DNA of 64,000 nt from an uncultured Bacteroidia bacterium. GTDB taxonomy: Bacteria > Bacteroidota > Bacteroidia > Bacteroidales > UBA932. How positions within the stretch are numbered: the first letter of the stretch is position 1; each line of letters begins with the position of its first letter. Below are positions 1 through 64,000 of the stretch, piece by piece. The notes beneath the pieces are model-generated. The model made no database searches. It worked only from the letters and a program-made list of their open reading frames with translations, and had not been told where the DNA came from. The stretch lies in NCBI GenBank assembly GCA_902768985.1, contig CACXNA010000002.1, positions 147,456 to 211,455 of the forward strand, given 5' to 3'. The position numbers and the translations under genes were made by a program.

Positions 1-320
1 TCGAGCTCTGCTGGGAAGGCACCCGCTTCCCCGACCTCGTCCGCTGGGGCGATGCTCCCACCGAGCTCGCCTGGAAAGCCCACGACAAGACCCCGTACCT
101 CGGCGACGAGTTCTACGTGAAGGGCTCCATGGGCAAGAAGACCACCGGCAAGCCGCACAAGGCCCGCGTCTCCTTCATCGATGACGGTTGGGGTAAATTA
201 GGCGGTGGCTGGCAGACCGGCAAGCACGAGCTCCTTCCGTTCCCGTTCGACGTGGTTCAGCTGAACCCTTGGAACGAAGAGAAGCAGGAAGGTCTGAAGC
301 AGAATCCTGGTTGGGAATAG
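1..320 (+). CDS. SusD/RagB-family lipoprotein, C-terminal fragment
   Basis: This is the last ~105 codons of a gene that begins before the window; the reading frame is open from base 3 and stops at 318-320. The translated tail carries two SusD/RagB signatures: ELCWEGTRFPDLVRWG, the conserved C-terminal helix that follows the RR-ELxxEG core, and LLPFPFDVVQLNPW followed by QNPGW at the very end. SusD proteins are surface lipoproteins that capture glycans or other nutrients and act as a lid on the SusC porin. A rho-independent terminator follows at 347-384, so this gene closes its own unit and is separate from the next SusC. The substrate cannot be told from this tail. Confidence 0.88.
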   Translation, partial: ELCWEGTRFPDLVRWGDAPTELAWKAHDKTPYLGDEFYVKGSMGKKTTGKPHKARVSFIDDGWGKLGGGWQTGKHELLPFPFDVVQLNPWNEEKQEGLKQNPGWE

Positions 321-346
321 TATTCCCGAAAACCAAAACCCCTTTC

Positions 347-384
347 AAGGGCCGTCCAACAGGGCGGCCCTTTTAATTTTTATC
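347..384 (+). terminator. Rho-independent terminator after the first susD
   Basis: The stem AAGGGCCG (347-354) pairs with CGGCCCTT (365-372), extended by weaker pairs around a short AACA loop, and runs into a T-rich tract. It lies just downstream of the susD stop at 320. Confidence 0.8.
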
Positions 385-501
385 CAAACTTTCAGTTTAG
401 TGTCGCATTTTCAAAAATAGGTCAAACCAAATTTGACACTGCTTGAATCGTTCACGAATCAATTTGCGCTTATCGTTGTACCTGCCGATATTGAATCCGG
501 C

Positions 502-509
502 TATATTTG
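502..509 (+). promoter_or_regulatory. Possible Bacteroidetes -7 box upstream of susC
   Basis: TATATTTG matches TAnnTTTG. A weak -33 candidate (GTTG, 475-478) lies 23 nt upstream, a little further than usual. It would give a leader of about 85 nt before the susC ATG at 597. The rest of the gap 385-596 is AT-rich and shows no ORF or clear structured element. Confidence 0.4.
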
Positions 510-596
510 CTCGGGGTCAAAACCAATGAAAAGTCGTAGTACATAGTTAGTAATAGTTTAAGACAACCATTATATTCTAATCAAACCAATTTCCTT

Positions 597-3500
597 ATGT
601 TCAAACAACTGCTGAAAGTGACTAGTATCTTTATGGTACTTAGCGCTTTATGGGGGGGTCTTGAGGCCTCCGCCCAGAATCGTGCCATCAGCGGTCAGGT
701 GATTGATGCCGGCAAGCAGCCGGTCATCGGCGCCGCCGTCCTGATCCCTGGCACTAACACGGGTGCAACGACTGACCTGGATGGTAAATTCAGCATCCAA
801 GTCGCGCCGGGCACCCAGCTCGAAGTCTCCTGCATCGGCTACGCGACGCTTCGTGTCTCCGCTGCCGAGGGCATGATCATCACGCTCCAGGAAGACAACG
901 AGATGCTCGAAGAGACCGTCGTCATCGGTTATGGTACCCAGAAGAAGAAACTCCTCACGGGTTCCACTATTAATATTACCGGTGATGACATCCAGAAGCA
1001 GAACACCACCAACGCCGTTGGAGCTCTCTACAGCTCTGTTCCTGGTGTGAATATCGTGCAGTCCAGCGGTGTTCCGGGTGCCAGCTACAACATTACCATC
1101 CGCGGTCTCGGCACCAACGGCAACTCCAGCCCGCTCATCGTTATCGACGGCGTGGCCGGCGGCAACCTGGATGACCTCAACCCTGCTGACATCGAGGCGA
1201 TCGACATCCTCAAGGACGCTGCCTCCGCCGCCATTTACGGTGCACGCGCCGCCAACGGCGTCGTGCTCGTGACCACCCGCCAGGGCAAGGTCGGCGAGAA
1301 GAAAGCGACCGTCACCTTCGACGCTTACATGGGCTTCCAGCAGCCGAACACCAACGGTGTCCACGGCGTCACCGCTTCGGAATACCTGGATCTGGTCAAG
1401 CGCGCAGGCCTCGATGACTACGACAATATCGAGCAGACCATGCCCGTCCAGATGGATTGGATCCGCAAGGGCCTGTGGAACGGTACCGACTGGTTCACCG
1501 AGTCCATCAACAAGAACGCCCCGACCAACAACCTGGCGGTGGGCATCACCGGCGGCGGCGACGCGGTCCGGTACTCCTTCAGCTTCACCAAGTCCTATTC
1601 GGAAGGTACCCTGGGCGCACCCAAGCCCACCTACTATGACAGAACCACCGTCCGTGCCAACACGGATTTCTCCATCCTTCGGAAGAACAACCGCGACGTC
1701 ATCAAACTCGGTGAGAACGTGACCGTTTCCCTCACCGACTCCCGCGGCATGAGCACGACCGGCCGTGGCAGCGATGTGTCCAACCTCCTGACCAAGACCC
1801 CGCTCCTGCCGGCATGGGACCTCGACGGTACCCTTTATACCTATAAGAAACAGCTGCGCGACGGCTGGGATGCCCGCGACAACGAAGTCAACCTGCTCGA
1901 GCAGCAGTGTCTCAAAGAGAGCCAGGGCAAGGGCGTTCGCGTCCAGGGTAACGTTTACCTGGAGGTCAGCCCGATCAAGGAGCTCAAGCTCCGCACCGCC
2001 TTCGGTTTCCGCGCCAACAGCAGTTTCTCCCGTGAATATACGCCGGAGTACCAGCTGACGGCATCTACCTTCCAGGAATATGACAGCGTGAAACAGAGCG
2101 CCAGCGTCTCCACCAACTGGACCTGGGAACTGACCGCCAACTACAAGAAGACCTTCGCCACCGACCACACCGTGGAGGCTCTCGTCGGTACGTCCATCGA
2201 GGCCACCGGCTGGGGCATGAGCGTCAACGGCACCCGTTCCAACACCAAGTTCGGCACCTGGGAGTCCGCCAACCTCAGCTCCGTTGACGGAGCGCTGACC
2301 AGCGACGAGCACGCCAGCATGGGCGGCAGCAACACCGTCCCCTACAACAACCTGCTCTCCTTCTTCGGCCGTGTCAACTACAGCTACAAGGATAAGTACA
2401 TGTTCACGGCCATTGTCCGTGCCGATGGTTCCTGCAACTTCGCCAAGGGCCACCGCTGGGGTATCTTCCCGTCCGTCTCCGCCGGTTGGGTGATCTCCTC
2501 CGAGCCCTGGATGCAGTCCACCAAGCAGTGGCTCAGCTTCCTGAAACTCCGCGGAAGCTGGGGCCAGAACGGTAACTGCCGTATCAGCAACTTCCAGTAC
2601 ACCGGTACGATCTCGATGAACGGCCAGTATGACTTCTCTTACGACCAGGTGAACCCGGTCACGGCCGCTTATCCCGACAACATCCCGAACCCCAACCTCT
2701 CCTGGGAGACCTCCGAGCAGCTGGCCATCGGTTTCGACGCCCGCTTCTTCCGCAGCAAACTGGGTGTCATCTTCGACTGGTACCAGAAAGACACCAAGGA
2801 CTGGCTGGTGACCCCTCCGAACATGGGTATCCTGGGCGCCAGCGCCTCTTCCATCAACGGCGGCGCCGTGCGCAACAGCGGCGTTGAGCTGAGCTTCACC
2901 TGGAACGACAAAGTGGGCGACCTCCGCTACAGCGTCGGCCTCAACGGTTCCTACAACAAGAACAACGTCCTCTATATCAACACCGCCGAAGGCTATCTCA
3001 AGGGTCAGGCGAAAATCATCTCCGAGAACGTGGCCAAATTGGAAGGCTACCGCGCCGAACCGGGCATGCCGATCGGCTACTTCCTCGGTATGGCCAGCGA
3101 GGGTATCTTCCAGAACCAGAAGCAGATCGACGACTACAACGCCAAAGGCTACGCCTTCATGAACGGTTACGATGCCGCCCAGCCGGGCGACGTGATCTGG
3201 ATTGACCAGAACAAGGACGGCGTTTACGACGAGAACGACTGCGTCGAGATCGGTAATCCGCACCCTGACTTCACCCTGGGCTTCAGCATCAGCCTGCAGT
3301 GGAAGGGCATCGACTTCAGCGTGAACGGCTCCGGCGCCTTCGGCCAGCAGGTCATGCAGAGCTACCGCCAGTTCGCCCTTCAGGATCTCCAGAGCTTCAC
3401 CAACAACCTGGTGAACCGTTACTGGACCGGCGAAGGCTCCACCAACTCCTTCCCGCGCTACTCCTCCGGCTCGCACAACAACTTCAAGTGCAACAGCTAC

Positions 3501-3770
3501 AACAGCGACATATTCATCCAGAACGCCGACTACCTCAAGATCCGCAACATCACCCTCGGATTCGACTTCAAGCAGGTGTTCAAGAAGATCCCCTTCCAGC
3601 AGCTCCGCATCTTCGTGACCGGACAGAACCTCTTTACGATCACCGGCTATGACGGCATGGATCCTGAAGTGGGTACCGGTTCCGGCGTGGATAGCTGGTC
3701 TTCCGGCATCGACACCGGTTTCTATCCTTCTCCTAAGGTTTACATGGCTGGTGTCAGCATCAAATTCTAA
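597..3770 (+). CDS. SusC/RagA-family TonB-linked outer-membrane transporter
   Basis: This 1057-residue protein has the normal SusC length and order: a signal peptide (about residues 1-27, ending SASAQ-like EASAQ), a carboxypeptidase-like CarboxypepD_reg domain (about 30-105), the plug with its lead-in EETVVIGYGTQKKK and the SusC-typical IDGVAGGNLDDLNPADIEAIDILKD region (split here only for description), then a 22-strand barrel ending in a C-terminal aromatic strand (AGVSIKF). It forms the active, TonB-energised pore for the SusD lipoprotein encoded 12 bp downstream. No glycoside hydrolase, sulfatase or regulator lies beside the pair, so its substrate is unknown. The codon usage and GC are like the neighbours. 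Confidence 0.95.
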   Translation: MFKQLLKVTSIFMVLSALWGGLEASAQNRAISGQVIDAGKQPVIGAAVLIPGTNTGATTDLDGKFSIQVAPGTQLEVSCIGYATLRVSAAEGMIITLQEDNEMLEETVVIGYGTQKKKLLTGSTINITGDDIQKQNTTNAVGALYSSVPGVNIVQSSGVPGASYNITIRGLGTNGNSSPLIVIDGVAGGNLDDLNPADIEAIDILKDAASAAIYGARAANGVVLVTTRQGKVGEKKATVTFDAYMGFQQPNTNGVHGVTASEYLDLVKRAGLDDYDNIEQTMPVQMDWIRKGLWNGTDWFTESINKNAPTNNLAVGITGGGDAVRYSFSFTKSYSEGTLGAPKPTYYDRTTVRANTDFSILRKNNRDVIKLGENVTVSLTDSRGMSTTGRGSDVSNLLTKTPLLPAWDLDGTLYTYKKQLRDGWDARDNEVNLLEQQCLKESQGKGVRVQGNVYLEVSPIKELKLRTAFGFRANSSFSREYTPEYQLTASTFQEYDSVKQSASVSTNWTWELTANYKKTFATDHTVEALVGTSIEATGWGMSVNGTRSNTKFGTWESANLSSVDGALTSDEHASMGGSNTVPYNNLLSFFGRVNYSYKDKYMFTAIVRADGSCNFAKGHRWGIFPSVSAGWVISSEPWMQSTKQWLSFLKLRGSWGQNGNCRISNFQYTGTISMNGQYDFSYDQVNPVTAAYPDNIPNPNLSWETSEQLAIGFDARFFRSKLGVIFDWYQKDTKDWLVTPPNMGILGASASSINGGAVRNSGVELSFTWNDKVGDLRYSVGLNGSYNKNNVLYINTAEGYLKGQAKIISENVAKLEGYRAEPGMPIGYFLGMASEGIFQNQKQIDDYNAKGYAFMNGYDAAQPGDVIWIDQNKDGVYDENDCVEIGNPHPDFTLGFSISLQWKGIDFSVNGSGAFGQQVMQSYRQFALQDLQSFTNNLVNRYWTGEGSTNSFPRYSSGSHNNFKCNSYNSDIFIQNADYLKIRNITLGFDFKQVFKKIPFQQLRIFVTGQNLFTITGYDGMDPEVGTGSGVDSWSSGIDTGFYPSPKVYMAGVSIKF

Positions 3771-3782
3771 ATCCGAAAGCAT

Positions 3783-5588
3783 ATGAAAAAGATATTATAT
3801 ACTATCGCAGTATGTTTCCTGGTCCTCGTCAGTTGCGAGAAACTTGACAGCCTGCTCGATACGAAGAACTATTCGAAGGCGGACACCTCCTCCTTCCCCC
3901 GGACCGAGAAAGACGCTGAACAGCTGGTCAACTCGGCCTACTCTACGATGCATTCTCTGTACACAGGCTCCATCTTCAAGATCAACCTGTTCCGGCGCAT
4001 GATCGCCAGCGACGACATCTACGGCGCCGGCTCCAAGAGCTCCAAGGAGACCACGGCCGACGATCGTCTGCTCGCCCCGTCCAGCGACGAGGACAACAGC
4101 GTCTGGAAGAGCTTCTACAACGGTTTGTTCCGTTGCAACTTCGCCTTGGAGTCCATCTCCGAGATGGACGACAACCTCTTCACGGGCGACAACAAGACCT
4201 GGTACCTCGGTCAGGTGCACTTCATGCGTGCTTTCTACCTTTGGGAGATGGCCGAGCGCTGGGAGACCTTCCCGCTGACGCTTTCCACCCAGGTGGAGAA
4301 CATGCCCAAGGCCTCCGTTGACGAGGTTTATGCAGCCATCGCCGCGGACCTCAAGGATGCCATCAGCATGATCCCGGCCAAATATGGTTACTCCAAGGAC
4401 AACAACCTGGCGGGCCGCGCCACGAAGTACGCCGCCGAGGCCCTCATGGGCCGCGTGTGGCTGTTCTACACGGGCTTCTACAAGAAGGCCGACATGGCCG
4501 GCGTCACCAAGTCCCAGGTAATCTCCTGGCTGGAAGATTGCGCCAACACGAATGTCTCCAAGTTTGACCTGGAGAAGGACCAGCGCGAACTCTGGATGTA
4601 CTCCAACGAGTATTCCAGCGGCTTTGCCTACGGCGTCGACTTCGGCACCTGGGCCCATAAGGAGAACCTCCACTGGGTGGGCAACCACAGCAAGGAGACC
4701 GTCTGGGGCGTGCATTTCTCGTACACCGGCTCCGGCTACAACCGCCTCGCGGAATGGCTCGGCTTCCGTAATTCCGCCCAGACGCCCAATGCGCAGAGTT
4801 ATCCTTATTCCGCCGGCGGCAACGGTAATGCTTCCGTGAACCCGCTGTTCGTAAAGGAATGGTATGAGGATAAGGATTACGGCCCGCGGGACAAGCGCTT
4901 CTACGGCACCATCCTGGTCACCAACAAGTCCAAGATTGCCATTGCTTATCCCTGGTACAAGGGTGATATCGAGCTCCCCGACTTCAAGGGTCATGACTCC
5001 AAGGAGATCGAGCGCACCTGGTTCTACACCAAGAAATACCAGGCCATGGCCGCCTATTCCGACGGCGCAAAGACTACTTTGAAGAAGAACTTCTTCAATA
5101 TTGTCAACGGTTCCATCAGCAACAGCGCCAAGAGCGGCAACAAGAACGACGCCATCTACATCCGCTTCGCCGACGTGCTGCTGATGCTCGACGAGCTGAA
5201 GGAGACCACCACCGGCATGAACCGCCTGCGCGAGCGCGCCGGCCTGGATCCGTACGAAAGCTACACCTTCGAGCGTCTGCAGAAGGAGCGCCGCTACGAG
5301 TTCGCCACGGAAGGCATGCGCTTCAACGACCTGCGCCGCTGGTATCCCGAAACGGCCGGCCAGATCATCGAGAAGAACCAGGATGGTGGTTACCTCGAGT
5401 ACCTGGGCAAGCCCAACACCTATAAGGAACTGGAAGGCCGCTCCTTCTCCCAGCGCTACGCGCTCACCCGCGGTTTCTGGATGATCCCGCAGGAGCAGAT
5501 CAACCTCCAGCAAGGTGTGCTCGAGCAGAACGAGGGATTCAAGGACGGACAGAGCTACCTCTTCGTCGACGGTGACCTCCCGTACTAG
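3783..5588 (+). CDS. SusD/RagB-family nutrient-binding lipoprotein
   Basis: This 601-residue protein begins with a lipoprotein signal (MKKILYTIAVCFLVLVSC, lipidated Cys18) and has SusD hallmarks: an N-terminal TPR-like region with FMRAFYLWEMAERW, the C-terminal QKERRYEFATEGMRFNDLRRW motif, and a late RGFWMIPQEQINLQQGVLEQN region. It is expected at the outer surface, binding ligand for the SusC protein encoded 12 bp upstream, and is almost certainly co-transcribed with it. A strong terminator follows at 5620-5658. Substrate is unknown. Confidence 0.94.
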   Translation: MKKILYTIAVCFLVLVSCEKLDSLLDTKNYSKADTSSFPRTEKDAEQLVNSAYSTMHSLYTGSIFKINLFRRMIASDDIYGAGSKSSKETTADDRLLAPSSDEDNSVWKSFYNGLFRCNFALESISEMDDNLFTGDNKTWYLGQVHFMRAFYLWEMAERWETFPLTLSTQVENMPKASVDEVYAAIAADLKDAISMIPAKYGYSKDNNLAGRATKYAAEALMGRVWLFYTGFYKKADMAGVTKSQVISWLEDCANTNVSKFDLEKDQRELWMYSNEYSSGFAYGVDFGTWAHKENLHWVGNHSKETVWGVHFSYTGSGYNRLAEWLGFRNSAQTPNAQSYPYSAGGNGNASVNPLFVKEWYEDKDYGPRDKRFYGTILVTNKSKIAIAYPWYKGDIELPDFKGHDSKEIERTWFYTKKYQAMAAYSDGAKTTLKKNFFNIVNGSISNSAKSGNKNDAIYIRFADVLLMLDELKETTTGMNRLRERAGLDPYESYTFERLQKERRYEFATEGMRFNDLRRWYPETAGQIIEKNQDGGYLEYLGKPNTYKELEGRSFSQRYALTRGFWMIPQEQINLQQGVLEQNEGFKDGQSYLFVDGDLPY

Positions 5589-5600
5589 CTGATCATTTAA

Positions 5601-5658
5601 GGCGAATCTTCGCCAAGCCAAAAGGCGGCCGCTCCGGTTTCGGGGCGGCCGCTTTTTT
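5601..5658 (+). terminator. Terminator after the SusC-SusD unit
   Basis: A small GGCGAA/TTCGCC hairpin (5601-5614) is followed by a strong GC-rich stem built on two copies of GCGGCCGC (about 5625-5632 and 5645-5652) ending in a T6 run. It closes the susCD operon. Confidence 0.85.
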
Positions 5659-5682
5659 CTTTCGGCTTTCCCGGAAAGATCG

Positions 5683-5690
5683 TATCTTTG
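5683..5690 (+). promoter_or_regulatory. -7 box (TATCTTTG) of tadA, leaderless type
   Basis: TATCTTTG matches the Bacteroidetes -7 consensus. It ends 4 nt before the tadA ATG, so transcription should start at or within a base or two of the start codon. Confidence 0.75.
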
Positions 5691-5694
5691 CAGC

Positions 5695-6132
5695 ATGATG
5701 GATTCCGACGAAAGATACATGCGCGAGGCGCTGCGTGAAGCGCAGGCGGCCGGGGCGGAAGACGAAGTGCCCATCGGCGCCGTCGTCGTATGCCGCGGAC
5801 GCATCATCGCGCGCGGGCACAACATGACCGAGCGCCTGCACGATCCCACGGCCCACGCCGAGATGATCGCGCTCACCGCCGCCACGGAAGCCCTGGCGGG
5901 CAAATACCTCGACGAGTGCACCCTGTACGTCACCGTGGAGCCCTGCCCGATGTGCGCCGCGGCGCTCTGCTGGGCGCAGCTCGGGCGGCTCGTCTACGCC
6001 GCGCCCGACCCGCGCCGCGGCTATTCCCGCTTCTCCCCTTCCCTCCTCCATCCCCGCACCGAAGTCGCCTCCGGCCTGCTCGCGGAAGAATGCGGAACGC
6101 TGGTCTCGGATTATTTCAAAAGCAAAAGATAA
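5695..6132 (+). CDS. tadA: tRNA-specific adenosine deaminase TadA
   Basis: The enzyme deaminates A34 to inosine in the anticodon of tRNA-Arg(ACG), an essential wobble modification. The 145-residue sequence has the cytidine-deaminase fold signatures: HAE (His54, Glu56: zinc ligand and proton shuttle) and PCPMC (Cys84 and Cys87: zinc ligands), within TVEPCPMCAAALCWAQ. Length is typical. Two ATGs (5695, 5698) follow the -7 box directly; the first is used here. The next element is a tRNA gene, but with its own promoter. Confidence 0.94.
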   Translation: MMDSDERYMREALREAQAAGAEDEVPIGAVVVCRGRIIARGHNMTERLHDPTAHAEMIALTAATEALAGKYLDECTLYVTVEPCPMCAAALCWAQLGRLVYAAPDPRRGYSRFSPSLLHPRTEVASGLLAEECGTLVSDYFKSKR

Positions 6133-6136
6133 ATAC

Positions 6137-6144
6137 TATCTTTG
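6137..6144 (+). promoter_or_regulatory. -7 box of the tRNA-Gln gene
   Basis: TATCTTTG starts 4 nt after the tadA stop and ends 10 nt before the tRNA, giving the very short 5' leader expected for a tRNA promoter. Confidence 0.75.
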
Positions 6145-6154
6145 CACCCGGAAT

Positions 6155-6225
6155 TGAGGTATGGTGTAATGGTAGCACTACAGATTTTGGTTCTGTCTGT
6201 TCTGGTTCGAATCCGGATACCTCAA
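6155..6225 (+). tRNA. tRNA-Gln (anticodon TTG)
   Basis: A 71-nt cloverleaf is visible: acceptor TGAGGTA (6155-6161) pairs with TACCTCA (6218-6224), the anticodon stem ACAGA/TCTGT encloses a 7-nt loop with TTG at 6187-6189, and the T arm contains GGTTCGAATCC. The discriminator is A6225 and CCA is not encoded. The U73-less G-poor acceptor and UUG anticodon fit glutamine. A terminator follows immediately, and the tRNA 3' end can also pair with bases beyond that terminator (see findings). Confidence 0.96.
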
Positions 6226-6227
6226 CG

Positions 6228-6258
6228 AAAAATAGCTGGCGCAAGGCCAGCTATTTTT
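6228..6258 (+). terminator. Terminator of tRNA-Gln
   Basis: AAAAATAGCTGGC (6228-6240) pairs perfectly with GCCAGCTATTTTT (6246-6258) around a GCAAG loop, with T5 at the end of the 3' arm. Confidence 0.85.
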
Positions 6259-6283
6259 GTTGAGGTATGTCCACTTCGTTCAA

Positions 6284-6360
6284 TCCTCAAAAACGCACTA
6301 AAATGAGGACGGATGGCAAAAAAACTGCCATCCGTCCTCAAATAAACCCTATTTTGAGGA
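6284..6360. repeat. Two-unit array of a 26-nt palindrome with 51-bp period
   Basis: Two 26-nt imperfect palindromes, 6284-6309 and 6335-6360, have arms TCCTCAAA and TTTTGAGGA (TAAAATGAGGA in the first). Their starts are 51 bp apart. The 25-nt spacer 6310-6334 is itself an inverted repeat, CGGATGGC and GCCATCCG around an A-rich core. The array lies between the tRNA terminator and the 3' end of glpF. The same unit and period occur again at 50776-50903. Confidence 0.85.
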
Positions 6361-6371
6361 TTAGATCCCTT

Positions 6372-7109
6372 CTAGAAGACCAGCAGGAAGAGGCCGGCGG
6401 CGAGGGCGGCGCCGACAATCGGGCCGGCGACGGGGATCCAGCTGTAGCTCCAGCCGCTGTCGCGCTTGCCCGCGATGGGCAGCACCGCGTGGGCGCAGCG
6501 CGGGGCGAGGTCGCGCGCGGGGTTGATGGCGTAGCCCGTGGCGCCGCCCAGCGACATGCCGATCGACATGATCAGGCAGGTGACGGGCAGGGAGCCGATC
6601 GAGCCCGTCGTGGCGTTCACGCCCGCGACGGAGAAGGCGTTGCCGTTCGTGCCGAGCGCCAGGATGACGAACACCAGCAGGCAGGTGGCGATGACCTCGC
6701 AAAGGAAGTTGCGCCAGGTGTTGGCGATGGCCGGCATCGTGCAGAAGGTGCCGAGGATCGTGTCCGGCTGGTCGGCCGTGGCCTTATAATGATCTTTGTA
6801 GAATACCCACACGAGTACGGCGCCCACGAAGCCGCCGAGCATCTGGGCGATGACGTAGCCGGGGACGGAGGCCCAGGGGAAGGTGCCCGCGAGGGCGAGG
6901 CCCAGGGAGACGACGGGGTTGAGGTGCGCGCCGGACACCGGTCCGGCAATCAGCACGCCCATCATCACGGCGAAGCCCCAGCCGAGGGCGATGACCACCC
7001 AACCGGCGCCCTTGGCTTTGGAATGGTTGAGGGAGGTGGCGGCGCAGACGCCGTCGCCGAGCAGCACGAGCACGAGCGTGCCGATGAATTCGAAGAGGTA
7101 TTGTTGCAT
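6372..7109 (-). CDS. glpF: Glycerol uptake facilitator (aquaglyceroporin)
   Basis: This is a 245-residue MIP-family channel with about six membrane helices and two half-helix motifs: SGAHLNPVV (about residues 59-67, an NPV variant) and GYAINPARD (an intact NPA followed by Arg of the selectivity filter and Asp). The NPARD sequence favours glycerol over water channels. It is 11 bp downstream of glpK in the same direction, so entry of glycerol and its trapping by phosphorylation are encoded together. Some MIP channels conduct other small polyols, but the glpK neighbour settles the likely role. Confidence 0.93.
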   Translation of the reverse strand: MQQYLFEFIGTLVLVLLGDGVCAATSLNHSKAKGAGWVVIALGWGFAVMMGVLIAGPVSGAHLNPVVSLGLALAGTFPWASVPGYVIAQMLGGFVGAVLVWVFYKDHYKATADQPDTILGTFCTMPAIANTWRNFLCEVIATCLLVFVILALGTNGNAFSVAGVNATTGSIGSLPVTCLIMSIGMSLGGATGYAINPARDLAPRCAHAVLPIAGKRDSGWSYSWIPVAGPIVGAALAAGLFLLVF

Positions 7110-7120
7110 AGTCTAAAGGA

Positions 7121-8599
<1,479 letters not shown>

Positions 8600-8628
8600 G
8601 ATATCGTAGGTAAAGGTTATCAGTCATA

Positions 8629-8636
8629 CAAAGATA
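8629..8636 (-). promoter_or_regulatory. -7 box of glpK-glpF
   Basis: Read on the minus strand this is TATCTTTG, 29 nt before the glpK ATG. It is back to back with the plus-strand box at 8669-8676. Confidence 0.7.
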
Positions 8637-8668
8637 ACAACAAAAACGGAGGAAAAGGAATTATTTGC

Positions 8669-8676
8669 TATCTTTG
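8669..8676 (+). promoter_or_regulatory. -7 box of the 8703 barrel gene
   Basis: TATCTTTG ends 26 nt before the ATG at 8703, divergent from the glpK promoter. Confidence 0.65.
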
Positions 8677-8702
8677 TCATACAACAACCACGATTATTTG
8701 CA

Positions 8703-10031
8703 ATGAAAAGACTGATCACGATCGCGCTGCTCCTCGCAGCGGTCTGCACCGCTTCCGCCCAGGAAGAAATCAAGAAAACCGGTCTCAACTTCGGCCCGCT
8801 GCCCGCCGTCAGCTATTCCTCTGACCTCGGATTCCAGTACGGCGCGTTGCTGGACATCTATCAATACGGGGACGGTTCCTTCTATCCCGACTATAAGTGG
8901 AAGATCAATGTGGAGACCTCCTGGTACACCAAGGGTAATTCCGTGTACCATGTCTTCTTCGACAGCAAGCACCTGATCCCGGGTCTCCGCGTGTCCGCCG
9001 ACCTGACCTATCTGGGCAACAAGACCACCAATTTCTACGGCTACAATGGCGCGGCAGCTCTGTTTATCCCCGAACTGAACAAGATCGTGGACGGTCAGGG
9101 CCTTTACATGATGCGCCGTGACGATTTCCGCTTCGAGTTCACGACGCAGGGCCAGTTCGGCGACAGCCACTGGGGCTGGGTCGCCGGCCTTGCCTTCAAC
9201 AGCTACAAGACCGGACATGCCGTCAACAAGAGTTTGAATGCGGCTGTCGATCTCTCGTTGTATGACATCTACCTCAAACATGACATCATTCCCGCTGCCG
9301 AAGCGAACGGCGGCAACCACCTCGACATCAAGCTCGGTGTCGTCTTTGACACGCGCGACCACGAGAACAATCCGACCCGCGGTACCAACCTCGAGGCCTT
9401 CTTCTTCGGCTCGCCGGACTTCCTGAACGGCAAGCGGGACTACCGCAACGACTACCTCAAGCTGGCCGTCCATTTCCGTCAGTTCTTCCCGCTCGCCGAC
9501 CGGCTCGTGTTCGCAGGCCATCTGGCGTTCCAGGGCCTGATTGCGGGCAACGCGCCGTTCTACTCCCTCCAGACCATTCAGCCGATCAACCGCAAGAACA
9601 TCATTACCGACGGCCTGGGCTCCATCAGCTCCGTCCGCGGTACCGTGGTGAACCGCCTGCAGGGCAACAGCTATGCCTGGGCCAACTTCGAGCTTCGCTG
9701 GTCCTTTGCCAAGTTCCGCTGGATCAACCAGAACTGGGCCATCGCCCTGAACCCGTTCTTCGATATGGGCATGATCGTGGCTCCGTACCGCCTGGAGCAG
9801 ATGAAGACCCTGCTGCAGGATGATACCCGTGTGGCGACCGTAGGGAACAAAGTGTACACCGTCGCGGACCTCTACACGCAGCAGGCGGAGAAGCTCCACA
9901 TGAGCGCCGGCGCCGGCCTGCACATCATCATGAACCAGAACTTCAATATCGCCTGTGAGCTCGGCAAGTGCTTCAGCCAGAGCGACGGCACGGGCCTCGG
10001 CATGCGAATCGGCCTGAACTACATCTTCTAG
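8703..10031 (+). CDS. Outer-membrane barrel protein, Omp85/surface-antigen type
   Basis: The 442-residue protein begins with a signal peptide (MKRLITIALLLAAVCTASAQ) and is otherwise alternating aromatic beta strands. It resembles the C-terminal barrel of BamA/TamA-like proteins: DTRDHENNPTRGTNLE is the usual strand/turn pattern, and SSVRGTVVNR contains the conserved VRG of loop 6. There are no POTRA repeats before the barrel, so it is not BamA itself. It ends in an aromatic strand (GLNYIF). It sits between two glycerol operons but shares no operon with them, so involvement in glycerophosphodiester uptake is possible but only a guess. Confidence 0.7.
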   Translation: MKRLITIALLLAAVCTASAQEEIKKTGLNFGPLPAVSYSSDLGFQYGALLDIYQYGDGSFYPDYKWKINVETSWYTKGNSVYHVFFDSKHLIPGLRVSADLTYLGNKTTNFYGYNGAAALFIPELNKIVDGQGLYMMRRDDFRFEFTTQGQFGDSHWGWVAGLAFNSYKTGHAVNKSLNAAVDLSLYDIYLKHDIIPAAEANGGNHLDIKLGVVFDTRDHENNPTRGTNLEAFFFGSPDFLNGKRDYRNDYLKLAVHFRQFFPLADRLVFAGHLAFQGLIAGNAPFYSLQTIQPINRKNIITDGLGSISSVRGTVVNRLQGNSYAWANFELRWSFAKFRWINQNWAIALNPFFDMGMIVAPYRLEQMKTLLQDDTRVATVGNKVYTVADLYTQQAEKLHMSAGAGLHIIMNQNFNIACELGKCFSQSDGTGLGMRIGLNYIF

Positions 10032-10052
10032 CCTATTGCCGCGCGTTGGCGC

Positions 10053-11423
10053 CTACCGCTTCTCCTGCTTGAGCGTGAGGCCCATGAAGACGATGGCGAG
10101 GACGCAGGCGGCGATGAGCAGGACGAAGGTCACGCTCCAGCCTGCGGTCTGCGCGACCCAGCCGATGACGGTGTTGGCGAGGATGAAGGTGCCCAGGAAG
10201 TAGCCGAAGAAGCCGGTCAGGCCTGCGGCCGTGCCGGCGGCGTTCTTCGGCGCCAGGTCGAGCGCCTGCACGCCGATCAGCATCACCGGCCCGTAGATGA
10301 AGAAGCCGATGCCGATCAGGCTGATGATCACGATGGTGAGATTGTCCAGATTGAGCCAGTACAGCACGATGAACACCAGCACCAGCGCCATGAAGAGCAT
10401 CGTGGGCATGGCCCGGCGCCCATGGAAGAGCTTGTCGGAGAGCCAGCCGCAGAGGAGCGTGCCCGGGATGGCCGCGAACTCATAGGCGAAATACGCCCAG
10501 CCGGCGCTCTTAAGGTCGATTCCCTTCTCCGTCAGGATGGTCGGCGCCCAGTCCAGGCAGCCGTAGCGCACCATGTACACGAAGGCGTTCGACAGGGCGA
10601 TGAACCATAAAAACCTATTGTTGAGCACGTGCTGGAAGAGGATCTCCTTCGTGGAGAGCGTCTCCTCGTGCTTCTCGGAATAATTCTTCGGATAATCATT
10701 GCGCCATGCCTCCACGGACGGCAGGCCGCAGGACTGCGGCGTATCGCGCAGGAGCACGTAGGCGAGCAGCGCGATAAAGAGCGCCACGGCGGCCGGGAAG
10801 GCGAAGGTGCCGATCAGGAAATAGAGCTCCTCGTGCGAGCCGTAGAACCAGCTGCCGAACCAGGCGGCGCCGTACGTGGCCATCGGCCCCACCAGGGCGC
10901 CGCCCACGTTGTGCGCGCAGTTCCAGATGCTCATCATCGTGCCGCGCTCGCCCGGCGAGAACCAGTGCGTCATCACGCGGCCGCAGGGCGGCCAGCCCAT
11001 GCCGTTGAACCAGCCCACGAGGCAGTTCAGCACGCCCATCACCACGATGGCGAGCGCCTTGTGCTCCGCGCCGATCCACTGGATCGGAACGATCATGAAG
11101 CACATCGAAATGGCCGTCAGGATGAGCCCCAGGGGCAGGAAGACCCGCGCGTTGGAGCGGTCGGACACGCTGCCCATCAGGAACTTGGACAGGGCATACG
11201 CCGCAGCGTTCAGGCCCAGCACGAAGCCCAGCTCCGTCTTCTCGAAGCCGAGCGGCGCCATGGCCGGGATGGCCATCGAGAGGTTCTTGCGGACCAGGTA
11301 GAATCCGGCGTAGCCGATGAAGGCGCCCAGGAAGACCTGCAGGCGCAGCCGCTTGTACTTGGCGTCGGCCTCGGGGCCGGCCTCGGCCGGCTTGTAGGCC
11401 GGCTGCTTGAGGAACGGGAGCAT
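10053..11423 (-). CDS. glpT: Glycerol-3-phosphate transporter (MFS)
   Basis: This 456-residue, 12-helix major facilitator protein belongs to the organophosphate:phosphate antiporter group. It imports sn-glycerol 3-phosphate in exchange for phosphate. Family traits include the FYLVRKNLSMAIPAM first helix with its conserved Arg, GWFNGMGWPPCGRVMTHWFS, and the second-half GYFLGTFILANTVIGW region. It is the last gene of the glpA-B-C-Q-T operon, one base after the glpQ stop, which fits GlpQ producing the substrate that GlpT imports. UhpT/PgtP-type relatives transport other sugar phosphates; context favours GlpT. Confidence 0.93.
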   Translation of the reverse strand: MLPFLKQPAYKPAEAGPEADAKYKRLRLQVFLGAFIGYAGFYLVRKNLSMAIPAMAPLGFEKTELGFVLGLNAAAYALSKFLMGSVSDRSNARVFLPLGLILTAISMCFMIVPIQWIGAEHKALAIVVMGVLNCLVGWFNGMGWPPCGRVMTHWFSPGERGTMMSIWNCAHNVGGALVGPMATYGAAWFGSWFYGSHEELYFLIGTFAFPAAVALFIALLAYVLLRDTPQSCGLPSVEAWRNDYPKNYSEKHEETLSTKEILFQHVLNNRFLWFIALSNAFVYMVRYGCLDWAPTILTEKGIDLKSAGWAYFAYEFAAIPGTLLCGWLSDKLFHGRRAMPTMLFMALVLVFIVLYWLNLDNLTIVIISLIGIGFFIYGPVMLIGVQALDLAPKNAAGTAAGLTGFFGYFLGTFILANTVIGWVAQTAGWSVTFVLLIAACVLAIVFMGLTLKQEKR

Positions 11424-11424
11424 A

Positions 11425-12294
11425 TTATCTTACGGTTTGAATCAAAACGTCAGGATAATTGGAGATGATGGCCTCCACGCCGCAGGCCACCAGGCGGCGC
11501 ATCTCGGCCGGGTCGTCCACCGTCCAGGGGACGACGCCGATGCCGTGCGCGTGGCACCACGCCACGTTCTCCGGCGTCACGACGCTGGACTCCGGGCTCC
11601 ACCACTGCGGGACGAAGTCCAGGTTCTGCAGCAGCGCCTCGATGTCGCCGCCGTCGTAGTCCTCCGTCAGATAGGAAAGCGTGAGCTCCGGCCACTTCCC
11701 GTGCATGTAGTTGAGCGCACGCGTGTCGAAGCACTGGACGATCAGGCGCTTGCCCAGGTTCTTGGAGAGCAGCAGCGGCACGCAGGTGTCGCAGAAAACG
11801 TGGTACTCGGGCCAGAGCGTCCCCTCTCCCTCGCCGGGCCAGGACTTGATCTCGATGTTGTAGTTCACGGGCGTCTTGGCATAGCCTTCGGCGAAATCGA
11901 TCAGCTCGGACGCCAGCGGCTTGCTGACGGCCAGCTTCTTCTGCCCCGGCCAGCGCTCCACGAAGCGCTGCCCCACGTCGTAGCGGGCGATGCTGTCATA
12001 GGGCATCGTGTAGAGGTATTCTTTCTCATCCTCTTCCTGGACCAGCGTCCCGTCCGGGCGCGTCGAATAGCGCGGATGGAAGTAACTGTCGTGCGAGACC
12101 ACCACCTGCCCGTCCTGCGAGAGATGCAGGTCGAACTCGAGGGTGTTCACGCCCAGGTCGAGGGCGTTCTGCATCGCGGGAATGGTATTCTCGGGCATCA
12201 GGCCCGCGCCGCCGCGGTGCGCCTGCACGTCGATGACTGGCTTGCTCTGGCAGGCCGCCAGAAGGATCAGGGGAAGAAGGAACCAGCGTTTCAT
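11425..12294 (-). CDS. glpQ: Glycerophosphodiester phosphodiesterase (lipoprotein)
   Basis: The 289-residue protein starts with a lipoprotein signal (MKRWFLLPLILLAAC, Cys15) and then the GDPD catalytic core: AHRGGAGLMPENTIPA, the acid pair EFDLH, and VVVSHDS. It hydrolyses glycerophosphodiesters (headgroups left from phospholipids) to glycerol 3-phosphate and an alcohol, here outside the cytoplasm. Its start codon overlaps the glpC stop by 4 bp. Placed between glpC and glpT, it supplies the substrate for the transporter and dehydrogenase. Confidence 0.93.
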   Translation of the reverse strand: MKRWFLLPLILLAACQSKPVIDVQAHRGGAGLMPENTIPAMQNALDLGVNTLEFDLHLSQDGQVVVSHDSYFHPRYSTRPDGTLVQEEDEKEYLYTMPYDSIARYDVGQRFVERWPGQKKLAVSKPLASELIDFAEGYAKTPVNYNIEIKSWPGEGEGTLWPEYHVFCDTCVPLLLSKNLGKRLIVQCFDTRALNYMHGKWPELTLSYLTEDYDGGDIEALLQNLDFVPQWWSPESSVVTPENVAWCHAHGIGVVPWTVDDPAEMRRLVACGVEAIISNYPDVLIQTVR

Positions 12295-13505
12295 AGGATG
12301 GCGTCAGCTAAAATGGATATCGGGTTCTGCACGGAATAGCCCGTGGACATTTCTATCTGCCACTTGCAGGTCTCGCAGTCGCACGCGACGACCTCAGGAT
12401 CCACAGCGCGGATCTGCTCGAAGAGCGGCGCGCCGATGGCCTGCGCGGCCTCGTAATTCTCTTTCTTGAAACCATAGGTGCCGGCGATGCCGCAGCAGGC
12501 GGAGTCCAGCAGGGTGAACTCCACGCCCGGAATCATCCGCAGCAGCCGCTCGGAGAACACGCCCCAGCCCAGGCGCTCCATGTGGCAGGGCACGTGGTAA
12601 GCCACCTTCTTGTGGTAGTCGGGCTTGAAGCGCAGCGTGGCGCCGGCTTCCAGCCGCTCGAACACGAAGCGCGTGGCCATCTGCACGGCGTCCCGCACGT
12701 CGGCGTTGTCCACGCCCAGGAGCTTGGGATACTCGTCGCGCAGGGTCATGGTGCAGCTCGAAGAGGTGGTCAGCACCTTCATGCCCTTGTCGGCGCCCGC
12801 CTTGCGCAGGCACTCGATGTTGTGCACCGCGTTCTTCGTGGCGCGGGCGGACATGCCGTTGGTGATCATGGCGATGCCGCAGCACTTCTCCCCGTCCAGC
12901 AGCTGGACGCCTACGCCCAGCGCATTCAGCACCTTGACCAGGTCCTTGCCGAGCTGGGGATAGTTGTAATTGACATAGCAGCCGTGGAAGTAGGCCACCT
13001 GATCGAGGTACATGGCCTGCTCCTTCGCCCTGCGCTTCAGCCAGAATTCGAAGCTGCGGCCGCTGTATTTCGGGAACACGCGCCGGTGGTCGATCTGCAG
13101 CGTGGCGTCCAGGACGCTGCGCGTCAGGCCGAGGCCGGTCACGCCATTCACCACCGGCGCGAGCGGACGCGTCACCGTGCCCATCAGGTCGGTGGACGCC
13201 AGGATGCGGTCGCGCAGCTTCGGCGCGGAATGGTCATATTTGATGCGCGCGGACTGGATCAGGTCCGCCACGTCCACGCCGGACGGGCAGGCCACTTCGC
13301 AGCGCTTGCAGTTCATGCAATATTTCAACGCATAGTGGAAGAAGTACGGATCCTTGAGGCGGAGCCGCTCTCCGTCCGGGCCGGCCTGCTTGGGGCCGGG
13401 ATAGCGCGGATTGACCTGGAGCACAGGGCAGTAGACCGTGCACACGGTGCACTTCATGCACTCCTCGAAATTATGCTTGCTGCTGGTCTTCTCTTGATGT
13501 CTCAT
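12291..13505 (-). CDS. glpC: Anaerobic glycerol-3-phosphate dehydrogenase subunit C
   Basis: This 404-residue subunit passes electrons from GlpAB to the quinone pool. It has two N-terminal cysteine clusters, CMKCTVCTVYCP and CMNCKRCEVACP, for [4Fe-4S] centres, and two C-terminal CCG motifs (KCCGIAM and ACCGIAGTYG) of the heterodisulfide-reductase/GlpC type, plus CDCETCKWQ near the end. It overlaps glpB and glpQ by 4 bp each (ATGA junctions), indicating translational coupling. Confidence 0.94.
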   Translation of the reverse strand: MRHQEKTSSKHNFEECMKCTVCTVYCPVLQVNPRYPGPKQAGPDGERLRLKDPYFFHYALKYCMNCKRCEVACPSGVDVADLIQSARIKYDHSAPKLRDRILASTDLMGTVTRPLAPVVNGVTGLGLTRSVLDATLQIDHRRVFPKYSGRSFEFWLKRRAKEQAMYLDQVAYFHGCYVNYNYPQLGKDLVKVLNALGVGVQLLDGEKCCGIAMITNGMSARATKNAVHNIECLRKAGADKGMKVLTTSSSCTMTLRDEYPKLLGVDNADVRDAVQMATRFVFERLEAGATLRFKPDYHKKVAYHVPCHMERLGWGVFSERLLRMIPGVEFTLLDSACCGIAGTYGFKKENYEAAQAIGAPLFEQIRAVDPEVVACDCETCKWQIEMSTGYSVQNPISILADAIL

Positions 13506-14623
13506 AGGCTTTCCAGGATTTTATCGACAGCGAGGAAGGCGGTGCGGATGGCAAGACCGGCGCCCGTGCCGAATTCGGGGCGCGTGCCGCCCAGCACGGA
13601 GCCGATGGCGTAGAGGTTCCCGCGCGGCTGCCCGTCCACGAGGGGATGCAGCGCCGCGTCGGTCTTGACGCCGTACTGCATGTACGGCTGATCGCCGGCA
13701 AACTCCTCATTGTACCAGGCGTTGCGGTCCTCGTCGAAGTCCACGTCCACGCCGAAGACCGGCTCCCAGACGCGGAACGGATTGGACCGCAGGCCCTTGG
13801 AGAAGAAGCCGCCGGAGGCGAGGATGAAGTGCGACGCCTCCAGGGCGTGCGCCTCCAGGTTGTGCGTCCGCACGCTCAGGATCTTATTCCCCTCCACCTG
13901 GGCTTCCACGGCCTCGTCGCCGCCCAGGTACGTGCCGCCGAGCACTTCGTAGCGGCGCTTGAGGAGCCGCTGCGTGCGGATGCCCGGGATCGACGGGGGC
14001 ATCGTGCCGGCGAAGACCACGCGCGCGGGAATCTCCTGGCGCAGGCGCTCCGGCACGGACGCGTCCTGCAGGCCGAAGAGCTGCGGCAGGATCACGGCGT
14101 CCTCGTCCTGGATCATCAGGCGGATCTGCTGGACGATCTTCTTCCAGTCGCGGTCCACCAGGCGCGCCAGCTGGACCGAGCGCCGCTCCACGGAGCCGTC
14201 CTGCAGCTCCTCCGGCAGGTCCAGGGAGCACAGGCGGCACTGGATGCCCTGCTTCTCCAGCCCTTCCGCCAGGAAGGCGGGGAAGAAATCCAGGTAGCCC
14301 GGCACGCAGGCCAGCAGCGCCTTGTCGGCGAATTTCGCCTCGGGGAAGAGGCTGATATCCTCCAGCGAGAGCTCCGCTTCGCGGAAGGTGCCCAGCGGCG
14401 TCAGGCGCACGCCGGGATTGTAATGCACCCGGATACCGGCGCCCGCGAAGAGCGCGGTCAGCCGCTCCGGCGCCTCCTTCATGGACTCGAAGCAGCCGGA
14501 GAAAAAATGCAGGGCGTTCTGCCCGGTGCTGACGATGGCAGTGCTGCGGCCTGCCTGCTGCAGGCTGATGCCGGCTACCAGGCCGGCCAGGCCGCCGCCG
14601 ATGATGACAGTATCGAATCTCAT
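13502..14623 (-). CDS. glpB: Anaerobic glycerol-3-phosphate dehydrogenase subunit B
   Basis: The 373-residue protein is an FAD-binding oxidoreductase subunit with an N-terminal Rossmann motif, DTVIIGGGLAGLVAGISLQ, and a C-terminal FAD-closing stretch (NLYAIGSVLGG...GTGAGLAIRTAF). GlpB couples the GlpA dehydrogenase to GlpC. Lengths and gene order follow the enteric glpABC operon. The start ATG overlaps the glpA stop by 4 bp. Confidence 0.93.
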   Translation of the reverse strand: MRFDTVIIGGGLAGLVAGISLQQAGRSTAIVSTGQNALHFFSGCFESMKEAPERLTALFAGAGIRVHYNPGVRLTPLGTFREAELSLEDISLFPEAKFADKALLACVPGYLDFFPAFLAEGLEKQGIQCRLCSLDLPEELQDGSVERRSVQLARLVDRDWKKIVQQIRLMIQDEDAVILPQLFGLQDASVPERLRQEIPARVVFAGTMPPSIPGIRTQRLLKRRYEVLGGTYLGGDEAVEAQVEGNKILSVRTHNLEAHALEASHFILASGGFFSKGLRSNPFRVWEPVFGVDVDFDEDRNAWYNEEFAGDQPYMQYGVKTDAALHPLVDGQPRGNLYAIGSVLGGTRPEFGTGAGLAIRTAFLAVDKILESL

Positions 14624-16215
14624 AAGCCCAACACGTGTTTATAGACCCACTGCGTGTATTCCGCCTCGCGGAGCGATTCACCCCAGCCGATGGGGAAATT
14701 GCCCTTCCAGCGCTCGCCCATGAACTTGAGCAGGTCGGCGCGCTCGCGCGCGGCGCAGTCCTGCGCCTTGGCCAGCAGGCCGGCCGCGCGGCAGGCGCAG
14801 AATTCGCCCTGGCAGGTGCCCATGCCGACGCGCGTGCGGCGGCGCAGGTCCGTCAGCGACGACACGCCCATGCGCTCGAATGCGTTATTGACTTCCCAGA
14901 CCGGCACTTCCTCGCACTCGCACACGAGCGCTTCGTCCTGCCGGCTGCGTTTCGGCACCTCGGACACGACGGAGCCCAGGCGGGCCGTCGCGGCCTTCTG
15001 CGCCGTCGAGGGCGCTTCCCAAATCTGGCGGGCCAGCTCTTCGTAGCTGCGCCCCTCCGAGCCGGGCAGCGGGGTCGTGGCCGTCTCGCAGGCCTTGTTC
15101 ACGCCCAGCTTGCTGCAGACCAGGTCCGTGGCCATCTCGGCCATCAGGCGATAGGTCGTCAGCTTGCCGCCCGTGATGGTCACGAAGCCCTTCAGGCCGT
15201 CGCGCGTCTCATGGTCGAGGCAGACGATGCCGCGGGAGATGTTGCGCCCCGTCGGGTCGTTGTCGTCGCTGACCAGCGGGCGTACGCCCGCGAATGCCCG
15301 CAGGATGCGGGTCTCGGACAGGGCCGGCGTCAGTTTGGCGCCTTCAGTGACGAGGAGCGTCACCTCGTCCGGCGTCACGGACACCTTGTGGCAGTTCTCC
15401 AGCGGGATGCGCGTGGAGGTCGTGCCGATGATGCAGACCGTGTCGCCCGGCACGAGGATGTCGGCGTTGGACGGTTTGCGGCAGCGGTTGATGACCATGT
15501 TGTTCACGCGGTGCGCGAAGATCAGCAGGGCGCCCTTGGACGGGAACATCCCGACCTGCACCCCCGCCATCTGCGCGACCTCCTGGCCCCACACGCCGCA
15601 GGCGTTCACCACCACCGGCGCGTAGTAATCCGTCTCGCGGCCCGTCTGGACGTTGCGCGTGTGCACGCCCCGGATGGTGTCGCCCTCGCGGATGAAACCG
15701 GTCACTTCCGTGCGCAGGCGCACCTGGGCGCCGTGCAGCTTCGCATCCAGCATATTGGAGGCGCAGAGGCGGAACGGGTCCACGCTGGCGTCCGGCACGC
15801 GCACGGCGCCGATCAGCGCCGGGTTGACGGACGGCTCCATGCGAATCGCCTGCTGCGGGTCGATGATCTCCGCGCCGATGCCCGCCGTGCGGCAGGCTTC
15901 CACGAATGTATTCTGATAGGAAAGGTCATCCTCCGGGAGGGAGATGAACAGGCCGTCGGTCGGCTCGATGCAGTGCGACGCGATGCGCCGGAGGATCTGG
16001 TTCTCCCCGATGCACTCGGCCGCCGACTCCGGGTCGTTCACGGCGTAGCGGGCGCCGGAGTGCAGCAGGCCATGGTTGCGGCCGCTGGCTCCCGTCGCGA
16101 TGTCGGCGCGCTCGATCAGCAGCGCGCGCAGGCCGCGCATGGCGCAGTCGCGCATCGTTCCGGCCCCCACGACGCCGCCGCCCAGGATGATGACGTCAAA
16201 TTCTCTTGGATCCAT
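14620..16215 (-). CDS. glpA: Anaerobic glycerol-3-phosphate dehydrogenase subunit A
   Basis: This 531-residue flavoprotein oxidises glycerol 3-phosphate to dihydroxyacetone phosphate. An FAD Rossmann motif (DVIILGGGVVGAGTMRDCA) is at the N-terminus, followed by the DAO-type catalytic domain, ITGGKLTTYRLMAEM, and a C-terminal BFD-like [2Fe-2S] domain with CECEEVPVWEV and GTCQGEFCACR. The BFD domain separates GlpA from the aerobic GlpD type. It is the first gene of the five-gene operon, 19 nt after a TAAATTTG box. Confidence 0.95.
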   Translation of the reverse strand: MDPREFDVIILGGGVVGAGTMRDCAMRGLRALLIERADIATGASGRNHGLLHSGARYAVNDPESAAECIGENQILRRIASHCIEPTDGLFISLPEDDLSYQNTFVEACRTAGIGAEIIDPQQAIRMEPSVNPALIGAVRVPDASVDPFRLCASNMLDAKLHGAQVRLRTEVTGFIREGDTIRGVHTRNVQTGRETDYYAPVVVNACGVWGQEVAQMAGVQVGMFPSKGALLIFAHRVNNMVINRCRKPSNADILVPGDTVCIIGTTSTRIPLENCHKVSVTPDEVTLLVTEGAKLTPALSETRILRAFAGVRPLVSDDNDPTGRNISRGIVCLDHETRDGLKGFVTITGGKLTTYRLMAEMATDLVCSKLGVNKACETATTPLPGSEGRSYEELARQIWEAPSTAQKAATARLGSVVSEVPKRSRQDEALVCECEEVPVWEVNNAFERMGVSSLTDLRRRTRVGMGTCQGEFCACRAAGLLAKAQDCAARERADLLKFMGERWKGNFPIGWGESLREAEYTQWVYKHVLGL

Positions 16216-16234
16216 TTAAAAGCTTCTTATCCTG

Positions 16235-16242
16235 CAAATTTA
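16235..16242 (-). promoter_or_regulatory. -7 box of the glpABCQT operon
   Basis: TAAATTTG on the minus strand ends 19 nt before the glpA ATG at 16215. It is divergent from the 16255-16262 box, with only 12 bp between them. Confidence 0.65.
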
Positions 16243-16254
16243 CGAAATCTTCGT

Positions 16255-16262
16255 TATCTTTG
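16255..16262 (+). promoter_or_regulatory. -7 box of the 16281 hydrolase gene
   Basis: TATCTTTG ends 18 nt before the ATG at 16281. It supports choosing this start over an in-frame ATG at 16206, which lies upstream of the promoter. Confidence 0.7.
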
Positions 16263-16280
16263 TGGAGACACCACTATATT

Positions 16281-17243
16281 ATGAAGAATTTTTCCCTCCG
16301 CATCCTCGCCATTCTCCTGGCTTCCGTCACCCTGAGCAGCTGCCTCGCGGGTAAATTCATGTGCAATTATTCCCTCACTCCCAAGCCGCACGGCGTGGAG
16401 GATATCGAGCGCACGCGCCACAAGGCTGACTCGCTGCTGCCCGGCAGCACCGCCTGGTACGACGGCCTCAAGCAGCAGGGCATCCTGAAGGACACCGTCA
16501 TCACCGGCTACAACTACAAACAGATCCACGCCTGCTACGCTCCCGCCAAGGATCCCGCCAGCGCCCAGGGCACGGCCATCGTCGTGCACGGCTATTCCGA
16601 CAACCACATCGTCTTCCTGTACCTGGTGCGGATGTACCGCGACGAGTTCAACTACAACGTCCTCTTCCCCGACCTGCAGTACCACGGCTATTCCGAGGGC
16701 GACGCCATCCAGATGGGCTGGCACGACCGCTATGACGTCGAGGAGTGGGCCCGGGTCGCCCACGACATCTTCCGGAACGACTTCACGGTCGTCCACGGCG
16801 TGTCCATGGGCGGCGCCACCGTCATGATGATGAGCGGCGACCCGCAGCCGTACTACATCCGCGCCTTCGTCGAGGACTGCGGCTACTCCACCGTCTACGA
16901 CCAGTTCGCCCACAACCTCAAGCAGATGTTCCCCTTCATCCCGAAGGATGTGCTGAATAGCGCCAACTACATCTGCGAGAAGCGCTACGGCTGGGGCTTC
17001 AAGGAGGCCTCCTCCGTCAGGCAGCTGGGTCTGAGCGTCCTGCCGATGCTCTTCATCCACGGCGACGCGGACGACTTCGTCCAATTCTCCGACCTCCAGC
17101 GCAACTACGACGCCAAGACCCTGGGCTACAAGGAAATGTGGGTCGCCCCCGGCGCCGTCCACGCCAACTCCTACGCCAAGTACCCGAAAGAGTACACCCA
17201 GCACGTCCGCGACTTCCTCGCGAAAGTCAAACAGATGTACTAG
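16281..17243 (+). CDS. Alpha/beta-hydrolase lipoprotein
   Basis: The 320-residue protein has a lipoprotein signal ending LSSC and an alpha/beta-hydrolase core. The oxyanion stretch IVVHGYSDN, nucleophile elbow HGVSMGGATV (GxSxG), acid in FIHGDADDFV and late His in GAVHANSY form a plausible triad. This BAAT/2-hydroxymuconate-like group is common as exported serine hydrolases in Bacteroidales; the substrate is not predictable. I chose 16281 because it gives the signal peptide and follows the -7 box. It is divergent from glpA with no functional link visible. Confidence 0.85.
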   Translation: MKNFSLRILAILLASVTLSSCLAGKFMCNYSLTPKPHGVEDIERTRHKADSLLPGSTAWYDGLKQQGILKDTVITGYNYKQIHACYAPAKDPASAQGTAIVVHGYSDNHIVFLYLVRMYRDEFNYNVLFPDLQYHGYSEGDAIQMGWHDRYDVEEWARVAHDIFRNDFTVVHGVSMGGATVMMMSGDPQPYYIRAFVEDCGYSTVYDQFAHNLKQMFPFIPKDVLNSANYICEKRYGWGFKEASSVRQLGLSVLPMLFIHGDADDFVQFSDLQRNYDAKTLGYKEMWVAPGAVHANSYAKYPKEYTQHVRDFLAKVKQMY

Positions 17244-17247
17244 CACC

Positions 17248-17276
17248 GTCATCCCCGACCTGATCGGGGATCTCAT
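17248..17276. repeat. GTCAT-hairpin intergenic repeat, copy 1
   Basis: ATCCCCGA pairs with TCGGGGAT around CCTGA, within a GTCAT...ATCTC frame. A second copy with the same frame but a covarying stem lies at 29263-29289. It sits between two convergent genes and may serve as a bidirectional terminator. The rest of 17277-17342 shows nothing recognisable. Confidence 0.6.
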
Positions 17277-17342
17277 TCCCTACTGCAAGTAGCCTGCATA
17301 TTTAGGGACGTCTACCGCACTTGATGAATGGATACTTCCGTA

Positions 17343-18539
17343 TTAATATCCGCAGAACTCCTCCAGGAGGGCACCGTGGTGGCCGGGGAGGATGATGTGG
17401 TGGTTGCCGATGGGCTGCGTCAGGAAGTAGCGCGCGTCGGCGGGCTGCAGCTGCAGGACCACCTGCGTGCGGCATAGGTGCTGTTCATATTGGTTGCGCA
17501 CCAACGTTCCTTCCGCCACGAAATGGCGCCGGAGGTCGCCGGAGACTTTGAAGACGGTCACGGGGCCCTCCGGCAGTTCGCCGTGGATGCCCACGCCGAT
17601 CCCGGACTCGAAATGGGTGTCGAGGGTCCAGTCGTGGACCATATTGAACGGCACGGTGCAATGGGCAAACAGCATTTCCCCGCTCTCGGGGTCAATGCGC
17701 GCCGGGTTGGCCTGGAAACCCGTCCGGCCGGTGAGGGCCTGGGCGATCATCATGGACAGCAGCGCCGGGACGTCGCCCTCGCAGGCGGCGGGGAGGCCGT
17801 CGGCGTTGCACTGCGCCAGGGCCAGGCAACCGGTGTTGCCAACGGCGGTCAGCAGGTCGAAGCAGCGCAGGGTGAAGGCGCCCAGCCCGTGGCGCTGCAC
17901 CAGCGTCCGAAGGGCGTGGCTGATGCGGCTGGCGCCCTCCCAGGCGCCGCGCACGTCGCGCGCCATGGAGACCGGCTCCGGCATCGGGTCGGCGGGCGCC
18001 TTCCCGATTTCCGCCAGCAGCTCCTCCATCGGAATATCCACCCGAACCAGGCCGAGCTTCTCCGACAGCGCGGCCGCGTCCGCCTGGCTGGCGATGAGCC
18101 AGTCCGACGGCGCGCCGACCACGCCGAGGCGCGTGCCGCGCAGCTTTTCACGCGCGGCGGCAACCGCCTCGAGGGCCTGGATGCGGCGGCGCAGGTAGTC
18201 CGTGCTTCCGTGTAAAACTTCCCCCTGCAGGCCTTGCTGCTGCAGGTAGGACAGGATTTCCAGCGAAGCTGCGAGCGAATTGCTCTGGCCGGACGTCAGC
18301 AGCAGAAAACGCTTCGCACCGCGCTCCAGCAGGCCCGGGAGCAGCTGCTTGAAGATGCCCTCGGCACCGCCGGTGCGCACATAGATCAGGTCGAGCGCGT
18401 GCGTGCCGAAATCGGAGAAATCCGCTCCGCGGAACTCATATCCGTCCTCCGGGAAGATGCTCCCGAGAAACGCGTCGCTGAGCCGGGCCACCGATGCTTC
18501 ATCGTGCAGGCCCGAGGTGATGGTGTATATCGCTGTCAT
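17343..18539 (-). CDS. L-fucose/arabinose isomerase-like protein
   Basis: The 398-residue protein resembles the COG2407-type fucose-isomerase-like group found in Bacteroidales: an N-terminal Rossmann-like half (VRTGGAEGIFKQLL, LLLTSGQSNSLAASLEIL, LGVVGAPSDWLIAS) and a C-terminal half with ALAQCNADGLPAACEGDVPA and LFAHCTVPFNM, where Glu in CEGD and His in AHCT would be metal ligands. It likely isomerises or binds a sugar, but specificity cannot be assigned. The ATG at 18539 is used because an upstream in-frame start would run into the regulator gene, whose stop is 13 nt away; the two are probably one operon. Confidence 0.65.
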   Translation of the reverse strand: MTAIYTITSGLHDEASVARLSDAFLGSIFPEDGYEFRGADFSDFGTHALDLIYVRTGGAEGIFKQLLPGLLERGAKRFLLLTSGQSNSLAASLEILSYLQQQGLQGEVLHGSTDYLRRRIQALEAVAAAREKLRGTRLGVVGAPSDWLIASQADAAALSEKLGLVRVDIPMEELLAEIGKAPADPMPEPVSMARDVRGAWEGASRISHALRTLVQRHGLGAFTLRCFDLLTAVGNTGCLALAQCNADGLPAACEGDVPALLSMMIAQALTGRTGFQANPARIDPESGEMLFAHCTVPFNMVHDWTLDTHFESGIGVGIHGELPEGPVTVFKVSGDLRRHFVAEGTLVRNQYEQHLCRTQVVLQLQPADARYFLTQPIGNHHIILPGHHGALLEEFCGY

Positions 18540-18552
18540 AATCTTGTATATT

Positions 18553-18918
18553 TTATAGCATACACGCCCAGCCAAATTTGCGGGCAATCTCTTTGAGGAG
18601 GTCTTTGTCCCGTACAGGGATGGTTACGGAGACGGTTTCCTTGCGATTATCACGTTCGGCAATATGGGCTGAATCCAGATTATACTGGGTCTGAAGATTC
18701 ATCCACATATCGGCCGGGACACCCAGTGCTTTTTCCAATGCGACAGCCATATTCAGGGACACAGAGCGTTTCCCCTTGATGGTCTCGCTGATGACGGACG
18801 CTTTAATGCCTGTCGCTTCAGCGAGTTGTTTCTGCGACATGCCGCGTTCTTTCAGTTCGTCTTTAAGCAGCTCCCCGGGATGTGTGGCCCGAAAGGGAAC
18901 CAGTGTTTCATTATTCAT
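18553..18918 (-). CDS. HigA-type helix-turn-helix regulator
   Basis: This 121-residue protein matches HigA/VapI antitoxin-type XRE regulators: THPGELLKDELKERGMS, then the HTH QKQLAEATGIKASVISETI with GKRSVSLNMAVALEKALG and the typical PADMWMNLQTQYNLD tail. The usual HigB toxin is not found on either side, so it is an orphan antitoxin or a dedicated repressor. A perfect 20-bp palindrome overlaps its promoter (18945-18964). The gene lies 13 nt before the isomerase-like gene, which it may control. Confidence 0.85.
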   Translation of the reverse strand: MNNETLVPFRATHPGELLKDELKERGMSQKQLAEATGIKASVISETIKGKRSVSLNMAVALEKALGVPADMWMNLQTQYNLDSAHIAERDNRKETVSVTIPVRDKDLLKEIARKFGWACML

Positions 18919-18922
18919 ACCT

Positions 18923-18930
18923 CAAAGATA
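18923..18930 (-). promoter_or_regulatory. -7 box of the HigA-like gene, leaderless type
   Basis: TATCTTTG on the minus strand ends 4 nt before the ATG. A TTTG -33 element (18955-18958 region) lies 20 nt upstream of it, inside the palindrome. Confidence 0.75.
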
Positions 18931-18944
18931 AAGCCTTTTTTGAT

Positions 18945-18964
18945 TATTCGCAAATTTGCGAATA
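18945..18964. promoter_or_regulatory. 20-bp palindromic operator
   Basis: TATTCGCAAATTTGCGAATA is a perfect inverted repeat. Its central TTTG, read on the minus strand, is positioned as the -33 element of the HigA-like gene. A dimeric HTH protein bound here would block RNA polymerase, which fits autorepression. Confidence 0.7.
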
Positions 18965-19003
18965 GTTCGCAACAAATAACAACTCGTCATACCGTCATCG
19001 GCA

Positions 19004-19133
19004 CAGGTGTCCACAAAATCGGCCGCTGGTGCGATAAAAGTGGACACCTCCCCCGCAAAATAGCCCTAAAAGGCCAAATACACCGACAGGTGTCCAGAAA
19101 AAATGCGTAGAATAGCTATTTCGTGGACACCTG
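19004..19133. repeat. Two large AGGTGTCCA/TGGACACCT inverted repeats
   Basis: Copy 1 has CAGGTGTCCA at 19004-19013 and TGGACACCT at 19041-19049. Copy 2 has CAGGTGTCCA at 19087-19096 and TGGACACCTG at 19124-19133. Arms of 9-10 bp enclose 27-nt A-rich interiors, and the copies start 83 bp apart. They occupy the 452-bp gene-free stretch 18919-19370; the remaining part of that stretch (19135-19312) is GC-rich with no supported gene. Confidence 0.75.
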
Positions 19134-19312
19134 TCGAAGATGATGGATTGCGGCAGCCGGTGGGGAGGATGTGCGTGGGCCCGCGCACGTTGGCCGGTGC
19201 TGTCGGGGGTGTGCATGGGCCGTGCGCTGGGCGCGGCTGCCGCTGGTGCTGGAGGCAATAAGGCGGGCGGGTGCTGTGGGTTGGCGTTGTGGAGGGCGGC
19301 CGGAAACACCAA

Positions 19313-19344
19313 AAAACGAAATTCGCCGGGCAAAGCCGGCGAAT
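19313..19344 (-). terminator. Terminator of rimP-nusA-infB
   Basis: On the minus strand ATTCGCCGG pairs with CCGGCGAAT across a short loop and runs into TTCGTTTTTT. It lies 27 bp after the infB stop. Confidence 0.8.
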
Positions 19345-19370
19345 AACGTAAATGATGCGCCCACCGGTCG

Positions 19371-22097
19371 TTAGAGCGTGCGCTTGATCTCGACGATCTG
19401 GAAGCCTTCGATCATGTCGCCTTCCTTGATGTCGTTGTAGCCCGCGATGGACATACCGCACTCCTTGCCGGAGACGACTTCCTTGACGGCGTCTTTGCCG
19501 ACCTGCAGGGAGCCGAGCTCGCCGGTGTAGATCACGATGCCGTCGCGGATCAGGCGGACCTTGGCCTTCTGGACCATCTTGCCGTCGCGCATGATACAGC
19601 CGGCGATGGTGCCGACCTTGCTGATGCGGAAGATCTGCTTGACCTCGGCGGTGGCAATGACCTCCTCCTTCTTCTCCGGCTCGAGCATACCCTCGATACC
19701 GTCCTTAACTTCGTTGATACAGTCGTAGATCACGGAGTAGAGGCGGATTTCGATGCCCTCGCGGTCGGCGGCCTTGCGGGCTTCCGGCGTAGGACGCACC
19801 TGGAAGCCGACGATCACGGCGTCGGAAGCCTCCGCCAGCAGGACGTCGGACTCGGAGATACCACCCACAGCCTTGTGGATGACATTGACCTTGACCTCCT
19901 CGGTGGAGAGCTTGATGAGGGAATCGGACAGGGCCTCCACGGAGCCGTCCACATCGCCCTTGACGATGATATTGAGCTCCTTGAAGTTGCCGATGGCGAT
20001 GCGCCGGCCGATCTCCTCGAGGGTCATGTGCTTCTGGGTCTTGATGCCCTGGATGCGGAGCAGCTGTTCCCGCTTCGCGGCGATGCTCTTGGCCTCGCGC
20101 TCGTCGGCCATCACGTTGAACTTCTCACCCGCGGCGGGTGCGCCGTTCAGGCCGAGCACGGACACCGGCGTGGAAGGGCCGGCCTCGGTGACCTTCTGGC
20201 CACGCTCGTTGAACATCGACTTCACGCGGCCGTAGAAGCTGCCGCACAGCATCACGTCGCCCGGACGGAGGGTACCCTCCTGCACGAGCACGGTGGCGAG
20301 GTAGCCGCGGCCCTTGTCGAGCGAGGACTCGATCACGGCGCCCACGGCCTTCTTGTTCGGGTTGGCTTTCAGCTCGAGCAGGTCGGTCTCGAGGAGGACC
20401 TTCTCCAGCAGCTTGTCCACGTTGATGCCCTGCTTGGCGGAAATCTCCTGGCACTGGTACTTGCCACCCCAGTCCTCCACGAGGATATTCATCTCGGAGA
20501 GCTGGCGGCGGATGGTGTCGGGATTGGCGCCGGGCTTATCGATCTTGTTGATGGCGAACACCATAGGGACGTTCGCCGCCTGGGCGTGGTTGATGGCCTC
20601 GATGGTCTGCGGCATCACGGCGTCGTCGGCCGCCACGATGATGATGGCGAGGTCGGTGAGCTGGGCGCCGCGGGCACGCATGGCCGTGAAGGCCTCGTGG
20701 CCCGGGGTATCGAGGAAGGTGATGTGGCGGCCGTCGGGCAGCTTGACGTTGTAGGCGCCGATGTGTTGCGTGATGCCGCCGGCCTCACCGGCGATGACGT
20801 TCGATTTGCGGATGTAGTCGAGCAGGGAGGTCTTACCATGGTCGACGTGACCCATCACGGTGATGATCGGCGGACGCGGCTGCAGATCCTCGGGACGGTC
20901 GACCTCCTCGGCCTGGCTGATCTCCTCGGAGATCTCGGCCGTGACGAACTCGACCTGGTAGCCGAACTCCTCGGCCACGAGCACGAGGGTCTCGGCGTCG
21001 AGGCGCTGGTTGATGGACACCATCAGACCCAGGCTCATGCAGGCGCCGATAACCTTGACCACCGGCGTGTTGTTCATGAGCGTAGCCAGGTCGTTGACGG
21101 TCACGAACTCGGTGACTTTCAGCACCTTGTTCTCGGCCAACGCCTGCTCCATCTCCTCCTGCGTACGCTGGGCGGCAGCTTCGCGCTTCTCCTTGCGGTA
21201 CTTGGCGCCGAAGTTGTTCTTCTTGCCCTCGTTCATCTTGGCGTAGGTCTCCTTTACCTGCTTCTGGATCTCCTTCTGGAGCTCCTCCTGCTGGGCCTCG
21301 GTGAGGGCCGGCTTGAAGCGGTCGCGGTCGCGCTTGCGGCCCTTGCCGGAAGCGGCCTGCTGCTGCGGCTGGCGGTTATCCTTCTTGGGGTTCTTCTCAA
21401 TGTTGGCGCCGGCCTTGGCCACGTCCACCTTCTGCGTGCCCTTGCTGATGCGCTCGCGCTTCTTGGGCTTGCGGTCGAACTGGCTCAGGTCGATCTTGCC
21501 GACCACCTTCAGTTCGGGACCGGAAGCGGCGGGCGCCGCCTTCGGCTCCTCCACGACCGGCTCCGGCTCTTCCACCGGCTCCGGTTCGGGCTCAGCCACC
21601 GGCTCGGGTTCGGGCTCGGCGACGGGCTCCGGCTCAGGCTCGACGACAGGCTCCGGCTCGGCAACGGGCTCCGGCTCCACCACCGGTTCCGGCTCCACGA
21701 CGGGCTCCGGTTCGGGTTCCGGTTCCGGCTCGACGACCGGCTCGGGTTCGGGCTCGGCCACGGGCTCCGGAGCAACGTTCTTTTTCTCGTTAATGAAGGT
21801 GTTGCTCTTGATGATGGTCTCCTGCTCGGGCTCGTCCTCCTCCTCGGGCTGCTCGCCCGACGGACGGCGGCCGCTCTTCTCCAGGATCTCGGTGATTTTC
21901 ACCTCGACCTTGTCCGCGGCCTGCTTCAGCTCCAGGTCCTTGCCGAACTGCTTGGTCAGCAGCGGCAGGTGCTCATCGGAGACCTTGGCATTGGGGTTGG
22001 CGTCGACCTCGACGCCCTGGTTCTGGAGGAAGTCCACCAGGTCGTTGAGACCGATGTTGAATTGTCGGAGTAATTTGCTGATTCTGATATCTGCCAT
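19371..22097 (-). CDS. infB: Translation initiation factor IF-2
   Basis: The 908-residue GTPase brings fMet-tRNA to the 30S subunit and drives subunit joining. An N-terminal IF2_N-like domain is followed by a long Pro/Glu/Val repeat linker (about residues 108-183), a basic Lys/Arg/Gln region, then the G domain with GHVDHGKT (416-423), DTPGHEAF and NKIDKPGAN, and the C-terminal fMet-tRNA-binding domains. It is third in rimP-nusA-infB, five bases after nusA. The low-complexity linker is unusually regular but such linkers are normal for Bacteroidetes IF-2. Confidence 0.97.
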
Positions 22098-22102
22098 TCT
22101 GT

Positions 22103-23371
22103 CTAGTCTTCGAATTCTGCTTTCAGGATATTACGGACTTCCTCGACGGTCTCGTCCTCAAGGTCGGCGCGCTTGGCGATGTCCTCGGGAGAGAGCGCCA
22201 GGACGCTCTTGGCGGTGTCGCAGCCGATCGCCTCGAGGCGGTCGATGATCCACTGGTCGATCACGTCGGAGAACTCGCTCAGGAGCACATCCTCCTCGTC
22301 GCTGCTCTCGCCCTTCGGAAGCTCGCGGTAGACCTCGATCTCCCGGTCGACGAGCATGCCGGCCAGCTGGATGTTGACACCGTGACGGCCGATACCCTTG
22401 CTGACCTGGTCCGGCTGCATGAACACCTTCACCTTGTCGTCCGGATTCTCGCCCATCTCGATGTAGGAGACGACGGCGGGATTGAGGGCGCGCTGGATCA
22501 TGAGCTTCGGGTTCTGAGACCACTGGATCACGTCGATGTTCTCGTTGCGGAGCTCACGGACGATGCCCATGATACGGCCGCCCTTGACGCCGATACAGGC
22601 GCCGATCGGGTCGATGCGGTCGTCGTAGGACTCCACGGCCACCTTGGCACGCTCGCCCGGGACGCGGACCACCTTCTTGACGGTGATCAGGCCGTCGGCG
22701 ATCTCCGGCACCTCCTGCTCGAAGAGGCGCTCCAGGAAGTCGTTGGACACGCGGCTGAGGGTGATGTACGGAGTCGTATTGTTCTTCATCTCCACGCTCT
22801 TGATGACGGCGCGGACGGAGTCGCTCTTCTTGAAACGCTCGCCGGGGATCTGCTCGCTCTTCGGGATGTGCAGCTCGTTGCCGTCCTCGTCGAGGATGAG
22901 CACCTCCTTGGACCAGGTCTGGTAGACCTCGCCGTAGAAAAGCTCGCCCACCTTCTCGGAGTACTTCTTGAAGACGTTCGCCTTCTCGATGTCCATGATG
23001 CGGCCCTGGAGGTTCTGGCGGATATTGAGGATGCCGCGGCGGCCGAACGCGGCCAGCGGCAGCTTCTTGGCGTACTGGTCGCCGATCTCGTAGTCGTCGG
23101 CGTCGCCGCCGTCCTCCCGGATCCCCTCGATGGTGATCTCGGCGTTCGGGTTCTCGACCTCCTCCACCACATCGAAGTTCTGATAGATCTCGCAAGTACC
23201 CTTGTCCACGTTGACGATCACGTCAAAGTTGTCCGAAGAGCCGTAGGTCTTGGCGATCTGGGTCAGAAAGACGTCCTTAAGGACCTGCATCATCACAGGG
23301 CGGTCAATGTTCTTCTCCTCTTTGAAGTCCTTGAAGGCGTCAATGAGCGTAATTACTTTTTCCTTTTCCAT
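22103..23371 (-). CDS. nusA: Transcription termination/antitermination factor NusA
   Basis: The 422-residue protein contains the NusA N-terminal RNAP-binding domain, an S1 domain ([18 protein letters not shown]...), and KH domains with [30 protein letters not shown] and the later [14 protein letters not shown]. An acidic helix-hairpin-helix-like tail ends the protein. It binds RNA polymerase and controls pausing and termination. It lies between rimP (9-bp gap) and infB, the conserved order. Confidence 0.97.
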
Positions 23372-23380
23372 TTTTATAGT

Positions 23381-23653
23381 TTATTCTTTAATTGTTTTCA
23401 GCATTTCATCCGCCTCGGCGGCGTCGATCCCGACGGAGCCGACGGTGAGGGCGTAGTCTTCGATGTTGCGGTCGAAGGCGGTCAGTACGGCCCGGTGAAC
23501 GTACTCGCAGTCAGCGAGATCCACATCGGCGTCCGCCTTGTCGATCGTGACTTCAAACACGTTGTCGTCGTCGTTGAACATAATGTCCACGAGGGAGCAG
23601 CCGCGCTCTGCGACGGCCTTCTCCACCACTTTTTCGAATTCTGTCCTGTCCAT
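23381..23653 (-). CDS. rimP: Ribosome maturation factor RimP, short form
   Basis: Only 90 residues long, against about 150 in the family. The N-terminal domain is recognisable (CSLVDIMFNDDDNVFEVTID, followed by the ADCEYVHRAVLTAFDR and YALTVGSVGI segments), but the sequence stops after VGSVGIDAAEADEMLKTIKE, just where the SH3-like C-terminal domain should begin. nusA starts 9 bp later, so there is no room for a lost domain downstream. Position first in rimP-nusA-infB supports the identity. The ATG at 23653 is used; a TTG two codons upstream is less likely. Confidence 0.8.
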   Translation of the reverse strand: MDRTEFEKVVEKAVAERGCSLVDIMFNDDDNVFEVTIDKADADVDLADCEYVHRAVLTAFDRNIEDYALTVGSVGIDAAEADEMLKTIKE

Positions 23654-23660
23654 ATTCAAT

Positions 23661-23689
23661 CAAAAAGGAAGACCTCTTCGGGGCCTTCC
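23661..23689 (-). terminator. Terminator-like hairpin in the rimP leader
   Basis: On the minus strand GGAAGGCC (23689-23682) pairs with GGTCTTCC (23674-23667), one G-T pair, and is followed by TTTTTG. It ends only 8 nt before the rimP ATG and fills most of a ~50-nt leader, so it looks like an attenuator. Confidence 0.6.
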
Positions 23690-23705
23690 ATCTCGTTCAC
23701 GGGTG

Positions 23706-23713
23706 CAAAGATA
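23706..23713 (-). promoter_or_regulatory. -7 box of the rimP-nusA-infB operon
   Basis: TATCTTTG on the minus strand, 52 nt upstream of the rimP ATG. The hairpin at 23661-23689 lies within the resulting leader. Confidence 0.7.
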
Positions 23714-23749
23714 AGTATTTTTTTGTATATTCGCCAAAACTTTGTGATT

Positions 23750-24142
23750 ATGAAGCGACTGACCCTCCTTTTTCTTTCCCTCGCCCTCTGCCTGGGCGCC
23801 CTTACCTCCTGCAACCTCGAGCGCACGGGGACTTACTCCTACAGCAATGAAGTCATCCTCCAGATCGAGAACCAGGAGGACTATGCCGCCGTTGAAGAAT
23901 ATATGAAGACCAACTTCGTCGAGATCACGAATAACCCGACCTTCACCGGCCCGATCCACGATGCGATTATGGAGTTCACCAAGCATTTCGTCGAGGAGGA
24001 GCAGCGGGTGGACCACGATTTCATCTACTCCCACCTCAAGGAGTCGTCGGACGGCGTCCGGCTGATCGGTTTCTTGTCCGGCCCCAACACCAAGGAATGG
24101 GTCGGATACAGCACCTACACGCTGATGGACCTCGACAACTAG
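23750..24142 (+). CDS. Small hypothetical lipoprotein
   Basis: A 130-residue protein with a clear lipoprotein signal (MKRLTLLFLSLALCLGALTSC, Cys21). The mature part is mixed alpha/beta with an acidic helix (NQEDYAAVEEYMKTNFVEI) and a final IGFLSGPNTKEWVGYSTYTL stretch. I do not recognise the family. It is divergent from rimP and convergent with the wbqC-like gene (6 bp between stops), so it stands alone. The start was chosen for the signal peptide; an upstream in-frame extension would run through the divergent operon. Confidence 0.75.
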   Translation: MKRLTLLFLSLALCLGALTSCNLERTGTYSYSNEVILQIENQEDYAAVEEYMKTNFVEITNNPTFTGPIHDAIMEFTKHFVEEEQRVDHDFIYSHLKESSDGVRLIGFLSGPNTKEWVGYSTYTLMDLDN

Positions 24143-24148
24143 AATTCC

Positions 24149-24748
24149 CTACAGCAGATAATCGATCGAAGCGGGCCCCTCGTTGAAGAGGAGGTCCATC
24201 ACGGAGAGGTTCGGAACGAACCCGTGCCGATCCGCAAATACCTGATAATAAGGCCGATCCAATCCATTTTCCTGCAGGATTGCGTTCGGCCTTTTCGGAT
24301 GGATGTCCACGTGCTCTGCGGCGAACTCCGTCGTCGGCACGAGTTCCGTGCGCAGCCCGATCCTGTCCAGGAAGAAGCGGATGATCCGCATGTCCAGCTC
24401 CCAGAGCGTCGCGGGGTGCGCGTCCAGGATGGCGAAGAGCTCGTCCCGGTAGTACTCGAAATAGGCGGACGAGCGATAGGCCGTCTCGATGCAGCGCTCC
24501 GCCTTCTCCACCCACGGCGTGGAATAATCCACCTCGATCTCGCGGATGGGCAGGTTGAACGTCCCGTCCCGGTGGCGCACCGGGAAATTGAGCGCCTGCG
24601 GCCCGTCGGCCGCATAGATGCGGCAGCGGTTGCGGTAGGACTGCTTCTGGTAATTCTCACACGCCTCGATATAAACGGAAGAATACTTTGCGAGGAGCGC
24701 AAAGTATTCTGTCGGGGGAAACCAGGCGATGGTGAGGGTCGGCACCAT
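24149..24748 (-). CDS. WbqC-like family protein
   Basis: The 199-residue protein has WbqC-family features: IAWFPPTEYFALLAKYSSVYIEACENYQKQSYRNRC, where the Gln-Ser-Tyr-Arg-Asn-Arg run is typical, and SYSTPW-like DYSTPWVEKAERCIETAYRSSAYFEYY. Members are found in surface polysaccharide loci and near lepB in Bacteroidetes; the biochemical activity is not established. It starts 7 bp after lpxA in the same direction, suggesting an envelope role. Confidence 0.8.
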   Translation of the reverse strand: MVPTLTIAWFPPTEYFALLAKYSSVYIEACENYQKQSYRNRCRIYAADGPQALNFPVRHRDGTFNLPIREIEVDYSTPWVEKAERCIETAYRSSAYFEYYRDELFAILDAHPATLWELDMRIIRFFLDRIGLRTELVPTTEFAAEHVDIHPKRPNAILQENGLDRPYYQVFADRHGFVPNLSVMDLLFNEGPASIDYLL

Positions 24749-24755
24749 CGCGCTG

Positions 24756-25568
24756 TTATTCTACGTCGCCCTTGACGCTGACCTCCATGCCGCGGACGAT
24801 GCCGCGCTTGGAGTTGCGGATGAATTCGAGGATGGTGTCACGCTCCACGGACTGCGGGAAGCCGGCTTCCACCTTGCTGCAGGCGTCGGCGTTGTTCAGC
24901 CCCTGGAAATAGATCGTGTCGTAGATGTCCTTGATGTTGCGGATCACGTCGGAATCGAAGCCGCGGCGGCGCAGGCCGACGATGTTGATGCCGGAGTAGC
25001 AGATCGGGTTGCGCCCGCAGATGGAGTACGGCGGGATGTCCTTGTTGACGGCCGAGCCGCCGCCGACCATGGCGTGCGTGCCGATGTGGGAGAACTGGTG
25101 CACGACGGTGCTGCCGCCGATGATGGCCCAGTCGTCCACGTCCGTCTCGCCGGCGATGCCCACGTAGCTCACCAGGATGCAGTGGTTGCCCACGCGGCAG
25201 TCGTGCGCCACGTGCACGTAGGACATGATCAGCGTGTCGTTGCCGACGCGCGTGACGCCCTTGCCGCTGGCCTTGGTGCCGCGGTTGATGGTCGCGCACT
25301 CGCGGATGGTGACGCGGTCGCCGATCTCCACCCAGGTCACCTCGCCGTCGAACTTGAGGTCCTGCGGCACGGCGCCGACCACGGCGCCCGGGAAGACCTG
25401 GCAGCCGTTGCCCATCTTGACATACGGGAAGATGGTGGCATGGGGAAGGATCTTGCAGTTGTCACCGATGATGACATTGTCGTCGATATATGCGTACGGT
25501 CCCACCTCGACGTTTTCGCCGAGCTGGGCACCGGGATGCACGGTAGCAAGGGGATGAATGTTCGTCAT
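24756..25568 (-). CDS. lpxA: UDP-N-acetylglucosamine acyltransferase
   Basis: This enzyme adds the first O-linked acyl chain to UDP-GlcNAc, the first step of lipid A synthesis. The 270-residue protein is a left-handed beta-helix of hexapeptide repeats (V-G-PYAYIDD-NVIIGDNC pattern) with IRECATINRGT and HVAHDCRVGNHCILVSYVGIAGE, whose His is the catalytic base, and a helical C-terminal domain. It follows lpxC by 3 bp. Confidence 0.96.
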   Translation of the reverse strand: MTNIHPLATVHPGAQLGENVEVGPYAYIDDNVIIGDNCKILPHATIFPYVKMGNGCQVFPGAVVGAVPQDLKFDGEVTWVEIGDRVTIRECATINRGTKASGKGVTRVGNDTLIMSYVHVAHDCRVGNHCILVSYVGIAGETDVDDWAIIGGSTVVHQFSHIGTHAMVGGGSAVNKDIPPYSICGRNPICYSGINIVGLRRRGFDSDVIRNIKDIYDTIYFQGLNNADACSKVEAGFPQSVERDTILEFIRNSKRGIVRGMEVSVKGDVE

Positions 25569-25571
25569 AAG

Positions 25572-26471
25572 CTACTTGATATGCTTGAGCCCCGTCCGGC
25601 TCGCCACGCTGTTGATGGTGTGGCCGGGCTTGAAGGCTGTGATTCTGGCTTTCGGGAAGCCGCCCAGCAGGCGCATGTCCCCGATGAGGTCGAGGAGCTT
25701 GTGGCGGCCGCACTCGTTCGGGAAATGGAGTTTGATATTGCTGAGGTATCCCTGCGGGGTCACGGACAGATGCGGCTGGCCGAAGAGCCGGCACATGTTC
25801 TCGATCTGCTCCTCGCTGACGGGATGCTCCACGATCACGATGGCGTTGTCCACGTCGCCGCCCTTCACCAGGCCCTTGGCGGCCAGGAATTCCAGCTCGT
25901 GGAAGAAAACGAAGGTGCGGCAGGGAGCGACCTGGCCGACATAGTCGGCATTCTCCTCCCAATGGGCCTTCTGGACGCCCAGCACCCGGGAATTGAAATC
26001 CGAGGTGGCCTCGAAGGACATCTTCTCGGCCGGTTCGACCCGCACCCAGGATCCGCTCTGCTCGTCGCGGACCTCGAACGCCTCGTCGAACTCCAGCCAG
26101 ACCCGCTCCGCCTCCTGGGCCTGCAGCCCGTCGGGGGCGATGGCGCGCACATAGCGCTCGGCGCTGCCGTCGAGGATGGGCGCCTCCTCGTTGTCGAGCT
26201 CGACCCGGGCATTGTCGACGCCCAGGCCCGTCAGGGCGGACATCACATGCTCGATGGTCACCACGGAGACCTCCCCTTCGGAGATCGTGGTGCTGCGGTC
26301 GGTACGGCTGATACGGGAGGCGACGGCCGGGATCTCGACCCCGACGTCCGTACGGACGAAACGGATGCCGTAGCCCACGGGGGCCGGCTTCAGGGTCAGG
26401 TGGGCATATTTGCCCGTATGGAGGCCGCGTCCTTCGAAAGTATAGGCGGCAGTTAAGGTCTGTTGCTTCAT
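25572..26471 (-). CDS. lpxC: UDP-3-O-acyl-GlcNAc deacetylase, unfused
   Basis: This zinc deacetylase carries out the committed step of lipid A synthesis. The 299-residue protein has the ligands and catalytic residues: TIEHVMSAL (Glu-His), GRHKLLDLIGDMRLLG (zinc His and Asp), and AFKPGHTINS (catalytic His). In many Bacteroidetes lpxC is fused to fabZ in one ~460-residue protein; here it ends after the LpxC domain and lpxA follows at once, so no FabZ domain is present. It has its own -7 box. Confidence 0.95.
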   Translation of the reverse strand: MKQQTLTAAYTFEGRGLHTGKYAHLTLKPAPVGYGIRFVRTDVGVEIPAVASRISRTDRSTTISEGEVSVVTIEHVMSALTGLGVDNARVELDNEEAPILDGSAERYVRAIAPDGLQAQEAERVWLEFDEAFEVRDEQSGSWVRVEPAEKMSFEATSDFNSRVLGVQKAHWEENADYVGQVAPCRTFVFFHELEFLAAKGLVKGGDVDNAIVIVEHPVSEEQIENMCRLFGQPHLSVTPQGYLSNIKLHFPNECGRHKLLDLIGDMRLLGGFPKARITAFKPGHTINSVASRTGLKHIK

Positions 26472-26479
26472 TCGGGCCG

Positions 26480-26487
26480 CAAAGATA
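26480..26487 (-). promoter_or_regulatory. -7 box of lpxC-lpxA-wbqC
   Basis: TATCTTTG on the minus strand in the 31-bp gap after lpxD, ending 8 nt before the lpxC ATG. It allows lpxC to be expressed apart from lpxD. Confidence 0.65.
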
Positions 26488-26502
26488 CGAATAAAAAATG
26501 GA

Positions 26503-27495
26503 TTATTCCTCTTCGCCCGCGCGTTTGAATTTGGCGTATGCCTTCAGGTAGGTCCGGTGCGGGATGGCGGGAATGCCCCATAAGGTCTCGCCCGGCTTGC
26601 GGATATTGCTGGTCAGACCGCTCTTGGCGCCCAGCGTGGTGTGGTCGGCGATCTTGATGTGGCCCACGATGCCCACCTGCCCCGCGATGATGCAGCTCTC
26701 GCCGATCTGCGTGGAGCCGGCGATGCCCGTCTGCGCGGCCATCACCGTGTTCTTGCCCACCACGACATTGTGGGCGATCTGGCAGAGGTTGTCGATGCGC
26801 ACGCCGTCCGCGATGACCGTGGACTCCATCGGCGCGCGGTCGATGGTCGTGTTGGAACCGACCTCGACGTCGTTGCCGATGACCACGTTGCCCAGGTGCT
26901 CGATCTTGCGCCAGGTGCCGTCCGGCTGCGGCGCGTTGCCGAAGCCGTCGTCGCCGATGATGCAGCCCGCGTGCAGGATCACGCGGTCGCCGATCACCAT
27001 GCCCGGGAAGATATGCACGCCCGGATAGATGATGCAGTAGGAGCCGATCTTCGTCCCGGCGCCGATCGTCACGTTGTCGTGGATGATCGTGCAGTCGCCG
27101 ATTTGGCAGTTCTTGCCGATGGTCACGAAGTCGCCCACGCTCACCCGCTTGCCCAACTTCGCGCTGCAGGCGATGCGGGAGCGCAGCGAGCGGCGGCGGC
27201 GATACTTCTTCTTCTGGTCGGCCATGTACTTGAGCAGTTCGGCCAGGGCGTTGTAGGCGTTCTCCACGCGCACCAGCGTCGGAACCACCGCCTCCTTGGG
27301 GGTAAAATCATTATTTACCAGCAGGACCGAGGCCCTGCTGGTATAGACGTACTGTTCGTATTTCGGATTGGCGTAGAAGCAGAGCTGGCCCGGCTTGCCG
27401 TGTTCAATCTTTGCGAAGGATGTTACTTTGGCGTCCGGATTTCCCTCCACGGTCCCGTGGAGGACCTCCGCCAGTTGCTTTGCAGTTAGTTCCAT
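26503..27495 (-). CDS. lpxD: UDP-3-O-acylglucosamine N-acyltransferase
   Basis: LpxD adds the N-linked acyl chain after LpxC. The 330-residue protein has an N-terminal uridine-binding domain ([21 protein letters not shown]) and a hexapeptide beta-helix with [36 protein letters not shown] and [23 protein letters not shown], containing the catalytic His of the QIAHN motif. It lies 9 bp after the FadL-type gene and 31 bp before lpxC. Confidence 0.95.
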
Positions 27496-27504
27496 TCTCT
27501 TATT

Positions 27505-29208
27505 TTAAAATCTCCAGCCGAAGGTCATGGCGACGTTCCAGAGGTCGCGGCGGTTCAGGATGCGCGGTGCATCCACGTAGGCGTGGTTGCCAAGGCTGTC
27601 ATAGCTGTCATAGTCGTAGTACGGCGCGAAGGTCACGGCCGGGTAGCGCGTCATCCGCACGGCGACGTCCCAGAAGAAGGAGCCGGGCGAGGAATAGCCG
27701 AAACCGAGCGAGAAGGTCCGGGTGCGGTCGCCGTAGTAGTGCGGCGTCACGAGGTTCTTCACGTGATTCAGGTAGGAGTAGTAATCTGCATAGAAATCAT
27801 TGAGCTCCACCTTCTGGCCGTCCGAGGAGGTCCACCAGCGCTCCGGCGAGGTCTGCATGGAATAGCCGGCCCGGAGGGTCCACTCCGGCGTGACGCGCAG
27901 CTCGGCGCCCACGCGGATGTTGTGCTCCACGCCCGCAAAGTAGCGGTTGGCCATGTTCTGCTGGAGGAAGGTGTCCTCGTTCATGCGATTCTCGCGGACT
28001 TCGCGGAAGCGCATGACGCTGTAGTCAGCCAGCTCGTAGTCCACGCTGATCAGGCCTTTCTTCCCGAAGGTGAAGGCGGCGCCGAAGGAAGCGCGGTACG
28101 GCGAGCGCAGCAGGTAGGAATACTGGCCCTGCGGCGAGGAGGCGCTGTCATTGTAGTACGCATCGTCGTAATTCGTGGCGGCGGAATACGACCAGCTCTC
28201 GGAGACCGTGTACGCGGTCGGGGTCTGGAAGGACGCACCGAGGCGCAGGCCGTCGACCGGGCGGAGGATGACACCGACCTTGGCGTAGACACCGGCCATC
28301 TCGGCCAGGTACTGATAGCCATAGGAACCGTTGCGGAAGTAGGTCTTGTAGCCGTCGTCATACTCGATCGGGAAATCGGTGGGGTCGACCGCCGCCTCGT
28401 AGAAGGACTCGTAGTAGCGGTAGCGGGCCGACGGGATGCCGATATTGAAACCGAAGTAGACACGGTCGGAGAAGTTCATGCCCATGTTCAGGATGAGGTC
28501 GTTCTTGCTGCCGTACTTGGTCTGGTAGGAGCTCTGCGACAGCGCGCCGGGCACATAGTGGTAGTCCCCGTTGGGCGAGATCGTCTCCGTCACGCCGGCG
28601 TACTGGTCCTGCCAGCCATAAGTGCCGTACATGCCGCCCTGATAGGCTGCCAGCAGATCCCAGGGATAGTCGCTGTTATTGAAGGAGGTGTACTCCTTGA
28701 GCACGCGCTCGTCGTAGCCATAGGCCGCGTCGGCGAACTCCGCGATCATGGAAGTCCGGTTGTTGGAGCCGAAGGCCTCCGTGAGGTAGTGGTAGTTGTT
28801 GGTCTGGTTCGAAAGGAAACCGAACGAGACGGTCTTGAGGCCATAGCGGTTGCCCGTCGAGAAGTTCACCGTGGCGCCGATGTTCGGCAGGTTCATCCGG
28901 CCGTGCGAGAGGCGGTTGGACAGGCCGTAGTTGCCCTCGCCCGACGGCGAATAGGCGGAATTGACGGCGGAGATCGTCACGCCGGGCGTGACCACGAACT
29001 GGCCGTAGGACACCACGGCCGAACCGGCCGGGTTGATGCCGATGGATCCGAGGTCGCCGCCGATGGCGGTCATCGCGTTGCCCAGCGCCATGCTGCGGGC
29101 CGTGCCGTAGTACTGGTTCTGACTGAAGTTGATCGCATCCGAAAGGGTCTGCGCTCCGGCCGAAACCGTAGCGGCAATCATCGCCGTTGCAAGAAGTATC
29201 TTTTTCAT
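27505..29208 (-). CDS. OmpP1/FadL-type outer-membrane protein
   Basis: The 567-residue protein has a signal peptide (MKKILLATAMIAATVSAGAQ) followed by the FadL-like opening NQYYGTARSMALGNAMTAIGGDLGSIGINPAG, in which the NPA/G turn of the hatch is typical, and a long run of amphipathic strands ending in an aromatic residue (TFGWRF). FadL relatives move hydrophobic compounds across the outer membrane; the ligand here is unknown. It is immediately upstream of lpxD and may be co-transcribed. Confidence 0.8.
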   Translation of the reverse strand: MKKILLATAMIAATVSAGAQTLSDAINFSQNQYYGTARSMALGNAMTAIGGDLGSIGINPAGSAVVSYGQFVVTPGVTISAVNSAYSPSGEGNYGLSNRLSHGRMNLPNIGATVNFSTGNRYGLKTVSFGFLSNQTNNYHYLTEAFGSNNRTSMIAEFADAAYGYDERVLKEYTSFNNSDYPWDLLAAYQGGMYGTYGWQDQYAGVTETISPNGDYHYVPGALSQSSYQTKYGSKNDLILNMGMNFSDRVYFGFNIGIPSARYRYYESFYEAAVDPTDFPIEYDDGYKTYFRNGSYGYQYLAEMAGVYAKVGVILRPVDGLRLGASFQTPTAYTVSESWSYSAATNYDDAYYNDSASSPQGQYSYLLRSPYRASFGAAFTFGKKGLISVDYELADYSVMRFREVRENRMNEDTFLQQNMANRYFAGVEHNIRVGAELRVTPEWTLRAGYSMQTSPERWWTSSDGQKVELNDFYADYYSYLNHVKNLVTPHYYGDRTRTFSLGFGYSSPGSFFWDVAVRMTRYPAVTFAPYYDYDSYDSLGNHAYVDAPRILNRRDLWNVAMTFGWRF

Positions 29209-29262
29209 TTTCTTTCGTTTTTAGGGTTAAACACAGGGGTGGGCTTAGGTTTTGTTTCTCTA

Positions 29263-29289
29263 GTCATTCCGGGCTTGACCCGGAATCTC
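29263..29289. repeat. GTCAT-hairpin intergenic repeat, copy 2
   Basis: ATTCCGGG pairs with CCCGGAAT around CTTGA, in the same GTCAT...ATCTC frame as the copy at 17248-17276. It lies 2 bp after the stop of the low-complexity lipoprotein and may act as its terminator. Confidence 0.65.
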
Positions 29290-29291
29290 TG

Positions 29292-30383
29292 TTACCTGCG
29301 TCCGCCGCTGCGGGCACCGCCGCCACCGCCACTGTGCGAGGCGTTGCCGCTGCTGTGCGAAGCGCCGCCACCACCGCCGCTGCTGCGGGTTGCACCGCCG
29401 CCGTAGGAGCCGCCGGAGCTCCGGGAGGCGCCGCCGTAGGAGCTGCTCGACGAACCGCTGCGGGTCGCACCGCCGCCGTAAGAGCTGCTCGAAGAGCTGC
29501 TCCGGGAGGAGCTGCGGGCTGCGTCGTTGTAGGAGCCGCTGCGCGTGGGGTTGCCGCTGTTGCTGTTCTTATTCTGATACGTGCGGGAAGGGTTGTAGCC
29601 CTGCTCGCGGGTACGGATCGTCGAAGAGCCGCCGGATGCGGAAGAGCGGGTGTTGCCGGAGGTCGAAGACGCGCTCGCGGTGGCGCGTGCTCTGCTCGCC
29701 GGCCGGACGTTGGTCCCGCTGCGAAGGATGGTGCTGCCGGAAGATCCGGGCGCGCCGTAACGGTAGTTCGGCCCGCTGCCCGGGCGCCGCTCGCGGCTGC
29801 CGCCCACGGACGTGGTGGCACGCGGCGTGCGGACTACGTCGCGGCCGCGGTAGGAACCGCCGCCACCGCCCCAGTAGCCGCCGGGGTAGGAAGGATGGTC
29901 GTACCAGCCGTAGCGATGGCCGTACCAGCCATAGCCGTAGCCGCCGTACCAGGGATCATAATACCAGGGGTCGAAGTAGCTGTAGTACCAGGGATCATAC
30001 CAGCCGCCATAGTAGCCGTACCAGTTGTCCCAGAAAGGATCGTACCAGCTTCCGTAATACCGGTTCCAGTAGTGGCAGCCAAAGGCCAGGCCACCCCACA
30101 GCCAGGGGGAATAATGGTAACGGTTATAACGGCTGTACCAGGCAAAGTCCCACGGGTCGTCGAGGATGATGACCAGCGTGTCGCGGCCCTGCTTGTGTGC
30201 TATATTGGCGGCCGCCTTATTCTCAAAATCCTTTTGGCTAAGCAGGCGGACGACCTCGGGTTCCTCGCCGATCTTGGCGTAAATCTCATCTTGGAACCGC
30301 TGCTGTGAATACTGAGCAGTGGTGCCACAGGATGCCATGACCAGCAGTAGGACAGGCAGTAAAAGTGTCGTGCTCCGTTTCAT
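29292..30383 (-). CDS. Low-complexity Tyr/Trp/Gly- and Ser-rich lipoprotein
   Basis: A 363-residue protein with a lipoprotein signal ending LVMASC (Cys19). After a short ordinary segment (QRFQDEIYAKIGEEPEVVRLL) it becomes extremely rich in Tyr, Trp, Gly and Asp (about residues 80-175, e.g. WYDPFWDNWYGYYGGWYDPW) and then in Ser, Gly, Arg and Thr (about 190-363) with repeated YGGGATRSG- and YGGASRSSGG-like blocks. No catalytic motif is visible. The two-part composition suggests a surface-exposed, disordered or aggregating protein. I do not recognise a named family. Confidence 0.8.
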   Translation of the reverse strand: MKRSTTLLLPVLLLVMASCGTTAQYSQQRFQDEIYAKIGEEPEVVRLLSQKDFENKAAANIAHKQGRDTLVIILDDPWDFAWYSRYNRYHYSPWLWGGLAFGCHYWNRYYGSWYDPFWDNWYGYYGGWYDPWYYSYFDPWYYDPWYGGYGYGWYGHRYGWYDHPSYPGGYWGGGGGSYRGRDVVRTPRATTSVGGSRERRPGSGPNYRYGAPGSSGSTILRSGTNVRPASRARATASASSTSGNTRSSASGGSSTIRTREQGYNPSRTYQNKNSNSGNPTRSGSYNDAARSSSRSSSSSSSYGGGATRSGSSSSSYGGASRSSGGSYGGGATRSSGGGGGASHSSGNASHSGGGGGARSGGRR

Positions 30384-30412
30384 ATTTTCGTCTCCTATCT
30401 AATAAAAGTTAT

Positions 30413-30420
30413 TATCTTTG
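30413..30420 (+). promoter_or_regulatory. -7 box of proS
   Basis: TATCTTTG, leaving a leader of about 80 nt before the proS ATG. I see no clear T-box or other riboswitch in the leader. Confidence 0.6.
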
Positions 30421-30502
30421 CGGTTGCAATTATGATGCCGCAAGGCTTCTTTACTAGTATAGATGCAAAATTCGGAAAAAAACGCAGATTTCTATAAGCA
30501 TT

Positions 30503-31981
30503 ATGGCAAAAGAGGTTACCAAACGATCTGACAATTACTCACAATGGTATAACGACCTGGCCCTGAAGGCCGATCTCGCCGAGCAGTCCGCCGTGCGCGG
30601 CTGCATGGTCATCAAACCCTACGGCTACGCCATCTGGGAGAAGATGCAGGCCACGCTGGACGGTATGTTCAAGCGCACGGGCGTGCAGAACGCCTATTTC
30701 CCGCTCTTCATCCCCAAGTCCTTCTTCAGCCGTGAGGCGGAGCACGTGGCGGGATTCGCCAAGGAGTGCGCCGTGGTCACGCACCACCGCCTGATGAACG
30801 CCCCCGACGGGAGCGGCGTGGTGGTGGACCCGGAAGCGAAGCTCGAAGAGGAACTGATCGTCCGTCCGACCTCCGAAACCATCATCTGGAGCACCTACAA
30901 GAACTGGATCACCTCCTGGCGCGACCTTCCTATCCTCTGCAACCAGTGGTGCAACGTCGTCCGCTGGGAGATGCGCACGCGCCTCTTCCTCCGCACCGCG
31001 GAGTTCCTCTGGCAGGAGGGCCACACGGCCCACGCCACCGCCGAGGAAGCCGAGGCGAAGGCCTATGAGATGGTGCACGTCTACGCCGACTTCGCCCGCA
31101 ACGTGATGGCCCTGCCGGTCATCGTGGGCCACAAGAGCCCCAACGAGCGCTTCGCCGGCGCCCTCGACACCCTCACCATCGAGGCGATGATGCAGGACGG
31201 CAAGGCCCTCCAGGCCGGCACGTCCCACTTCCTCGGACAGAACTTCGCCAAGTCCTTCGACGTGCAGTTCACCAACAAGGAAGGCCAGCAGGAGTACGTC
31301 TGGGCGACGTCCTGGGGTGTCAGCACCCGCCTGATGGGCGCCTTGATCATGGCCCACGGCGACGACAACGGCCTCGTCCTGCCGCCGAAGCTCGCCCCGA
31401 TCCAGGTCGTCATGGTGCCGATCTACAAGACCGACGAGGAGCGCAACGCCGTCCTCGACAAGATGGCCGTCCTGAAGCGCGGCCTCGAGGCCCTCGGCCA
31501 CAGCGTGAAGATCGATGACCGCGACACGGTCCGTCCGGGCTTCAAGTTCGCCGAGTGGGAGCTCAAGGGCGTGCCCGTGCGGCTCGCCATGGGTGCCCGC
31601 GACCTCGCCGCCGGCACCGTGGAGGTGGCCCGCCGCGACACGCTCACCAAGGAAACGATGGCCCTCGAGGGCATCGAAGAGCATATCTCCAAGCTGCTCG
31701 ACGACATCCAGCAGAACATCTACAACAAGGCCCTCGCCTTCCGCGAGGCCAACGTTGAGAAGTGCGACGACTGGGAGGAGTTCAAGACCAAGATCCAGAC
31801 CGGCAAGTTCCTGCTCTGCCACTGGGACGGCACGGTCGAGACCGAGCAGGCCATCAAGGACGCCACCAAGGCCACGATCCGCTGCATCCCCATCGACAGC
31901 TACGTCTGCGAGGAGGAAGGCCGCGACATCTTCTCCGGCAAGCCGTCCAAGCGGCGCGTCGTCTTCGCGATTTCCTACTAA
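30503..31981 (+). CDS. proS: Prolyl-tRNA synthetase
   Basis: The 492-residue class II synthetase charges tRNA-Pro. It is the short archaeal/eukaryal-type form without the large editing insertion: [17 protein letters not shown] and [24 protein letters not shown] are the motif 2 regions, and [21 protein letters not shown] is motif 3, followed by an anticodon-binding domain and a zinc-binding-like C-terminal part ending in an aromatic FAISY. This form is the usual ProS in Bacteroidales. Confidence 0.97.
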
Positions 31982-31999
31982 CCGTAAAATCCGGACAGC

Positions 32000-33019
32000 A
32001 TGAAGAGACTCCTGACCCTGACCGCCGTCCTGCTGGCCGCCACGCTGGGCGCCCGGGCGCAGGACGACGTCCTGAAGGCCGCCGCGGAGGCCGCGGCCGC
32101 GTACGCAGAAGCGCCCAAGGCGGAAGAGGAGGTGCAGAAGCCTTCCTACTGGAAGAAATACGCCACCTTCGACCTCGGATTCAGCCACACGGGCCTCTGG
32201 TCCTGGGCTTCCGGCGGCTACAACACCGCCAGCCTGCGCCTCGGCTTCGACGGCAACCTCAACTACGCCCGCGACCTCGTCACCTGGACCAACCGCCTGC
32301 AGCTGACGTACGGCTTCCTGTGGTCCGCCGATAAGGAAAACCTCCTCCAGAAGAGCGCCGACCTGATGCAGTTCGAGAGCCGTTTCGGCTACAAGACCTC
32401 CGCCGAGAGCGACTGGAGATACACCGCCGACCTGACCTTCAAGTCGCAGTTCTCCGACAGCTACGACTCCTACAAGCAGGACGCGACCTCCAAGCTGTGG
32501 AGCGGCACACTCAAGTCCGGCCTCTTCTCCCCCGCCTACCTGACCTTCGGTCTGGGTATCTCGTGGGACCCGGCCCCCTGGTTCGACCTCAACATCTCCC
32601 CGGTCACGGGCGGATTCATCTTCTGCTCCATCCCGGAGCTCCGCAAGAAATACGGTATGCAGCTCAAAGACAGCTCGTTGGACCCCACCGTCGGGGCAAA
32701 CTACTACAGTTCGCTCTTCCAGCTCGGTGCGCAGATCAAGGCCGGCATCAAGACCTCGATCAACGACGTGGTCAACTTTGAGACGCAGCTCACCCTCTTC
32801 ACGGACTACCTCAACCACCCCTTCGTGTGGAACCGCGTCAACTGGGACAACAAGTTCGCCTTCCTCGTGGGCAAGTACATCAAGCTCTCCCTCGACACCT
32901 GGCTCATCTACGACCCGGTCGTGATGATCGCCGGCAAGGACGGCGGCGACGTACGCCAGCGCGTGCAGTTCAAGGAGTTCTTCTCCTTTGCCTTCACCTA
33001 CACCTTCGGCAAGAAATAA
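32000..33019 (+). CDS. DUF3078-type outer-membrane protein
   Basis: The 339-residue protein has a signal peptide (about residues 1-21, ARAQ), an Ala/Glu-rich spacer, and then DUF3078-like beta-strand sequence: KKYATFDLGFSHTGLWSWASGG, WTNRLQLTYGFLWS, and a C-terminal EFFSFAFTYTFGKK strand. This family is Bacteroidetes-specific and predicted to be an outer-membrane barrel of unknown role. It is 18 bp after proS and 1 bp before tilS, so probably in one transcript with them. Confidence 0.8.
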   Translation: MKRLLTLTAVLLAATLGARAQDDVLKAAAEAAAAYAEAPKAEEEVQKPSYWKKYATFDLGFSHTGLWSWASGGYNTASLRLGFDGNLNYARDLVTWTNRLQLTYGFLWSADKENLLQKSADLMQFESRFGYKTSAESDWRYTADLTFKSQFSDSYDSYKQDATSKLWSGTLKSGLFSPAYLTFGLGISWDPAPWFDLNISPVTGGFIFCSIPELRKKYGMQLKDSSLDPTVGANYYSSLFQLGAQIKAGIKTSINDVVNFETQLTLFTDYLNHPFVWNRVNWDNKFAFLVGKYIKLSLDTWLIYDPVVMIAGKDGGDVRQRVQFKEFFSFAFTYTFGKK

Positions 33020-33020
33020 G

Positions 33021-33923
33021 ATGCGTCGTATCCTGCTCGCCGTCAGCGGGGGCATCGACTCGATGTACCTGGCAAACCGGGCCCCGGAGCTCTTCCCCGG
33101 AGCCCGGTTTGCCGTCGCGCACTGCAACTTCACGCTGCGCGGCGCGGAGTCGGACGGCGACGAGCAGTTCGTGCGCGACTGGTGCGCCGCGCACGGGCTG
33201 GACTGCTTCGTACGGCGCTTCGAGACGGCCGCGTACGCGGCGGAGCACGGCGTCAGCATCGAGATGGCGGCGCGCGAGCTGCGCTACGCCTGGTTCGCGG
33301 AGCTCTGCCGCGCGGAAGGCTTTGCGGCCGTGGCCGTGGCCCACAACGCCGACGACAACGCCGAGACGATGCTCCTCAACCTCCTGCGGGGCACGGGCAC
33401 CCGCGGCCTGCGGGGCATGGGCGACCGCGACGGCATCGTGCGGCCCCTGCTGGACACGCCCCGCGCCGAGATCCGCGACTGGATGCTCGCGCACGGCTGC
33501 GCCTGGCGCGAGGACAGCACCAACGCCGACAGCACCCCCAAGCGCAACCGCATCCGCAACGAGGTGTTCCCCATTTTCGCGAAGATCAACCCTTCCTTCC
33601 TCCGCACGCTCGGCGAGGACATGGAGCGCATCGCGCGAACGGACGACATCGCCGAGAGCTGGTTCCGCTCCGTCCGCGAGGGCCTGACGACCGCGGACGG
33701 CGCCGTGCGCATCCCCGCCGTGCTCGCCCTCGAGCACTGGGAGTACGCCCTCTGGCGCCTGCTCGAAGGCGCCGGGCTCAGCGCCCCCACCTTCGGCAAG
33801 CTGGTCGCCCTGCTGCGCCGCTACAAGGACGAGCCGCGCGGCACCGTCACCATCGGGGGCAAGACCTTCGAGGGGACGGGCACTACACTTCGGATCGAAA
33901 AGGAATTAATTATTTCTCAATAA
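33021..33923 (+). CDS. tilS: tRNA(Ile)-lysidine synthase, short form
   Basis: TilS converts C34 of tRNA-Ile(CAU) to lysidine. The 300-residue protein has the PP-loop LLAVSGGIDSMYLA at the N-terminus, HCNFTLRGAESDGDEQF, VAHNADDNAETMLLNLLRGTGTRGL and DSTNADSTPKRNRIRNEVFP. Most Bacteroidales TilS proteins exceed 400 residues; this one ends soon after the core, like the short Aquifex type. The ATG at 33021 directly follows the preceding stop and begins the PP-loop strand. Confidence 0.93.
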   Translation: MRRILLAVSGGIDSMYLANRAPELFPGARFAVAHCNFTLRGAESDGDEQFVRDWCAAHGLDCFVRRFETAAYAAEHGVSIEMAARELRYAWFAELCRAEGFAAVAVAHNADDNAETMLLNLLRGTGTRGLRGMGDRDGIVRPLLDTPRAEIRDWMLAHGCAWREDSTNADSTPKRNRIRNEVFPIFAKINPSFLRTLGEDMERIARTDDIAESWFRSVREGLTTADGAVRIPAVLALEHWEYALWRLLEGAGLSAPTFGKLVALLRRYKDEPRGTVTIGGKTFEGTGTTLRIEKELIISQ

Positions 33924-34236
33924 TATAGACGTCATCGCCGGGCTCGGCGAAGTAGAACTGCTCGCGCGCATAGCGCTCGAGCGTGTCGCGGTCGCCCGTC
34001 ATCATCTGAATCTGCCGGTCGAGGTCCTCGTTCTCCTGGCGGTACTGCTCGATCTGCCGCTCCTGGCGGCGCAGGGTGACGCCCGCCTGGACCCAGCTCA
34101 CGACGCTGTCCTTCTTCAGGAAAAGGAACAACAGGAAGAGCGCCGTCGCCACGATGGCGTAGCGGATGAACGAACGCTGCTCCTTCTTGTTGCCGTCCTT
34201 GTCGCGATTCCAGATGTCTTTGGTGTATCTAGCCAT
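33910..34236 (-). CDS. FtsB/DivIC-type septum initiator
   Basis: The 108-residue protein has one membrane helix (FIRYAIVATALFLLFLFL) followed by a coiled coil (RRQERQIEQYRQENEDLDRQI) and a C-terminal YAREQFYFAEPGDDVYII motif typical of the FtsB/DivIC family. It would help assemble the FtsQ/L division complex in the cytoplasmic membrane. Its 3' end overlaps the convergent tilS by 14 bp. The ATG at 34236 (MARYTKDIW) is preferred over an upstream GTG. Confidence 0.88.
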   Translation of the reverse strand: MARYTKDIWNRDKDGNKKEQRSFIRYAIVATALFLLFLFLKKDSVVSWVQAGVTLRRQERQIEQYRQENEDLDRQIQMMTGDRDTLERYAREQFYFAEPGDDVYIIEK

Positions 34237-34247
34237 GATTATTTGCA

Positions 34248-34265
34248 CAAAAATAACTATTTTTG
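34248..34265. promoter_or_regulatory. Back-to-back -7 boxes forming one palindrome
   Basis: CAAAAATAACTATTTTTG contains TATTTTTG on the minus strand (34255-34248) for the ftsB-like gene and TATTTTTG on the plus strand (34258-34265) for the nucleotidyltransferase, separated by 2 bp. The two promoters must overlap. Confidence 0.7.
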
Positions 34266-34292
34266 CGGAAAGTATATAAATCCAAATTCTAC

Positions 34293-35228
34293 ATGAAACC
34301 TACACTTCTCGTCCTCGCCGCCGGCATGGGTAGCCGTTACGGCGGACTCAAGCAGATGGACGGCCTCGGCCCCAACGGCGAAACCATTATCGATTATTCC
34401 ATTTACGACGCCGTACAGGCCGGTTTCGGCAAAGTGGTTTACATCGTCCGCGAATACTTCCTCGAGCAGTTCAAGGAGGCGGTCGCGCGCAAATACAGCA
34501 ACGTCAAGTGCACCGACGGAAGCCCCCTGGAGTTTGTCTTCGTGACCCAGGAGCTGGACAAGATCCCCACCCGTTTCCTGCCGGTCAACCCCGAGCGCCA
34601 GAAGCCCTGGGGCACCGCCCACGCCATGCTGATGGCCGCCGACGTGATCAAGGAGCCCTTCACCGTCATCAACGGCGACGACTTCTACGGCCGTGAGTCC
34701 TTCCGCATCGCCGGCGACTGGTGCCGTGCGCACGCGGGCAGCAAGGGCGTCTTTGGCATCGTTGGCTTCGAGCTGGACCACACGCTCAGCGAGTCCGGCG
34801 GCGTATCCCGCGGCATCTGCCACTACGACGCGATGCAGCGCCTGACCGACGTGATCGAGCACCTGAACATCGTGAAGGGTGACGACGGCGCCGTCACCGG
34901 CGACAACTCCGCCACCGGCGAGCACGTGGTGCTGCGCGGCAGCGACCTCTGCTCGATGAACATGTGGTGCTTCACCCCCGACTACTTCGAGAAGAGCGCC
35001 GTGCTGTTCGAGGATTTCCTCGAGCTGAACGGCCGGGAGCTCAAGAAGGAGTTCTACATCCCCTACGCCGTGGACTGCATGATCCGCTGCGGCGACGCCC
35101 GCTGCGACGTCCTCTCCACCCCGGCCCACTGGTTCGGCGTCACCTACAAGGAGGACCGTCCCGGCGTGGTCGAGAAATTCGCCCAGCTCGCCCGCGAGGG
35201 CGTCTACCCGTCCCCGCTTTATCAGTAA
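34293..35228 (+). CDS. NTP-transferase family nucleotidyltransferase
   Basis: The 311-residue protein opens with the sugar nucleotidyltransferase signature LLVLAAGMGSRYGGLKQMDGLG (G-x-G-x-R and the later Lys), and has GTAHAMLMAADVI and VINGDDFYG, the metal-binding Asp motif. Such enzymes join a nucleotide to a sugar phosphate, but this branch has no assigned substrate; a bare NTP-transferase domain without acyltransferase or aminotransferase parts is all there is. The ATG at 34293 is chosen because the upstream in-frame start overlaps the promoter. CPBP protease follows 4 bp after the stop. Confidence 0.85.
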   Translation: MKPTLLVLAAGMGSRYGGLKQMDGLGPNGETIIDYSIYDAVQAGFGKVVYIVREYFLEQFKEAVARKYSNVKCTDGSPLEFVFVTQELDKIPTRFLPVNPERQKPWGTAHAMLMAADVIKEPFTVINGDDFYGRESFRIAGDWCRAHAGSKGVFGIVGFELDHTLSESGGVSRGICHYDAMQRLTDVIEHLNIVKGDDGAVTGDNSATGEHVVLRGSDLCSMNMWCFTPDYFEKSAVLFEDFLELNGRELKKEFYIPYAVDCMIRCGDARCDVLSTPAHWFGVTYKEDRPGVVEKFAQLAREGVYPSPLYQ

Positions 35229-35232
35229 GACC

Positions 35233-36132
35233 ATGGCAAAGAGACAAGGCCCCCGCAATTACGGCTTCTACGAGAAGTTCTCCTGGTACGTCCCCGGTGT
35301 GGCGGACATGTTCATCCTGCTGGCCTGGCTGCTGGTCGGCACCCTGCTGGGCAGCCTGCTGACCCTCCCCTTCGTCGCCCTCCTCGGGCAGGAGGCCGCT
35401 TCGCAGTACGCCATGCTCATCTCCTACCCGCTGATGTTCATCCCGCCGATGATCTACGCCAGCGTCAAGAGCCGCAACAACAGCATGACCTGCCGCGGTC
35501 TGAAGCTGGACAGCTCGCATTTCAGCCCGCTGGGCGGCGCGCTATGCGTCCTGCTCGTGATGGTGGGGACCCTCGCGCTGGGCATGGCCACGGACCCGCT
35601 CGCCAACCTGCTGCCCGACATGCCGAAATGGCTGGAGGATACGCTCAAGGGCCTGACGTCCGGCGACAACCTCTTCATGAACTTCATCCTGGTGAGCATG
35701 TTCGCGCCGTTCTTTGAGGAGTGGCTCTGCCGCGGCATGGTCCTGCGCGGCCTGCTCGGCAACAAGGTGAAGCCCGTCTGGGCCATCTTGATTTCGGCGG
35801 CCTTCTTCGCCTTCATCCACCTCAACCCCTGGCAGGCCCTGCCGGCCTTCCTGCTCGGCTGCCTGTTCGGTTATGTGTACTACAAGACCGGCTCCCTGCA
35901 GCTGACGATGCTGATGCACTTCACCAACAACACTTTCGCGTTGGTGCTGGCCAATCTCGACGCTTTCAAGGATGCTGATTCCTTCTCCGAAGTGATCGGT
36001 GCCCAGCCGTACTGGATCATCGTCGCCGCCAGCGCCCTGCTGCTCGTGCTGATTGTCCGGGCTTTCCGTCGCATCCCGATGGAGCAGCCGGAGGGCAACA
36101 TGGACCCGGTCAAGCCGCTGTTTGAAGAATAG
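35233..36132 (+). CDS. CPBP-family intramembrane metalloprotease
   Basis: The 299-residue membrane protein has about eight hydrophobic segments and the CPBP (Abi/CAAX prenyl protease) motifs: FFEEWLCRGMVLRGLLG (EExxxR), FFAFIHLNPW (FxxxH) and LMLMHFTNNTFAL (HxxxN). These residues form the metal-dependent active site within the membrane. Substrate and role are unknown; some relatives give bacteriocin immunity. The 3' end overlaps convergent folP by 23 bp. Confidence 0.88.
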   Translation: MAKRQGPRNYGFYEKFSWYVPGVADMFILLAWLLVGTLLGSLLTLPFVALLGQEAASQYAMLISYPLMFIPPMIYASVKSRNNSMTCRGLKLDSSHFSPLGGALCVLLVMVGTLALGMATDPLANLLPDMPKWLEDTLKGLTSGDNLFMNFILVSMFAPFFEEWLCRGMVLRGLLGNKVKPVWAILISAAFFAFIHLNPWQALPAFLLGCLFGYVYYKTGSLQLTMLMHFTNNTFALVLANLDAFKDADSFSEVIGAQPYWIIVAASALLLVLIVRAFRRIPMEQPEGNMDPVKPLFEE

Positions 36133-36847
36133 TCGCCCGCGCTGCGGCGACATCGTGAACACGAAGTATCTCCGCCCCGTGCGCCAGCGCGAGGCGGTGT
36201 GCTTTTTCTGTGTCGCCGCCCGTGAAGCGCTTGTCGGCGGCGCCGATCAGGATCGGCCGGCCGAAGGCCTGCAGCGCCTCCAGCTTGTCGAGGATCTCCC
36301 AGTTCTGCTCCGCCGTCTTGGCGAAGCCCAGGCCCGGGTCGAGGATCCACTCGGCGATGCCGTGCGCCTCCGCCCGCCGGGCGAAATCGGAGAAATACGC
36401 CGCCAAGGCGGGCATGATACCATCCGGATAGTCCACCTGCGCGTCCATCGTGCGGGGGTTGCCCCGCTTGTGCATCGCGACGTACGGGAGCCCCCGCTCC
36501 CCGACGGTCGCGAGCATGTCGGGATCGTCCTCGCCCGCGGAGATGTCGTTGACGAGGAAACGCCCCGCGCAGTCGTACACGCGGCGGACAATCTCCGCCC
36601 GCGTCGTGTCGACCGAGAACGGAATGCTGCGGTCCCACTCGCGCACGACGGGCGCGAGCCGGGCCCATTCCTCCTCCAGCGAAACATCCTCCGCCCCGGG
36701 GCGCGTGGAGATGGCGCCCAGGTCGATCAGATCGGCGCCCTGCGCCATCAGCGCGCGGATGCGCTCCTGCGCCTGTTCGGCGCGGACGCGGCTCGGTGCG
36801 AAGAAGGAATCGGGCGTCAGGTTGACGATAGCCATGATTTGTACCAT
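36110..36847 (-). CDS. folP: Dihydropteroate synthase
   Basis: DHPS condenses p-aminobenzoate with dihydropterin pyrophosphate in folate synthesis. The 245-residue TIM barrel has MAIVNLTPDSFF, ADLIDLGAISTRPGA, PFSVDTTRAEI, FLVNDIS, YVAMHKRGNP and the RVHDVAAAR C-terminal phosphate-binding stretch. The ATG at 36847 directly follows a -7 box by 4 nt; MAIVNL at 36835 is the alternative. The usual family DHPS is 20-30 residues longer at the N-terminus. Confidence 0.94.
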   Translation of the reverse strand: MVQIMAIVNLTPDSFFAPSRVRAEQAQERIRALMAQGADLIDLGAISTRPGAEDVSLEEEWARLAPVVREWDRSIPFSVDTTRAEIVRRVYDCAGRFLVNDISAGEDDPDMLATVGERGLPYVAMHKRGNPRTMDAQVDYPDGIMPALAAYFSDFARRAEAHGIAEWILDPGLGFAKTAEQNWEILDKLEALQAFGRPILIGAADKRFTGGDTEKAHRLALAHGAEILRVHDVAAARATILQTAA

Positions 36848-36851
36848 ACCA

Positions 36852-36880
36852 CAAAATTAGCGAAAAATTGCTTACCTTTG
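36852..36880. promoter_or_regulatory. Divergent -7 boxes of folP and tmk
   Basis: TAATTTTG on the minus strand (36859-36852) ends 4 nt before the folP ATG; TACCTTTG on the plus strand (36873-36880) ends 6 nt before the tmk ATG. Both transcripts should be essentially leaderless. Confidence 0.75.
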
Positions 36881-36886
36881 TGTGTT

Positions 36887-37570
36887 ATGCTTATCGTTTT
36901 GGAAGGCCTGGACGGCGCCGGCAAGTCCACCCAGGTCCGCATGTTCAGAGAATACCTTGCCACGGTCTGTCCCCAGCTGGAGTACATCCATTTCCCGCGC
37001 TACGACGCGCCGCTGTGGGGCGGCCTGATCGGCAAATTCCTGCGCGGCGGCTTCGGCACCATCGAGAGCGTCCACCCGCAGCTGGTGGCCCTGCTCTTCG
37101 CCGGCGACCGCGCGGACGCCGCGGCGGACATCCGCCGCACGCTGCGCGCGGGCGGCACGGTCCTGCTGGACCGCTACGTCTATTCCAACATCGCCTACCA
37201 ATGCGCCAAGCTCCCCTCCGACCGCGAGGCGGAGGAGCTCCGCGAATGGATCAACAACACCGAGTACGGCCAGTTCGACCTGCCGCGCCCGGACCTGAAC
37301 ATCTTCCTCGACGTGCCCATCGGCTTCGTGGAGCAGAGCCTCACGGCGCAGCGCGCCGGCGGCGACCGCAATTACCTCCACGGCCAGCAAGACATCCACG
37401 AGGCCGACATCAACTTCCAGCGCCGCGTGCGGGACATGTACCGCCGCCAGGCCGCGCTGGATCCGCATTTCATCGTCGTGGACTGCAGCGACGCCGAAGG
37501 GCGCATGCTGCCGCCCGAAGCCATTTTCGAAAAGATCAAAGCCGTCTATGAGAGTTATCCGAAGGATTAG
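36887..37570 (+). CDS. tmk: Thymidylate kinase
   Basis: The enzyme phosphorylates dTMP to dTDP. The 227-residue protein has the P-loop VLEGLDGAGKSTQ at the N-terminus, the substrate-binding DRY motif in LLDRYVYSNIAYQ, and the LID-region Arg-rich RRVRDMYRRQ. Length is slightly above the ~210 average. The ATG 36887 follows the -7 box. The next gene starts inside its last 23 bp. Confidence 0.94.
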   Translation: MLIVLEGLDGAGKSTQVRMFREYLATVCPQLEYIHFPRYDAPLWGGLIGKFLRGGFGTIESVHPQLVALLFAGDRADAAADIRRTLRAGGTVLLDRYVYSNIAYQCAKLPSDREAEELREWINNTEYGQFDLPRPDLNIFLDVPIGFVEQSLTAQRAGGDRNYLHGQQDIHEADINFQRRVRDMYRRQAALDPHFIVVDCSDAEGRMLPPEAIFEKIKAVYESYPKD

Positions 37571-38609
37571 CGCCGTCCTGATCGGCTTCGTATTCTTCCT
37601 CGCGGGCATCCTCAAGCTCATGGATCCCGTGGGCGCCCGCCTTGTCGTGGAGGAATACCTCAAATTCATGCATCTCAACTTCCTGATGGGCGCTGCGGGC
37701 TTCCTCGGCTCCGGCATGGCTCTGCTCGAGGCGCTCGTCGGCGCCGCCCTCATCACGGGCGTGTGGCGCCGCGTCGTGGCCGCCGTGACGGGCATCATGC
37801 TGGCCCTCTTCACGCTGCTGACCCTGCTGCTCTACATCAAGAACCCCAACATCGACTGCGGCTGCTTCGGCGAGATCATCCACCTCACGCACGCCCAGAG
37901 CCTGATCAAGAACCTCATCCTGCTGGCCATGTGGGCGCTCGCGTTCCTGCCCTTCCGCAAGATCGAAATCACGCGCAAGGTCAAGTACGTCAGCTTCCCC
38001 ATCGCCGCTGCCTCCATCTGTTTCTTCCTGCTCTACTCGTCCTTCAACATCCCGCTCGTCGACTTCACGCCCTTCAAGCCGGGCGCCGAGCTGATGCTCC
38101 CCTGGGACATCGACGACCCCACCGACAACCGCACGCCCACGCTCTCCATCAGCGACGCCTCCGGCGAATACGTGGACGAGAAGCTGGTCGAAGGCCAGCT
38201 CGTGGTGGTGTCGGTCTACGACCCGGAGAAGATGCGCGCGAACCACTGGGCCCGCGTGCAGCGCGTGGTGCAGGACGCCAAGGACGCGGGCTTCACGCCC
38301 ATGGTCCTGGCCGCCTCTACGCCGGAGGAGATGCACCAGCTCGTGTCCTCGCACGAAGTGCTGGACGCCACCTATTTCGCCGACCGCAAGAAACTGCTGA
38401 CGCTGAACCGCTCCAACGGCGGCGCCGCCTTCATCCAGGACGGCCTCATCGTCACCAAGTGGCACCGCCTCGACCTCCCCGACCACCAAAAGCTCGAGGA
38501 CTTCGCGGCCGAGGATGTGACAGAGTCACTCCTCTCCGAGAACAACCGCGACCGGATCAAGCTGCAGGCCTTCCTGCTCTATATCTTCGCGGTGATGCTG
38601 CTGATGTAG
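37548..38609 (+). CDS. DoxX/MauE-type membrane protein with a thioredoxin-like part (BT_3928-like)
   Basis: The 353-residue protein has four or five N-terminal membrane helices with the DoxX/MauE pattern (FFLAGILKLMDPVGARL, EALVGAALITGVW), a periplasmic or cytosolic middle part starting after NIPLVDFTPFKPG, where a Cys pair DCGCFGE is seen in the loop before helix 4, and a final membrane helix. It resembles a Bacteroidetes-specific family annotated after BT_3928, with no known activity; the DCGC motif hints at redox chemistry. It overlaps tmk by 23 bp, suggesting coupled expression. Confidence 0.72.
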   Translation: MRVIRRISAVLIGFVFFLAGILKLMDPVGARLVVEEYLKFMHLNFLMGAAGFLGSGMALLEALVGAALITGVWRRVVAAVTGIMLALFTLLTLLLYIKNPNIDCGCFGEIIHLTHAQSLIKNLILLAMWALAFLPFRKIEITRKVKYVSFPIAAASICFFLLYSSFNIPLVDFTPFKPGAELMLPWDIDDPTDNRTPTLSISDASGEYVDEKLVEGQLVVVSVYDPEKMRANHWARVQRVVQDAKDAGFTPMVLAASTPEEMHQLVSSHEVLDATYFADRKKLLTLNRSNGGAAFIQDGLIVTKWHRLDLPDHQKLEDFAAEDVTESLLSENNRDRIKLQAFLLYIFAVMLLM

Positions 38610-38613
38610 CGGC

Positions 38614-41430
38614 TTATTCTTCCGTATAGATTTCCACGATGTGGTCGCCCGCGAGGAACTTCCGGGCGAGGTCGCGCACGTCCCGCGCCTTGATGCCGCG
38701 GAGCAGCGCGTCGTAGTCGGCGTCAAAGTCGCAGCCCCAGAGCACGGTCCTGACCAGGCGGTCGTTCTGCTCCAGCAGCGAGCTGGCTGCGCGGCGCTCC
38801 AGCTCCCCGTGGCGCTTGCGGATGTACTTCCCGGCCTGGTCCATCTCCTCGGCCGTCGGGCCGTCCTTCGCCATCGCCTCCATCACGTCACGGACGTCGC
38901 CGACCAGCAGCTGCGTCATCTCCGGACGCGTCTGGAAGTCCACCACGCCCCGCCAGGGCAGGGTCGGATTGTCCGGGACTTCGGTAGAGAAGCCCACGTG
39001 ATAGGTCCCACCGCGCTCCTCGCGGATGAGGTTCAGGTAGCGGGCGGAGAGGATGTAATCGAGGAAGTCCGACACCAGGATGCTGCGCGTCGTGGTCTTC
39101 ACGTCAGCCACGTACATGTAGTCGATGTTCGAGACCGGCTCCGACTCGGGGGCGTTGGTCTCCGTGATCAGCTGCCGGCCCTTCAGGACGGGCTTCGGCA
39201 GGGCTGTGGCGGTCTTCTGATAAGGGTATTCGCCCTGCAAAGACGCCACGTACTGACAGACGTACGCCTCGATGTCGGCGCGGTCCAGGTCGCTGGTGAT
39301 GAAGACCGTCAGGTGCGCGAAGTCGGTGAACGCCCGCTCGTACACCTCGCGGAGCAGGGCCATGTCCACCGCCTCGATGGCAGCGGAGTCGAAGGGATGC
39401 AGCCAGGGATGGTCGCCGTAGACCTGCTTGGTGTACTTATCCTCGAAGGCCGTGCGGGGATTCGGCTTGCGGCCGAGGTTCTTGAGGTTGTCCGCCTTGG
39501 TCTTCTCCAGGCCGGCCTCCTCGCCGAGGTACGGCTCCTGAAGCAGCAGCCAGCCGGTCTTGAAGGCGGCCTCCTCCTTGCCCCGGGCGGCGCTCAGCTC
39601 GACCGAGGCGGCCTGCTGCTGCGTGCGGGTCAGGATGTTCACCCCGGAGAGCTCCGGGAAAGCACGCAGCGCCTGGCGCTCGCAGCCGCGGAAGCCGAGC
39701 GTGCGGTTGTCATACGCCGCGGCAAAGCGCGCGGCGGTGAGCTTGTCGGCCGGATAGCTCCGGTAGCCGGTGTCGAAGCGCCAGATGGTGGCCAGGTGGA
39801 CATTCGCCTTCACGGGCGCCGCCTGGCGGTAGTAGACCTTCGCGCCGTTGGAGAGCAGCCACTCCTCGTAGCCGCCCAGGCGCTTGTTCGCGGTCCTTTT
39901 CACGATGCGGCCGGGCGTCACGGCCACGTCGAAGTCCAGCTTCGGATAGTTGAGGTACTGCGCCTCCAGCGGCTCCGCCTCCACGCTCGCGAGAATGGCG
40001 CGCACCGCGTCGGCGGACGGGGCGAAGCCCGGATTCTCCACGGGGTTGTAGCAGGTGGAGTAGATGGCCTCGCTGTCGAGGAACATGTCCGCCGGGTAGT
40101 CCCGGACGCTCTCCCAGCTGATGCCGGATAAAACCTTATTCTGGACGTCCTGGAGCTCGACCGGGTCGAGCAGCGGGTGGTTGCGCAGGAAGTGCTCGAT
40201 CGCCGCCTTCACGAGCTCCTCGCTCTTGACTTCGTCGCGGCTGAGTTCGCGGTCCAGGTGGAAGCGCTGCGCCACGCTGAGCTTCGCCGCTTCGAACTCG
40301 TCCGGGCTGATGCCGAACTGGACCAGGCGCCGGATCTCGCGTGCGGTCATCTCCATGGCCTCCGCCACGCGGTCCTTGCTCTTGGGCGTGACGGTGAAGA
40401 GGCTAATGTAGTAGTCCGGCTCGTACTCGTTCGTCACCAGCACCGCTGAGCGGGCGGGACAGTCGCGCTGCTGCGCGAGCCGGCGCAGGCGCTCGTTGAG
40501 CACCGCCGAGACGATCTGGCGGCTGAAGGCGTCGCGGATGTATTCTTCCGTGATCCGCTCCGCGCGATCGGGATAGGGCTGCTTGAAGATGAACTTCACC
40601 ACCCCGACCTTGAGGTGCTCGTCGGCCATGTCCTCGATCAGCGGCTCCGTCCGCTTCGCGGGCAGGTAGCGCCCCTTCTGCGCCGGGTCGACGGCCTTCG
40701 GGATGTCGGAGAATTTCGCCCGCACGCGGGCCTCCATCTCGTCCACGTCAAAGTCGCCCACCACGATGATCGCCTGCAGGTCGGGACGGTACCACTTATG
40801 ATAGAAGTCCAGGATCTCCTCGCGCTTGAAGCCGTTGATGACCTCGTAGGAGCCGATCACGGTCCGCTCCGGCTGCTTGGAGCCCTTGTAGATGAGTCCG
40901 TTCTGGAGATTGTTGATGCGCGTGCGCGAATCGTCGCGCAGGCGCCATTCCTCGCTGATCACGCCCCGCTCGTCGTCCAGCGCCTGCTGCTCGCAGGAGA
41001 TGTCGCAGGACCAGTCGTGCAGCACCGTCAGCACGGAGTCCACGAACGACTCGCGCACCAGGGGCACGGACGAGAGGTTGTAGACCGTCTCGTTGCGCGT
41101 GGTGTAGGCGTTGACGTTGTAGCCGAAGCGCACGCCGTCCTTCGCCAGGAACTCCAGGATCCCCTTCCCCGGATAGTGCCGGGTGCCGTTGAAGGCCATG
41201 TGCTCCAGGAAATGCGCCAGGCCGTTCTGGTTGTCCTCCTCCTGCAGCGCGCCCACGTGGTGCGCGATATAGAAATCCGCGCAGCCGGCCGGCAGCTCAT
41301 TGTGGGCCAGGTAATAAGTCAGACCGTTGTCGAGCCGCCCGACGCGGAACTCGGAATCGGGTGCGATGGGCTGGGCGCCCGCGTTTCCGAGCAGGGACAG
41401 CGCGAGCAGGCAGAAGAAGAATCGTTTCAT
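38614..41430 (-). CDS. M16-family (insulinase/PqqL-like) zinc peptidase
   Basis: The 938-residue exported protein has a signal peptide (NAGAQ end) and an M16 core. The inverted zinc motif HFLEH is at residues 73-77, and the third ligand Glu lies in RGVISEEWR about 80 residues later. A second M16 half without the zinc motif follows, as expected for a clamshell enzyme that closes round peptides. It is the fourth gene of an operon with a TonB receptor, a DUF4876 lipoprotein and a DUF6850 barrel (7-bp gap to the last). That context suggests it degrades material brought in by the receptor. Confidence 0.93.
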   Translation of the reverse strand: MKRFFFCLLALSLLGNAGAQPIAPDSEFRVGRLDNGLTYYLAHNELPAGCADFYIAHHVGALQEEDNQNGLAHFLEHMAFNGTRHYPGKGILEFLAKDGVRFGYNVNAYTTRNETVYNLSSVPLVRESFVDSVLTVLHDWSCDISCEQQALDDERGVISEEWRLRDDSRTRINNLQNGLIYKGSKQPERTVIGSYEVINGFKREEILDFYHKWYRPDLQAIIVVGDFDVDEMEARVRAKFSDIPKAVDPAQKGRYLPAKRTEPLIEDMADEHLKVGVVKFIFKQPYPDRAERITEEYIRDAFSRQIVSAVLNERLRRLAQQRDCPARSAVLVTNEYEPDYYISLFTVTPKSKDRVAEAMEMTAREIRRLVQFGISPDEFEAAKLSVAQRFHLDRELSRDEVKSEELVKAAIEHFLRNHPLLDPVELQDVQNKVLSGISWESVRDYPADMFLDSEAIYSTCYNPVENPGFAPSADAVRAILASVEAEPLEAQYLNYPKLDFDVAVTPGRIVKRTANKRLGGYEEWLLSNGAKVYYRQAAPVKANVHLATIWRFDTGYRSYPADKLTAARFAAAYDNRTLGFRGCERQALRAFPELSGVNILTRTQQQAASVELSAARGKEEAAFKTGWLLLQEPYLGEEAGLEKTKADNLKNLGRKPNPRTAFEDKYTKQVYGDHPWLHPFDSAAIEAVDMALLREVYERAFTDFAHLTVFITSDLDRADIEAYVCQYVASLQGEYPYQKTATALPKPVLKGRQLITETNAPESEPVSNIDYMYVADVKTTTRSILVSDFLDYILSARYLNLIREERGGTYHVGFSTEVPDNPTLPWRGVVDFQTRPEMTQLLVGDVRDVMEAMAKDGPTAEEMDQAGKYIRKRHGELERRAASSLLEQNDRLVRTVLWGCDFDADYDALLRGIKARDVRDLARKFLAGDHIVEIYTEE

Positions 41431-41437
41431 GGTAAAA

Positions 41438-43030
41438 CTAGAAATTAACGCCGAGGGTCAGCAAGGCCTCGTTGCGGTAGCCGCTCTGCAGGTATTGCGG
41501 CGCGGCGAGCAGGGATACGAAGCGGTCGGAAACCGTCAGATAAGGGACAAGCCCCCGGAAACCCAGCATGGACCAGGTAAAGGAAAGCGACGCGCCCGCA
41601 CGAGCGGCCGTGTCATATTCAAACTGGCGGTAGAGCCATTCGTCGAAAGACTTGAGCTTGGACGTGCCTAAGTTCGAGAAGGCTTCGTCCGTTTTGGGAT
41701 CGCCGGTGCCCCACAGGAAGGAAAGACCCGCGGCAAAAGTAAAACAGTCGGAGGCGCGCTTGACGTTGCGCTCCCCGGCCACCTGCGCCGACAGGTTCAG
41801 ATAGTCCTGGTGGCGGCAGGAAGGATAGAAATCGACATTCTGATTGCGCAGGTTCCCCTCGACGGAAGCGGAAAGCATCCAATCGGGGCGGAATCCCGAG
41901 AGCCCCTTCTCCCACTTGTACGCCACGCGGGCAGTCAGGTCCAGGCGGTCGAGGGTTCTGTTCCGGCCATGGTACTCCACGGTCGTGGCCATGCCGGACT
42001 GCGCCTTGTAGGTGTAGGAATTGGTGTAGCGGGACAGATACTTCACCCCGAGATCGTACGCAATCCGGTGCGAAGCGTCCCGGGCGGGGATCAGCCAGAC
42101 GCCTTCAAAAGAAGCCTCCGGTCCGCTGAATTCGCAGAACACCACGGACGTGGAGGTCCGGCTGCCATAATAGCCGGTCCGCCAGAGGGCGGACAGCTGG
42201 CCATGATACTTGATCCGGGATCCGATCACCGTCTGCAGGGAGAGGCCGTAGCGCTCGTTGGCCAGGGGCCGCATGTTCGATACGGACACATAGCCGGCAT
42301 CGCCTTCGAAAATCTCCCGGTTGCCCAGGAACGCGCCCTGGTCCACCAGAATGTCAAACTGACGGTCAATGGTGCCGAAAAGGCCGGCACTGAGCTGCTC
42401 CAGGCTGTGGCGATAAATGAAATTACCGCCCAGGGAGAATTGCTCGGAAGGATGCCACATCACACCGGGCGCGACCTTGAGATCCATCACCACGTTCAGG
42501 AAACGCGGATCCTTGAACTTCGTCTGGTCGGCGGCCGTGTAATCCACCCGAAGGCCGGCGCTGAAGCGGTCACTGAACGAGTAGGAAATCGCACCGTAGA
42601 GGGAATAGGTCTCCCGCTTCTTCTGTCCGACGGTCGTGCCGTCCTCTTCCAGGAAATTGACCGGGTTGTCTGAAGGATCCATCAGGATCTGTGCACCCAT
42701 GCCCTTTCCCCGGGCATGCGCGTAAGAAAGTCCTCCGGCGAAGACGATGCGGTCGGAAACCCGCTGGAAGGACCTGGTGCCGACGTTCAGCTTCCAGCTG
42801 TCGGGAGATCCCTCCAGCGGAACGAGACCGCCGTAATGCATGATAAAGGATCCGGTCGCCTCGGAAAAGTGTTCTTCCCCCAGGGAACTCAAGCCTGCCG
42901 CATTCTCGAAGGAGAGCAGCGGATTCCGCTCCACGGCAAGCTGGAAATCGCGCACCGGCTCCTGCCCCGCGGCCGAAGCTGCGAGGCAGAGGGTCAGTAC
43001 GACAATCAAGGTTATCGACCGGAATCGCAT
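41438..43030 (-). CDS. DUF6850-type outer-membrane barrel protein
   Basis: The 530-residue protein has a signal peptide (MRFRSITLIVVLTLCLAASAAG) and alternating aromatic strands, ending in a short LTLGVNF strand. It resembles the DUF6850 group that travels with DUF4876 lipoproteins and TonB-dependent receptors in Bacteroidales. Early mature sequence FQLAVERNPLLSFENAAGLSSL is characteristic. It probably forms a barrel or outer-membrane scaffold; function is unknown. It lies 3 bp after the DUF4876 gene and 7 bp before the M16 gene. Confidence 0.75.
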   Translation of the reverse strand: MRFRSITLIVVLTLCLAASAAGQEPVRDFQLAVERNPLLSFENAAGLSSLGEEHFSEATGSFIMHYGGLVPLEGSPDSWKLNVGTRSFQRVSDRIVFAGGLSYAHARGKGMGAQILMDPSDNPVNFLEEDGTTVGQKKRETYSLYGAISYSFSDRFSAGLRVDYTAADQTKFKDPRFLNVVMDLKVAPGVMWHPSEQFSLGGNFIYRHSLEQLSAGLFGTIDRQFDILVDQGAFLGNREIFEGDAGYVSVSNMRPLANERYGLSLQTVIGSRIKYHGQLSALWRTGYYGSRTSTSVVFCEFSGPEASFEGVWLIPARDASHRIAYDLGVKYLSRYTNSYTYKAQSGMATTVEYHGRNRTLDRLDLTARVAYKWEKGLSGFRPDWMLSASVEGNLRNQNVDFYPSCRHQDYLNLSAQVAGERNVKRASDCFTFAAGLSFLWGTGDPKTDEAFSNLGTSKLKSFDEWLYRQFEYDTAARAGASLSFTWSMLGFRGLVPYLTVSDRFVSLLAAPQYLQSGYRNEALLTLGVNF

Positions 43031-43033
43031 AAC

Positions 43034-44350
43034 TTACTTCTTGATGGAAGCCACTTTACGGACATGGAAGTCCGCGTCGGAGTTATTGGAATCCATGTAA
43101 ACGATCTTCGCGCCCTTGGCGATCGAAGCCTCAGCGTCGATGCCGGAAGGATCGGTATCATCAGCGCTGACGGCACCGGCATAATCATAAACCAGCTTGC
43201 CGGCATTCTCAGCGATCGCCTCCGTAGCCGCCTTGTCGACATTGCGGTAGATCGTATAACCCATAGCATTCGTAGCAAAAACGACCTTGCCGGTGTTGAC
43301 TTCGGCCGGGAAGCGGAAGTAGTTCTTCGTCTCATCGGCGTCGCCCCAGATATCCACGGCATCCAGCACCCAGGACGTCGGGATCTTGCAGTAGTTGCCG
43401 GACTTGTTCGAGGAGCGGTTATCGAAGTTGGCCTCGTTCTTCACAAAAGCCTGGATGTCCTCGCCGGGCATCAGGAGCATCGGAGCGGCCGTCTTGATCG
43501 GGAACGGCCATGCGGAGCCCTGACCGAACTCGTAGGTCTTCATCTGGTGGCTGGCCGGGATGTCCGCGGAAGGCGCGGGATACTGGGTGGCGCCGTTAAA
43601 ACCAGACTCAGGATCATAGGTGACATAATCCGCATGGCTCAGGTCAACCGAGTTGGTGTAAGTTTTGGTATGGTCAATCGCGCCGTTGACGGAGATAACG
43701 ATCTGAGAGTACGGAGCAATCTTGACGGACGTTCCGGACTGGAACCACCAGATACCATACGAAGCGGGCGTCCAGCCGGCAGCCGCATATTCAATGACGC
43801 CGCCGGTAATCGCGTACTTGTTGGTGGAGCTCATGCTGCTGATCTGGGCCATGGCCAGACACATGCCGCTGGCGTCCACCTCCATGTCGGAGTTGTTGTA
43901 CACGATGACATACTTGTCATTCTGCCAATTTTTGGAACCTGAGTTATCCTTACAGCCACCGTTGTACACCTCCTTGATGATCAGCTGGCTGGCCTTGGAG
44001 GCCGTGAGTTCCAGGCGCATGGTAGCAAACTCCTTTCCGGTGGCAATCTCAGGCACCATGATGTTGACGCTGCCGTTGTAGTTGACCATGACAGCGCTCT
44101 CCGAAGCACGGTAAGAAGCGGTGGCGGTATAGGTCCCCACCGAGACAGTAAACTTCACGACGCCGGAATCATCGGTCAGCGCATCAAAAGTAGCGCTGCC
44201 GGAGGCGAGCGTCACCGGAACGCCGGCGACGGCGAAAGGAGCGCCGTTGTACATCAACTGGATCGGCACTTCAACAGTGGTCGGGCGCTTCTCGCAGGAG
44301 ATCAGCGCAAGGCTGAGCGCCGCCAAAACAAAAAATAAAACCTTCTTCAT
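43034..44350 (-). CDS. DUF4876-type lipoprotein
   Basis: The 438-residue lipoprotein (MKKVLFFVLAALSLALISC, Cys19) has an N-terminal Ig-like/carboxypeptidase-like beta domain (about 25-115) and a larger domain with LIIKEVYNGGCKDNSGSKNW and YVIVYNNSDMEVDASGMCLA, matching DUF4876. It lies between the receptor and the barrel gene. It may be the SusD-like surface partner of the receptor, though not related to SusD by sequence. Its DNA is less GC-rich than neighbouring genes. Confidence 0.8.
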   Translation of the reverse strand: MKKVLFFVLAALSLALISCEKRPTTVEVPIQLMYNGAPFAVAGVPVTLASGSATFDALTDDSGVVKFTVSVGTYTATASYRASESAVMVNYNGSVNIMVPEIATGKEFATMRLELTASKASQLIIKEVYNGGCKDNSGSKNWQNDKYVIVYNNSDMEVDASGMCLAMAQISSMSSTNKYAITGGVIEYAAAGWTPASYGIWWFQSGTSVKIAPYSQIVISVNGAIDHTKTYTNSVDLSHADYVTYDPESGFNGATQYPAPSADIPASHQMKTYEFGQGSAWPFPIKTAAPMLLMPGEDIQAFVKNEANFDNRSSNKSGNYCKIPTSWVLDAVDIWGDADETKNYFRFPAEVNTGKVVFATNAMGYTIYRNVDKAATEAIAENAGKLVYDYAGAVSADDTDPSGIDAEASIAKGAKIVYMDSNNSDADFHVRKVASIKK

Positions 44351-44362
44351 AACACTATAAGA

Positions 44363-47359
44363 TTAAAATTTAAGTCGTAAAGTAAGTCCGTAGTAGAACT
44401 TCGGAATATAGTTGGCCGCAGAAAGATACGTCCGCGTCTTCGAAGACCAGAGCTGCGCCCGGTTGACAAAGAAATTGTTGGCGTAGAAGGAAATGGACGC
44501 CAGGTCCCCAATCTCCTTGGTGATGCTGAAATTGGCACTGAAATAAGGCGAGAGGTAATCCTTCTGGAAGACATACAGGTAGCTGGACTTGTACGAGAGC
44601 TGCAGCAGGTCGTTGTAGAGGCTCATGTCCCCCGCCGCCTTGGCCGCCTTCAGGTCCGTCAGATAGTCGCGCGGCGTCGGGTCGTCATAGCTGCAGTACT
44701 GCTCCGGATAGCGGACGACATAGTTGTCGCCGGCATAAATGGACTCGCCCGTCGTGGACAGCGCATCGCTCAGGTTGGAAATCACCCGGGCGAGTTCCTT
44801 GCCGTCCGTCGTCTCGCTCAGGGTCCGGGAATACTTCAGCAGGCTGGACTCCAGCTTCATCGACACGATCATGCGGATGCGGGGAATATGCGTCGTGAGC
44901 GTGAGGTTCATGCGCAAAGACTGGGACTCCGACCCGTTGGAATAGGCGTTGTCGCCGTAATAGATACCGATGTACGGGTACGGCATCTTGTCTTTCGCCG
45001 AGCGGTACGTCGTCGGGCTGTATTCGACCTGGTTGGTCCCGAGCGCCTTGTAAGCATACCAGTTGCCGTCAATGCGGATATCCGTCTGGATGGCCTTGAT
45101 CCGGGCGAACTCGATGACCCATTCGACGCCGTAGCGGTCGATGGGATTCAGCTCATTGTCAGGATAGTAGCTCGGGGACAGTTCCTTATAAGTCTGGTAG
45201 GCAAGCTCCTGCGAAGGGAGGACGCCCGTCTTGTCGGAGACCGTGACAATACCGCTCTGGGGGTTGATCGTGAAGGCGCGGTTGTCCGCCGCGATGGGCA
45301 CGCCGACCAGGGCGTTGTCCATCGTATAAGCATACGAGATGCGGTCGTAACGCGTCGAGACGCGATACGCATTGAGCGTCCGGTTGTAATAGGCCGCCAG
45401 CGAGATCCGGGTGCCCAGGATGTCGGCGTCCACGCCGATCTCCATCATCCGGTTGCGCTGCCATTTCAGGTTGGGGTTGTACTCGACCGTGCGGGGCTGG
45501 GTGTAATAGGCCTCGAAGGATTCGTTGGCCGAATTCGTGCTGGAGGCGAACACGCGCACGTCGCGATAGGTCGGCATCGGGAACAGCACGGCAAAGGACG
45601 GGAGCTTCACGGATTCTCCCCAGCTGGCGCGGAAGGACAGTTCGCGGAACGCCTTCCCGTCCCGGGCCGTCCGCTTGAAGACCGTGTACTTGGCATTGAA
45701 GCGGGGCGACAGGCTGGACGTGACGCCATAGGCGGAGCCTCGGATGACCGTATTGTCGTTGCGCAGGCCGGCAATCAGGTTGATGTGGCCCGTCCCGACG
45801 GGAATCATGATATTATCCTCGAGGTAGACGCCCACGTTGTGCATCGTCGGGACGTCGCAGTAGCGGTACTCGCGGAAGGTCGGGGCCGTCTCCATCTCGG
45901 GTGAATTGGCGCCGATGCCGAAGTTGCGGTCCGTGGTCCAGTCCGCACCCAGTTTGATCTTGTTGTTGACCTTGCCGAACAGGTGGCTGTGATTTGCCTT
46001 GAAGGAAAGCTTGGTCGCCAGCGGGCGGTCGTCGTCGCACATCGTGTTGTACCAGTACCCGGCCGGGATGTACATCACCGAAGGCACCGTCCCGGCGGAA
46101 TAGGGAACGGCGATGCCGTAACCCTCCTCGCGCCCGTGAAGGACCGTCTTGTTGATGGAAGAGGAGTTGAAGGTGCGCTCCTGGCTCGACTTGTCGGAGT
46201 AGGAAGCCGAACCGCTCAGCTCCACGCTGGTGATCCACGGCTTGCTGAGCAGCCAGTTCAGGTCGAAATGGCCCTGGATCGCGTTGTCCTTGCCCATGGA
46301 CCAGGTCCCCTGGACGGCGTCCGGGTCGGCCTGGGAGTTCATGCCGCCCAGGTTGCCCGTCACGCCGACAGTGACGCGCAGCGGCATCGTATAGAAGATG
46401 CCCCGGCTGAGCGTATTCGTATAGGAAACCGACAGCTGCTGGCGGCGGTAAGCAGTGTACGGCGACATCTGCTTGGAAATGGACTGCGCGTATTCCGCGC
46501 TCGCGTTCACGACGCCCAGGGCGCGGCCCCTGCGGGTCGACCCCAGGTCGAAACCCTTCGAGACCGAAGCCTGCTTGGTGCTCGGGCTGGTGGAGAGCGT
46601 CACCATGAAGGGCGTCTTGCCCTTCTTGAGATTGACCTTCACGACGCCGGAGCCCATGTCGCCGTATTCCACGGAAGGGACGCCCGTGATCACTTCGACG
46701 GACTCGATGTTGGAAGAGGCGATGTTATTGGTGGAAACACCCTTGACGGGTTTGTTGTCGAAATCGGAGGCGGCCACGAAGGACGCGTTGTTGGACAGGC
46801 GGACGCCGTCCACCTCGACGGCCGTGCCGAAGGAGGCGGATCCCTTCTCGCCGGAGCCCGCGCGGATGTTGAACTGCTTCTCGGAGGTCAGCGACGGGTC
46901 CACCGTCGCGCCGCCCGGCAGGAGGCTGGAGATGTCGGAGACGTTCATCAGCTGGACGTGGTCCAGGGCCATGCGGTCGATGGTGCGGGTGGTGGTGGCG
47001 GAGTTGCCGTCCTCCTGCGCGGTCACGATGGCGCTCTCGAGCGAGAGGTTGTCCGGGCTGAGCTCGACGCGGAAATCGATGTCCTTGCTGAACTTCATGT
47101 CGCGGGCCCAGGTCACGTAACCCAGGCAGTCCACCCGGACGATGGATGCGGCCACGGACACGTTGCGCAGCACGAATTTGCCCTTGGCGTCGGCCACGGC
47201 CCACTGCTCCGTGGCGTCCACCACGACGGTGGCGAAACTCACGGGTGCGCCCGTGCTCTTGTCAGTCACAGTGCCGCTGAGGGTTATGCCTTGCGCGCGC
47301 ACGCCCAAAGAGAAAAGAAGGCATGCAAGCACCAACAATATGTGCTTCAAAACAGACAT
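44363..47359 (-). CDS. TonB-dependent receptor with carboxypeptidase-like domain
   Basis: The 998-residue protein has a signal peptide (to about residue 22), a CarboxypepD_reg-like domain (ITLSGTVTDKSTGAPVSFATVVV), a plug (SSLLPGGATVDPSLTS, then EVDGVRLSNNASFVAASDFDNKPVKG) and a 22-strand barrel ending with an aromatic residue (GLTLRLKF). It is not a SusC-family receptor and has no SusD neighbour. First gene of a four-gene operon ending in an M16 peptidase. The substrate is unknown; an adjacent peptidase suggests a peptide or protein. Confidence 0.9.
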   Translation of the reverse strand: MSVLKHILLVLACLLFSLGVRAQGITLSGTVTDKSTGAPVSFATVVVDATEQWAVADAKGKFVLRNVSVAASIVRVDCLGYVTWARDMKFSKDIDFRVELSPDNLSLESAIVTAQEDGNSATTTRTIDRMALDHVQLMNVSDISSLLPGGATVDPSLTSEKQFNIRAGSGEKGSASFGTAVEVDGVRLSNNASFVAASDFDNKPVKGVSTNNIASSNIESVEVITGVPSVEYGDMGSGVVKVNLKKGKTPFMVTLSTSPSTKQASVSKGFDLGSTRRGRALGVVNASAEYAQSISKQMSPYTAYRRQQLSVSYTNTLSRGIFYTMPLRVTVGVTGNLGGMNSQADPDAVQGTWSMGKDNAIQGHFDLNWLLSKPWITSVELSGSASYSDKSSQERTFNSSSINKTVLHGREEGYGIAVPYSAGTVPSVMYIPAGYWYNTMCDDDRPLATKLSFKANHSHLFGKVNNKIKLGADWTTDRNFGIGANSPEMETAPTFREYRYCDVPTMHNVGVYLEDNIMIPVGTGHINLIAGLRNDNTVIRGSAYGVTSSLSPRFNAKYTVFKRTARDGKAFRELSFRASWGESVKLPSFAVLFPMPTYRDVRVFASSTNSANESFEAYYTQPRTVEYNPNLKWQRNRMMEIGVDADILGTRISLAAYYNRTLNAYRVSTRYDRISYAYTMDNALVGVPIAADNRAFTINPQSGIVTVSDKTGVLPSQELAYQTYKELSPSYYPDNELNPIDRYGVEWVIEFARIKAIQTDIRIDGNWYAYKALGTNQVEYSPTTYRSAKDKMPYPYIGIYYGDNAYSNGSESQSLRMNLTLTTHIPRIRMIVSMKLESSLLKYSRTLSETTDGKELARVISNLSDALSTTGESIYAGDNYVVRYPEQYCSYDDPTPRDYLTDLKAAKAAGDMSLYNDLLQLSYKSSYLYVFQKDYLSPYFSANFSITKEIGDLASISFYANNFFVNRAQLWSSKTRTYLSAANYIPKFYYGLTLRLKF

Positions 47360-47419
47360 CCTGAGTTAAACACTTCTATAAGGATTTACAAATTAAGTAA
47401 AAAAATGGAAAAAGTGTAC

Positions 47420-47427
47420 TACCTTTG
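47420..47427 (+). promoter_or_regulatory. -7 box of the S46 peptidase gene, leaderless type
   Basis: TACCTTTG ends 5 nt before the ATG at 47433. Confidence 0.75.
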
Positions 47428-47432
47428 AGGGT

Positions 47433-49490
47433 ATGAAGCGCTTATTTTCATCATTTATTGTGATTTTTACGCTCTGCGCGACGGCTCTCGCAGACGAAGG
47501 CATGTGGATGGTCCCCTCCGCGGACAAGAAGACGGCCGAGCTCACCAACTATGTGGTTTCCATCGACTTCATGGGCACGGGAAGCCTCATTTCCAGCCAG
47601 GGGCTGGTCATCACCAACCACCACGTCGCCTACTCCGACGTGTTCGAGCTGGGCGCCGGCGGGGAGCACAACTACCTCGAAGAGGGCTTCTGGGCCCGCA
47701 GCCTGGAGGAGGAGATCCCCATCCCCGGGCGCAGCGTGCAGTTCCTGCGCGGCACCGTGGATGTGACCGACGAGGTGGAGCAGCTCTTCGCGGACGGCAC
47801 CGTCAAGCGCGACAACGCGATGATGATGCGCCGCCTGAGCGGCATCATGGAGAAGCGCTACCAGGAGAAAACCGGCTACGTGGCCTCGCTCAGCAGCGCC
47901 TGGCGCGGCGACCGCTACTATATTTCCCTCTACGAGGAATACAACGACGTCCGCCTCGTCGGCGCCCCGCCCGCTCAGGTCGGCGCCTTCGGCGGCGACG
48001 TGGACAACTGGGAGTGGCCGCAGCACAAGGGCGATTTCGCGCTGCTGCGCATCTACACCGCCCCCGACGGCAGCGCCGCCAAGTACGCGCCCGAAAACGT
48101 CCCGCTCCGGAGCGACAAATACCTGAAAATCTCCCTGAAGGGCTACCGCGAGGGCAGCAAGACCACCCTCATCGGCTTCCCCGGCAGCACCGACCGCTAC
48201 GCCTCCTCCGCCAAGGCGGACTTCATGACGAGCGTCCAGCTGCCCATCCAGACCGAGATCCGCGGGGCGCGCATGGACATTATCAAGAAATGGATGGACC
48301 GCGACCCGGAGGTGCGCCGCAAGTATTCGAACTACTTCTTCAACCTCTCCAACGCGCAGGAGCTCTACCTCGGCGAGCTGCAGTGCTACAAGCGCTTCCA
48401 CGTGGCCGACGAGAAGCGCACGCTGGAGGCGGAGCTGGACGCCTGGCTCGACGCCGACCCGGCGCGGCGGGAGCGTTTCGGCGACCCGGTGGGCGGCCTG
48501 CGCGAGCGCTACGAGCGCGTGGCCGGCCCGGAGAAGAATGTGCAGTATTTCCGCGAATGCCTCATTCGCGGTACGCAGATCGAGCCCGTCGCTTCCCGCA
48601 CGGACGTGCTCGCGAACAACTACGGCGAGAGCAAGGTGCCCGGCGTGCGCCGCAGCTCCGCGCGCAACTTCGAGCAGATCGACCTCCGCGTCGAGCGGGA
48701 GCTCTTCCGCTACACGCTGGAGACCTTCTATGAAAATGTGGACGAGGCTATGCTGGGGCCCTTCCAGCGGGAAATCAAGGCCCGCTTCGGCCAGCAGTAC
48801 GACGCCATGTGCGCCTTCCTCTGGGACGGCAGCTGGCTCTCCGACCCCGAGCAGATCGCCGTCTACCTGGACCCGGAGGCCGACATGAAGGCCTTCCTGG
48901 ACGCGCACACGGGCGATCCGCTGGTGCGCTTCTTCATGGATACGAAGATCGTCACCTACAACCAGGCCATCGACGCCGCCGAGGGCACGCCCGACATCAC
49001 GGCGCTCACGCGCGACTACACCCACGCGCTCTTCGCCATGCAGACCGACCTGAAGCGCAACCCCTACCCCGACGCCAACTCCACCATGCGCGTCAACTAC
49101 GGCCGCGTGGAGGCCCTCAGCCCGCGCGACGCCGTCCACTGCGACTACTTCAGCACTGCGGCCGGCCTGCTGGACAAGCACGACCCGGACAATTATGATT
49201 TCTGCATTCCCGCGGACATGCTGGAAGCCCTGAAGAAGGCCCCGGCAACGATGCGCCTCAACTTCATCACCAACAACGACAGCACCGGCGGCAACTCCGG
49301 CTCCCCCATCCTCAACGCCAGGGGCGAGATCATCGGCCTGCTCTTCGACGGTAACAAGGAGTCGCTGGCGTCAGAAATGCTCTTCACGCCCGACTACAAC
49401 CGCAGCGTGAACGTGGACATCCGCTATGTCGTGTGGATCCTTCGCGAGTACGCGCACTTCGACCGCATCCTCGCCGAGCTGAATCTCTAA
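47433..49490 (+). CDS. S46-family dipeptidyl-peptidase, DPP7-like
   Basis: This 685-residue exported serine exopeptidase releases dipeptides from peptide N-termini. After the signal peptide, DEGMWMVPS is the family opening that holds the N-terminus of the substrate. Catalytic residues are visible in TNHHVAY (His at 63-64) and TGGNSGSPILN (Ser622). Residue 640 in LLFDGNKES is Gly, which is the DPP7 choice (hydrophobic P1) as opposed to Arg in DPP11. It is divergent from the TonB-receptor/M16 operon and supports peptide use. Confidence 0.93.
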   Translation: MKRLFSSFIVIFTLCATALADEGMWMVPSADKKTAELTNYVVSIDFMGTGSLISSQGLVITNHHVAYSDVFELGAGGEHNYLEEGFWARSLEEEIPIPGRSVQFLRGTVDVTDEVEQLFADGTVKRDNAMMMRRLSGIMEKRYQEKTGYVASLSSAWRGDRYYISLYEEYNDVRLVGAPPAQVGAFGGDVDNWEWPQHKGDFALLRIYTAPDGSAAKYAPENVPLRSDKYLKISLKGYREGSKTTLIGFPGSTDRYASSAKADFMTSVQLPIQTEIRGARMDIIKKWMDRDPEVRRKYSNYFFNLSNAQELYLGELQCYKRFHVADEKRTLEAELDAWLDADPARRERFGDPVGGLRERYERVAGPEKNVQYFRECLIRGTQIEPVASRTDVLANNYGESKVPGVRRSSARNFEQIDLRVERELFRYTLETFYENVDEAMLGPFQREIKARFGQQYDAMCAFLWDGSWLSDPEQIAVYLDPEADMKAFLDAHTGDPLVRFFMDTKIVTYNQAIDAAEGTPDITALTRDYTHALFAMQTDLKRNPYPDANSTMRVNYGRVEALSPRDAVHCDYFSTAAGLLDKHDPDNYDFCIPADMLEALKKAPATMRLNFITNNDSTGGNSGSPILNARGEIIGLLFDGNKESLASEMLFTPDYNRSVNVDIRYVVWILREYAHFDRILAELNL

Positions 49491-50744
49491 CTACAGGTTC
49501 TTGACATCCTCCCAGCGGTAGAAGCTGCCGGGGGCGGCCATGGGGAGCGGCAGCGTCGCCTCGCGGCCGTTCAGCAGGACCTGCACCAGGATGTCGGGAT
49601 TCTTTTTGCTCTTGAAGAAGATGAGCTGCAGGTTGCAGGCCATCGGGATATCGAAGCTGCGCCAGTAGCCCTCCACCTGCGCGGGGTCGTCTAGCCGCGC
49701 GCCCATGCCGTTCACGTTCAGCAGGGACAGGAGCGGCATCAGGGTGGAGTCGTGGGCGAAGCGCAGGCGCAACTGGACGCCGTTCGCCCAGTCGGCCTCG
49801 GCCTTACCGCGGAAGTCGTCCCAAAGGGCCTGCATGGCCTGGACGCGCAGGTTCTGCGTGTCCGGCGAGCGGCCGAGCAACTCATAGGCGGCGCAGTTCT
49901 CCACCCGCCAGATGGCGTAGCGCTCTTCCGGGGTGAACAGGGAATAGAAGACCTCCGGAGCCGGGACGTCGAGGTTGTCCAGCGAGGAGACGAAGGTGTG
50001 CATGGCATCGACGAAGTCGAGCGGCTCCGTCAGCAGGGAGTCCGGCTGGGAGATCCAGCGGCCCAGCATGGCTCCGAGGTCCACCTCACCTTCGGCGAGG
50101 ATGCTTTCCAGGAAACAGGAAGTCTTCTGCGCGGCCTGCTCGGTCCGGTCCTCGTCCGAGTCGATGACATCCGGCAGCAGGTAGCTCTGGTAAGGCTGGC
50201 CGTAGTCGACGTCGTAGCTGAAGTCGCGGTCCAGCGCGTCCAGCTCCCGCAGGAAGGAGAACATGCTCACGATGACGCGGTGCGACACCGTGGAAACGGC
50301 CTCGGCGCGGGTCGGGCCCTTGAAAACGGCGGGATAATTCTTATAAATCTGCGACGCGATGTAGCGGTGCTGCGCCTGCCCCTTGTGGGTCAGGTTGCCC
50401 TCCCGGCGGGCGATACTGGGGTACAGGGCCGTGTAGGCCTCGTAGACGGCCTCTCCCTGCGGGGTCAGCCAGCCCTTCTCGTGCCCGCGGGTCCAGATCT
50501 CGAGCAGGTTCTCATAGATCTTGCTGCCCAGGGCGAAGCGGGAGCCGTGCCGGCCGACGTGGCTGACATAGAACGGCTGATAGCCTTTGGGCGCCGGCGT
50601 CGGGGCCGGCTGGTCCATGGGATACAGGTAATAGGTGCCGCCGGCGCGTTCGATGTCGGCCATCACTTCGGCGCGGCTGTCGCGCTGCGCGTACACCGCG
50701 CCGCACACCCCGAGCAAACAAATCGCAATCGCTATCTTTTTCAT
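49491..50744 (-). CDS. Histidine acid phosphatase family protein
   Basis: The 417-residue exported protein has a signal peptide (MKKIAIAICLLGVCGAVYAQ), the phosphohistidine motif VGRHGSRFA about 60 residues in, and a C-terminal RFAHDSTLMPLLSLL with the HD proton donor. Bacteroidales relatives include phytase-like and inositol-polyphosphate phosphatases; the exact substrate is not clear from the sequence. The ATG at 50744 is chosen for the signal peptide and the -7 box 5 nt upstream; a longer reading frame from 50810 would run through the promoter. Confidence 0.88.
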   Translation of the reverse strand: MKKIAIAICLLGVCGAVYAQRDSRAEVMADIERAGGTYYLYPMDQPAPTPAPKGYQPFYVSHVGRHGSRFALGSKIYENLLEIWTRGHEKGWLTPQGEAVYEAYTALYPSIARREGNLTHKGQAQHRYIASQIYKNYPAVFKGPTRAEAVSTVSHRVIVSMFSFLRELDALDRDFSYDVDYGQPYQSYLLPDVIDSDEDRTEQAAQKTSCFLESILAEGEVDLGAMLGRWISQPDSLLTEPLDFVDAMHTFVSSLDNLDVPAPEVFYSLFTPEERYAIWRVENCAAYELLGRSPDTQNLRVQAMQALWDDFRGKAEADWANGVQLRLRFAHDSTLMPLLSLLNVNGMGARLDDPAQVEGYWRSFDIPMACNLQLIFFKSKKNPDILVQVLLNGREATLPLPMAAPGSFYRWEDVKNL

Positions 50745-50749
50745 ACCAT

Positions 50750-50757
50750 CAAAGGTA
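50750..50757 (-). promoter_or_regulatory. -7 box of the histidine phosphatase gene
   Basis: TACCTTTG on the minus strand ends 5 nt before the ATG. The matching -33 TTTG may be the one in the first 51-bp-period repeat (22 nt upstream). Confidence 0.7.
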
Positions 50758-50775
50758 GCAAAAAAACACTCGCTG

Positions 50776-50903
50776 TCCTCAAATACACCGCATTTTGAGG
50801 ACAGACCCAAGAAAAACGGGAACTTATCCTCATTTGAGGCCTGTTTTGAGGATGAACGGCGAAAAAGCAGGGATCCGTCCTCAAATCAGATCGATTTTGA
50901 GGA
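50776..50903. repeat. Three-unit array of the 26-nt palindrome, 51-bp period
   Basis: Palindromes lie at 50776-50801, 50827-50852 and 50878-50903, each starting 51 bp after the previous one. Arms are TCCTCAAAT (TCCTCATTT in the middle unit) and TTTTGAGGA. The two 25-nt spacers share a pattern of GGC or CCA, an A-rich core, C, then GG. The bases flanking both ends of the array look spacer-like too. Same element as 6284-6360. Confidence 0.85.
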
Positions 50904-50926
50904 CAAGCGAAGAGGAAAAGTCGGTG

Positions 50927-52156
50927 TTAGAATCCCCCGGCCAGGACTTCCTGGTAGAAGCGCGGCAGCACGGGATAGCGGTCGCGCGCGGAGGCGAGCA
51001 CCGTCCGGAAAGACTCCAGGTCCCCGTCGAGCAGCAGCGAGCACAGCACCCGGTCGAGCGAGGCCGGGGCGTTGATGCCGCCCGCGCCCAGCATGACCAG
51101 GTTCGAGAGCGGGTCGCGGGTGATCAGCGGCACCTCCTTCCTGAAGGCGACGCTGTCCGGCTCGCGCGGAGTCCCGGCGGCCATCCGCTCCGTAAAATGC
51201 CGCACGTACTGCGCGTGCAGGGTGCTCCGGGAGAGCACCGCGGCGTATTTCTTCGCCAGCGCGTAATTGCCCATCGCATAATAGTCCGCCAGCAGGCGGC
51301 GCAGAACCAGGAAGCTCTGGCCGTGCTCCTGGTAGGTGGCCAGCTGGAAAGCGCTGTGGACGGCCTCGTTGGGGCATTGCAGCGTCCCGTACAGGAGCGC
51401 ATTGTAGAAGTAATGCGCGTAGTCCTCCGGCAGCCCGGACATGTCGAAATCGCTCCGCGAGCGGACGGGATAGCGGTAGAGTTCGTCGCCCAGCCGACCC
51501 TTTTCGCCCAGCGCCAGGAAGGCGTACGGCAGCAGCTCCCGCTCCGTGGCGGTCCGAGCCGGGGTGGCGACGGAGAGGATGCGGTCCCAGTCGGCGTTCA
51601 CCGCGGCCACGCGCACCGTCGCCATGCGCTCACGCGCCTGGAGCGTGCCGTTCAGGGCGATGAAGAGAAAGGCGCCGGCGGCCAGCAGGGCCGTCCCGGC
51701 GAGGTTCAGCCAGAGCGGCAGCGGCCGGCGCGCGTCCCGTTTCGGGAGCAGCCGGCTCAGCGCCCAGAGCAGGCACAGGATCAGCACGACGGCCACGCCG
51801 CGCCGCGCCGTGGGCGCGAAGGCGACCGCGACCCACAGCCCGCAGCTGAGCGCCGCGGCGGGCAGGTCGCCGGGCAGCCCGAGGCGGCCCAGGATGCTCC
51901 GCACCAGCAGGAAGGCCAGGCACACGCCCGCCGCCACGATCAGCGGGGCGTATACGCCGAAGCGGAAGAACTGCGTCAGGAAGTCGCCGATGATCCCGGA
52001 GATCGGGAAAGGCGTGCGCAGCATCGCGGAGAAATAATCCCCGCTCAGCAGGAACAGCCCGTCATACTCCTGCATCACGAAGCTGTTCTTCTGCAGCAGG
52101 AGCGTTCCCAGGAACGCCCCGGCAAAGACAATCAGCGGCGGGAGGATCTTCTTCAT
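50927..52156 (-). CDS. DUF6057-type membrane protein
   Basis: The 409-residue protein has about five membrane helices in its first 165 residues (LPPLIVFAGAFLGTLLLQ, APLIVAAGVCLAFLLV, VAVVLILCLLWALS, LAGTALLAAGAFLFIAL), then a soluble helical part resembling TPR-like repeats (FYNALLYGTLQCPNEAVHSAF, LRRLLADYYAMGNYALAKKYAAVL). It matches the Bacteroidetes DUF6057 group, usually found beside the PD40/CxxCH lipoprotein as here (ATG overlaps the upstream stop by 4 bp). Function unknown. Confidence 0.78.
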   Translation of the reverse strand: MKKILPPLIVFAGAFLGTLLLQKNSFVMQEYDGLFLLSGDYFSAMLRTPFPISGIIGDFLTQFFRFGVYAPLIVAAGVCLAFLLVRSILGRLGLPGDLPAAALSCGLWVAVAFAPTARRGVAVVLILCLLWALSRLLPKRDARRPLPLWLNLAGTALLAAGAFLFIALNGTLQARERMATVRVAAVNADWDRILSVATPARTATERELLPYAFLALGEKGRLGDELYRYPVRSRSDFDMSGLPEDYAHYFYNALLYGTLQCPNEAVHSAFQLATYQEHGQSFLVLRRLLADYYAMGNYALAKKYAAVLSRSTLHAQYVRHFTERMAAGTPREPDSVAFRKEVPLITRDPLSNLVMLGAGGINAPASLDRVLCSLLLDGDLESFRTVLASARDRYPVLPRFYQEVLAGGF

Positions 52157-53475
52157 GGCTGGAACAACTTGCTGACGGCATCGGTAAGCTGCCCCGGATC
52201 GCCGTCCACGAACTCCGGGACATTATAGGAAGTCAGGCGCAGGACGTTGTGCTGCGGATCCTGCTGCGGCAGCAGGAAAGGCTTGCTGAAATAGCCCTCG
52301 CCGTCGAAATGCGCAAAGAACAGGCGCGTGTAGCGGCCGTCGAGGCGTCGGCTGGAGAAGACCACCCAGCGGCCGTTCGGCGACCAGGAATGATAGCTCT
52401 CCGTGTCCTCGCTGTCCAGCTCGTCCACGCGCCGCAGGGCGCCGCTCTCCAGGTCCAGCAGCCACAGGTCCGCCTCGCGGTGCCAGATCGGGAAGGTCCC
52501 GTAGGCGGAGGCGGTGAAGAGCAGCCATTTCCCGCTCACGCGGGGAAAAGAAACCGACAGGCTGTCGCTGGCGAAGACCGTCCAGGGCTCCCCCTCAAAT
52601 GCGCCGTCGCGGAAGCGGATGGCCTTGAGGGCGTAGCGGATATCGCCGCGGCTCGCGGCCACGTTCTCCGGCTGCGGAGCGCTGCAATAATAAAGGATTT
52701 CGCCGTCGGGCGACCAGGCGGGGAAGGTCTCCATTTCCGCATCGCCGAAGAGGTGCGGGCAGGTCGTCACGGAATCCGTCTGCGTGTCCAGCAGGATGAT
52801 ATCCGAGAAATGGTCATACACCTCCACCGGCTGCGACCCCGCCACGGGGAAGCTCTGCTGGGTGGAGTTGGACGAATAGGCGATGTAGCGGCCGCCCGGG
52901 TGCCAGACGGGATAGGTCCCCTGGCGCTTCGGGCCGACGGTGGTCAGGTTCAGCAGGCGGAGCTCCTCCCCGTCCCGGAAGACCGTTCCGCCGCCCGCCC
53001 CGCGGGCGTGGAACATCATCCGGCCGGGGTCCCCGCCGGCGAAGCTGTGGCAGTTCACGCAGCCCCTGCCGTTCGCGCTGTTGCGCACGACGGCCGTCTC
53101 TTTATAGGAGGCCAGCTCGCGGGCGTAGATGCCCATGTCGCGCCAGCCTTCGTAGTTGGGTTCGATGAGGCGATAGGCGATGTACGGCGGGATCTCGTCT
53201 TTCGACAGGAAAACCTTGAAGGGCGCGTACGCGACACCCTCCTTGCTGCCTTTCTTCCAGGCTTTTACATGAAAGAACAGCGTGTCCCCCACCCGCTCCG
53301 AAGTATAGGACAGCTTCCGGCCGTCGGCCATCTCGAAGCTGAGCGCGGCCATCGTCTCGGGCACCGTCACGCCCACGTAGTCCGGGAAGATCTCCGGCAC
53401 CGCGTCGGACGCCACAAACTGCACCCGTCCGCACCCCGCCGCCAAGAGACAAACCGCTATCGCTATTTTTTTCAT
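52153..53475 (-). CDS. PD40 beta-propeller lipoprotein with a haem c motif
   Basis: The 440-residue lipoprotein (MKKIAIAVCLLAAGC, Cys15) contains one CVNCH haem-binding motif in RGCVNCHSFAGGDPG (about residues 138-142), followed by WD40-like PD40/TolB repeats: YPVWHPGGRYIAYSSN, FPAWSPDGEILYYCS and YHSWSPNGRWVVFSS. The propeller probably binds a partner or polysaccharide; the single haem motif suggests an electron-carrying or sensory role. Coupled to the DUF6057 gene, so they likely act together at the envelope. Starts 5 nt after a -7 box. Confidence 0.8.
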   Translation of the reverse strand: MKKIAIAVCLLAAGCGRVQFVASDAVPEIFPDYVGVTVPETMAALSFEMADGRKLSYTSERVGDTLFFHVKAWKKGSKEGVAYAPFKVFLSKDEIPPYIAYRLIEPNYEGWRDMGIYARELASYKETAVVRNSANGRGCVNCHSFAGGDPGRMMFHARGAGGGTVFRDGEELRLLNLTTVGPKRQGTYPVWHPGGRYIAYSSNSTQQSFPVAGSQPVEVYDHFSDIILLDTQTDSVTTCPHLFGDAEMETFPAWSPDGEILYYCSAPQPENVAASRGDIRYALKAIRFRDGAFEGEPWTVFASDSLSVSFPRVSGKWLLFTASAYGTFPIWHREADLWLLDLESGALRRVDELDSEDTESYHSWSPNGRWVVFSSRRLDGRYTRLFFAHFDGEGYFSKPFLLPQQDPQHNVLRLTSYNVPEFVDGDPGQLTDAVSKLFQP

Positions 53476-53480
53476 ACCCT

Positions 53481-53521
53481 CAAAGATAGTAAAAAATTAT
53501 CTCGTTCTTTTTGTATCTTTG
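53481..53521. promoter_or_regulatory. Divergent -7 boxes, PD40 lipoprotein and GH2 genes
   Basis: TATCTTTG on the minus strand (53488-53481) ends 5 nt before the PD40 gene ATG, and TATCTTTG on the plus strand (53514-53521) ends 5 nt before the GH2 gene ATG. Both give near-leaderless mRNAs. Confidence 0.75.
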
Positions 53522-53526
53522 TAATC

Positions 53527-55596
53527 ATGAGAGCTTTTTCCTACCTACTGACGGCCCTCGCGGCCCTTGCCTTGGGCGTTACCGCCCAAGCGCGTACGAC
53601 TTCTCTGGACCAGTGGCAATTTTCCCGGGACGGGGCTTCCTGGGAGACGGTGACGGTGCCGCACAGCACCAACGCCGAGGACGGCCGCTCGGCGGCCTAC
53701 TACCGCGGGCAGACGCACTACCGCCGCACGTTCCGCGCGAATCCCGCGCGCCCCGCGTTCCTGCAGTTCGAGGGCGCGGCGCAGGCGGCCAGTGTCTACG
53801 TGAACGGCACGCTGGCGCGCACGCACAAGGGCGGCTACACCCCTTTCATCGTCCCCCTCACGGACATGCTGCAGCGCGGCGAGAACCTCGTGGAGGTGGT
53901 CTGCGACAATAGCGTGGACCTGGAGATGATTCCCATTTCCTCCGACTTCAATAAGAACAACGGTCTGCACAACCCGGTGTCGCTGCTGACCTTCGGCCGG
54001 CAGTACTTGTGCCCGGCGGCCTATGGCCCCGACCGCCTGCACCTAACGCAGACGGCGGTCTCGGCCGAGCGCGCCGTGGCCCGCCTGGAGGCCCGGATCG
54101 TCAATGCCGCGCCGCGCGCGAAAACGGTCCGCGCGACCGTCCTCCTGCGGGACGCCGCCGGCCGCGTGGTCTGGCGCGAGCGCCAGCGCCTCACGGTGCC
54201 GGCCGGCGAGGGCGCGCCCATTTGCGCGGACATCGCGCTGGACCGCCCGCACCTTTGGGACGGCGTCCGCGACCCGTATCTCTACACCGTCGAAGTCCGG
54301 ATCCGCGGCGACGTCGCGCGCGCCCAGGTGGGCTTCCGCTTCTTCAGCCTGGACCGCGACAACGGATTCATGCTCAACGGCAAACCTTACCCGCTGCGCG
54401 GCGTAAGCATGCACCAGGACCTGGAAGGCCGGGCGTCCGCGCTCACCCGCGAGGACATCGAGCGGGACTATGAGATTGTGCGCGAGCTGGGCTGCAACTT
54501 CCTGCGTCTGGCGCACTACCCGCACAACGAGTACGCCTTCCGGCTCTGCGACCGCATGGGCATCATCGTACAGACGGAGATCCCATGGGTCAACATCTGC
54601 GGAGAACAAGCCACGGAAGCCTATTTCGACAACATCCACGAACAGATGCGGGAGATGGTCACCAGCCTCTACAACCACGCATCCATCTGCTTCTGGGGCA
54701 TGTGGAATGAGCTCGACAGCTGGGGCAACACGCCCGTCTACCAGGGCCGGCTCGACGCCCGGCGCGCGGTGGACGAGACCGCCCGGCTGTACGCCTACGC
54801 CAAGTCGCTCGACCCGACGCGCGCCGTCGGCCTGACCGACGACAGCGTCTTCGCCCGCGACTTCTACACCGAGCTCAAGGCGGATTACTACTCGGAAAAC
54901 CGCTACCACGGCTGGTACTACGAATACAACGATTTCAGCGGCCTGACCGGCTCCATGCAGTGGATCCACGACCACATGGGTGTGACCAACCTGTCGGAAT
55001 ACGGCGTGGGCATCAACCCCTTCTGCCATAGCTGGAACGCCGAGGACATCCGCCGCTACGCCGACGACCGTCGCCACATGGAGGCCTACGGAAACCGCGC
55101 CCACGAGTCGCAGGTCCAGCAGATCTGCGCCATGCCCTGGCTCAACTTCACCTCGCTCTGGATCTTGTTCGACTTCCCGGTCGCAGACCGGAAAGAAGGC
55201 TTCCTCGACTCGGACGACGGCGTGAACTACGTGGAGAATCCCGCGCGGCTGTTCACCAACGACAAGGGTCTCGTGACGCGTGACAGGCAGACGAAAAAGG
55301 ACGTCTTCTACCTCTACAAGGCATGGTGGAATGACGCCGAGGAGACGGTCTACATCTCCGAGCGGCGGCTCCGCAAGCGCCCCGCCGGCTCGACCTTCAC
55401 CCTCACGGCCTACTCCAACGCCCGCTCGCTGACCCTGCTGCGCGACGGGGAGCCCGTCCGCACGATGGAAGGGTCCGGCGAGATCTCCGGCGTCATCTGG
55501 AAGTTCGAGGATCTGGAGATGGGCTCCGCCGAGACCACCTTCGAGCTTGTCTCCGATACCGGCGTCCGCGACAGCGTCAGCTTCCTGCCGCTCTAG
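53527..55596 (+). CDS. Glycoside hydrolase family 2 protein
   Basis: This 689-residue exported enzyme is a GH2-type beta-glycosidase. A signal peptide (to about residue 22) is followed by a sugar-binding jelly roll, an Ig-like domain and a TIM barrel. FFSLDRDNGFMLNGKPYPLRG is the domain junction; the acid/base is Glu395 in FWGMWNELDSW and the nucleophile is Glu491 in LSEYG. It is probably a beta-galactosidase or related activity; specificity cannot be settled. The ATG at 53527 is used; the same frame stays open upstream through the divergent gene but that is a shadow. Confidence 0.9.
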   Translation: MRAFSYLLTALAALALGVTAQARTTSLDQWQFSRDGASWETVTVPHSTNAEDGRSAAYYRGQTHYRRTFRANPARPAFLQFEGAAQAASVYVNGTLARTHKGGYTPFIVPLTDMLQRGENLVEVVCDNSVDLEMIPISSDFNKNNGLHNPVSLLTFGRQYLCPAAYGPDRLHLTQTAVSAERAVARLEARIVNAAPRAKTVRATVLLRDAAGRVVWRERQRLTVPAGEGAPICADIALDRPHLWDGVRDPYLYTVEVRIRGDVARAQVGFRFFSLDRDNGFMLNGKPYPLRGVSMHQDLEGRASALTREDIERDYEIVRELGCNFLRLAHYPHNEYAFRLCDRMGIIVQTEIPWVNICGEQATEAYFDNIHEQMREMVTSLYNHASICFWGMWNELDSWGNTPVYQGRLDARRAVDETARLYAYAKSLDPTRAVGLTDDSVFARDFYTELKADYYSENRYHGWYYEYNDFSGLTGSMQWIHDHMGVTNLSEYGVGINPFCHSWNAEDIRRYADDRRHMEAYGNRAHESQVQQICAMPWLNFTSLWILFDFPVADRKEGFLDSDDGVNYVENPARLFTNDKGLVTRDRQTKKDVFYLYKAWWNDAEETVYISERRLRKRPAGSTFTLTAYSNARSLTLLRDGEPVRTMEGSGEISGVIWKFEDLEMGSAETTFELVSDTGVRDSVSFLPL

Positions 55597-55685
55597 GCGG
55601 CGGGCGATTATTCTTCTAAAAGTGCAATTTTTGGTCGGATTGTTCAGAGTTCGGCCAGGGGTGTTCCACCTCTGCGGGAAATGAT

Positions 55686-55693
55686 TAAATTTG
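55686..55693 (+). promoter_or_regulatory. -7 box of the esterase gene
   Basis: TAAATTTG ends 40 nt before the ATG pair at 55734/55737. Confidence 0.5.
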
Positions 55694-55733
55694 TTTGCAC
55701 AGACCGAAACTGATAATTATACCAATATTTCAC

Positions 55734-57104
55734 ATGATGAAAAGTACCAAATCCATCCTCGCCGCGCTGGCGCTGACCATCGCGGCCACGGCTGGCGCCC
55801 AGACCCTGAAGATGACCCCTCAGGTCGTGCGCATCACCGCCTACGAAGCCTCCACCTCCGTCAACCTGGTGGTCGTGAAACCCGAAGTGAAACTCGACGT
55901 CCTGGATCCGGCGGTCTTCACCGTCGAGACCAACGGCGTGGAGCGCAACGTCAAGATCGTTTACACCTGCGACGACCGCGGTGAGTGGGCCGACGGCGGC
56001 GACTACCTCGCCTTCGGCCTGGAGGTCAGCAACGCCCGCGGCGCCGCCCCGCTCGTCTCCCGCGGCATGGGCACCTGGAGCACCGCCTACCCCGTCAAGG
56101 TCGCCCTCAAGCAGGGCAAGAGCGTCAAGGCCGCCGGCAAGAAATACACGGCCGTAGAATGCGCCACCGCGCACGCCCTGCGCAACTTCCTCTCCGAGTC
56201 CGACTTCTTCCGCCGCGGCACCTTCACCGGTCCTTCGACCGGCCGCCCGGGCGACGAGACCCTCACCTACGGCGCCTATGAGCCGGAGGCCCTCCGCATC
56301 GACGGCAAGGCCAACCCGCTCATCATCTGGCTGCACGGCATGGGCGAAGGCGGCACCGACGTCTCCATCGAGCTGATGGGCAACGAGGTCGTGGCCCTCA
56401 TCCGCAACGACATCCAGTCCCACTTCACCACCGAGGGTGGCGAGAAGGGCGCCTATGTCCTCGCCGTCCAGTGCCCGACCATGTGGATGGACACCGCCAA
56501 GGGCTTCAGCGCCGGCGACCACCCGTCCCTGTACTCCGACGTCCTCAAGTCCTGCATCGACCACTACCTCGCACAGAACCCGGACGTGGACCGCAACCGC
56601 GTCTACATCGGCGGCTGCTCCAACGGCGGCTACATGACCGTGAACATGCTCCTGCGCAATCCGGGCTTCTTCGCAGCTGCCTACCCGACCTGTGAGGCCT
56701 TCGCCGACACCAACATCTCCGACCTGCAGATCAAGCAGATCTCCGGCGAGAACATCTGGTTCGTGCAGTCCTTCGACGACACGACGGTCCGCCCGACCGA
56801 CTACTGCATCCCGACCTACAAGCGCCTCATCGAGGCCGGCGCCAAGAACGTCTGGATGTCCATGTTTGAGAACGTGACCGGCACCGACACGCCCGGCCAG
56901 CGGCTCTTCGGCCACTTCTCCTGGGTCTACGTCTTCAACGACCAGGTCACCGGCGCCCAGGAGCAGTCCACGGCCGACCCGAAGCCGTCCAACAACGGCG
57001 GCGGCACCGTCGCTCCCCAGGGCTTCCACAACCTCTTCGATTGGATGAACGCCCAGGTCCTCACCGCCCCCGCGGTCCCGCAGCAGCAGGGTGGCCGGCG
57101 CTAA
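55734..57104 (+). CDS. Exported alpha/beta-hydrolase esterase (CE1/PHB-depolymerase-like)
   Basis: The 456-residue exported protein has a signal peptide (ATAGAQ) and an N-terminal Ig-like domain (about 22-125), then an alpha/beta-hydrolase domain with LIIWLHGMGEGG (oxyanion strand), the nucleophile YIGGCSNGGYMTV (Ser in GCSNGG) and late HFSWVYVFND that may hold the catalytic His. It resembles feruloyl-esterase/depolymerase-type enzymes that Bacteroidales use on plant polymers. Two ATGs in a row; the first gives a normal signal peptide. Its 3' end overlaps the convergent MATE gene by 44 bp. Confidence 0.82.
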   Translation: MMKSTKSILAALALTIAATAGAQTLKMTPQVVRITAYEASTSVNLVVVKPEVKLDVLDPAVFTVETNGVERNVKIVYTCDDRGEWADGGDYLAFGLEVSNARGAAPLVSRGMGTWSTAYPVKVALKQGKSVKAAGKKYTAVECATAHALRNFLSESDFFRRGTFTGPSTGRPGDETLTYGAYEPEALRIDGKANPLIIWLHGMGEGGTDVSIELMGNEVVALIRNDIQSHFTTEGGEKGAYVLAVQCPTMWMDTAKGFSAGDHPSLYSDVLKSCIDHYLAQNPDVDRNRVYIGGCSNGGYMTVNMLLRNPGFFAAAYPTCEAFADTNISDLQIKQISGENIWFVQSFDDTTVRPTDYCIPTYKRLIEAGAKNVWMSMFENVTGTDTPGQRLFGHFSWVYVFNDQVTGAQEQSTADPKPSNNGGGTVAPQGFHNLFDWMNAQVLTAPAVPQQQGGRR

Positions 57105-58836
57105 TCTTGTCGAAATTCAGATAGACGCAATTGACGCCGCTGGCATAGCGGTAATTGACGTCCCGACAGAAACCTTCCACGATCCGGAGACTCAATGCCT
57201 CCGGATCGTTTTTTCCATAGGCGTGCAAGGGATTGAAGGCTTTCCCCGTCGCCTTGACCAGGATGGTGAAACGGTCGTCGCCGTCCACGATTCCCACGTC
57301 GAAGCTGCCTCTGAGCCCGCAGGACTGCCCCATCTCCAGCTGATGCAGCATCATTTCCTCCACGCAGTGGGTGACGGCCGTGTTCTCCGCCTGCGAGAGC
57401 AGCATGGCCTCCAGCCGTTCACGCAGAAGCAGGAACTGCTGCGCGACGCTTTCGCGGGAATAGGCCACGCTCACGGCGAAAGCATGCCGCGTGTCGCCCA
57501 CGGGGATCAGCCAGACCGGGTGCAAGTTCCCTTCCTTTTTGGAGATCAGGGCCGCGGCCACCAGGCCGCCCAGCGCGGGGAGCAGCATGCCCAGCGGCAG
57601 AGCCACCCAAAGGTTCCAACGGGAGAAGGCCACCGCGAGCGGCAGGATACAAATAACGATGCCCGCCTGCAGCAGGGCGGCCGGACGCCCCCGCTTGACC
57701 AGCAGGAAGGCGTTGGCCTGCGTCATCAGCAGCGTCGCGGGCAGGAAGACGCCGGCGAAAATGCGAAGCGGCGTGGCAGACAGCTGCGCGAGGGCCGCAT
57801 CGGCCCCGAAAAGCGAAGCCACCCCTTCGGGGAATGCCAGAAGAAGAACGGTCGCGCAGAGCGCCAACCCCAGCGAGAGCCGCAGAATGAGGGAAATGAG
57901 CCGCCCCACGGCATCCCAGTCCTCCTCGCCGGACAGGATGCCGCCCAGCCCCGTGATGGTGCCACCCGTGGCGGTGAGCACCAGCATACAGATCATCAGC
58001 AGCTGCATGCAAATGCTCAGGGTGAACATGCCGTCGGCCCCCAGCGTGCGCAGGACCAGGGTATTGAGGCCCAGATTGAGGATAATCATCGAAACGCCCG
58101 TCATCGCGGCGGGGGTGCCCCGCGACAGGATTTCCCGGAAATACTTCCGGACGCCGGCCCATCCGGGCCAGCTCAGGCGATACGGGCGCGGCTCCCGCAA
58201 CAGGTACGGGACCATCACCAGGAAGCCGAGGACCGCCGCGGAGGAAGTGCCCGCCGCCGCGCCCCGGATGCCCATGCCCAGCACCCGCACAAAGAGAATG
58301 TCCAGGGCAAGGTTCAGGACCCCGAAGATGCCGACAAACCAGGCCACCAGCCGCGGCCGGCCGCTGATCTGGACGAACTGGCCGCCCGCACAGGCGAAAA
58401 GGGCGAAGAAACTTCCCACAAATGCAAAAGGAAGATACGCCTGCAGCATGGGCTGCAAACGCGCATCCTGCGTGATGAAGCAGGAAACCGGCCCCGCATA
58501 AACGGCCAGCAGGGCCGTGAAGACGCCGCTGACAAGCAGCGCCGAAGCCAGGCCCACCGTGAGTACCCGGTTCACCCGGCCATAATCCTGATTCCCGAAA
58601 GCCGGCGCAATCAGGAGCGTCGCCCCCATCAGGAGAATGGTGCCCGGAAGCATGAGGATATTCACCAGCGGCAAGGCCAGGACAATCACCGACACGGCGT
58701 CCGCCCCGATGAACTGCCCCGCCACCATACTGTCTATGGTACAGTTGAGCTGGATGATAATCCCGGCAAAAATCGCTGCCGCCAAGTAATGCCTCAGCGT
58801 ATGGCGAATGATATGGGAATTCCGGACCGGCTGCAT
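57061..58836 (-). CDS. MATE efflux transporter fused to an anti-sigma-type ATPase domain
   Basis: The 591-residue protein has 12 hydrophobic helices in about residues 1-440 with MATE character (NCTIDSMVAGQFIGADAVS, GTILLMGATLLIAPAFG, LTATGGTITGLGGILSG). After residue ~455 comes a soluble domain with RsbW/SpoIIAB-like order: HCVEEMMLHQLEMG (N-box-like), FDVGIVDGDDRFTILVKATGKAFNPL and LRIVEGFCRDVNYRYASGVNCVYLNF, whose GVNxxxLNF end is typical. The C-terminal domain is not part of normal MATE proteins (about 450 residues). It could couple transport to a signalling partner. Convergent with the esterase gene. Confidence 0.82.
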   Translation of the reverse strand: MQPVRNSHIIRHTLRHYLAAAIFAGIIIQLNCTIDSMVAGQFIGADAVSVIVLALPLVNILMLPGTILLMGATLLIAPAFGNQDYGRVNRVLTVGLASALLVSGVFTALLAVYAGPVSCFITQDARLQPMLQAYLPFAFVGSFFALFACAGGQFVQISGRPRLVAWFVGIFGVLNLALDILFVRVLGMGIRGAAAGTSSAAVLGFLVMVPYLLREPRPYRLSWPGWAGVRKYFREILSRGTPAAMTGVSMIILNLGLNTLVLRTLGADGMFTLSICMQLLMICMLVLTATGGTITGLGGILSGEEDWDAVGRLISLILRLSLGLALCATVLLLAFPEGVASLFGADAALAQLSATPLRIFAGVFLPATLLMTQANAFLLVKRGRPAALLQAGIVICILPLAVAFSRWNLWVALPLGMLLPALGGLVAAALISKKEGNLHPVWLIPVGDTRHAFAVSVAYSRESVAQQFLLLRERLEAMLLSQAENTAVTHCVEEMMLHQLEMGQSCGLRGSFDVGIVDGDDRFTILVKATGKAFNPLHAYGKNDPEALSLRIVEGFCRDVNYRYASGVNCVYLNFDKISAGHPAAAGPRGR

Positions 58837-58939
58837 CTGACGCGAACAGTTTTACCGCTACGAAGTTACAAAGAATTTGGAAAAGAGCGCACTAATATGT
58901 ATATTGCCCCGGAATTGTATGGCAGAGAGCCCCCATCAA

Positions 58940-59983
58940 ATGAACCGCCTGCCCCTCATTCTGTGCTGCTGTCTGGCACTGTTCGCTTCCTGCGTCAAGG
59001 CAGGAGACATTGTTTATGTGCCCAATCCGAACGAAGAAAAAGCCGACGGGGCTCCCATGGTGGTCGTTCTCTACGGCCCCAACGACCTGGGAGACCGTTC
59101 CTATTGCGACCTCATTTATCGGGGCGTGGAGACGGCGGCACAGCGCTATGGGTTACGTACGCTGCAGCTCTCCCCGGAGAGCGAGGAACAGGGCAGGGCC
59201 TACCTGGAAAAAATCTTCTCCCAGATGGAGGATGTCACGGACACCGTCCGGCGCCTGTTCATCACGCCCAGCTCGGTTTACAATGATTACATCCGCGCCA
59301 ACAACCGCCGGCTGGAAGTCAATCCCCGGGCGGACCTCCTGTATATGGAGACCACCACGCCGCTGGAAGGCAAGGGATCCACGCTGTATATCGACTATTA
59401 TGGGGCCATGTATATGGGCGGATGCCTGGCGCATTATACAGACAAAACTGCCGCCTCCCTCATTCTGGCCAATCCCTACACCCAGGCCGTCCGGGAGGCT
59501 GCCGAAGGCTTTGCAGCGGGGTTTAATGACACACCCCGGAGCCCCATGCCCCTGCATGCCCGCTATCTGAGCGACGAACCGGCCGGTGGATTCGCCGTGG
59601 CCGATTCCACGATTCTGCGCATCCTGAATGAAGACGAATACTTTTCCGACAGCATCTATGTCCCCATCTGCGGCGGCTCCATACACAGTCTCATCCGGGC
59701 CATGCGGGCCTTTATCTGGATTACATTCGGTTACGTCGGCGTGGACGGCGACCTGAATGCCGACAGATACTGTTACTTCTCCATTATCAAAAACATAGAC
59801 AGGGTAATGGAGGATTATGTGGGCCTGTGGCTGGACGGCGATTTGCCCAAGCACCAGACCCTGGGGCTGAAGGAAGTCTCCACGGGCGTAGTGATCAATG
59901 GAGCGAAAGTAAAAGTAAAACTGGATCTGGACAGCCTGCGCAGGGTGGCCATCCTCAAAGAGAAAGAGTATGAAAACAGATAG
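58940..59983 (+). CDS. BMP-like periplasmic-binding lipoprotein
   Basis: The 347-residue lipoprotein (MNRLPLILCCCLALFASC, Cys18) has a type-1 periplasmic-binding fold of the BMP/PnrA group: VVVLYGPNDLGDRSYCDLIYRGVETAAQRYG matches their DLGDxSFN start, and YIDYYGAMYMGG...AASLILANPYTQ resembles the second lobe. No ABC permease or ATPase lies nearby, so it is unlikely to feed a transporter here; a sensing or binding role is more likely. First gene of a four-gene operon; its last 14 bp overlap the next gene. In-frame ATGs at 58877 and 58919 are rejected because they would put a soluble stretch before the signal peptide. Confidence 0.75.
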   Translation: MNRLPLILCCCLALFASCVKAGDIVYVPNPNEEKADGAPMVVVLYGPNDLGDRSYCDLIYRGVETAAQRYGLRTLQLSPESEEQGRAYLEKIFSQMEDVTDTVRRLFITPSSVYNDYIRANNRRLEVNPRADLLYMETTTPLEGKGSTLYIDYYGAMYMGGCLAHYTDKTAASLILANPYTQAVREAAEGFAAGFNDTPRSPMPLHARYLSDEPAGGFAVADSTILRILNEDEYFSDSIYVPICGGSIHSLIRAMRAFIWITFGYVGVDGDLNADRYCYFSIIKNIDRVMEDYVGLWLDGDLPKHQTLGLKEVSTGVVINGAKVKVKLDLDSLRRVAILKEKEYENR

Positions 59984-62285
59984 GTTGCTGCACATACTCA
60001 TGACGCTCCTGCTGCTCACAGGCTGCTACAAGGAGGATGACATCATCATCTACAAGGATTCCCGCCGATGGGTGGAAAAGACGGTAGCCGTGGTGGCGCC
60101 GCTGAACGACCCCATCATGAAATCCAGGCTGGAACGCACGGCAAGCTGGATGAAAGACAACCTGCATCAAGGACAATTGCGGGACACGCTCTGTATCCAA
60201 CTCAAGCTCGAATGGTACGACGAATACGGCAACGACCTGGATCAGTTGGGGAAGGATCTCTCCGAGCGGGAGGACCTGATGGCAGTCATCGGCCCCTTCG
60301 ACAGCGACAACGTAAACCGCCTGGCGCCCTACTGCCACAAGACAGGCAAGCCGCTCATCCTGCCCACCGCCACCAGCGAGACGGTTATCCGCCGCTTTGC
60401 CATCACCAGCACCGGATCCGGCCAGAAACCGTTCATGTGGTCCCTCACGGAAACGGATGTCTCCCTGTCCGAGGTCCTAATGAGCAACTATGCCAATTTC
60501 CTGGCCCTGATGGACAAGGACGCATTAGTATATCTGGCCCGGTATTCCGCCCTCTTTACGCCTGCCGACACGTATGGCCAGACCTTCTTCGAGTGGACGC
60601 CGTTCCAGGCGAAGGAACTGGATATCTCCTTCGAGTATAACAAGCAATACGCAGCGCCTGAAGCACTCTACGAGTACCTGCAAGAGTATTACGAGTTGTT
60701 GAGCAGCGCCTATTTCCTTAGCTTTTTCATTCCTTCCTTCATCGTGGCTCAGGACGCGGAGATGCTTTATCAGATTGCCCGTATCCGTAGCGAATGGATG
60801 GGCATGGACCCCGACAATCCCGAAGACGACGCACGCGGCCACGATGGCCGACGGGCGCTTTGGGCTCCCGTCTATTTCGCCCTCTCCAACCTCACCGACG
60901 AGGCGATCGAAGCCCTCGGCCCGCGCGGCAAGGTCCTGACCAATGGCTATCAGGGTTACGCTCCGTACGCGGACCCGACCACGGGCTTCGAGCTCAGCTA
61001 CGAATCCCGCTATGACACCAAGCCCACCTTCGCCGAGTGCAAGTTCTACGATGCCCTGCTGCTGACGGCCTTCGCCGGCAGTTATCTGGAGCACCACCCG
61101 GAGATCACGGACCTCAACGACGCGATCATCGCCATCTGCACCACCGACCACCTCCTTTCCAACCATGCCTGGAACGCCACCGGCATAGAACTTTATTTAT
61201 CGGCCATGGAGAACGGGCAGTTGATCGGCTTCAAAGGCGCTTCCGGCCCCGTCCAGTTTGATAAGGAGTGTTATACGGCCGCGCTCAACACCACTTACGT
61301 AAACTGGATCATCTCTGAGGGCCGCATCCGGAATCAAGGATATTTCAGTGCTTCCGGCAGCGCCCAGACGGGAGAGACCTTGGCCTCCTGGAACTGGGCG
61401 GTACAGCACGCAGAAGAGCGCTTTGACCGCGAATACGGCGATGAAGGATCTGCGCCCGTTTATCCCGCGCTTTCGGATCAATACGCCGTTCTGGTGCAGG
61501 GCAGCAATGGTTGGCAGAACTATCGCCACGAGACCGATGTGCTGAACATCTACCAACTGCTCAAAGCTGGCGGCTACGACGACGATCACATCATCCTCAT
61601 CATCGCCGACGATATAGCCAATGCTCCGGAGAACCCGGACCGCGGGGCCGTGCGCACCGATTCGGACGGCGTGAATCTGCGCGCGGGCGCAATCGTCGAC
61701 TATAAGAACGCCGATCTCGCACCCGCCGACATTGTCAACATCTTAAAGGGCGTGTCCACGGCACGGACGCCGGTGGTGCTGCCCTCCGATGCCGGACAAA
61801 ACGTCCTGCTGTTCTGGAGCGGTCACGGTCACAGCCAGGCCGTGGGCGGCATCAATGAGATGGCGTGGCGCGACAATCCGCCCGCCGAGGGCATGACGGC
61901 GGACCTGCTGGCGAAGACCATCAGCCAGATGGCCGGGCAGCATCAGTTCCGTCAGATGCTCGTGTGTCTGGAGCCCTGCTACTCGGCCAATATCGGCATG
62001 GCGCTGGAAGGCATTCCAGGGGTATTGGCCATCTGCTCGGCCGGTCCTTACGAGCAATCTTTCGCGGATTCCTGGAGCAACGAACTGAATGTGTGGATGT
62101 GCGACCGCTTCAGCCGCAACCTGGCGGGACACACCTCGGCCAATCCCAACGGCACCTACCGGGACCTCTATCTCTATTGCGCTAGGCACACGCTCGGCTC
62201 GCATGTCGGCATCTTCAACCATACCCATTTCGGCAACCTGTATATCAACGGCCCGAAGGATTTTTTCATCAAGAAACAACCATAA
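59970..62285 (+). CDS. Lipoprotein fusing a type-1 binding protein to a C13 legumain-like peptidase
   Basis: A 771-residue lipoprotein (MKTDRLLHILMTLLLLTGC, Cys19). The acidic CYKEDD after the Cys resembles the Bacteroidetes surface-export signal, so it may face outwards. Residues ~35-400 look like a branched-chain-amino-acid-type binding protein (VAVVAPLNDPIMKSRLERT, LMAVIGPFDSDNVNRLAP, GKPLILPTATSETV). From Tyr505 it is a C13 peptidase domain: YAVLVQGSNGWQNYRHETDV, IILIIADDIANAPENP, catalytic His619 in SGHGHS, and catalytic Cys670 in VCLEPCYSANI (legumain has EACESGS there). C13 enzymes cut or transpeptidate at Asn/Asp; here the binding domain may control that activity. Confidence 0.88.
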   Translation: MKTDRLLHILMTLLLLTGCYKEDDIIIYKDSRRWVEKTVAVVAPLNDPIMKSRLERTASWMKDNLHQGQLRDTLCIQLKLEWYDEYGNDLDQLGKDLSEREDLMAVIGPFDSDNVNRLAPYCHKTGKPLILPTATSETVIRRFAITSTGSGQKPFMWSLTETDVSLSEVLMSNYANFLALMDKDALVYLARYSALFTPADTYGQTFFEWTPFQAKELDISFEYNKQYAAPEALYEYLQEYYELLSSAYFLSFFIPSFIVAQDAEMLYQIARIRSEWMGMDPDNPEDDARGHDGRRALWAPVYFALSNLTDEAIEALGPRGKVLTNGYQGYAPYADPTTGFELSYESRYDTKPTFAECKFYDALLLTAFAGSYLEHHPEITDLNDAIIAICTTDHLLSNHAWNATGIELYLSAMENGQLIGFKGASGPVQFDKECYTAALNTTYVNWIISEGRIRNQGYFSASGSAQTGETLASWNWAVQHAEERFDREYGDEGSAPVYPALSDQYAVLVQGSNGWQNYRHETDVLNIYQLLKAGGYDDDHIILIIADDIANAPENPDRGAVRTDSDGVNLRAGAIVDYKNADLAPADIVNILKGVSTARTPVVLPSDAGQNVLLFWSGHGHSQAVGGINEMAWRDNPPAEGMTADLLAKTISQMAGQHQFRQMLVCLEPCYSANIGMALEGIPGVLAICSAGPYEQSFADSWSNELNVWMCDRFSRNLAGHTSANPNGTYRDLYLYCARHTLGSHVGIFNHTHFGNLYINGPKDFFIKKQP

Positions 62286-62297
62286 ACCCCACCAGGC

Positions 62298-62813
62298 ATG
62301 CTCAAGAAACGATTTGGAGGACTCCTTGCAGCGTTGATGCTCTTTGGCTGCAGCGGCAACCCACTTCCGGTGAATCTGGAAGCGGGAGACGCGCTGCCGC
62401 AGTTTTCGGTGCGGATGAACAACGGGACGCGCGTGCGCACTGCCGACCTCCTGGGCCAGCCCAGCGTCATCGTCTTCTTCTCGGTGGATTGCATAGATTG
62501 CCGACACCTGCTGCCGCAGATTCAGAAGCTGTGGGATATGGATCTGGGTCTTCCCATCGTGCTAATTGCGCGTAAGAACACGGCCGCAGACATCGTGCCT
62601 TTCTGGGCGTTTTCCGAATTCACGATGACGTACTCCCCGCAGAGGAGCCGCCGCATCTATTCGCGCTTTGCTCCATCCCGCATCCCCCGGATCTACATCA
62701 GCGATGATCAGGGGATCATACGATACATTCATGCGGACGAACACCTGCCTTCGGCCCGGGAACTGGCCGATGAAATAGAAAGTCTAACCCAAAACCATAC
62801 AAGCCATGATTAG
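62298..62813 (+). CDS. Thioredoxin-like (TlpA/ResA-type) lipoprotein
   Basis: The 171-residue lipoprotein (MLKKRFGGLLAALMLFGC, Cys18) has a thioredoxin-like fold opening GDALPQFSVRMNNGTRVRTADLLGQPSVIVFF and a redox pair C65-I-D-C68 in SVDCIDCRHLLPQ. The cis-Pro loop is SRIPRIYISDDQG. It probably reduces or isomerises disulfides outside the cytoplasm. It is 12 bp after the C13 gene and overlaps the last gene by 8 bp; that gene encodes a Cys-containing protein, a possible client. Confidence 0.85.
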   Translation: MLKKRFGGLLAALMLFGCSGNPLPVNLEAGDALPQFSVRMNNGTRVRTADLLGQPSVIVFFSVDCIDCRHLLPQIQKLWDMDLGLPIVLIARKNTAADIVPFWAFSEFTMTYSPQRSRRIYSRFAPSRIPRIYISDDQGIIRYIHADEHLPSARELADEIESLTQNHTSHD

Positions 62814-63399
62814 AAGATTTTTATTGATTTCCAGCGCATTATTGCTCGCTCTCGCCTTCACGGCCTGTCAGAAGAACGGTGGTAAGCCCAGCGTGAAAAT
62901 GGTTTACGCCGTCAATGTCTCCGAGGATGTTCTCAAAGTGGCCAATGTCGAGGTCCATTACGTGGACAAGACCGGGGATAAGAAGAAGGAAATCGTTACC
63001 CAGACTCCGTGGAAACTCACCATTGTGGCCGACGCTTTACCCCTCACGGAGGGGGTCTGGGCTAAAATAACGCCCAAGGTCGGAGTCCCCGAAAGCACTT
63101 ATTCGCTCGATCTTAAAACGATTGCGGCTTATGGAGGCCATCTGGGGAATGGGAAAAAGATTGCCGATATATACAGCAATACGCCCAAGGCCCCCACAGT
63201 AGCCAAGACCGCAGCCGAGATTCAAGCCTGGTGCGCCACTTCCCCCACCGTGTCCTTTACCGTAAGCCAGGAAGGCTTTGCCAAGCAGACACATGTGGAC
63301 TTTGGCGGCAATGGCTTCTGGGATGATTTCTGGGAAGCAATCTGCTTGGATTATTGCGAAACTTACGACGAAGATCCGGATGAGTGGTGTTACGAATAA
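62806..63399 (+). CDS. Small lipoprotein with acidic Cys/Trp tail
   Basis: The 197-residue lipoprotein (MIRRFLLISSALLLALAFTAC, Cys21) has a central beta-rich part (VEVHYVDKTGDKKKEIVTQ, AKITPKVGVPESTYSLDLK) and a strongly acidic C-terminus after a Gly-Asn turn: FWDDFWEAICLDYCETYDED, with Cys180, Cys184 and Cys195 and five aromatic residues near them. I recognise no family. Last gene of the operon, starting within the thioredoxin-like gene. The tail could be a substrate or target of the C13 or CIDC proteins encoded upstream, which is only an inference. It ends with a terminator at 63423-63456. Confidence 0.72.
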   Translation: MIRRFLLISSALLLALAFTACQKNGGKPSVKMVYAVNVSEDVLKVANVEVHYVDKTGDKKKEIVTQTPWKLTIVADALPLTEGVWAKITPKVGVPESTYSLDLKTIAAYGGHLGNGKKIADIYSNTPKAPTVAKTAAEIQAWCATSPTVSFTVSQEGFAKQTHVDFGGNGFWDDFWEAICLDYCETYDEDPDEWCYE

Positions 63400-63422
63400 T
63401 CCCCGAACCTAGCTCCCTCAAC

Positions 63423-63456
63423 ACGAAAACGGCAGCCAGTTCGGCTGCCGTTTCGT
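63423..63456 (+). terminator. Terminator of the C13 operon
   Basis: ACGAAAACGGCAGCC pairs with GGCTGCCGTTTCGT across AGTTC, and ends in TTTCGTTT. It follows the last lipoprotein stop by about 25 bp. The gene-free stretch 63457-63561 holds nothing I can identify. Confidence 0.8.
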
Positions 63457-63561
63457 TTAGTAGTCCAAACACTCCGAATCTCGAACCTACGGCTCCTTGA
63501 AGGGATGCTGGAAATCCAGAGATTCATTGAGACTTTACACCGATAAATCCGAATTTAGCGG

Positions 63562-63744
63562 TTACTCTTTCTTTGAGTGCGTGCCAGGATTGTTGAAAAA
63601 CAGGTTATAGAGAGAAACGAGACATAATGACAAATAGAATGGTAATCTCGCCCATTCTTTGCCAAAAATGAGATACGCAATGATGGAGAGAAGAAATACG
63701 CTTCCTAAGATAATGTGGATTGCCTTATCAACTTTTGGGTTCAT
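63562..63744 (-). CDS. Small two-helix membrane protein
   Basis: A 60-residue protein (MNPKVDKAIHIILGS...) with two hydrophobic segments, IILGSVFLLSIIAYLIF and LPFYLSLCLVSLYNLFF, and charged flanks. It resembles small unannotated membrane proteins common in Bacteroidales. The ATG at 63744 is preferred; the longer frame from 63927 would start inside the repeat region. Function unknown. Confidence 0.5.
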   Translation of the reverse strand: MNPKVDKAIHIILGSVFLLSIIAYLIFGKEWARLPFYLSLCLVSLYNLFFNNPGTHSKKE

Positions 63745-63857
63745 GATAACAACAGTTTGAACGAGTCTTTCAAATTTCGACGGTATAAAGATACGCATTA
63801 CCCGAAATAACACAATACAGATTGATTGGTGCCGCCTGACACCATCCCCCGGTTGCT

Positions 63858-63901
63858 GCCGGGCACGTTTTGCAGCCTTGGTGTGCCCGGGACCCGTTTT
63901 T
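63858..63901. terminator. GC-rich inverted repeat with T-run
   Basis: CGGGCAC pairs with GTGCCCG, and a GTTTTTTG run follows on the plus strand. No plus-strand gene ends here, so it may be a leftover terminator or the flank of the IS element. The rest of 63745-63907 holds no recognised feature. Confidence 0.4.
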
Positions 63902-63904
63902 TGA

Positions 63905-64000
63905 TCTGCGCCCCAAAAGTTGGACACAAACAGAAGGTAAATGAAAAGAAACGAGAATTATCCTAAGTATGTCCAAGCAATGCAGTTGTTAGATGATGGT
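63905..64000 (+). mobile_element. Left end of an IS3-type insertion sequence (cut off)
   Basis: From about 63905 the sequence reads TGATCTGCGCCCCAAAAGTT, then GGACAC, a left-end pattern common to IS3-family elements. It is followed at 63941 by the start of an ORF. The other end and the target duplication lie outside the window. Confidence 0.55.
63941..64000 (+). CDS. Transposase orfA start (IS3-type), partial
   Basis: The ATG at 63941 opens MKRNENYPKYVQAMQLLDDG, the first 20 residues of a helix-turn-helix transposase-like protein; the window ends within it. The family is inferred from the upstream terminal sequence and the MKR...YVQAMQLLDDG pattern typical of orfA HTH proteins. Confidence 0.5.
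   Translation, partial: MKRNENYPKYVQAMQLLDDG

Follow-up and report, generated by a model that had tools for sequence, protein, structure and literature searches.

Among described enzymes, those closest to the locus examined here are the C13 enzyme legumain, which cuts proteins after Asn, and GPI8/PIGK, the GPI-anchor transamidase. Also comparable are PorU, the type IX secretion sortase, a clan CD enzyme of family C25 whose targets are the C-terminal domains of secreted proteins, and the sortases of the LPXTG system, whose fold is unrelated to C13. A source on legumain (PMC4357240) places Arg44, His45, Ser216, and Asp231 in its S1 pocket. In the literature searched, which includes PMC8209628 and was available in part, we found neither a description of a bacterial fusion of a binding protein to C13 or of a C13 sorting system, nor a role assigned to bacterial C13 enzymes. 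The analysis below points to a legumain-like envelope enzyme that, together with a companion binding protein, is carried by some gut and rumen bacteria.

A lipoprotein gene cluster with a C13 peptidase

The locus comprises the following features of the window (the whole 64,000-nucleotide stretch that was analyzed).

58940..59983, + strand: gene 1, BMP/PnrA-like binding lipoprotein, 347 aa
59970..62285, + strand: gene 2, 771-aa lipoprotein with an N-terminal LivJ-type binding domain and a C-terminal C13 legumain-type peptidase domain
60024..60041, + strand: lipobox Cys19 of gene 2 followed by Y-K-E-D-D, which fits C-X-K-(D/E)2
60075..61439 (approximate), + strand: binding-protein region of gene 2, about residues 36-490, borders estimated
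61479..62243, + strand: C13 domain of gene 2, residues 504-758, Pfam Peptidase_C13
61518..61529, + strand: N517-Y-R519-H520, S1 pocket, R519 and H520 corresponding to legumain Arg44 and His45
61824..61826, + strand: catalytic His619
61971..61979, + strand: E668-P-C670 with catalytic Cys670
62298..62813, + strand: gene 3, 171-aa AhpC/TSA-fold thioredoxin-like lipoprotein with C65-I-D-C68
62806..63399, + strand: gene 4, 197-aa "TAIL" lipoprotein, candidate substrate
63301..63312, + strand: F166-G-G-N169 motif of gene 4, conserved; Asn169 is the proposed P1 residue
63313..63396, + strand: Cys/acidic tail of gene 4 after FGGN, 28 residues

The tight packing reported in an earlier note on this DNA (a 14-bp overlap, a 12-bp gap, and an 8-bp overlap) is reproduced from the ORF coordinates, wherein the gene 1 start is the one chosen in that note; the ORF list holds a longer frame, 58877-59983, with a TTG start. 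The description of the locus as an all-lipoprotein operon also holds, since each of genes 1 to 4 begins with a signal and a lipobox Cys.

The C-terminal part of gene 2 matches Peptidase_C13 with an E value of 5.5e-41 (141.2 bits; cut-off, 22.8), and the proposed catalytic residues His619 and Cys670 are both present. These two residues are invariant in all 24 homologues of a first alignment, and in a wider set His619, Cys670, and Glu668 are each found in 104 of 105 homologues. The single exception to the catalytic His and Cys is the protein of locus L152, which lacks the catalytic His, the Cys, and the pocket residues and carries R, D, C, and R instead. The counterparts of the four legumain S1 residues are R519, H520, S697, and D712, and N517 aligns with what we take to be legumain Asn42. 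R519 and H520 are present in 105 of 105 homologues and S697 in 104 of 105, and D712 is kept in 87 of 105 (Asn in 16, Arg in one, and a gap in one). The legumain-type active site that had been suggested is thus represented by catalytic and Asn-type S1 residues that are nearly invariant among the 105 homologues. Gene 2 has an intact Asn-type pocket and active site, and cleavage after Asn is predicted.

The gene 2 profile matches legumain (4noj, E 6.1e-50), with identical catalytic and named S1 residues, but the bacterial protein differs from legumain in its N-terminal LivJ-type domain, its lipoprotein anchor, and its operon setting, and its chain ends 13 residues past the Pfam match, leaving no space for a C-terminal prodomain. 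Its C13 domain also matches GPI8 (9ub7, E 7.6e-42), but by profile score gene 2 is nearer to legumain than to that enzyme. The claim that a type-1 binding domain is fused to the peptidase agrees with a profile of the N-terminal part, which matches LivJ-type structures in the PDB (4gnr, E 1.1e-5; 3td9, E 7.3e-4), although the Pfam matches to ANF_receptor and Peripla_BP_6 are sub-threshold. The fusion of LivJ-type domain and peptidase is shared by 21 aligned relatives.

Gene 1 itself has no Bmp match in Pfam, which sets it apart from BMP/PnrA-type lipoproteins, as does the fact that no ABC transporter is among the genes called beside it in the window. Its BMP-like character is evident at the level of the family, wherein four of 16 members match Bmp (best E 6.8e-4) and the profile matches Lbp, TpN38, and TmpC (7x0r, E 8.6e-5; 4iil, E 0.0094; 2fqw, E 0.35). 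Of 80 C13 fusion genes that could be tested, 79 have a BMP-like gene immediately upstream. The conserved unit is the BMP-C13 pair, with gene 1 as the near-obligate upstream partner, and a chance arrangement is excluded because the pair is kept in tens of genomes.

In Bacteroidetes, a lipoprotein surface export signal of the form C-X-K-(D/E)2 is described in PMC5080379. The sequence after Cys19 of gene 2 fits this signal, and at least two acidic residues occupy positions +2 to +7 in 71 of the 77 C13 proteins that have a lipobox (82 scanned) and in 25 of 33 TAIL proteins. Genes 1, 3, and 4 (C-VKAGD, C-SGNPL, and C-QKNGGK) do not fit. The surface location proposed earlier for the system is consequently retained for gene 2 only, because the other three genes of the window show no acidic signal; for the peptidase, surface export is likely, judging from its signal.

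Exchangeable partners and the GGN motif

The four-gene set recurs in a same-species locus (L075) and, with genes 3 and 4 in changed order, in the Prevotella/Xylanibacter loci L076, L078, and L082, but this part of the earlier description must be narrowed to the BMP-C13 pair. A fixed four-gene system is rejected because the partners vary: within four genes of C13, a TAIL gene is found at 25 of 80 loci, the F26 family at 15, and a thioredoxin gene at four, and other C13 loci hold a muramidase, a lipase-like protein, F26 or F6 lipoproteins, or giant proteins. Genes 3 and 4 are swappable partners of the pair. Gene 3 was correctly described as a CIDC thioredoxin-like protein, having both this motif and a Pfam AhpC/TSA match (E 3.3e-7), and at all four loci that hold the thioredoxin gene it stands beside Cys-type tails.

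Gene 4 matches no Pfam family at E 0.1, and a search for a solved structure related to TAIL gave none (best E 0.1, for profile positions 1-36, the signal region). The TAIL family pattern is [FW]GGN and then a tail at least 20 residues long. Of the 35 homologues linked to C13 (E up to 1e-20), 33 carry GGN; the two linked members without it are that of L099 (WGDN; identical in L112) and L098:11083, on the opposite strand. GGN plus a tail ends none of 25 unlinked homologues (E up to 1e-7), nine of which align beyond model position 150, the rest matching the front part and simply being without the end. Unlinked copies from the source genome (L156), its sister (L221), G146 (L216), and G253 (L217) stop just short of the motif: they run a single residue past the Trp, at a point where members with WGGN continue. 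Within the last 60 columns the GGN Asn is among the most conserved, at 0.97 across 32 TAIL sequences, and in the TAIL cluster of 39 it is the sole column there at 95% or more.

When the last 80 residues are considered, [FW]GGN is found in 28 of 29 TAIL genes within three genes of C13, in none of 271 non-TAIL genes at that distance (a count that leaves out C13 and BMP), and in one of 239 farther away. The motif is therefore not shared by other neighbor families; GGN alone occurs in seven of the 271 versus five of the 239. In the genus of genome G584, counting full-length matches only, TAIL occurs in five of 99 genomes (18 have weaker TAIL matches), which are the same five that carry full-length C13 fusions, and in the family both occur in the same five of 173 genomes. 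Short C13-profile matches are seen elsewhere in that genus, in G703 (63 positions) and G691 (E 1.5e-5). The source organism's own genus has a full-length GGN-form TAIL only in G224, of the same species, among the 29 other genomes searched of 36 with C13 matches (G149, G157, G212, G219, G230, G293, and G300, with short fragmentary C13 matches, were left out). The Fisher value for GGN against C13 linkage, 7e-15, overstates independence because the TAIL sequences share ancestry and a single joint gain probably accounts for the five genomes in the genus of G584. In the sequences examined, the motif is confined to C13-linked TAIL members, and L152 keeps a GGN TAIL four genes from its dead C13 enzyme.

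The residues that follow the Asn show no overall conservation. Tails of the Cys type are less conserved than the domain (0.28 versus 0.52, 150 pairs), whereas in the hydrophilic group tail and domain are conserved alike (0.60 versus 0.58). The idea of the tail as a hypervariable, discarded signal was rejected because only the Cys type would fit it, and the recurring patterns in both tail types suggest a folded element. A parallel is found in F26, all 15 members of which have an invariant Asn 27-28 residues before the C terminus, about as far from it as the GGN Asn of TAIL. The GGN motif of gene 4 is a new candidate substrate motif.

Possible processing of gene 4 and competing explanations

The reading we favor, to which we give a probability of roughly 0.4, is that an envelope asparaginyl peptidase with a BMP-like partner processes or transfers the C termini of partner lipoproteins, here gene 4. 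Gene 2 would be an outer-membrane, probably surface-exposed, Asn-specific C13 cysteine peptidase, and the BMP-like lipoprotein of gene 1 would work with it on the C termini of adjacently encoded partners. Gene 4, if it lies on the same face of the outer membrane as the enzyme, would be the substrate: the bond after Asn169 in FGGN would be cut or exchanged, parting the lipid-anchored domain from the 28-residue tail, in which gene 3 might handle disulfides. The outcome would be either hydrolysis, with release of a peptide, or transpeptidation, and the binding domains may exert control. Against processing of gene 4 stand its lack of an acidic signal, the GGN TAIL near the dead C13 of L152, the restriction of the GGN form to G224 among the own-genus genomes searched, the unconserved residues after the Asn, the well-conserved hydrophilic tails, the two linked members without GGN, and the presence of TAIL near C13 at only 25 of the 80 loci; with the F26 loci added as above, a motif-bearing substrate does not occur at every C13 locus.

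Such action near the C terminus of an anchored protein would resemble that of GPI8, but the candidate substrate here is already lipid-anchored at its N terminus, and transfer is hypothetical. As with sortases, a dedicated cysteine enzyme is paired with a neighbor-encoded candidate substrate bearing a short motif and then a tail, but this motif ends in Asn, the proteins are Gram-negative lipoproteins, and the acceptor is hypothetical. PorU is likewise a clan CD cysteine enzyme of the Bacteroidota surface, differing in its family. If the site is used, envelope proteins of a dominant gut phylum would be trimmed or attached by way of Asn, perhaps a novel means of doing so at the cell surface, and the enzymes could supply new asparaginyl proteases or ligases. 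With the enzyme, the binding partner that nearly always accompanies it, and a motif-bearing candidate substrate all encoded at one locus, the role of such enzymes can be tested with two purified proteins.

The sensor model of the earlier note, in which a ligand in the binding domain turns the peptidase on, draws on the LivJ-type domain (the 4gnr match) that the 21 relatives carry joined to the peptidase and on the near-obligate second binding protein. Its switch and ligand are putative, and we regard it as somewhat unlikely; it is compatible with C-terminal processing rather than exclusive of it. It is doubtful that GGN serves instead as a structural link between two parts of the protein, with an Asn unrelated to the enzyme. 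The folded element suggested by both tail types and the GGN retained beside the dead C13 of L152 would fit a linker, but linkers seldom hold three invariant residues, the GGN form is linked to C13 (including in the G584 genus and family), and F26 has its parallel invariant Asn.

The C13 enzyme could also be a nutrient-scavenging protease that digests environmental proteins, with binding domains that gather amino acids or peptides and with the other lipoproteins incidental. Scavenging would suit the known ligands, amino acids for LivJ-type and nucleosides for BMP-type proteins, as well as the many ruminant source records and the differences in partner genes from locus to locus. We nevertheless think it improbable, as it leaves the restriction of GGN to C13-linked homologues unexplained; that the annotated recurrent neighbor families are neither transporters nor aminopeptidases is a weaker argument because it covers recurrent families and not most single neighbors. 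A stricter form of the favored reading, in which a legumain/GPI8-type transpeptidase cuts [FW]GGN and F26 lipoproteins after Asn and joins them to an envelope acceptor that the binding domains present or sense, strikes us as quite improbable; if true, Gram-negatives would have their own counterpart of the sortases, and bacteria a counterpart of GPI anchoring. We hold it very unlikely that gene 4 is an inhibitor offering its Asn to the peptidase. Some cystatins present Asn to legumain, and the conserved Asn and C13 linkage would agree with this role, but the motif sits where the domain ends, ahead of a tail with its own pattern, and unlinked members end just before it.

Other features of the neighborhoods

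A scan of the locus for promoters and terminators gave nothing above chance level. A defense system was considered and set aside, with no PADLOC match at E 0.01 among the seven proteins scanned. The muramidase, lipase-like, and F6 partners were rejected as carriers of a like motif, since their C-terminal regions show no invariant Asn standing alone, except in one F6 group, which has an Asn at position -14 in six of seven members.

Binding-domain/C13 peptidase fusion and its active site

ORF calling and a signal scan reproduced the window operon as previously described, including its four ORFs, their spacing, their lipoboxes, and their motifs. These genes encode a BMP-like binding lipoprotein (BMP), a 771-residue binding-domain/C13 fusion, a thioredoxin-like lipoprotein (TRX), and a 197-residue lipoprotein (TAIL) wherein F166-G-G-N169 precedes a 28-residue tail. 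The C13 assignment proposed in the earlier note for the second gene was borne out by Pfam and by a profile search of the PDB, which returned legumain (E 6.1e-50), GPI transamidase (E 7.6e-42) and, more weakly, plant proteases and ligases. Its binding domain was likewise recovered, with matches to the LivJ-type binding proteins 4gnr (E 1.1e-5) and 3td9 (E 7.3e-4) over the N-terminal half. The catalytic pair His619 and Cys670 is present and is adjoined by N517 and E668, which we take to be the equivalents of legumain Asn42 and Glu187.

Profile alignment to legumain places R519, H520, S697, and D712 at the S1 pocket positions, which in legumain are Arg44, His45, Ser216, and Asp231 (PMC4357240). 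Among 105 homologues, the pocket Arg and His are invariant (105/105 each), and Ser is found in 104, as are each of the catalytic His, Cys, and Glu. The N517 column holds Asn in 101 and Asp in four, and the D712 column Asp in 87, Asn in 16, Arg in one, and a gap in one. All missing His, Cys, Glu, and Ser residues come from one protein, encoded at positions 8001 to 10350 of locus L152, which also lacks the pocket Asp and looks catalytically dead. For the other homologues, specificity for Asn is the natural expectation from these residues.

One clade of 13 rows in the C13 tree (L003, L067–L074, and the first C13 gene in each of L105 and L109) carries Asn at the Asp231 equivalent in 13 of 13, a substitution that may shift specificity. 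No TAIL gene lies within three genes of these members.

BMP-C13 pair and its distribution

A scan of genome contigs confirmed 321 relatives, of which the best 80 were taken. These 80 are mostly titled Prevotella, Prevotellaceae, Bacteroidaceae, Bacteroidales, or Bacteroidia, with one titled Oscillospiraceae, and many are of ruminant origin. By our own gene calls and start choices, the 80 loci contain 82 C13 genes, 80 of which have an upstream neighbor on the locus (L092 and L107 are cut). That neighbor is a same-strand BMP-type gene in 79 of the 80 (77 BMP, two from a second BMP family), L089 being the sole exception. The genes overlap in 73 of the 79 pairs, 41 of them by 11 bases given our start choices. 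A first set of neighborhoods provided a BMP partner for 21 of 24 C13 genes (L064 and L065 are at contig ends; L063 lacks one). The BMP-C13 pair is the conserved core.

C13 matches, fragments counted, occur in 37 of 300 genomes of the window's genus. Across the order, 17 of 393 genomes gave any match and seven gave long ones (G000, the window's own, and G399, G406, G553, G584, G588, and G624), the fusion on contig C37 of G588 (L161) being interrupted by an in-frame stop. In a phylum sample, the only match among 267 genomes was the window's own. A quick-method tree of 105 rows places the window C13 in a 27-row clade (SH-aLRT 99) of loci such as the Prevotella or Xylanibacter loci L076, L078, and L082. 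These loci share 64 to 70% identity with the window gene over the best segment, whereas the nearest complete relatives in its own genus, besides that of the same-species genome G224, share 45 to 48%. The module therefore appears, from these identities, to move between lineages. RUG13447 is 99% identical to gene 2 over its length.

Elsewhere in the window's genome (2.35 Mb, 28 contigs), contig C7 carries another fusion built like the first (L003:7733–9904). This gene has its own BMP partner and neighbors a lipase-like lipoprotein as well as Peripla_BP_4 lipoproteins; close by, the contig encodes an AraC-type regulator and a SpoIIE-phosphatase/Cache homologue. The divergent neighbor of the window operon (57061–58836) encodes a MATE transporter with a subthreshold, kinase-like HATPase_c_2 domain at its end, a family confined to the window and G224 among the first neighborhood set.

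Asparagine motifs in neighboring lipoproteins

Alignment of TAIL proteins reveals an N-terminal lipoprotein domain, [FW]GGN, and then a tail. Conservation across the last 60 residues is highest at three columns, those of the Asn and both Gly (0.97, 0.97, and 0.94; n = 32). A set of 32 motif-bearing proteins (E below 1e-30) comprises 18 of Cys type (tails of 23–32 residues with at least two Cys), 11 of hydrophilic type, and three ending in [IL]FGW. Locus L090 (5765–9192) holds four TAIL genes with similar domains and very different Cys-rich tails.

The domain without GGN occurs in genomes lacking C13 and as unlinked copies where C13 exists. In counts of related sequences, 33 of the 35 distinct homologues linked to C13 (E up to 1e-20) contain GGN. 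No sequence among the 25 distinct homologues without this linkage (E up to 1e-7) finishes with GGN and a tail, and only nine of the 25 align beyond model position 150. The unlinked L192 has these letters inside the domain. Unlinked copies from the window's genome (L156), G224 (L221), G146 (L216), and G253 (L217) end one residue past a Trp that aligns with the Trp preceding GGN in WGGN members, and the likewise unlinked L164 (G588 contig C2) continues with WGED and lacks GGN. Full-length TAIL and full-length C13 occupy the identical five of 99 genomes in the G584 genus and the identical five of 173 in its family; in one further genome, G784, TAIL is broken and C13 is absent. The five genomes of this genus are close relatives and probably represent one gain.

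Two observations weigh against TAIL as the C13 substrate: most C13 loci lack it (a TAIL gene lies within four genes of C13 in 25 of 80), and L152 retains a GGN-type TAIL, four genes off, alongside its apparently dead enzyme and BMP partner. We propose that the enzyme would form an acyl-enzyme at the GGN Asn of TAIL, its candidate substrate, after which the tail would be released or the anchored domain handed to an acceptor. The tails' own sequence patterns lead us to favor a function for the tail itself, as a released peptide or recognition element. The position of gene 3 next to Cys-type tails fits disulfide handling, and the binding domains may act as a gate for the enzyme. In surface lipoproteins of this phylum, the lipid Cys is followed by acidic residues (PMC5080379). 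Such residues are found in 71 of 77 C13 and 25 of 33 TAIL proteins, and so the two may meet at the cell surface; window gene 2 fits this signal, but gene 4 does not.

Another neighboring family, F26, which BLAST separates from TAIL at the thresholds applied, has an Asn 27 to 28 residues from the C-terminal end in 15 of 15 proteins; only one other column of the last 60, a Leu, reaches at least 95%. No such isolated Asn was found in nine other clusters with at least five members. Where a conserved Asn does occur in these clusters (two in C13, one in each of two small unnamed clusters), 8 to 39 columns are conserved to the same degree. Two F26 homologues at L072 adjoin a C13 with Asn for Asp231 and both lack the F26 Asn, although a sample of two rows is too small to judge.

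Variable partners of the pair

The four-gene set put forward in the earlier note recurs with all families in L076, L078, and L082 (Prevotella or Xylanibacter), but its order is not fixed (BMP-C13-TAIL-TRX in L076; TAIL-TRX-BMP-C13 in the others) and partners vary elsewhere. Within four genes of C13, TRX is found at four of 80 loci (one from the window's species), F26 at 15, F6 at 21, MUR at seven (the L108 match is short and doubtful), and LIP at two. Judging by one scanned member of each family, MUR proteins are muramidase lipoproteins (PF11860, E 3.5e-63) and LIP proteins are lipase-like lipoproteins (PF03583, E 1.3e-8). The lipoprotein N-acetylmuramidase gene at L055:6954–7700 and its relatives in L056, L058–L061, and L063 adjoin the BMP-C13 pair, and these loci fall within a single clade in the C13 tree.

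Giant proteins, with lengths from roughly 2000 residues upward, adjoin the pair or TAIL in L076, L079, L080, L083, L087, L094, L095, and L114. Both of the two scanned contain BspA-type leucine-rich repeats, and the C-terminal ends are similar where not cut.
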